In this document: one piece after another, positions 1-21,007 of the stretch | Layout: each line of letters opens with the position of its first letter | How positions within the stretch are numbered: position 1 is the first letter of the stretch | Source: a virus | DNA length: 21,007 nucleotides | IMG/VR virus record: IMGVR_UViG_3300025128_000425 | Span: 1 to 21,007 of that record | Strand: one strand, 5' to 3' | Notes under the pieces: model-generated | Seen by the model: the letters and a program-made list of their open reading frames with translations, nothing else | Told to the model about the DNA's origin: nothing | Database searches by the model: none | Made by a program: the position numbers and the translations under genes

Positions 1-2
1 AT

Positions 3-269
3 CTCCCGAGTAACTATCACCTGACCCTGTCGTACTCTGAGGCTAACCCAGAATATGCCCGGAACGTTCAAGCCTTTGCTGATAAGTATCAGGCCAATCT
101 AGCCGTGGTCTTCCGGGATAAAAACAACATACCGCACACCTACCTAGGCCGTCCCGTGATCAACGGGGATGCTGATGACCTCCGATTCCTTGATCCCTCC
201 GGTGTGGTGGTTGCGCTCTATGCCAAGGGGAAGGCCAAGAAGGATACCTCCGGGTTTGTAATTGACTAG
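3..269 (+). CDS. 3' end of a phage gene, Gp88-like C-terminus (partial)
   Basis: The reading frame is open from the left edge to a TAG at 267-269, giving 88 residues of a protein whose start lies outside the window. It ends with a motif like FLDPSGVVVALYAKGKAKKD followed by TSGFVID. From memory this resembles the C-terminus of a widespread phage family related to mycobacteriophage 'gene product 88', whose N-terminal half carries a cysteine-rich segment. That half is not in the window, so the match cannot be tested here. No catalytic residues can be named. Codon use and base composition match the genes that follow. A spacer with a promoter and inverted repeat separates it from the next gene. 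I am fairly sure it is coding and only moderately sure of the family. Confidence 0.65.
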   Translation, partial: LPSNYHLTLSYSEANPEYARNVQAFADKYQANLAVVFRDKNNIPHTYLGRPVINGDADDLRFLDPSGVVVALYAKGKAKKDTSGFVID

Positions 270-292
270 GGAATAAAAAATAAAATAAACTA

Positions 293-322
293 TTGACAAG
301 GGGAACTACCCTAGCCTATGTT
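293..322 (+). promoter_or_regulatory. sigma-70 promoter, TTGACA-18-TATGTT
   Basis: A perfect -35 box (TTGACA, 293-298) lies 18 nt before TATGTT (317-322, 4 of 6 matches). An A/T-rich tract that could act as an UP element precedes it. It sits in the only non-coding gap here and points to the 72-residue gene at 365. Expected transcription start is near 329. Confidence 0.6.
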
Positions 323-330
323 CCCCTTGT
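296..330. promoter_or_regulatory. 11-bp inverted repeat overlapping promoter boxes (candidate operator)
   Basis: ACAAGGGGAAC (296-306) and GTTCCCCTTGT (320-330) are perfect reverse complements separated by 13 nt. The left arm overlaps the -35 box by three bases and the right arm overlaps the end of the -10 box. This is the geometry of an operator for a dimeric DNA-binding protein. A rho-independent terminator for the upstream gene is less likely because no T-run follows the right arm. No regulator gene is recognisable in the window. Confidence 0.5.
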
Positions 331-335
331 TACTT

Positions 336-352
336 GCTTAAACCTAACAAGG
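336..352 (+). repeat. leader motif GCTTAAACCWAACAAGG, copy 1
   Basis: This 17-nt sequence recurs with a single mismatch at 1463-1479. Both copies lie 27-29 nt before a start codon and downstream of a hairpin-forming sequence. It contains an AAGG that could help ribosome binding. The role is unknown. Confidence 0.5.
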
Positions 353-364
353 GATACCGAGACA

Positions 365-583
365 ATGGACAACCAAGAAACCACCGGCAACACCACCGCC
401 ACCCTACGCCTGACCATCACCATAGACATAGACAGGGACACGGTCCCTAGCTTCGGCACTGTCAGGCGCGATGGTCGCATAGGTGCAATGAACATCAGGA
501 ACAACCTGATGGAGATGGGCATGAGCGTCAAGAGTATAGACGTTCACGCTCGGTCTGTGATAGAGGAAGAGGAAGAGGACTAG
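365..583 (+). CDS. hypothetical early protein, 72 aa
   Basis: I do not recognise this protein. The frame stays open upstream to a TTG at 293, but that codon lies inside the -35 box, so the ATG at 365 is the realistic start. It follows an AAGGGA-like ribosome site and the leader motif. Residues about 13-28 form an alternating beta-like stretch (LRLTITIDID). The rest is mildly basic and the C-terminus is a run of acidic residues (EEEEED). There is no signal peptide or membrane segment. It is the first gene behind a promoter with an overlapping inverted repeat, so it may be an early or regulated accessory gene. The function is unknown. Confidence 0.6.
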   Translation: MDNQETTGNTTATLRLTITIDIDRDTVPSFGTVRRDGRIGAMNIRNNLMEMGMSVKSIDVHARSVIEEEEED

Positions 584-589
584 AGAACC

Positions 590-859
590 ATGAGCAAAGA
601 TAAAGCATACACCGTGACAGTCTACCGCACTGTTCAACAGAGTGTTGAGGTCACGGTGTACAGTGACAGAGACCTAGACACGCTGGAAGAGAAATACCTT
701 AGACGGGAAGACCTTGGCGGGTATTTCTCCGACCGAGAGTTGGAAGAGAAACGCCTTAGACGGGAAGCAGAAGACCTAGCCGGGGATTTCTCCGACTATG
801 AATGGAAGAACCTAGAGGTGGACCAGATGTTCGCCTCTGATATAAAAGCAGAAGGATAA
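590..859 (+). CDS. hypothetical charged protein with an internal duplication, 89 aa
   Basis: The ATG at 590 starts six nt after the previous stop, behind a GGAAGAGG stretch. The protein opens with a beta-like part (YTVTVYRTVQQSVEVTVYS) and continues with two copies of a charged, helix-prone unit of the form LEEKxLRRE...FSD. The duplication is also clear at the DNA level (683-796). The protein is strongly charged, with no cysteine, signal peptide or membrane segment. No known family is recognised. It is probably co-transcribed with the genes on either side. Confidence 0.6.
   Translation: MSKDKAYTVTVYRTVQQSVEVTVYSDRDLDTLEEKYLRREDLGGYFSDRELEEKRLRREAEDLAGDFSDYEWKNLEVDQMFASDIKAEG
683..796 (+). 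repeat. imperfect tandem duplication inside a gene (about 57-nt unit)
   Basis: Copies at 683-733 and 740-796 both begin TGGAAGAGAAA after one variable base, share CTTAGACGGGAAG, and end ATTTCTCCGAC. The second copy has a 6-nt in-frame insertion. The unit encodes LEEKxLRRE...FSD twice. Confidence 0.7.
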
Positions 860-865
860 ACGCAG

Positions 866-1105
866 ATGACTTGCAGACAACCAATAAATCAAAACCAACT
901 GCACCCACGGCACAAGCTGCCAAGGGACACGCACCTTGACATAGCAGAGACGCTACAAGGTAACCTCCGGGTATGGCTCGCGGCTATTCACCCGGAGGCA
1001 AGCGCCGAGGTTCTCAGCATGTACGCGGAAGAGATCACAGATCAGGCCTTTGACGCCATCCACGATCTATCCATGGACATTGACGCAACACCTACGGAGT
1101 GCTAA
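866..1105 (+). CDS. hypothetical protein, 79 aa
   Basis: The ATG at 866 is 6 nt after the previous stop and is preceded by GAAGGA. The first 25 residues are polar and basic. The remainder, from about residue 30 (TLQGNLRVWLAAIHPEASAEVLSMYAEEITDQAFDAI in outline), looks like two or three amphipathic helices. It contains two cysteines, at residue 3 and as the last residue. No family is recognised. It lies between small early genes with nearly contiguous spacing, which supports an operon. Confidence 0.55.
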   Translation: MTCRQPINQNQLHPRHKLPRDTHLDIAETLQGNLRVWLAAIHPEASAEVLSMYAEEITDQAFDAIHDLSMDIDATPTEC

Positions 1106-1108
1106 ACT

Positions 1109-1348
1109 ATGGACATGAAGATGCTAAACCTAGAAGAATTCATGCAAGAACAAATTAGCGAGCGAGTAAAGGCCATGAGAAAACGAGAACGCAAAAGACT
1201 GGACAAGGTAAACAGGCACATGCCTGCTCGTAATCCCTTGGGCCAAGCCCTCTGGAACAAGGGACACACAGTGGAGGGATCAGGTACAAAATATAACAGG
1301 AAAAAATTAAAAAAAGCTGTTGACTTGTACCGAGAGGACCAGATATAA
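1109..1348 (+). CDS. hypothetical basic protein, 79 aa
   Basis: The ATG at 1109 follows CGGAG by about ten nt and comes three nt after the previous stop. The middle is very rich in lysine and arginine (VKAMRKRERKRLDK) and the C-terminal part is also basic (KYNRKKLKKAV). This suggests nucleic-acid binding, but no fold is recognised. The segment 'MPARNPLGQALWNKGHTVEGSGTKYNRKK' (given in two parts: NPLGQALWNKG, then KYNRKK) resembles short alarm-like phage peptides only loosely. The -35 and -10 boxes of the next promoter overlap its last ten codons and its stop codon. Confidence 0.55.
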   Translation: MDMKMLNLEEFMQEQISERVKAMRKRERKRLDKVNRHMPARNPLGQALWNKGHTVEGSGTKYNRKKLKKAVDLYREDQI

Positions 1349-1349
1349 A
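1320..1349 (+). promoter_or_regulatory. sigma-70 promoter, TTGACT-18-TATAAA
   Basis: The -35 box TTGACT (1320-1325) and -10 box TATAAA (1344-1349) match the consensus at five of six positions each and are 18 nt apart. An A-tract (about 1299-1315) precedes them. Expected initiation at 1356-1358 coincides with the first base of the structured RNA at 1357, so the promoter probably drives that RNA and the gene at 1490. Confidence 0.65.
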
Positions 1350-1356
1350 TCTAGAA

Positions 1357-1451
1357 GGTAAGGGGTTGGAGACGCGAACGGTGCACCGTATGAGAGGTCA
1401 CCGGGGTGGCTCATACCACCTAGCAAGGGGTTCGATTCCCCTTCCCTTACC
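1357..1451 (+). ncRNA. structured tRNA-like RNA with kissing-loop potential
   Basis: The ends close as GGTAAGGG (1357-1364) with CCCTTACC (1444-1451), plus a G-T pair. Inside is a canonical T-arm-like hairpin: AGGGG, loop TTCGATT, CCCCT (1426-1442). Hairpin 1 (1379-1403) has eight pairs with one bulged C (CGGTG/CACCG and ACC/GGT). Hairpin 2 (1405-1420) is GGTGG, loop CTCATA, CCACC. The loop of hairpin 1 contains TATGAG, an exact complement of the loop of hairpin 2. They could therefore kiss, or refold into one long stem GTATGAG/CTCATAC (1388-1394 with 1410-1416). Acceptor- and T-stems fit a tRNA with a long variable arm, but there is no D-arm, no normal seven-base anticodon loop and no encoded CCA. 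It may be a degenerate tRNA or a regulatory RNA. The gap contains no protein gene. Confidence 0.55.
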
Positions 1452-1462
1452 ACACCGCCACC

Positions 1463-1479
1463 GCTTAAACCAAACAAGG
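1463..1479 (+). repeat. leader motif GCTTAAACCWAACAAGG, copy 2
   Basis: This is the second copy of the motif at 336-352, differing only at its tenth base. It lies between the structured RNA and the ATG at 1490. Confidence 0.5.
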
Positions 1480-1489
1480 ACACCCAAGA

Positions 1490-1849
1490 ATGGACGAAGA
1501 CAGTAGAGAAGGCAAGGCACTAGTATACAAGGTGGTCACCGCTACAACGCTGGTGATTCCCTTTGACCCAGAAGACCCGGATAAGGTAGACGCCAGTAAC
1601 GGCATGGTACAGACACATGACGGGATGGTGATCCCTCTGAAAGATTGCCTAGAATCTCTGATAGACACCGCCATATCCTTTGGCATAGAGTACGATGAAC
1701 TGACTGGCATGGGTACGCAGGTCCAAGCAGGCACCACAGAATCCCACGTCGTAGATATAGAGGTACTAGAAAAAAACAATCCCGAGGTGCAATTAGTTAT
1801 TGACACCTCCACCATCAACCCAGTACAAACAAGCAGAACAATCAACTAG
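1490..1849 (+). CDS. hypothetical acidic protein, 119 aa
   Basis: The ATG at 1490 follows the leader motif (AACAAGG), which can act as the ribosome site. The protein is acidic and appears beta-rich (ALVYKVVTATTLVIPFDPED near the N-terminus; VQLVIDTSTIN near the C-terminus). It has no membrane segment and only one cysteine. No family is recognised. It is the first coding sequence behind the structured RNA, so its expression could depend on that RNA's fold. Its last 50 nt contain the candidate promoter of the next gene. Confidence 0.6.
   Translation: MDEDSREGKALVYKVVTATTLVIPFDPEDPDKVDASNGMVQTHDGMVIPLKDCLESLIDTAISFGIEYDELTGMGTQVQAGTTESHVVDIEVLEKNNPEVQLVIDTSTINPVQTSRTIN
1800..1829 (+). promoter_or_regulatory. 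sigma-70-like promoter, TTGACA-18-TACAAA
   Basis: TTGACA (1800-1805) and TACAAA (1824-1829) are 18 nt apart. The first 14 bases (TTGACACCTCCACC) are identical to the promoter at 2821, which supports a real repeated element. It would serve the DUF932 gene at 1865. Confidence 0.45.
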
Positions 1850-1864
1850 AAGGAAAACAAAACC

Positions 1865-2824
1865 ATGAACGACACAGTACTAAGCTTCCGCTCACCCACT
1901 GCACAGACAGCACGGGACCTGTTCTCTGAACATAATGAAACAGAGAAAGCCCAGCGTTTCCTATCGCCTGTCTCTGAGCAAGACCTGTGGTATGAGCGCC
2001 CCGCCCCTCACCACGCCAGTTCTCTGCACGGGAGCAAGCTCACAGAACTATACAGCCACAAGGTTCTGGTGGATACGTGGACAGGTGCCAGCACAGGCGT
2101 GGTAGGTGAGAAGTACAAGGTCACGCAGATGGGTGACTTCACCAAGGCCACAGAAGAAATGCTACTGGAAGCCCTGCCCAATGATAAGTTCAAGGACATG
2201 GAAATCTCTGACAGTATGTCTCACGGTTCAGCTATCAGGTCCCGGAAGTATACCTTCCCTGCATTCTCCAAGCCCATTGAGACACGCAAACACCAGACAG
2301 ATGTAGCCCTCACCGTTGCCCTGATCCAGAGCTATGACGGGTCCACCTCCAACGGCTTTGTCACTGGCCTACTGGATTTCTTCTGCACCAACGGCATGAT
2401 CTCGGGTGACTATACCAAGGGGAACAAGCGCCACACCTCTGGCTTTAATCTCTCCAACTTTATCCTAGACATGGACAAGGTGGTCAGGGATTTCTACAAG
2501 GATATCCAGCGGTATCAGGTGATGGCAAGCACTGACATACGCATACCACAGGCAGAGGCAGTGCTAGAGGCTCTCCCCGGTATGAGTGAGAAGATGCAGG
2601 AAAGAATGAAAGATCAATACCTTACGGAGGTCAGTACCCGTGGCTCCAACGTATGGGCCTTGGCCTCTGCCCTGACCTACTACAGTAGCCATAACTCTGA
2701 GGAGTTCCCTGTCAAGGGGTCAGCCTCTAACGATAACGTAACCAAGTCCCTGCTTGACAGGTCCCGGCGTGTCAGTAGCTGGATGAACAGCGCACCTTTC
2801 CAAAGCCTACTCTTAGCTGCTTGA
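1865..2824 (+). CDS. DUF932-family phage/plasmid protein, 319 aa
   Basis: The ATG at 1865 is preceded by AGAAGGAA. The length and several segments agree with the DUF932 (phage/plasmid-like, TIGR03299-type) family. These are a central part with SRKYTFPAFSKPI and a turn FVTGLLDFFCTNGMISGDY, and a C-terminal helix-rich part with NVWALASALTYYSSH and SRRVSSWMNSAPFQSLL. The family is common on phages, plasmids and other mobile DNA and is often early expressed. Its biochemical role is not established. No membrane segment or obvious catalytic motif is seen. It is the largest gene in the early block. The family call is made from recollection of its signature segments. Confidence 0.75.
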   Translation: MNDTVLSFRSPTAQTARDLFSEHNETEKAQRFLSPVSEQDLWYERPAPHHASSLHGSKLTELYSHKVLVDTWTGASTGVVGEKYKVTQMGDFTKATEEMLLEALPNDKFKDMEISDSMSHGSAIRSRKYTFPAFSKPIETRKHQTDVALTVALIQSYDGSTSNGFVTGLLDFFCTNGMISGDYTKGNKRHTSGFNLSNFILDMDKVVRDFYKDIQRYQVMASTDIRIPQAEAVLEALPGMSEKMQERMKDQYLTEVSTRGSNVWALASALTYYSSHNSEEFPVKGSASNDNVTKSLLDRSRRVSSWMNSAPFQSLLLAA

Positions 2825-2850
2825 CACCTCCACCTAGGCACGTGTATAAA
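2821..2850 (+). promoter_or_regulatory. sigma-70 promoter, TTGACA-18-TATAAA
   Basis: A perfect -35 (2821-2826) and a five-of-six -10 (2845-2850) are 18 nt apart, at the end of the DUF932 gene. The expected start is near 2857 and the transcript would reach a strong ribosome site (AGGAGG, about 2888) before the gene at 2902. This is one of the best promoters in the window. Confidence 0.7.
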
Positions 2851-2901
2851 CTGCCTACTGTTTACTACTACTACCAACCCTTACCTAGGAGGATCATACA
2901 C

Positions 2902-3102
2902 ATGATCACAATACGTCCCTTCCACTCTCCTCGCACCGAATGGGTGCGCCGTGCAACTGACCAGAAATGGGTCAAGTGGGTGGAGAAACCCATCTCCTCC
3001 CTTACGGATGAACCAGTGACGCAGGTCTCTCCTGTGTCCAAGACAGGGGAGCACTGGCTCCATGACCACTACACATGGGTGATAGAGGAGGTCAAGGTAT
3101 GA
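2902..3102 (+). CDS. hypothetical protein, 66 aa
   Basis: The frame is open back to 2821, but the ATG at 2902 is chosen because a textbook AGGAGG lies 9 nt upstream and the longer version would run through the promoter. The protein is rich in tryptophan (WVRRATDQKWVKWVEK) and histidine (GEHWLHDHYTW). It has no cysteine and no membrane segment. It is not recognised. Its stop overlaps the next start as ATGA. Confidence 0.6.
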   Translation: MITIRPFHSPRTEWVRRATDQKWVKWVEKPISSLTDEPVTQVSPVSKTGEHWLHDHYTWVIEEVKV

Positions 3103-3314
3103 GTAATCCTAAGAAGTACAACTATCAAAGCCACGATGAGGTACCAGATATTCTCTGGTCCTACATGGACAGCATCGTAGATGTTGAGTTCCCTGTCAGG
3201 GCCATAGAGATAGAAGATGTCAACAAGTTCCTCAACTTTATAGACGAGGGACCGGGACTACCTGACGAGGAGCTAGACATACCTGACCCCAGACAATTGG
3301 TGTTTAACCTATGA
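3099..3314 (+). CDS. hypothetical acidic protein, 71 aa
   Basis: The ATG at 3099 overlaps the preceding stop by four nt (ATGA). A GAGG/AAGG-rich stretch precedes it and favours this start over the in-frame codon at 3075. The protein is very acidic, especially in its second half (DEGPGLPDEELDIPDP). It has no recognised domain and no signal peptide. The four-nt overlaps on both sides suggest coupled translation within a small operon led by the promoter at 2821. Confidence 0.55.
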   Translation: MSNPKKYNYQSHDEVPDILWSYMDSIVDVEFPVRAIEIEDVNKFLNFIDEGPGLPDEELDIPDPRQLVFNL

Positions 3315-3478
3315 TGTTAAGCCTAGCAATGTACTCACCCTTGGAAAGACTAGTGGAGCAAGAGATCAAAAGCTGGTACCACAAGAGACCTGACATGTCT
3401 TTCACGTGGCCTTGTCTATCACCGTGGGCCAAGCGTAAGTGGACAGAATTATTCTGGAATGAGAAAGGAATTAACTAG
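3311..3478 (+). CDS. small hypothetical protein, 55 aa
   Basis: Two tandem ATG codons (3311 and 3314) overlap the stop of the preceding gene as ATGA. The frame runs 55 codons to TAG at 3476-3478. The product is basic and rich in aromatic residues (SWYHKRPDMSFTWPCLSPWAKRKW), with a single cysteine. The exact ATGA junction, matching those before it, and the absence of any other gene here argue that it is translated. It has no similarity I can name. Confidence 0.5.
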   Translation: MMLSLAMYSPLERLVEQEIKSWYHKRPDMSFTWPCLSPWAKRKWTELFWNEKGIN

Positions 3479-3482
3479 ACAG

Positions 3483-3665
3483 ATGTTTAAAAAAAACATA
3501 CCTTTGTCAGACGTTCTACGAATGACAGACCTAATGAAAGATGTAAGTATTGACAAGTATTCGCAAGAAGAATACAGACAAGTACTTAACGAGATCATGT
3601 ATATATCTATCACTGACTATGACCTAGAGGAGGTACAGAATGAACATCTTTTTTCTCCATCCTGA
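3483..3665 (+). CDS. hypothetical helical protein, 60 aa (68 aa from an upstream ATG)
   Basis: ATG 3483 is preferred because AAAGGA lies about 12 nt upstream and the start falls four nt after the previous stop. An in-frame ATG at 3459 would add eight residues and overlap the neighbour by 20 nt. The sequence looks like three helices (IPLSDVLRMTDLMKDV, SQEEYRQVLNEIMY). No family is recognised. The end overlaps the start of the next gene by 26 nt, and the next gene's strong ribosome site lies inside this one. Confidence 0.5.
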   Translation: MFKKNIPLSDVLRMTDLMKDVSIDKYSQEEYRQVLNEIMYISITDYDLEEVQNEHLFSPS

Positions 3666-4134
3666 TCCGCTCACCTCTGCCGAGATGCACTGTGATAAGC
3701 ACTGCGTCAAGATGATCCTAGAGACAGCGCAGATGTTATGCACTGCTCACAGAGCACTCGACGGTGACGAGCAAGCGGACAAGCTGGGCATGTACAAGAC
3801 TGCTCACCTCAATCACCCCTCTACCAAGTGGGTCAGAGGATCACTCCTGCAGTACGAATGGACCTATCACCTGTTCAAGTTCCTGTGCTCTGAGTACACC
3901 AGTAGGTACAACAAGGTACACTTGACAGATAAAAAATTAAAAGAAATTTTGCGTACACCACCGCACTCTATCACTGACAGCGGGGAGTACACTCAACCAC
4001 CACAGTGTATGCCTGATCAGTACAAGGTACCAGATGATGCTGTCAAGGCTTATCGAAACTACTACATAGGGGAGAAAGCATCCTTTGCTAAGTGGGCGTA
4101 CACACGTACACCAGAGTGGTGGACTGTTCATTGA
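3640..4134 (+). CDS. conserved phage protein with MHCDKHCVKMILE motif, 164 aa
   Basis: The ATG at 3640 has a strong site (GAGGAGG) seven nt upstream. The N-terminus MNIFFLHPDP and the block MHCDKHCVKMILETAQMLC match a family I remember as common in phage genomes and unnamed in function. Further conserved-looking segments are NHPSTKWVR, a long middle helix, MPDQYK, and a C-terminal GEKASFAKWAYTRTPEWW. The clustered histidines and cysteines near the N-terminus (H17, C18, H21, C22 region) could bind metal or form an active site; that is inference. The protein is soluble with no signal peptide. The stop overlaps the next TTG start. Confidence 0.65.
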   Translation: MNIFFLHPDPLTSAEMHCDKHCVKMILETAQMLCTAHRALDGDEQADKLGMYKTAHLNHPSTKWVRGSLLQYEWTYHLFKFLCSEYTSRYNKVHLTDKKLKEILRTPPHSITDSGEYTQPPQCMPDQYKVPDDAVKAYRNYYIGEKASFAKWAYTRTPEWWTVH

Positions 4135-4295
4135 GAACAACAACAATACTACTAGTACTACTACTACTACCGGGATGCGCTGCACTCACAATGGGAGCGT
4201 CAGTCATATCCTCTGTGATTGACAGGTACGAGAAGCATCAGATTGAAAAAAGATTAGAGGAATTGGAAAAACCGCTTGACAAGGAGGCAGAATGA
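4131..4295 (+). CDS. small putative lipoprotein, 54 aa, TTG start
   Basis: TTG at 4131 overlaps the previous TGA (TTGA). It gives M-R-T-T-T, a hydrophobic run ILLVLLLL and a lipobox LPGC, which is a complete lipoprotein signal with the cysteine at residue 16. An upstream in-frame GTG at 4092 would put 13 extra residues in front and spoil the signal, so TTG is preferred. The mature part is about 39 residues, mostly a charged helix (RYEKHQIEKRLEELEKPL) that may form a coiled coil. The hydrophobic core is encoded by an ACT/CTA triplet run. It could be an envelope or superinfection-exclusion lipoprotein. A second lipoprotein, of spanin type, is present at 14729. Confidence 0.6.
   Translation: MRTTTILLVLLLLPGCAALTMGASVISSVIDRYEKHQIEKRLEELEKPLDKEAE
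4148..4171 (+). repeat. ACT triplet repeat within the lipoprotein signal
   Basis: Eight triplets with two interruptions (ACT ACT AGT ACT ACT ACT ACT ACC) encode the Leu-rich signal core in another phase (CTA codons). Slippage here would change the signal length. Confidence 0.6.
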
Positions 4296-4336
4296 TGATA
4301 GTAGCTACGCTACAGGGAGGATATAGAGAAGAATGA
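4292..4336 (+). CDS. possible 14-codon coupling ORF
   Basis: ATG 4292 overlaps the lipoprotein stop (ATGA) and has a strong AAGGAGG seven nt upstream. It ends at a TGA (4334-4336) that overlaps the next ATG (4333) in the same manner. The peptide begins MMIVATLQGG. It may be a true micro-gene or a leader that carries ribosomes to the 40-residue gene. Coding is not proven. Confidence 0.35.
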   Translation: MMIVATLQGGYREE

Positions 4337-4455
4337 AAACCAAAAAGAATAATTCTTCTAATCATCCTCTTGACAATCCTCTGATAGTTCTCTTATACTT
4401 TTTTCTTAGTCCTTTCGGGGTACTTATCTTTGTCTTTCTATTAGCTTTACTTTAA
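4333..4455 (+). CDS. small membrane protein, 40 aa
   Basis: The frame from ATG 4333 to TAA 4453 has a basic, polar head (MKTKKNNSSNHPLDNP) followed by about 24 almost wholly hydrophobic residues (residues 17-40) to the end. This is a typical single membrane segment with a cytoplasmic basic head. GGGAGG lies about 12 nt upstream and the start overlaps the preceding stop. The candidate promoter of the primase gene lies inside it. Small one-segment proteins of this sort serve as pinholins, inhibitors or exclusion factors in other phages. Nothing here selects among these. Confidence 0.5.
   Translation: MKTKKNNSSNHPLDNPLIVLLYFFLSPFGVLIFVFLLALL
4370..4399 (+). promoter_or_regulatory. sigma-70 promoter, TTGACA-18-TATACT
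   Basis: TTGACA (4370-4375) and TATACT (4394-4399, five of six) are 18 nt apart. Transcription would start near 4406, giving a leader of about 60 nt before the primase-helicase. It overlaps the small membrane-protein frame. It is the likely entry point for the whole replication operon. Confidence 0.65.
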
Positions 4456-4464
4456 GGAGATACT

Positions 4465-6207
4465 ATGTTAGAAGATACTGAACAAGAAGAAGCACTAGTG
4501 ACCCACCATCGTTGCCCTTGCGGTAACAGTTCAGATGCCTTTGCTCTGTACCCTGATGGTCACGGCTTCTGTTTCTCTCATGCTTGTAAGAATGAGAAGA
4601 AAAGATTTAGTAACAGTGAACTACCAAAGGAGATGCAAGAGATGTTAGATCAGTACGGAGTAGGATCAGAGAAGGTAGCAGAAGAAGAAAGCACAGAGGA
4701 TTTCTCTTCTTCTGTCTCTCTTAACAAGGGTACCTTTACAGATATTAGTAAAAGAAAAATAACTAAAGAGACCTGCAAGCTGTTCAATGTCACTGTCAAT
4801 GTACAGGACGGGGCAGAACTAGGACACTACTACCCTTACTATGACAAGGAAGGGAACCACGTGGCCAACAAGGTCAGAGGCAGGGCCAAGTCCTTCAAGT
4901 GGGAGGGAGCACCAAAAGAAACCATCCTCTTTGGACAGCAGGTCTTTGGGTCTTCCACTGCCAAGGCTGTCACCGTGGTGGAGGGTGAGCTAGATGCGCT
5001 CTCCACGTACCAGTTACTAGGCTCACGCTACCCTGTTGTCTCCATCAAGGGCGGGGCAGGGAATGCACTGAAGGACTGCAAGAATAACTATAACTTTCTC
5101 AACTCCTTTAAGGAGATTGTCATCTGCTTTGACCGTGACGAAAGCGGTACGCAGGCGGCTAACCAAGTATCCAAGCTGTTCCCCAACAAGAGCAAGGTGG
5201 TCACGCTAGACGAGGGCAAGGACCCCTCCGACTACCTGATGGAGAACCGTTCCGCTGACTTCACCCGGAGGTGGTTTGCCTCTGAGAAGTATACCCCTGC
5301 CAACATTGTCAGAGGCGAGGACCTACTGGAGCGCCTGCTTAATCAACCCACGCCAGAAAGCCTCACGCTCCCGTGGGATGGCCTCCAAGACCTGACCTAT
5401 GGCATCCGCAAGGGAGAGATGTGGACACTGACCAGTGGCTCTGGCATGGGGAAAACGCAGGTGCTTAGAGAACTTGCCTTCCACATACAACAGCACACCG
5501 AGGATAACATTGGCCTCCTCTTTCTGGAGGAACCACTGGAGGACGCTGCCCGAGGAATGATGAGCCTTTCCGCTGGTAAGCCCCTGCACCTGCCCACCAC
5601 CGAGTACACGCAGGATGAATGGGATAATTCCTTTGAGGAAACTCTGGCCACAGGCAGGTATGTGTTCTTTGATTCCTTTGGGTCAAACGATATAGACACC
5701 ATCATAGACACCATCAAGTACATGCGCCACGCCTGCGGGTGTAAGTACATTTTCCTTGATCATATCTCTATCCTTGTCAGTGACCAGAGCGCAGGCGATG
5801 AGCGAAAGGCACTGGACGAGATCGCCACCAAGCTCAAGACCTTGACCATTGAGCTAGACATATGGCTGGGCATGGTCAGTCACTCCAAGCGTCCCGCTGG
5901 TAAGCCACATGAAGAAGGTGGACAGACCTCGCTCTCTGAACTCAGGGGTACCGCTGGCATAGGTCAGCTGAGTAACATGGTACTGGGCTTGGAGAGGAAT
6001 GGACAGGACCCTGACCTGTACCTGCGTAACGTCACCCTGATCCGGGTACTGAAGAACCGTTTCTCTGGACTCACCGGACCCGCCTGTCACCTGCACTATG
6101 ACCGTGTCACAGGGCGCTTGACACAGATAGACGATCCTGCTACAGAGGCAGGGACAGAGTCAGACGCAGACGAGACAGAGGCAGAGGATTTTGACGAGGT
6201 ACTATGA
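4465..6207 (+). CDS. DNA primase-helicase (T7 gp4-like), 580 aa
   Basis: ATG 4465 follows AAGGAGA. The N-terminus has a zinc-binding motif (C17, C19, C36, with H39 or C41 as fourth ligand) for template recognition. A TOPRIM domain follows, with E173-G-E (VVEGELDAL) and D223-R-D225, the metal residues of RNA primer synthesis. From about residue 290 lies a DnaB/gp4 helicase domain with Walker A GSGMGKT (325-331) and Walker B (FLDH, D432). The C-terminus is strongly acidic, as in T7 gp4, where that tail binds the polymerase. Length and order match T7 gp4 (566 aa). It would unwind the fork and prime lagging-strand synthesis with the polymerase encoded immediately downstream (ATGA overlap). The C-x-C spacing of the first two cysteines is unusual (C-x2-C in T7). 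Confidence 0.95.
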   Translation: MLEDTEQEEALVTHHRCPCGNSSDAFALYPDGHGFCFSHACKNEKKRFSNSELPKEMQEMLDQYGVGSEKVAEEESTEDFSSSVSLNKGTFTDISKRKITKETCKLFNVTVNVQDGAELGHYYPYYDKEGNHVANKVRGRAKSFKWEGAPKETILFGQQVFGSSTAKAVTVVEGELDALSTYQLLGSRYPVVSIKGGAGNALKDCKNNYNFLNSFKEIVICFDRDESGTQAANQVSKLFPNKSKVVTLDEGKDPSDYLMENRSADFTRRWFASEKYTPANIVRGEDLLERLLNQPTPESLTLPWDGLQDLTYGIRKGEMWTLTSGSGMGKTQVLRELAFHIQQHTEDNIGLLFLEEPLEDAARGMMSLSAGKPLHLPTTEYTQDEWDNSFEETLATGRYVFFDSFGSNDIDTIIDTIKYMRHACGCKYIFLDHISILVSDQSAGDERKALDEIATKLKTLTIELDIWLGMVSHSKRPAGKPHEEGGQTSLSELRGTAGIGQLSNMVLGLERNGQDPDLYLRNVTLIRVLKNRFSGLTGPACHLHYDRVTGRLTQIDDPATEAGTESDADETEAEDFDEVL

Positions 6208-7883
6208 TGAAGCGATTGTTCTTGGACATAGAGACAGATGGATTCAACCCTACCCGCATATGGTGCGTGGGTACAGTTATGGTGGAGGACAACAAGGATG
6301 GCACTACAACGGAGACCGCTAAACTATACACAGAGGGAGAAAGAAATCTCTTTACAACTCTTGCGTCACAAGCGGATAAAGTTATTGGGCATAACGCTAT
6401 TCACTTTGACTTTCGCGTACTTGATCTTCTTTGGGGTATACGTTTTGAACCAGAGCAGATGCTCGATACAATGGTCCTTTCCCAACTTGCCAACCCAGTC
6501 AGAGAAGGGGGACACTCTCTTGAAGCATGGGGAAGGAAGCTCTCTTTCCCAAAGGTAGAGTTTGATCCTTCCCTCTTCTATCAAGGGTACACCGAGAAGA
6601 TGGGGGAGTACTGTATGCAAGACACCAAGCTGACTTGTAAACTATACAAGGTGCTGAAGACTGAGCTACACAAGTTCAGTGGAGACTCCATCAAACTAGA
6701 GCACCGTGTCCGCATGATACTGAGCGAACAGGAACTCAATGGCTTTGCCCTTGACCAAGAGAACGCCTGCATACTGGTGGCAGAACTGAACGATGAACTG
6801 GTACAGATCAAGGAGGATATGCAGAAGGTCTTTCCCCCCACTGAGGTACAGCTGAAGACCAAGGTAAAGTACATTCCCTTTAACCCCGGTTCGCGTAAGC
6901 AGGTGGGAGAACGCCTGATGGAGAAGGGCTGGGTACCTGAGAAGAAGACTGACCTAGGCACCCCTGTGCTAGACGAGAGTGTTCTATCTGGCATTGACAT
7001 GGAAGAGGCCAAGATAGTTGGCAGGTACATGATGCTCCAGAAGAGGATCGCACAGATCAACTCTTGGATAGACGCTGTCAACCCTGAGACAGGGAGGGTA
7101 CACGGGAAAGTCTTGACCCTTAGAACAATCACAGGGCGCATGGCGCACGCATCTCCTAACATGGCACAGGTACCCGCTGTCTACTCACCCTACGGGGAGG
7201 AGTGCAGGAGACTATGGGTACCGGGTAATCCTAGGAAGCAGAACCTTGTGGGTATAGATGCATCTTCCATTGAACTGAGGATGCTCTGCCACTACATGAA
7301 CGATCCAGAGTACACAGAGATCGTGGTCTCTGGTGACATACACACAGCTAACCAAGAGAGAGCAGGTCTAAGCTCACGTTCCCAATCAAAAACATTTATC
7401 TATGCATTCCTCTACGGTGCAGGCGCTGCCAAGATCGGGAGCATAGTGGAGGGCAGTGCCAAGGACGGGCAGGAACTGATAGATAATTTTCTAGAGGCCA
7501 CCCCTGCCCTACAAGAGGCACGGCACAGGGTCACGCTGACCGCTGAGAGAAGCGGGATCATCAGAGGACTAGACGGGAGGATGCTCTGGATCAGGTCACC
7601 TCACGCTGCCCTGAACACGCAACTGCAAGGGGCAGCAGCGGTGGTGATGAAGCGAGCACTCCTGATCTTTCACAAGGAGTTATCGTCTTCGCCTTGTGCA
7701 GGGAGGGCAAAGTTTGTTGCAAATGTCCACGATGAATGGCAGTTAGAGGTTGACAAACCCCTGTCAGATATGGTAGGTACACTGGGAATAGAAAGTATCA
7801 AGAAGGCAGGAGAGTACTACAAATTAAATTGCCCACTGACAGGCGAGTACAACGTAGGCACCAACTGGGCAGAGACACACTAG
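6204..7883 (+). CDS. family A DNA polymerase with 3'-5' exonuclease (T7 gp5-like), 559 aa
   Basis: The start overlaps the primase stop (ATGA). The N-terminal exonuclease shows D8-I-E10, D69 (HNAIHFDF) and D140 (YCMQDTKLT), so proofreading looks intact. The polymerase part shows motif A with D352 (GIDASSIELR), motif B R392-K396-Y400-YG (RSQSKTFIYAFLYG) and motif C H509-D510-E511. Y400 corresponds to Phe762 of E. coli Pol I and Tyr526 of T7. A tyrosine there lowers discrimination against dideoxynucleotides in the family. At 559 residues it is shorter than T7 gp5 (704), so any processivity-factor insert may be reduced. It is the replicative enzyme, acting with the primase-helicase and the gp2.5-like protein. 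Confidence 0.95.
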   Translation: MMKRLFLDIETDGFNPTRIWCVGTVMVEDNKDGTTTETAKLYTEGERNLFTTLASQADKVIGHNAIHFDFRVLDLLWGIRFEPEQMLDTMVLSQLANPVREGGHSLEAWGRKLSFPKVEFDPSLFYQGYTEKMGEYCMQDTKLTCKLYKVLKTELHKFSGDSIKLEHRVRMILSEQELNGFALDQENACILVAELNDELVQIKEDMQKVFPPTEVQLKTKVKYIPFNPGSRKQVGERLMEKGWVPEKKTDLGTPVLDESVLSGIDMEEAKIVGRYMMLQKRIAQINSWIDAVNPETGRVHGKVLTLRTITGRMAHASPNMAQVPAVYSPYGEECRRLWVPGNPRKQNLVGIDASSIELRMLCHYMNDPEYTEIVVSGDIHTANQERAGLSSRSQSKTFIYAFLYGAGAAKIGSIVEGSAKDGQELIDNFLEATPALQEARHRVTLTAERSGIIRGLDGRMLWIRSPHAALNTQLQGAAAVVMKRALLIFHKELSSSPCAGRAKFVANVHDEWQLEVDKPLSDMVGTLGIESIKKAGEYYKLNCPLTGEYNVGTNWAETH

Positions 7884-7915
7884 GTAAACTTAGCAAACCA
7901 AAGGAGGTTAAATAA

Positions 7916-8161
7916 ATGGACCACGTTGAAACAATAAGGACACTGGAACACAATGTATCTGAGGTGACGAAGCAGTTGTACGACTCTTACAAAAGAATAG
8001 CAGAGCTAACAGAGGAGAGAGACAATCTGGTGCACCATCAACTATCGTCCAGTGAAATTACAAGCAAGGGAAAAAAAGTATTGACAACCTACGTTGAAGA
8101 TGCTATGAACTGTAACATCAAAACATTCCAGAATATTCTGGGCAAACTTAAAGGAGTTTAG
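7916..8161 (+). CDS. hypothetical coiled-coil protein, 81 aa
   Basis: ATG 7916 follows a strong AAAGGAGG. Residues 1-40 have heptad-like spacing (IRTLEHNVSEVTKQLYDSY, then KRIAELTEERDNL), suggesting a coiled coil. The second half is mixed and ends basic. No enzyme motif is visible. It lies between polymerase and single-strand binding protein, so a role at the fork is possible but not shown. A candidate promoter for the next gene lies in its last third. Confidence 0.6.
   Translation: MDHVETIRTLEHNVSEVTKQLYDSYKRIAELTEERDNLVHHQLSSSEITSKGKKVLTTYVEDAMNCNIKTFQNILGKLKGV
8081..8109 (+). promoter_or_regulatory. sigma-70-like promoter, TTGACA-17-TATGAA
   Basis: TTGACA (8081-8086) and TATGAA (8104-8109) are 17 nt apart, with an A-tract just upstream. 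The first 13 bases (TTGACAACCTACG) are identical to the promoter at 10621. It would boost the single-strand binding protein gene. Confidence 0.4.
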
Positions 8162-8166
8162 ATAAC

Positions 8167-8685
8167 ATGCCAATTGTACAAGGTACAGCTTACTGGGCAA
8201 AACTTGATCCGCAATCACCAGCACAGAAGTATCAGACTACTTCTAAAGAGGACACCGAGTGGTGCCTTGACCTTGGGCTGGATGCCAAGGCAGTCAAGAT
8301 GATAGAGGGCATGAACCCCTCTGCCTCTGTCAAGGACGGGAAGAAGAAGAACCACGCCAGTGGTGGACCCTTCTTCAAGTTCAAGAAGAATGCCTTCACC
8401 CGAGAGGGCAAGCAGCTTCCTGCTCCCCGTGTGGTGGACGCACAGAAGAATGATATCTCTGGCACTGCCATTGGTAACGGGAGCAAGGTCAATGTTCTCT
8501 TCCGTTCCAAAGAGATGGAGCAAGGACAGTGGGCAGGTAAGAGCGTGTTCTACCTAGACGCTATCCAAGTTCTTGAACTGGTACCCTACAATGGGCCAGC
8601 ATCAGAAGATTTCTCCACCGTGGACAGTGGGTACACGGGAGAAGAAGACTTCTCCAACGAGACCAACGAAGACAAAGGACTCTAG
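8167..8685 (+). CDS. single-stranded DNA-binding protein (T7 gp2.5-like), 172 aa
   Basis: ATG 8167 follows AAAGGAG. Size, position between polymerase and exonuclease, and architecture fit a gp2.5-type protein. A basic, beta-rich core (KKKNHASGGPFFKFKKNAFTR region, then SKVNVLFRSKEM and AGKSVFYLDAIQVLELV) is followed by a flexible, acidic tail from about residue 145 (SEDFSTVD, GEEDFSNETNED). In the family the tail contacts polymerase and helicase and competes with DNA. The T7 protein ends in phenylalanine; this one ends in leucine. It would coat single strands, support recombination and coordinate the replisome. The call rests on context and the core/tail pattern. Confidence 0.8.
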   Translation: MPIVQGTAYWAKLDPQSPAQKYQTTSKEDTEWCLDLGLDAKAVKMIEGMNPSASVKDGKKKNHASGGPFFKFKKNAFTREGKQLPAPRVVDAQKNDISGTAIGNGSKVNVLFRSKEMEQGQWAGKSVFYLDAIQVLELVPYNGPASEDFSTVDSGYTGEEDFSNETNEDKGL

Positions 8686-8688
8686 GAG

Positions 8689-9537
8689 ATGGTAGACAGC
8701 AAGATTGATTCTCTTCTGGTGGATATCAGCAGTCGTTTAGAAGAGGGTAAGGGACCAGCGAAGGACAATCTTGCTGTCTTCCTAGAAGAAATAAAGGAGG
8801 TGATGGAAAACTTTTTTGAAGAGAGTACCAACCGTGACAACAGGGGGAAGCTAAGACTATCAGCGGTTGGAAGAGAGGACAGAAAGCTCTGGTACGATTA
8901 CCACGGGTACGAGAAAGAACCTCTGAATACAGATGCGCGTATCAAGTTCTGCTTTGGTCATCTGCTAGAAGCTTTCGTCCTTCTCCTTGTCAAGGAAGCA
9001 GGTCACAGTGTAAAGGATTGTCAGAAAGAAGTAACAGTGGGGCAGGTCAAGGGACACATAGACTGTCTGATAGATGATGAGCTAGTGGATGTTAAGTCTG
9101 CCTCTCCCTATGGATTTAAAAAGTTTGTTGACGGGAGCATACTCAAGGGCGACGATCCCTTTGGCTACCTGTACCAGCTAAGTTCCTACGGTAAAGCACT
9201 GGGGAAAGAGAAGGGTTACTTCCTGTCCATTGACAAGAGCGGTGGAGGCCTCAACCTGCTAGAGGTACCACTGGACAGAGTGGACCCTGTTCAGAGAATA
9301 ACATACCTGAAAGAGATTATGCCCCATGATCTTCCCCCTGCCCGGTGCTACTCAGAGGTAGAAGAAGCATCAGGTAACAGGAAGCTGGGGTTCAACTGTA
9401 AGTACTGTGACTTCAAGTCAAAGTGCTGGGAAGATTCTAACAACGGACAAGGTCTCAGGAAGTACAACTACTCCCGAGGACCTGAGTACTTTACCCATGT
9501 ACAGCGGGAACCCAGAGTAGAGGAGGATTTCTTTTGA
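8689..9537 (+). CDS. PD-(D/E)XK exonuclease with Cas4/AddB-like cysteine pattern, 282 aa
   Basis: ATG 8689 starts three nt after the previous stop, with AAAGGA upstream. The nuclease core shows E94 (GHLLEAF), D125 (KGHIDCLID), D134-V-K136 (VDVKSAS) and a downstream Q163-x3-Y167 (QLSSYGKA), the usual layout of RecB/Cas4-like nucleases. C237-x2-C240-x5-C246 near the C-terminus, with C88 upstream of the core, matches the four-cysteine iron-sulfur pattern of Cas4 and AddB. In phages of this type the gene fills the place of T7 gp6: 5'-3' degradation of host DNA and processing of ends or primers. The next gene starts within its stop codon (TTGA). Confidence 0.85.
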   Translation: MVDSKIDSLLVDISSRLEEGKGPAKDNLAVFLEEIKEVMENFFEESTNRDNRGKLRLSAVGREDRKLWYDYHGYEKEPLNTDARIKFCFGHLLEAFVLLLVKEAGHSVKDCQKEVTVGQVKGHIDCLIDDELVDVKSASPYGFKKFVDGSILKGDDPFGYLYQLSSYGKALGKEKGYFLSIDKSGGGLNLLEVPLDRVDPVQRITYLKEIMPHDLPPARCYSEVEEASGNRKLGFNCKYCDFKSKCWEDSNNGQGLRKYNYSRGPEYFTHVQREPRVEEDFF

Positions 9538-10364
9538 GCGCCGCCCCTAGACCAGATCAATCTATCATACTGTCTTACCAAGAGTGTAAGTTCTGTTCCT
9601 CTCCCAACGGTTTTGTCTTCTATGACAGCCACGGTTACTGTTACACTTGTAATGAGGTATGGTTTGGAGAAGACTACGATCAAGCACTGGAGGATATGAA
9701 CGAAATGCACTGGACTTTTAGAGATGACAAGACACGGGTACCTGACCCTGATCACTACTTTGGTTTTGTTTACCTGATCACCAACAAGAAGAACCATAGG
9801 AAGTACGTGGGGTGTAAGCAGTACTGGCAGATGAGGCACAGGAAAAGGTACAAGCCTTCCAACTGGAAAGTATACACCTCTTCTTCCAAGGAACTGTGTG
9901 CTGACATAGAGAAGATCGGGAAGAGAAACTTTAAGTTTGAGATCATACAAGAGTACGAGACCAAGCGAGGCCTGCACTACTACGAGCAGTACTACCAGAT
10001 GAAGTACCATGTGCTCACCGCTGTGCTAGAGGGAACAGACCAGAAGGAATACTATAACAAGAACGTGGGAGGAGTCAGGTTCTATGTTCCTTTGGAAACA
10101 TATGAAGACCCGGCACATGGACGTGCGATTTCGGCGGCCATGTCTAAAGGTCCCTACAGAATTACCTTTGACACTGGTAGAGAAATTATCATTGACAACC
10201 TTAAAGGATGGGCGAAAGAAAACAATTATTACGATCAGTTACTTTATCACATATTAAATAAAACAAAAACTAAAAGAAATAAAAAAGATAAGAAAGCCTA
10301 TTTAAGAAAAAGACATAAAGATATCATAGGAGTGGAGCGTGTAACAAATGACATGGGGGAGTAG
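9534..10364 (+). CDS. GIY-YIG endonuclease with N-terminal primase-like zinc ribbon, 276 aa, TTG start
   Basis: TTG 9534 overlaps the exonuclease stop and has AGGAGG about eight nt upstream, so the non-ATG start is well supported. Residues 18-39 form a zinc ribbon (C18, C21, C36, C39) very like the zinc motif of gp4 primases, including SHGYCYTC. Residues 76-160 are a GIY-YIG nuclease: F78-V-Y80, Y91-V-G93, a central basic segment, and a late Glu in HYYEQYY. Residues 200-235 (DTGREIIIDNLKGWAKENNYY) resemble a NUMOD-type DNA-binding repeat of homing endonucleases. The C-terminus is very lysine-rich. It may be a free-standing homing endonuclease or a resident enzyme in the role of T7 endonuclease I. 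The last third is far richer in A/T than its surroundings. Confidence 0.85.
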   Translation: MSAAPRPDQSIILSYQECKFCSSPNGFVFYDSHGYCYTCNEVWFGEDYDQALEDMNEMHWTFRDDKTRVPDPDHYFGFVYLITNKKNHRKYVGCKQYWQMRHRKRYKPSNWKVYTSSSKELCADIEKIGKRNFKFEIIQEYETKRGLHYYEQYYQMKYHVLTAVLEGTDQKEYYNKNVGGVRFYVPLETYEDPAHGRAISAAMSKGPYRITFDTGREIIIDNLKGWAKENNYYDQLLYHILNKTKTKRNKKDKKAYLRKRHKDIIGVERVTNDMGE

Positions 10365-10788
10365 CTATGAAGGCTCCTCTTTTGCCATTGAGTCTGTACT
10401 TGATGAGGGAGTTCACGATTACCATTCACCGGAGAGGGTACTATTTTTGTGTGTCATTCTTCAGCAACTGCTTGACGCAACTAAGCCACTACACCCCGGT
10501 GATAGTACCTACACTTCTGTCAACAGGGAGAGAGCTAGGTCTTGGCTAACCACAGACGTAGGTGTAACAGCGGAGGACAAGGAAGAGGTTTGTTTTCTTG
10601 CAGGAATTGAACCAGAAGCCTTGACAACCTACGCAAGAAAGGTTATAGATACAAAAGAAGTTCCGTTTATACGCAAGAGAATCAATGCAATATTACATGA
10701 ACCTATCACAGTGGTTGAAGAGAAAGAGGAGACGGTAGCACATGATAAGGAAAGCAACAGAAGGACAGGTGGGTGGTACTCACTATAA
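10348..10788 (+). CDS. conserved hypothetical phage protein, 146 aa
   Basis: ATG 10348 overlaps the endonuclease by 17 nt, with GGAG about 13 nt upstream. The middle part (SPERVLFLCVILQQLLDA, then RERARSWLTTD, then EEVCFLAGIEPEALTTYARKV) matches in outline a small helical phage protein type I have seen beside replication genes. In that type a WL motif is followed by an 'xVCxLAGxxPE' helix. I cannot give it a name. The C-terminal 30 residues are charged and probably disordered, and overlap the next gene by 47 nt. It is probably a DNA-metabolism accessory; the role is unknown. Confidence 0.6.
   Translation: MTWGSSYEGSSFAIESVLDEGVHDYHSPERVLFLCVILQQLLDATKPLHPGDSTYTSVNRERARSWLTTDVGVTAEDKEEVCFLAGIEPEALTTYARKVIDTKEVPFIRKRINAILHEPITVVEEKEETVAHDKESNRRTGGWYSL
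10621..10649 (+). promoter_or_regulatory. sigma-70-like promoter, TTGACA-17-TATAGA
   Basis: TTGACA (10621-10626) and TATAGA (10644-10649) are 17 nt apart. The first 13 bases equal those of the promoter at 8081. It lies inside a gene and would serve DUF3310 and the reductase. Confidence 0.4.
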
Positions 10789-11026
10789 AGAATGTAAAAT
10801 TCAACCTGTTCAATATATTCACGCCAACAAGCTTGGATTCCTAGAGGGAAACATAGTAAAATATATTACCCGCCACCGTACCAAGGGAGAAGGTGCCTTG
10901 GATATTCTTAAAGTAAAGCACTATGCAGACTTGATCCTTCAGCTTGAGTATGATATGAACACAGAAGAAGACGCTGTTCTTCTTTCACAAGAGGTGCATT
11001 CAACATGGAACCCAGACTCTACCTGA
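10742..11026 (+). CDS. DUF3310 protein (T7 gp1.7-related), 94 aa
   Basis: ATG 10742 lies within the previous gene. The protein carries the DUF3310 signature: G-G-T-H-Y near the start (QVGGTHYKECKIQPVQYI), then NIVKYITRHRTKG and ALDILKVKHYADLIL. T7 gp1.7, which belongs to this family, is a thymidylate/nucleotide kinase, so a role in dNTP supply is reasonable. The reductase and ThyX encoded next support that. The length is about that of stand-alone DUF3310 domains. Residues from about 75 on are acidic and not part of the core. The downstream 55-residue gene begins inside this one. Confidence 0.85.
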   Translation: MIRKATEGQVGGTHYKECKIQPVQYIHANKLGFLEGNIVKYITRHRTKGEGALDILKVKHYADLILQLEYDMNTEEDAVLLSQEVHSTWNPDST

Positions 11027-11172
11027 CAGAAGAATTTATTATGTTTGACGGTGAACCTGTTGCCAAGGTGTGGGACGGGGCAGACGAAATATTAGTTAAG
11101 AAGTTTGAATACTTCTTACAGGACCTAGAGGAGATCATTGATGAACATGGGCCAGACTCAGAAGATGCTTGA
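11005..11172 (+). CDS. small acidic hypothetical protein, 55 aa
   Basis: ATG 11005 overlaps the end of the DUF3310 gene by 22 nt, and the frame runs to TGA 11170-11172, overlapping the reductase start by 32 nt. The product begins MEPRLYLTEEFIMFDGEPVA and is acidic throughout, with a probable helix LVKKFEYFLQDLEEII. GAGG precedes it by about 12 nt. It fills an otherwise non-coding gap of 111 nt and the sequence looks like a real soluble peptide (no runs, balanced composition). The function is unknown. Confidence 0.55.
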   Translation: MEPRLYLTEEFIMFDGEPVAKVWDGADEILVKKFEYFLQDLEEIIDEHGPDSEDA

Positions 11173-13093
11173 TAATCAGATTACCCTACCCAGTAACTAC
11201 CAAAGTTTTATTCATATGTCTCGCTACTCCAGATGGCTGGAGGAAGAGGGGCGTAGAGAAACGTGGGAAGAAACCATTGACAGGTACCTCTCCTTTATGG
11301 CAGACCACTTGAAGGATAACTTCTCCTACTCTCTCTTTGGCGTGGAGTTAGCTGACATTCGGAGAGGGATGTTGAACCTAGAGGTACTGGGTTCCATGAG
11401 AGCACTGATGACAGCTGGCCCTGCGCTGGAGCGTGAGCACGTGGCAGGGTACAACTGTTCCTACCTCCCTGTGGATTCACCCCGCTCCTTTGACGAGTGC
11501 CTGTACATTCTGATGAACGGCACAGGGGTTGGTTTCTCTGTTGAACGTCAGTACATCAGTAACCTGCCCACCATACCTGACCAATACTTTGAGAGCACCG
11601 ACGATGTTATCTCTGTCACTGACTCAAAGGAAGGGTGGGCCAGAGGACTACGTGATCTTATCTCTCTCCTGTATACCAATCGTATACCCAAGATAGACAC
11701 CAGTAAGATACGCCCTGCCGGTGCCAGACTTAAAACTTTTGGAGGGAGGGCATCAGGACCCGCACCTCTGGAGGAACTGTTTGACTTCACCATTCAGACG
11801 TTTAGAAAAGCCAAGGGTAGAAAGCTTACCTCCATAGAGTGCCACGATATCATGTGCAAGGTGGGCCAAGTGGTGGTGGTAGGAGGGGTCAGAAGGTCTG
11901 CCTTGATCTCACTCTCTAACCTCACTGATGAACGTATGCGTATGGCTAAGTCAGGTGAATGGTGGGTGGACAACCAACAGCGCGCCCTCTCCAACAACTC
12001 TGTCTGCTACACAGAGCGCCCTGACATGGGTATCTTTATGAAGGAATGGCTCTCCCTCTACGAGAGCAAGAGCGGAGAGCGTGGCATCTTCAACCGTGCC
12101 TCTGCACAGGCGAAGGCAGCTTCCAACGGTAGGCGTGATGGCTCCATAGAGTTTGGAACCAACCCCTGTTGTGAGATTATACTCAGACCTTACCAGTTCT
12201 GTAACCTGTCAGAGGTTATCTGCAGGGCAGACGATACCATGGTGACGCTGAAGAACAAGATCAAGCTGGCCACTATGCTGGGTACGTTCCAGTCTACGCT
12301 GACAGACTTTGGCTACCTGCGTAAACGTTGGAAGGATACCACAGAGGAGGAGAGACTACTAGGTGTATCTCTGACAGGTATCATGGACTGCCCCGCTGTG
12401 TACGATGCCTCTCCAGAGGCTCTACAACAACTGAGAGACGTGGCTATTAAGACTAACAAGAAGCTGGCAGAGAAGCTGGGCATCAACCAGAGCACCGCTG
12501 TCACCTGTGTCAAACCTTCTGGCACTGTGTCTCAACTTGTTGACGCTGCCTCTGGTATCCATGCAAGGCACAACCCCTACTATATCAGGACAGTCAGAGG
12601 AGATAACAAGGACCCCTTGACCCAGTTCCTGAAGGAAAAGGGTGTACCCTCAGAGCCTGACTTCACAGCGCCTGACAATGTAACCGTGTTCTCTTTCCCC
12701 ATGAAGAGTCCAAAGGGTGCCATCTGCAGGTATGACATGGGAGCACTGGAACAGCTAGAACTCTGGCTCAAGATTGCAGACAACTACTGTGAGCACAAGC
12801 CCTCTGTCACCATCTCTGTCAAGGAACATGAGTGGCTAGAGGTAGGGGCATGGTGCTGGGAACATTTTGATTCTCTCTCTGGTATTTCATTCCTCCCGTT
12901 CTCTGATCATTCTTATAAGCAGGCCCCTTACCAAGACATAGACAAGGAAGAGTTTAAAGACTTGACAGGGAAGATGCCTCCTGCTATAGACTGGTACGAG
13001 TTACAGAACTATGAGAAGGAAGATACCACCACTGGATCACAAGAGCTTGCCTGTGCAGGTGGAGTGTGTGAGATAGTAGACATAGGAGCCTAG
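11141..13093 (+). CDS. nrdJ: class II (adenosylcobalamin-dependent) ribonucleotide reductase, 650 aa
   Basis: ATG 11141 follows AGAGGAG by seven nt. It is a single-chain class II enzyme that turns ribonucleoside (tri)phosphates into deoxyribonucleotides using B12. All key cysteines align with the Lactobacillus leichmannii enzyme. C106 (AGYNCSYLP) and C354 (QFCNLSE) are the redox pair. C343 is the thiyl-radical cysteine, with E345 two residues on (NPCCEI). C638/C643 (CAGGVC) are the C-terminal shuttle. The C343-C354 spacing of eleven equals that of C408-C419. It therefore looks fully active, needs cobalamin from the host but no oxygen or second subunit, and works upstream of ThyX in dNTP supply. 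It is about 90 residues shorter than the Lactobacillus protein. Confidence 0.92.
   Translation: MNMGQTQKMLDNQITLPSNYQSFIHMSRYSRWLEEEGRRETWEETIDRYLSFMADHLKDNFSYSLFGVELADIRRGMLNLEVLGSMRALMTAGPALEREHVAGYNCSYLPVDSPRSFDECLYILMNGTGVGFSVERQYISNLPTIPDQYFESTDDVISVTDSKEGWARGLRDLISLLYTNRIPKIDTSKIRPAGARLKTFGGRASGPAPLEELFDFTIQTFRKAKGRKLTSIECHDIMCKVGQVVVVGGVRRSALISLSNLTDERMRMAKSGEWWVDNQQRALSNNSVCYTERPDMGIFMKEWLSLYESKSGERGIFNRASAQAKAASNGRRDGSIEFGTNPCCEIILRPYQFCNLSEVICRADDTMVTLKNKIKLATMLGTFQSTLTDFGYLRKRWKDTTEEERLLGVSLTGIMDCPAVYDASPEALQQLRDVAIKTNKKLAEKLGINQSTAVTCVKPSGTVSQLVDAASGIHARHNPYYIRTVRGDNKDPLTQFLKEKGVPSEPDFTAPDNVTVFSFPMKSPKGAICRYDMGALEQLELWLKIADNYCEHKPSVTISVKEHEWLEVGAWCWEHFDSLSGISFLPFSDHSYKQAPYQDIDKEEFKDLTGKMPPAIDWYELQNYEKEDTTTGSQELACAGGVCEIVDIGA
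12962..12990 (+). promoter_or_regulatory. possible promoter, TTGACA-17-TATAGA
   Basis: TTGACA (12962-12967) and TATAGA (12985-12990) are 17 nt apart near the end of the reductase gene. The boxes are identical to those at 10621, but the spacers differ. It could serve the 13099 gene and thyX. Location inside a long gene makes it uncertain. Confidence 0.3.
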
Positions 13094-13098
13094 TGTAG

Positions 13099-13347
13099 AT
13101 GACATATACAATTGATATGAGCGAAGAGATGGCAGAGAGAATTGCCTCTGCTGTCCTGAGACAGATCAGGAAGGAGACCACTTCCGGTGGAGTGATGGAA
13201 GCCTGTGCCATTGTTCTTACTCACCTTGAACCTGTTCTTATGAAAAAGTTTGATGAACGCTTAAACGATTACACTGAGGAGTTTCCTGACTCTGGATTTA
13301 CAGATGACTTTGGAGTGGGCATACCGCGTTTGGTGCGTGGCGAATGA
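13099..13347 (+). CDS. hypothetical acidic protein, 82 aa
   Basis: ATG 13099 starts five nt after the reductase stop; ATAGGAG lies about ten nt upstream. The first 55 residues are helical in character (EEMAERIASAVLRQIRKE, then GGVMEACAIVLTHLEPVLMKKFDERL). The rest is acidic and irregular. It has one cysteine and no membrane segment. It is not recognised. It sits between reductase and thyX, with the next micro-ORF starting in its stop codon. Confidence 0.6.
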   Translation: MTYTIDMSEEMAERIASAVLRQIRKETTSGGVMEACAIVLTHLEPVLMKKFDERLNDYTEEFPDSGFTDDFGVGIPRLVRGE

Positions 13348-13421
13348 AAGGTAAAAGTTTCAAAGAATATGTCAGAGGTGTTATGGACAAAGTAATGCTT
13401 TTCTTTTTAAAGTTTTATTAG
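13344..13421 (+). CDS. possible 25-residue peptide
   Basis: ATG 13344 overlaps the preceding stop (ATGA) and the frame ends at TAG 13419-13421, sixteen nt before thyX. The peptide has a basic head (MKGKSFKEYVRG) and a short hydrophobic end (VMLFFLKFY). It fills the only gap in this part of the operon. Without a homolog it may be a true small gene or a coupling leader. Confidence 0.35.
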   Translation: MKGKSFKEYVRGVMDKVMLFFLKFY

Positions 13422-13436
13422 AAGGAACTATTTTAA

Positions 13437-14126
13437 ATGGAAGTGACACTTATAAATCACATGGGTTCAGACCTCTCAGTGGTGAACGCTGCCAGAGTTT
13501 CCTTCTCCAAGGAATCTGAATGGGAGAGCGTCACCCCTGCTGGCCCTGTTAGTAACCTGCTAAAAGAATCAGACGAGAAGCTTATCAAGTACCTTGCCAA
13601 GCACAATCACTGGACTCCCTTTGGCCACTGCTCTGTCTCCTTCAGGATCAAGGCACCTATCTTTGTGGCCAGACAACTGGGCAAACATCAGGTGGGTCTG
13701 GTATGGAACGAGGTGAGTAGGAGATACGTGGATAGTCAACCTGAGTTCTATTACCCTGAGTACTGGAGAGGTAGACCCACTGATAAGAAGCAGGGAAGTT
13801 CTGAAGAGGAGGTGGACATAAACCCTTCCACAGGCACAGGTCCTTCTCTTCTGAGTGACTATGAACAAGCCATAAGGAGGTGCATGTGGACCTACGATGA
13901 ACTACTTAGGAAGGGGGTAGCACCGGAGATGGCACGTATGGTGCTACCCCAGAGCATGTTTACTGAGTGGTACTGGACAGGTAGTCTTATGGCCTTCAGC
14001 AGGGTGTGTTCTCTTAGGATTAAGGAAGATGTACAAGAGGAGACCAGAGACATTGCATCTTTGATAGACGTAGAGTGTGAGAAGCTTTTCCCCGTGTCTT
14101 GGGAACAACTGATGAAGCTTCCGTAG
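13437..14126 (+). CDS. thyX: flavin-dependent thymidylate synthase ThyX, 229 aa
   Basis: ATG 13437 follows GAAGGAA. ThyX makes dTMP from dUMP with FAD and methylene-tetrahydrofolate, and in phages it supplies dTTP during infection. The segment from R79 to Y97 (FVARQLGKHQVG, then LVWNEVSRRYV) matches the ThyX signature region, including N91-E92 and S94-x-R96-Y97. The usual RHR is here K83-H84-Q85, and the usual serine three residues after it is L88 with one extra residue before N-E, a form I recall from phage ThyX proteins. N-terminal VNAARVSFSK and C-terminal Arg-rich MARMVLPQSMFTEW are also typical. The stop codon lies inside the acceptor end of the tRNA gene. Confidence 0.9.
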   Translation: MEVTLINHMGSDLSVVNAARVSFSKESEWESVTPAGPVSNLLKESDEKLIKYLAKHNHWTPFGHCSVSFRIKAPIFVARQLGKHQVGLVWNEVSRRYVDSQPEFYYPEYWRGRPTDKKQGSSEEEVDINPSTGTGPSLLSDYEQAIRRCMWTYDELLRKGVAPEMARMVLPQSMFTEWYWTGSLMAFSRVCSLRIKEDVQEETRDIASLIDVECEKLFPVSWEQLMKLP

Positions 14127-14193
14127 CTCAATTGGATAGAGCAACAGACTTCTAATCTGTAGGTTGCAGGTTCGAGTCCTGCCGGGAGCGCCA
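14117..14193 (+). tRNA. tRNA-Arg (anticodon TCT)
   Basis: A complete 77-nt cloverleaf is present. The acceptor is GCTTCCG with CGGGAGC (one G-T pair), and the D-arm is GCTC...GAGC. The anticodon arm is ACAGA, loop CTTCTAA, TCTGT (TCT at 14151-14153). The T-arm is GCAGG, loop TTCGAGT, CCTGC. The discriminator is G, with an encoded CCA (14191-14193). It reads AGA, and AGG by wobble, codons that are frequent in these genes. It overlaps the last ten bases of thyX: the thyX TAG forms tRNA positions 8-10. Confidence 0.97.
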
Positions 14194-14203
14194 ACTTTAA
14201 GTG

Positions 14204-14232
14204 TTGAAGTTATTGAGATAATATGTTATACT
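14204..14232 (+). promoter_or_regulatory. sigma-70 promoter, TTGAAG-17-TATACT
   Basis: TTGAAG (14204-14209) and TATACT (14227-14232, five of six) are 17 nt apart in the non-coding gap after the tRNA. Transcription from about 14239 would give a 50-nt leader to the hsp20-like gene. No sigma-32 (heat-shock) box is evident. Confidence 0.6.
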
Positions 14233-14289
14233 AACCACCGAGGTGCCGTTCTTGGGCCTCTTAACAACTTGCTGAAAGGAGTTTACATT

Positions 14290-14736
14290 ATGAATGATGA
14301 ACATTATCGTATGACCACTGAGGTACCCTTTACCGTCTCCACTTCTATGTTCAACAGGATGCTAGGCATGAACAACCTAGTCGCTGCTCTTAACAACATC
14401 AGTTATGAAGATAACAAGTATCCCCCTCACAACGTATACAAAGACGGTGATAACTATGTAGTGGAGATTGCTCTTGCTGGATGGGAAGAGGATGATATCT
14501 CTGTCATTGTAGAGAACCTTGAACTTACCGTCAAGGGTGAGAAGCAAGACTCATCTAGAACTGAAAAACAAATGTCTCACAAGGGTATATCTACCAAGAA
14601 CTTTAATAAGAAGTTTGTTCTTGCTCCTCACTACGTGGTGACAGACGCTACATTTAAGAATGGGCTACTGACCATTGAAGTCAAGCACTTTCTCCCAGAA
14701 GAACTAAAGCCTAGAGAGATTAAAATCTCTACTTAG
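14290..14736 (+). CDS. small heat-shock protein (Hsp20/alpha-crystallin family), 148 aa
   Basis: ATG 14290 has AAAGGAG about eight nt upstream. Longer in-frame starts would run through the promoter. The alpha-crystallin domain spans roughly residues 48-140. It shows NVYKDGDNYVVEIALAGWEED, a beta-strand pair ISVIVENLELTVKGEK, and GLLTIEVKH near the end. The C-terminus has the I-x-I type motif (REIKIST) that docks subunits in Hsp20 oligomers. Such ATP-independent holdases occur in T4-like cyanophages and other marine phages and are thought to help fold or protect virion proteins. It has its own promoter and is the last + strand gene. Its stop overlaps the convergent spanin gene. Confidence 0.9.
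   Translation: MNDEHYRMTTEVPFTVSTSMFNRMLGMNNLVAALNNISYEDNKYPPHNVYKDGDNYVVEIALAGWEEDDISVIVENLELTVKGEKQDSSRTEKQMSHKGISTKNFNKKFVLAPHYVVTDATFKNGLLTIEVKHFLPEELKPREIKIST
14715..14730. terminator. hairpin at convergent gene ends (possible bidirectional terminator)
   Basis: AGAGAT-TAAA-ATCTCT is a perfect six-bp stem with a four-nt loop, lying in the last codons of the hsp20-like gene and next to the stop of the opposite spanin gene. Neither strand shows a T-run after it, so termination would be weak or factor-assisted. Its place between convergent operons is the main support. Confidence 0.35.
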
Positions 14737-14923
14737 TGCATACCTCTTCCCATGTTTCATTATGGGTGAGGATAGTTCTAGCTGTGGTTGGCGTGAGCCT
14801 GTCTTCTTTTTCTATAAGAATAGGCTTCACCCAACTACAGTTATTCTGACTTGCCCCAACGCTTACGCAACTGCTCATTAACAGCGTCACTAGTAATACG
14901 CTCAATCCTTCTTTCAACTTCAT
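14729..14923 (-). CDS. o-spanin-like outer-membrane lipoprotein (Rz1-type), 64 aa
   Basis: The start at 14923 is chosen because GGAG lies about seven nt upstream; an in-frame ATG at 14950 would add nine residues in front of the signal. The N-terminus has MKLKEG, a hydrophobic run LSVLLVTLLM and a cysteine (MSSC) fitting a lipoprotein signal. The mature part contains CSWVKPILIEKEDRL, TARTIL and HNETWEEVC, a pattern I associate with LysC/Rz1-like phage lysis proteins. It begins inside the i-spanin gene in another frame, the classic Rz/Rz1 nesting. It would join with the i-spanin to fuse inner and outer membranes at lysis, implying a Gram-negative host. Confidence 0.7.
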   Translation of the reverse strand: MKLKEGLSVLLVTLLMSSCVSVGASQNNCSWVKPILIEKEDRLTPTTARTILTHNETWEEVCTK

Positions 14924-15056
14924 TGGCTCTCTCCACCATCTTTGATTCATTCTCTAGTACATCCACCTGTGCAGACTTCTTCCCTGCTCTGTAGGCAAAG
15001 AGCATAGGCAGGAGCTTACCCAGAAAGCCTATTACATTTCCTACGATGGAAAGCAC
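14841..15056 (-). CDS. i-spanin-like inner-membrane protein (Rz-type), 71 aa, GTG start
   Basis: The start is GTG at 15056, with AAGG nine nt upstream. Residues 1-22 (MLSIVGNVIGFLGKLLPMLFAY) form one membrane segment followed by RAGKK. Residues 28-65 are a charged helix with heptad character (VDVLENESKMVERANEVERRI), as in Rz-type proteins whose periplasmic coiled coil meets the outer-membrane partner. It is short for Rz but acceptable for phage i-spanins. The lipoprotein gene starts within it in a different frame. A micro-ORF and the holin-like gene precede it. Confidence 0.65.
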   Translation of the reverse strand: MLSIVGNVIGFLGKLLPMLFAYRAGKKSAQVDVLENESKMVERANEVERRIERITSDAVNEQLRKRWGKSE

Positions 15057-15060
15057 TGGC

Positions 15061-15105
15061 TCAGACCTTAGTCAGTTGGGTGAGGACCATCAAGAGGGTG
15101 TTCAT
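15061..15105 (-). CDS. possible 14-codon coupling ORF in the lysis cassette
   Basis: The ATG (15105-15103) overlaps the holin-like stop (ATGA) and the frame ends at TGA five nt before the i-spanin GTG. The peptide is MNTLLMVLTQLTKV. It may simply pass ribosomes to the weak GTG start. Coding is uncertain. Confidence 0.25.
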   Translation of the reverse strand: MNTLLMVLTQLTKV

Positions 15106-15356
15106 TTTTTGGCTTCATCTACCTTTTCCACGGTACCTTTAACCGTCTCCACTTCTACTTTCTCAGGCACAACCACACCGCTTTCCTTGGCCTTTCCAAA
15201 GGTAAGCGAAGCCCACTCTACTAATTTATAAATCTTACCTAGCACAGTGTCAGGATCAGGAGTCTTGGTACCTGCTACAATTAAAGACGCAACCACTACA
15301 ACGCCCATCACTGCTTCAATAATCTCAGCTTGGTTACTTAAAAGAGTTTCAATCAT
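15102..15356 (-). CDS. holin-like membrane protein, 84 aa
   Basis: The ATG at 15356 has GAGGAGG and AGAGG upstream. Residues 13-29 (AVMGVVVVASLIVAGTK) form a membrane segment. The following TPDPDTVLGKIYKLVEWAS and FGKAKESG resemble a recurrent phage protein found beside lysis genes. The tail is charged (VEKVDEAKK). Its place directly before the spanins suggests a holin or a lysis regulator. No endolysin gene is seen in the window, so it may lie elsewhere. Only one clear membrane segment is visible, with a possible weaker second one at YKLVEWASLTF. Confidence 0.55.
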   Translation of the reverse strand: MIETLLSNQAEIIEAVMGVVVVASLIVAGTKTPDPDTVLGKIYKLVEWASLTFGKAKESGVVVPEKVEVETVKGTVEKVDEAKK

Positions 15357-15651
15357 CCTCTGTTACCTCCTCTGTAAAACTTTCAGCCCCGTTTAGTATC
15401 TGATATTTTATATATTCTAGAACAAAAACCAAAGACGTAGACCTTATGTTACCTGCCATAATATCTTCCACTAACTCACCGTCCTTGAACAAGAGCGTAA
15501 GCGTACCATCTATCTCATCATTGTCTAATCTTTTCTGAATAATATTAACACACTTGTCTAGATGCTGCAACGCTTGCTCTTTCCCCACAGCGTTAAGCGT
15601 CCCGTCATTGTTAATCATTGTAGAATTTGTAAAATTAATTACATCCCCCAT
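15349..15651 (-). CDS. hypothetical acidic protein, 100 aa
   Basis: The ATG at 15651 overlaps the end of the upstream 751-residue gene by 13 nt, and the stop overlaps the holin-like start by 8 nt. The protein is acidic and helical in its middle (GKEQALQHLDKCVNIIQKRL), followed by an IDGTLTLLFKDGELVEDI segment. It has no membrane segment and no recognised family. Tight overlaps on both sides mark it as part of the late - strand operon. Confidence 0.6.
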   Translation of the reverse strand: MGDVINFTNSTMINNDGTLNAVGKEQALQHLDKCVNIIQKRLDNDEIDGTLTLLFKDGELVEDIMAGNIRSTSLVFVLEYIKYQILNGAESFTEEVTEDD

Positions 15652-17894
15652 GAAGAATAACCTTTCATCTCTACTGGTTTCTCTATCTCCCAGAGCTTTG
15701 CGCCCATGCCTTTCCCTTTGAACTGGAGGATCAAGTCCATCTCGTTGGCAGTTTTAAACAGCTTCTCTAGGTCTTGCCCACCTGCCAGTAGTTCTCCCGT
15801 GGTCCAGTAGTTCTCGTCTCCCACAGATACATTGAGAAACTTAGGCTTACCTTCTTCGTCCGTTCCCTTCTGTAACTCTTCACTAGGTTCTCCTGCTAGG
15901 CTCATGTCAAAGCCATAGAGGTGAAACTCTCTGAAGCCTAGGGTATGTCCAATGCCAATGGTCCTGAGACCAGCGTTGGTACCCCCGGTGATCATCAGTG
16001 CTTCCTCTCCTGATCCTTCTATTCCTCCCTTCACTGCCTCTGAGAAAGCGTGCCAGCCAATGATACTGGCTCCCTTCTCCTGTAGTAGGTCCACCACAGA
16101 GGGATCAGTCATGGAAGCCACCAAGAAATTTGTCCTAGGATTAATAGAATCAAACAGAGTGCTCCTGACTATCCCGTGAGTAGAGACACCTTCAATAGGT
16201 CTGGGGTCCAGAAGGGTACATGCCCAAGGAATCAGGCCCTTCTCCATCAGCATGGGCAGTGCATGTTTGACACAGACAATCTTTACAACCTTGTTAGCTT
16301 CCTCTAGCATCTCCTTATCTTCTTTGATCTTGTCAATGTCAAGAGATGGACCAGCAGAGACAACAAAGATAATCTCGTCATTGATCCTGCACCGTGAGTT
16401 AATCCATTTATCAATCTTGGGCAGGTTAGCCTTGATGTTATTCTGAATATCATCAGAGGGCATACAATCCTTGGGGTGTACAATGATAGGAACTCTGGCC
16501 TTATACTTGGGCAGAGACAGGTCCACCACCACGCCTAGGTGAGTGATGCCCCCGCCCATGACAGGATCATTGGAGGGAATGACATAGACATAGGCGTCCT
16601 CTCTGTTCTTGATCTGCTCTGTCCACAGTTTATTGACGCCCCTGTGCTCCTCCTCTGGTTCCCTGTCGTGCTCATCCTTGGAGAAGTAGTCGTCCAGCAC
16701 CACTATCTTGTTATGCTTCAGCTGCTTGTAATCGTGTGACACAGTGTCATAGGAGTGACCTCCGTCAATGAACACAAAGTCAGCTGTGGGTTTACCTTTC
16801 AGAGTCTGGTTGGTGTTACCTTCAACCAGTTTAAACTCAAAGGTCTTACCTTCTTTGGCCTTCTCCATGGCATACTCTGTTAGTCTTTCAACCACAGCTT
16901 CAGTTGTATTGGTTGCCTTGGAGTTAAACTCTAGCTTGTTAAGCTCTGGGGTAGTGGTGCCAAAGAGATCATACCCTGTGTAGGTAACCTTATCAGTGTG
17001 TTCAAAGGCAGCGTCTGCCATCTGAATAGCCCTGCCCCCGTTGTATGTGCCTGTCTCTAGGAAGCTCTCGCACTTGTAGAAGGAGATCATCTCACTGATC
17101 TGCTTGTATCTCTTGTGGTGCTCAAGGCTTACGTCTTTTGTTTTGAGATTGCCCTTAAAGTGTTGCATCTTTGTAGACAGGACAGAGGTTGCAAAGGCAT
17201 TCAGATCAGGTACATCTGGTGTAAGGTTCAGAGCTTTCAGCCCGTGGTACTGGTGGAGCTTCAGTAGCCTGTCAAAGATAAACCCATCGTGCCACTCTCT
17301 GTAGGCAGTGACTTCTCTGTTGTCATAGGTTTCTCTAAAGTCAGAGAGAAAGTCTACAGCGGGGCGGCGCTTCAGGTTAAAAGCAATAAAAGAAGTTTCA
17401 CTATAGTCCACAGCAGTTCTGCCAAGGTGTACAATGTCATAGGAATCATCACAGATACCGTCCAGAAACTCAGAGTCTACATCTGCAAAGGTCACAGTGT
17501 CAGCGTCTAACCAGATGAGCCAGTTTTTATCCTGTATCAGGTGAGGATCAGATGCTGTCTCTGTCAGTGCGTAGATTTTGTGACACCACTTGATAGCATC
17601 TAATCTCCAGTTGTATTGTATCTTCTTACCTTCAGTACCATTGTGAACCTTCATAGATTCTCTGTAGTCTAACATGTCCTGAATGTTATTCAGGTTAGAA
17701 TACTTGATACCCTTGGAGGGAACATCTAACTCTTTAAAGTTACGGTAGAACGCTGCCTCTTCAAAGTCATGGTACCAAGCGTGTAGCTGGATATCTTTAT
17801 CCCAGTGCTTGTCAAAACTATTGAGCATGTTACGCGCATAGACTTCTAACCCTTCAGGATTAAAAGAAGTTACAATGTCATATTTATTTTTCAT
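15639..17894 (-). CDS. three-part protein: glycosyltransferase, methyltransferase, MptE-like (DUF115), 751 aa
   Basis: The ATG at 17894 follows the glycosyltransferase stop by three nt. Residues 1-250 look like a GT-A glycosyltransferase with a DxD motif (WLIWLDADTV, D130-A-D132). Residues 265-460 show a SAM-dependent methyltransferase fold: FLETGTYNGGRA (279-290) as the SAM loop, then DFVFIDGGHSYD (372-383). Residues 505-700 resemble the DUF115/MptE-like domain, with VVSAGPSL (511-518), LLDPRP (561-566), GGTNAGL and YGFDMS. Such domains occur in flagellin glycosylation (Maf-type) and pterin enzymes. All three would fit glycan synthesis or modification on the virion or the host surface. No transmembrane part is seen. 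Domain borders are estimates. Confidence 0.75.
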   Translation of the reverse strand: MKNKYDIVTSFNPEGLEVYARNMLNSFDKHWDKDIQLHAWYHDFEEAAFYRNFKELDVPSKGIKYSNLNNIQDMLDYRESMKVHNGTEGKKIQYNWRLDAIKWCHKIYALTETASDPHLIQDKNWLIWLDADTVTFADVDSEFLDGICDDSYDIVHLGRTAVDYSETSFIAFNLKRRPAVDFLSDFRETYDNREVTAYREWHDGFIFDRLLKLHQYHGLKALNLTPDVPDLNAFATSVLSTKMQHFKGNLKTKDVSLEHHKRYKQISEMISFYKCESFLETGTYNGGRAIQMADAAFEHTDKVTYTGYDLFGTTTPELNKLEFNSKATNTTEAVVERLTEYAMEKAKEGKTFEFKLVEGNTNQTLKGKPTADFVFIDGGHSYDTVSHDYKQLKHNKIVVLDDYFSKDEHDREPEEEHRGVNKLWTEQIKNREDAYVYVIPSNDPVMGGGITHLGVVVDLSLPKYKARVPIIVHPKDCMPSDDIQNNIKANLPKIDKWINSRCRINDEIIFVVSAGPSLDIDKIKEDKEMLEEANKVVKIVCVKHALPMLMEKGLIPWACTLLDPRPIEGVSTHGIVRSTLFDSINPRTNFLVASMTDPSVVDLLQEKGASIIGWHAFSEAVKGGIEGSGEEALMITGGTNAGLRTIGIGHTLGFREFHLYGFDMSLAGEPSEELQKGTDEEGKPKFLNVSVGDENYWTTGELLAGGQDLEKLFKTANEMDLILQFKGKGMGAKLWEIEKPVEMKGYSSWGM

Positions 17895-17897
17895 TAC

Positions 17898-18680
17898 TTA
17901 GACTATCTCCACTATTTTTCTAAAACTGCTCTGACTAAATTCGTAGTGGTCAAGTTCTCTTTCCCACTCTTCAGCAAACTCACTGTCTTCGTAGTTATCA
18001 AGCCAAGGACCGCCAAGACTAAAATGCACAGCGTTGATATTATTAATCCCGTGGCTAACACCGGGAATAAAATTCCAACTATTAGGTAAGCTACCAATCT
18101 GTTCATCACTGTCAAGCCAGCAGAAGTTGTGTAAGTTTGTACCTGTTTCACTGTTTACCATTACCTCGTCTAATCTATCATTAGCTGGGTGGTCCAAGTT
18201 GTAGAGTACAAAGGATGACCACAGCTTCTTGTTGTAGTTCTGTTGTAGCATCCCATCCATCTTGATGGTTTCTTCAGGATCATAATTATGTTTAACACAC
18301 ATGACAGCATACTTATCATCGCAGTAATTGAATACCTCGCATACATCAGAGAGAAAAAGAAAGTCGCAGTCACAGAAGAGCACCCAGCCAGAGAGATTAT
18401 TTCTTCTGGCTATTTCAGGTACAAGAAATCTAGTATGAGAAAATTCTGTGGAGAAAGGTCTGTTGTCTACATCGTCCCAGTACTGACCGTCCTCGTCTAT
18501 CTGCCAAGCACGGTAGAACATCTTGGCATGTCGAAGGGTCCTGTGATAGACAGGTGTAATCTCCACAGGGGTGGAGGACCTACGAGTGATGGAGTGAGAA
18601 CAGACCTTGAAAGGAATGTGTTCCCTTGAGTCATACCCTAGGAAAACGTGCTTGGTTATATCTCTGAGTTCATTCTGCAT
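17898..18680 (-). CDS. glycosyltransferase-like protein, 260 aa
   Basis: The ATG at 18680 has TAGGG just upstream. The fold markers are those of GT-A enzymes of the GT8-like kind. These are an N-terminal VFLGYDSRE with a conserved-looking ...PFKVCSHSI, the DxD motif F-C-D104-C-D106-F, a strand with WSSFVLYNLDH, and a C-terminal AVHFSLGGPW containing a histidine that could complete the metal site. Similar proteins are known in tailed phages near structural genes, with acceptors usually unknown. It lies directly before the three-part glycosyltransferase/methyltransferase gene, and both probably act on the same glycan. The 45-nt gap upstream of the start holds an A/T-rich stretch but no clear promoter. 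Confidence 0.75.
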   Translation of the reverse strand: MQNELRDITKHVFLGYDSREHIPFKVCSHSITRRSSTPVEITPVYHRTLRHAKMFYRAWQIDEDGQYWDDVDNRPFSTEFSHTRFLVPEIARRNNLSGWVLFCDCDFLFLSDVCEVFNYCDDKYAVMCVKHNYDPEETIKMDGMLQQNYNKKLWSSFVLYNLDHPANDRLDEVMVNSETGTNLHNFCWLDSDEQIGSLPNSWNFIPGVSHGINNINAVHFSLGGPWLDNYEDSEFAEEWERELDHYEFSQSSFRKIVEIV

Positions 18681-18725
18681 ACCCTACATTAGCAGGGAGA
18701 TCAAGCTTATAAAATAAAAAAATTA

Positions 18726-21007
18726 TTATCTACCAAAGTTACCACCTAAAATTTCTTCACTTATTCTTATTGACTTAGCAGTTCCTGTTGGAACACCGCT
18801 TTGTCTTCCTAGTTTATCGTCCATATATCTTTTGTTTACATTTTGAGATAAGGTAAAGTTAGGATCAATCTTATCTTCAAGATCAGCTTTTAAATCATGC
18901 TCATAAACTTCCATGTACAGGTCTTGGAGTTCGTCATAGAGTTCTCCTTTTTCCTCTGCACTCTCTGTCATGTCTATCTGACTTCTTAGCCTCACTGCTC
19001 TGTTTACATATGCCTTTCTTACGCCACTGTTCTTGTAGTTAAGGTACCTTTCTCTGTACATTCTATCTCTGTCCTCGTACACAGGTCTAGGGGCAAAGCC
19101 CATGGACATCATCAAGAGATTTTGAGAGGTCATGCCACCTCCTATGACTCTTCCAGCACCTGTCTGTACCCCTGCTTCACTGGCATCCACAGCCTTCAAA
19201 ACATTTTGAAGACCTGCAAAGGGTAGAAGTTTAAGCGCGGCCATTGCATAGTCACCTCTTTTAAAAGCATCTGCGCTGCCTTTAATAGATTGTCCTATGT
19301 AAGCAGTGGCAGGACCACCCAAAAGTTCTCCCAAACTTTTGTCATCTGTAAATATGGGGAGAATACTACCTTTCAAAGGAGAAAGGGAAACTCTCTGTGA
19401 AATGTCATATCCAAGATAAGTTTTAAAAGCTCCTCTGCCAAAGAACTCTGCTGTCTGGTAGGCATCAGGTCCTCCTATGCTGGTGATGGCTTCGTAGAAC
19501 ATTATCTCAACGTCTGAGTCTTGTAGGTTAAGCGTTTGTGCAACAAGCTTATATACTTCTTTCAGATCATCTACAAAAGGAAGACCAAAGAGACCACCCA
19601 TCATAAGCTGTGGAACCAGTAGGTACACCAGTGTCCTCTTTCCTTGAGGGGTCATGTCTCTGGGGTCTATGCTATATTCTTTACCACCACTGAGCCTAGA
19701 TTGTATTCCTTTTATAGGTCTAAAGTTAGACCCTCCGTACCTTCCAATGGCATTGGCATATACCTCTATCATCATGGTGACAAAGGGAAGGAACTGGAGA
19801 GTGATAGCACCTAGACCTTTGCCCATGAATGCTATCTGTGGCCTGTTAAAAGCATCTAGATTAAACTGGCTCTGATTAACCACAAAGGTAGCGGCACTCA
19901 CCTTGTCTGTGATCTGCCCCTCACTGGTGGTACCTTTGGCAAAGCCCACAAGACCACCAGAAGTCTTACCTGTTCTGGGGTTGACAGTTCCCTCCAGACC
20001 AAACTCTTCCACTGCGTTAAAGGTGGCAAGAGCAGCGTTAATCCTGTTACCTATCTCACTAAAAGCATAGACAGAGTCTAGTAGTCTTTTGGAAACACCT
20101 GCAGATTTAATCAAATTTCTATACTGTTTATCAGACAACCTTTTCTCTAGTGCTCCTGCTTTTCCTCCAAATATTTTCTGAACCATCTGAGAAGAAGTGA
20201 TATCTGCGTTAGAAGACATGGCCTCTGTGTTGATCTTACCTACTATGCCTCTCTCCTGTAGCTCCAGAAGCATATCAAACATCTCTCTTCCCTTCTCTAT
20301 GGAAGAAGCTGCTCTGAGCCTGTGCAAAGTTTTGGCAATGGCCTCTCTATCTTTTGCTTGAAAGCCTATGTCACTTCCCATTAAATACTGAGTGGTAAGT
20401 ACACCTGCTGCAGCGGCAGACTTACTTGTTTTTAATTTATGTAGCTTACCATAGGCACCGTATAGGATAGAGGCAGTGACAAAGTTCTGAGTCAGGTTAA
20501 GAAGAGAAGAAGAAATGTTACCAGCTAAAAAACCTAGGAAGGCCACTGACTTCAGAGCAGAGGCCATGCCCTGCGGAGACTTGGTGTTCTCCCACAGTTC
20601 TTTGCCTTGCTTTTGAACATTGTTACCTTCCTTAGAAAGATTGTTAATTATTTGTTGGGCCTGCTCCTCTGTTCTTTCTCTGGCCACAAACCTACCCAGC
20701 GTTGCCACGTACTGCGCCCAAGCAGTGTTGTGATAGCTCCTCTCATTGGTAGGAGTGATAGCCCCCGGAATGTTTCTTCTGTGTCGCATGTGCCTTGAAA
20801 AACCCTTGGCACTCTTCTCTGCTCTTATTCTTTCAGCTATCAGTTTAAATATTTTTTTACTTTCTTGTTTAACTTCCTCGCTCAGTTTCTTTGAGTGATC
20901 TAGCTCACTCATCATCACAGCTTCTAGTACAAAGAAGTTATCCATCTCAGAAGCTTTCATTAAATTTTCATTGTTCCTGAGTTCCACTTTTACTTTATCA
21001 GTGGCAG
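18726..21007 (-). CDS. C-terminal part of a very large, probably internal virion protein (partial)
   Basis: The frame is open from the stop at 18726 through the right edge, so the N-terminus is missing and the internal GTG at 20987 need not be a start. At least 759 residues are visible. Helix-rich segments include GFLAGNISSSLLNLTQNFVTAS, here cut as AGNISSSLLNLTQ and FVTASILYGAYG. That pattern I associate with the large 'polyvalent'/ejection-type proteins of podoviruses. Hydrophobic stretches (ALKSVAFLGFLAGNI; TLVYLLVPQLMMGGLFGLPF) suggest membrane insertion, perhaps during DNA delivery. The last 150 residues are charged and helical (YMDDKLGRQSGVPTG). No catalytic motif is visible in this part. 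The call as a virion protein is inferred from size, place and helix content. Confidence 0.6.
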   Translation of the reverse strand, partial: ATDKVKVELRNNENLMKASEMDNFFVLEAVMMSELDHSKKLSEEVKQESKKIFKLIAERIRAEKSAKGFSRHMRHRRNIPGAITPTNERSYHNTAWAQYVATLGRFVARERTEEQAQQIINNLSKEGNNVQKQGKELWENTKSPQGMASALKSVAFLGFLAGNISSSLLNLTQNFVTASILYGAYGKLHKLKTSKSAAAAGVLTTQYLMGSDIGFQAKDREAIAKTLHRLRAASSIEKGREMFDMLLELQERGIVGKINTEAMSSNADITSSQMVQKIFGGKAGALEKRLSDKQYRNLIKSAGVSKRLLDSVYAFSEIGNRINAALATFNAVEEFGLEGTVNPRTGKTSGGLVGFAKGTTSEGQITDKVSAATFVVNQSQFNLDAFNRPQIAFMGKGLGAITLQFLPFVTMMIEVYANAIGRYGGSNFRPIKGIQSRLSGGKEYSIDPRDMTPQGKRTLVYLLVPQLMMGGLFGLPFVDDLKEVYKLVAQTLNLQDSDVEIMFYEAITSIGGPDAYQTAEFFGRGAFKTYLGYDISQRVSLSPLKGSILPIFTDDKSLGELLGGPATAYIGQSIKGSADAFKRGDYAMAALKLLPFAGLQNVLKAVDASEAGVQTGAGRVIGGGMTSQNLLMMSMGFAPRPVYEDRDRMYRERYLNYKNSGVRKAYVNRAVRLRSQIDMTESAEEKGELYDELQDLYMEVYEHDLKADLEDKIDPNFTLSQNVNKRYMDDKLGRQSGVPTGTAKSIRISEEILGGNFGR

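Follow-up and report, generated by a model that had tools for sequence, protein, structure and literature searches.

In the marine phage DNA fragment analyzed here (21,007 nt; hereafter the window, i.e., this whole stretch), a sigma-70-type promoter that begins inside an upstream open reading frame (ORF) is followed by a 96-nt tRNA-like element and then by a downstream ORF (Table 1). The promoter described in the initial annotation, TTGACT-18-TATAAA, is present, with its two boxes at 1320-1325 and 1344-1349. For want of a final T in TATAAA, it escapes a simple promoter scan. In related marine phages, 22 distinct promoter segments all have TTGAC and TATAA unchanged, with a variable spacer between them; one of these segments (from L019) is the counterpart of another promoter of the window. 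About 20 related phages keep the promoter at 1320-1349. In the window, the pattern has two occurrences, where shuffles predict 0.02 by chance. The second occurrence, TTGACA-N18-TATAAA at 2821-2850, lies upstream of a gene around 2900 and is the one that has its counterpart in L019.

Table 1. Coordinates of the features at the promoter-proximal locus, with the basis of each assignment.
Feature	Position	Strand	Basis or remark
Sigma-70-type promoter, TTGACT-N18-TATAAA	1320..1349	+	Overlaps the end of the upstream ORF (1109-1348)
Predicted transcription start (A1356/G1357)	1356..1357	+	7-8 nt past the -10 box; inferred from promoter spacing
tRNA-like element, 96 nt, ending in encoded A73-C-C-A	1357..1452	+	Fold; phage tRNA model, 25.4 bits; Rfam tRNA-Sec, 25.1 bits (gathering 47)
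5′ strand of the closing/acceptor-like stem, GGTAAGGGG	1357..1365	+	GGT pairs with ACC 1449-1451
110-nt segment that L003 and L128 lack	1358..1467	.	Empty site: GAAG joined to CAACAAACAAGG
Extra hairpin 1, CGGTG-c-ACC / GGTCACCG, loop GTATGAGA	1379..1403	+	Sits at the place of the D-arm; loop complementary to the anticodon-like loop
Hairpin 2 (anticodon arm), GGTGG-CTCATA-CCACC, anticodon CAT, loop of 6 nt vs. 7	1404..1421	+	Covariance alignments; BLAST match to the Pyxpy01 tRNA-Met arm
T-arm, AGGGG-TTCGATT-CCCCT	1426..1442	+	Phage-tRNA model; 12.7 bits alone
3′ acceptor strand TCCCTT and ACCA end	1443..1452	+	Phage-tRNA model alignment
Downstream ORF, 119 aa	1490..1849	+	No Pfam or PHROG match

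Judging from promoter spacing, transcription would start at the first base of the element or one base before its closing helix. The element does begin at the predicted start, as had been proposed, but it ends at A1452 and not at 1451, this last base completing the encoded ACCA. Its predicted fold is a four-helix, tRNA-like structure made of a closing stem of 8-9 bp, a weak stem, hairpin 1, hairpin 2 and a perfect T-arm, with a minimum free energy of -45.0 kcal/mol for 1357-1452; of 200 shuffles of the surrounding region 1350-1460 (z = -2.5), 197 are less stable than the native sequence and three fold as well as it does. The closing stem GGTAAGGG/CCCTTACC is perfectly paired and G1365-T1443 adds a ninth pair, which agrees with the nine-position pairing of the ends announced in the initial annotation; the T-arm-like hairpin is likewise perfect, and the two further hairpins, with loops containing TATGAG and CTCATA, are both present. 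Hairpin 2 is joined to the T-arm by TAGCA, a variable loop of normal length (5 nt).

Standard tRNA finders miss this element. Both ARAGORN, run on the window, and Rfam at its gathering threshold call only the tRNA-Arg at 14117, so that the element reaches neither an ARAGORN call nor the tRNA score of Rfam RF00005, and the earlier remark that no known RNA family is recognized in it holds at the Rfam gathering threshold. Its best sub-threshold family is tRNA-Sec (RF01852), at 25.1 bits against a gathering value of 47. A covariance model was built from 24 class I phage tRNAs, including the tRNA-Arg of the window and excluding the tRNA-Met of Pseudomonas phage Pyxpy01. With this model, the element is the second-best match in the 21-kb window (25.4 bits; E about 2.6e-5, on a rough calibration), after the true tRNA-Arg, itself in the model, at 86.8 bits and ahead of the next-best noise at 11.7, and its proposed tRNA-like character is thereby borne out. 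In the alignment to the model, a CAT anticodon arm is followed by TAGCA and the T-arm, then by a 3′ acceptor strand that lacks one base, and lastly by ACCA. The T-arm gives 12.7 bits by itself, so that a like amount comes from the remaining parts of this parse, mainly the anticodon arm and ACCA, while the 5′ half alone does not score as a tRNA. The tRNA-Arg (TCT) itself, at 14117-14193, is an ordinary one that overlaps the end of a thymidylate synthase ORF; three relatives (L027, L032 and L035) also carry a tRNA-Arg (TCT), and L027 a tRNA-Ile (TAT) as well.

The T-arm has the TTCGANT loop of tRNAs, but the anticodon loop, CTCATA, has 6 nt instead of 7, and no D-arm follows a 7-bp acceptor 5′ strand: the interval between the acceptor and the anticodon arm, 38-39 nt against the usual 19 or so, forms hairpin 1. 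Furthermore, the ACC of the encoded ACCA pairs with the 5′ GGU in the predicted fold. The initial annotation was right that this is not an ordinary tRNA; it was also right that the D-arm is absent and the anticodon loop abnormal, by one base, although the anticodon arm itself does exist, as hairpin 2. Its suggestion of a decayed type II tRNA (Leu/Ser/Tyr) is not supported, since in the tRNA-Sec and the phage-tRNA alignments alike the CTCATA hairpin takes the position of the anticodon arm, and no long variable arm is found. A selenocysteine tRNA was considered too, given that RF01852 is the best Rfam match and that both have a long continuous acceptor and T stack, and was rejected: the score lies far below gathering, the loop is CTCATA, and there is no UCA anticodon, no long variable arm and no Sec D-arm. 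From its sequence, the element would best be read as the 3′ half of a class I, CAU-type tRNA (tRNA-Met/Ile2) on an abnormal 5′ half. Indeed, the nearest phage sequence is the Pyxpy01 tRNA-Met, with a BLAST match of 89.7% over the anticodon arm and T-arm, its arm GGTGG-CTCATAA-CCACC differing from that of the element by one loop base. With phage class I tRNA-Met/Ile2 such as this one, the element shares the anticodon arm, the T-arm, the variable region and the ACCA end, and it departs from them in the 6-nt loop, in the longer stretch whose hairpin replaces the D-arm, and in the pairing of its 5′ GGU to ACC.

At the same locus, the element is found in four contigs of one phage cluster, namely the window, L082, L005 and L083. 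The copy in L082 is identical to that of the window, and a single substitution, A1395C, carried by L005 and L083, is the only difference among the four. Two close relatives of the same cluster (L003 and L128) have instead an empty site, in which the promoter is followed by GAAG, CAACAAACAAGG and then the gene, and more distant relatives also lack the element. This distribution is most simply explained by a gain, and the element is best read as recently acquired, by insertion at position +1 of a phage promoter. Between the window and L005, 1 of its 96 positions differs, against 139 of 1791 flanking positions (7.8%), a rate that predicts about 7.4 changes in the element (P about 0.005, Poisson); this would suggest selection on the element. 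However, the spacer next to it (1453-1489), with 1/37, has diverged as little, so that the element is not specially conserved relative to its immediate neighbor, and a recent exchange could be the cause of the low divergence.

Outside the cluster, scans with the 5′ block, with the arm bearing the 6-nt loop and with paired TATGAG/GCTCATA plus a T-loop, together with BLAST searches in phages and plasmids, returned only ordinary tRNAs or chance matches. For an attP copy of the 3′ end of a host tRNA, one would expect an identical stretch in a host tRNA gene together with a phage integrase; a strict pattern search of 85,000 genomes gave no host tRNA with a matching stretch, and no integrase was recognized among the window ORFs examined. 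A literature search gave no phage tRNA pseudogene or tRNA-like RNA matching the element. As to the 5′ half, its alignment as an inverted duplication of the 3′ half scores better than shuffles (P = 0.0014), and hairpin 1 aligns with the reverse complement of hairpin 2 at P 0.0002, both hairpins being stem-constrained; ordinary tRNAs give 0.006-0.02 in the former comparison because acceptor pairing alone creates such a signal. An origin by inverted duplication is a possibility.

A conserved promoter, an insertion and a tRNA-like 3′ half (T-arm, CAU arm and encoded ACCA) come together at this locus, and we lean, with modest confidence, towards a tRNA-derived RNA, closest to class I tRNAs with a CAU anticodon (Met or Ile2), which was inserted at +1 of the promoter and is probably non-decoding. 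The fold energies, which strongly favor the tRNA-like cloverleaf, support this reading, as do the clean insertion with respect to close relatives and the promoter kept in relatives without the element; the low Rfam score, the missing ARAGORN call and a 5′ half without tRNA signal go against it. Given the predicted start position, the operon mRNA would open with 96 nt folded into a compact tRNA-like domain, where pairing of the 5′ GGU with ACC would bury the CCA end. Since this pairing is combined with almost no 5′ leader, the RNA should be a poor substrate for RNase P and for aminoacylation; its 6-nt anticodon loop and the replacement of its D-arm also argue against decoding. Altogether, the buried CCA, the six-base loop, the absence of a D-arm and a transcript predicted to begin at the closing helix speak for a structured RNA of tRNA origin rather than for a translation adaptor. 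Its most economical role would be that of a stable tRNA-like 5′ end protecting the operon message; alternatively, it might be cut at its 3′ side and persist as a stable tRNA mimic or small RNA.

The serious rival is a functionless tRNA gene in decay: a tRNA-CAU acquired by the phage would have lost one base of its anticodon loop, gained about 18 nt between the acceptor and the D-arm, and persisted by chance. We regard this as rather unlikely, even if such a history would fit the single bases missing from the anticodon loop and from the T-stem/acceptor junction, the presence/absence polymorphism inside a single cluster, and the fact that neither IMG/VR nor, by pattern, the 85,000 genomes yielded a homologue sharing the 5′ half. 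Closing stem, hairpin 2 and T-arm are perfectly paired, hairpin 1 has only one bulge, the element has changed far less than its flanks, and its sole change keeps or extends a stem, all of which speaks against decay. The shortened CAU loop and the paired CCA would also suit a decoy or nuclease-resistant mimic absorbing or evading a host tRNA-targeting defense of the VapC, PrrC, PtuAB or AriB type. Phage tRNAs are known to counter such defenses (PMC11555353) and to carry changes in anticodon-loop cleavage sites (PMC10264068); nevertheless, the published cases are near-normal tRNAs, and we hold such a role here improbable. As for a genuine decoding tRNA of unusual shape, to which the T-arm, the CAU arm, the 5-nt variable loop and the encoded CCA would be proper, it is hard to reconcile with the 6-nt anticodon loop, the missing D-arm and the pairing of CCA with the 5′ end, as well as with an acceptor and T stack of 11 pairs instead of 12, should the RNA really end with the encoded CCA, and we give it almost no credence.

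The initial annotation had also put forward a leader switch, in which hairpins 1 and 2 would kiss, or refold into a long stem, and regulate the gene at 1490. The complementarity of the loops TATGAG and CTCATA is exact, as claimed, and would arise by chance in about 0.1% of cases (a 6-nt loop inside an 8-nt loop); the position of the element at the 5′ end of the predicted transcript would also be appropriate. However, ordinary T5-type tRNA-Met genes have the same complementarity between GTATGAGC in the D-arm and GCTCATA in the anticodon loop (in L086-L115, in most of the records found), so that it need not mean a kissing interaction or a device. The alternative stem 1388-1394/1410-1416 is exactly complementary too, but the two exclusive folds are not comparable in energy: the fold containing that stem reaches -38.3 kcal/mol, 6.7 kcal/mol worse than the optimum, and its predicted pairing probability is 0.0. 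The ribosome-binding site of the downstream gene lies outside the element and is about equally accessible with it (0.60-0.69) and without it (0.70), no terminator is predicted on the + strand, and A1395C extends hairpin 1 into its loop, leaving only 4 nt. A switch is for these reasons very unlikely; moreover, relatives that lack the element share the promoter and genes, and the two hairpins abut without a linker, which would strain a 6-bp kiss. A more exotic idea, which we consider far-fetched, is a tRNA-mRNA mimic in one molecule, where UAUGAG of hairpin 1, containing AUG, would face the CAU loop as an internal codon-anticodon pair at the transcript start; if true, it might interact with the ribosome of the host or with enzymes that bind tRNAs.

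The evasion of tRNA-cleaving defenses is a role with which phage tRNAs are linked more and more often. The likeness of the element to anti-defense tRNAs such as the T5 tRNA-Tyr acting against retron-Eco7 (PMC11555353) is only general, that of a tRNA behind a strong phage promoter; those are functional tRNAs, whereas the element is a candidate non-decoding RNA. With tRNA gene fragments and non-canonical tRNA genes (PMC9897764) it shares a partial tRNA sequence in mobile DNA; in those fragments, however, the 5′ half is absent, while here it is replaced and a closed, full structure is formed. A promoter-proximal tRNA-derived RNA, seemingly non-decoding and nearly unchanged between diverged lineages, would be a simple case in which to test for roles of phage tRNA genes outside translation.

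Among the ORFs examined in the window, which is a fragment, no integrase was recognized; the ORF at 9534-10364, between replication genes, contains a GIY-YIG-like motif (YLITNKKNHRKYVGCKQY) and is possibly a homing endonuclease. In L147, a pattern search revealed, around 3596-3740 of the reverse strand, tandem T-arm-like units resembling GGTTCGAATCGGGTGGGTCTCA.
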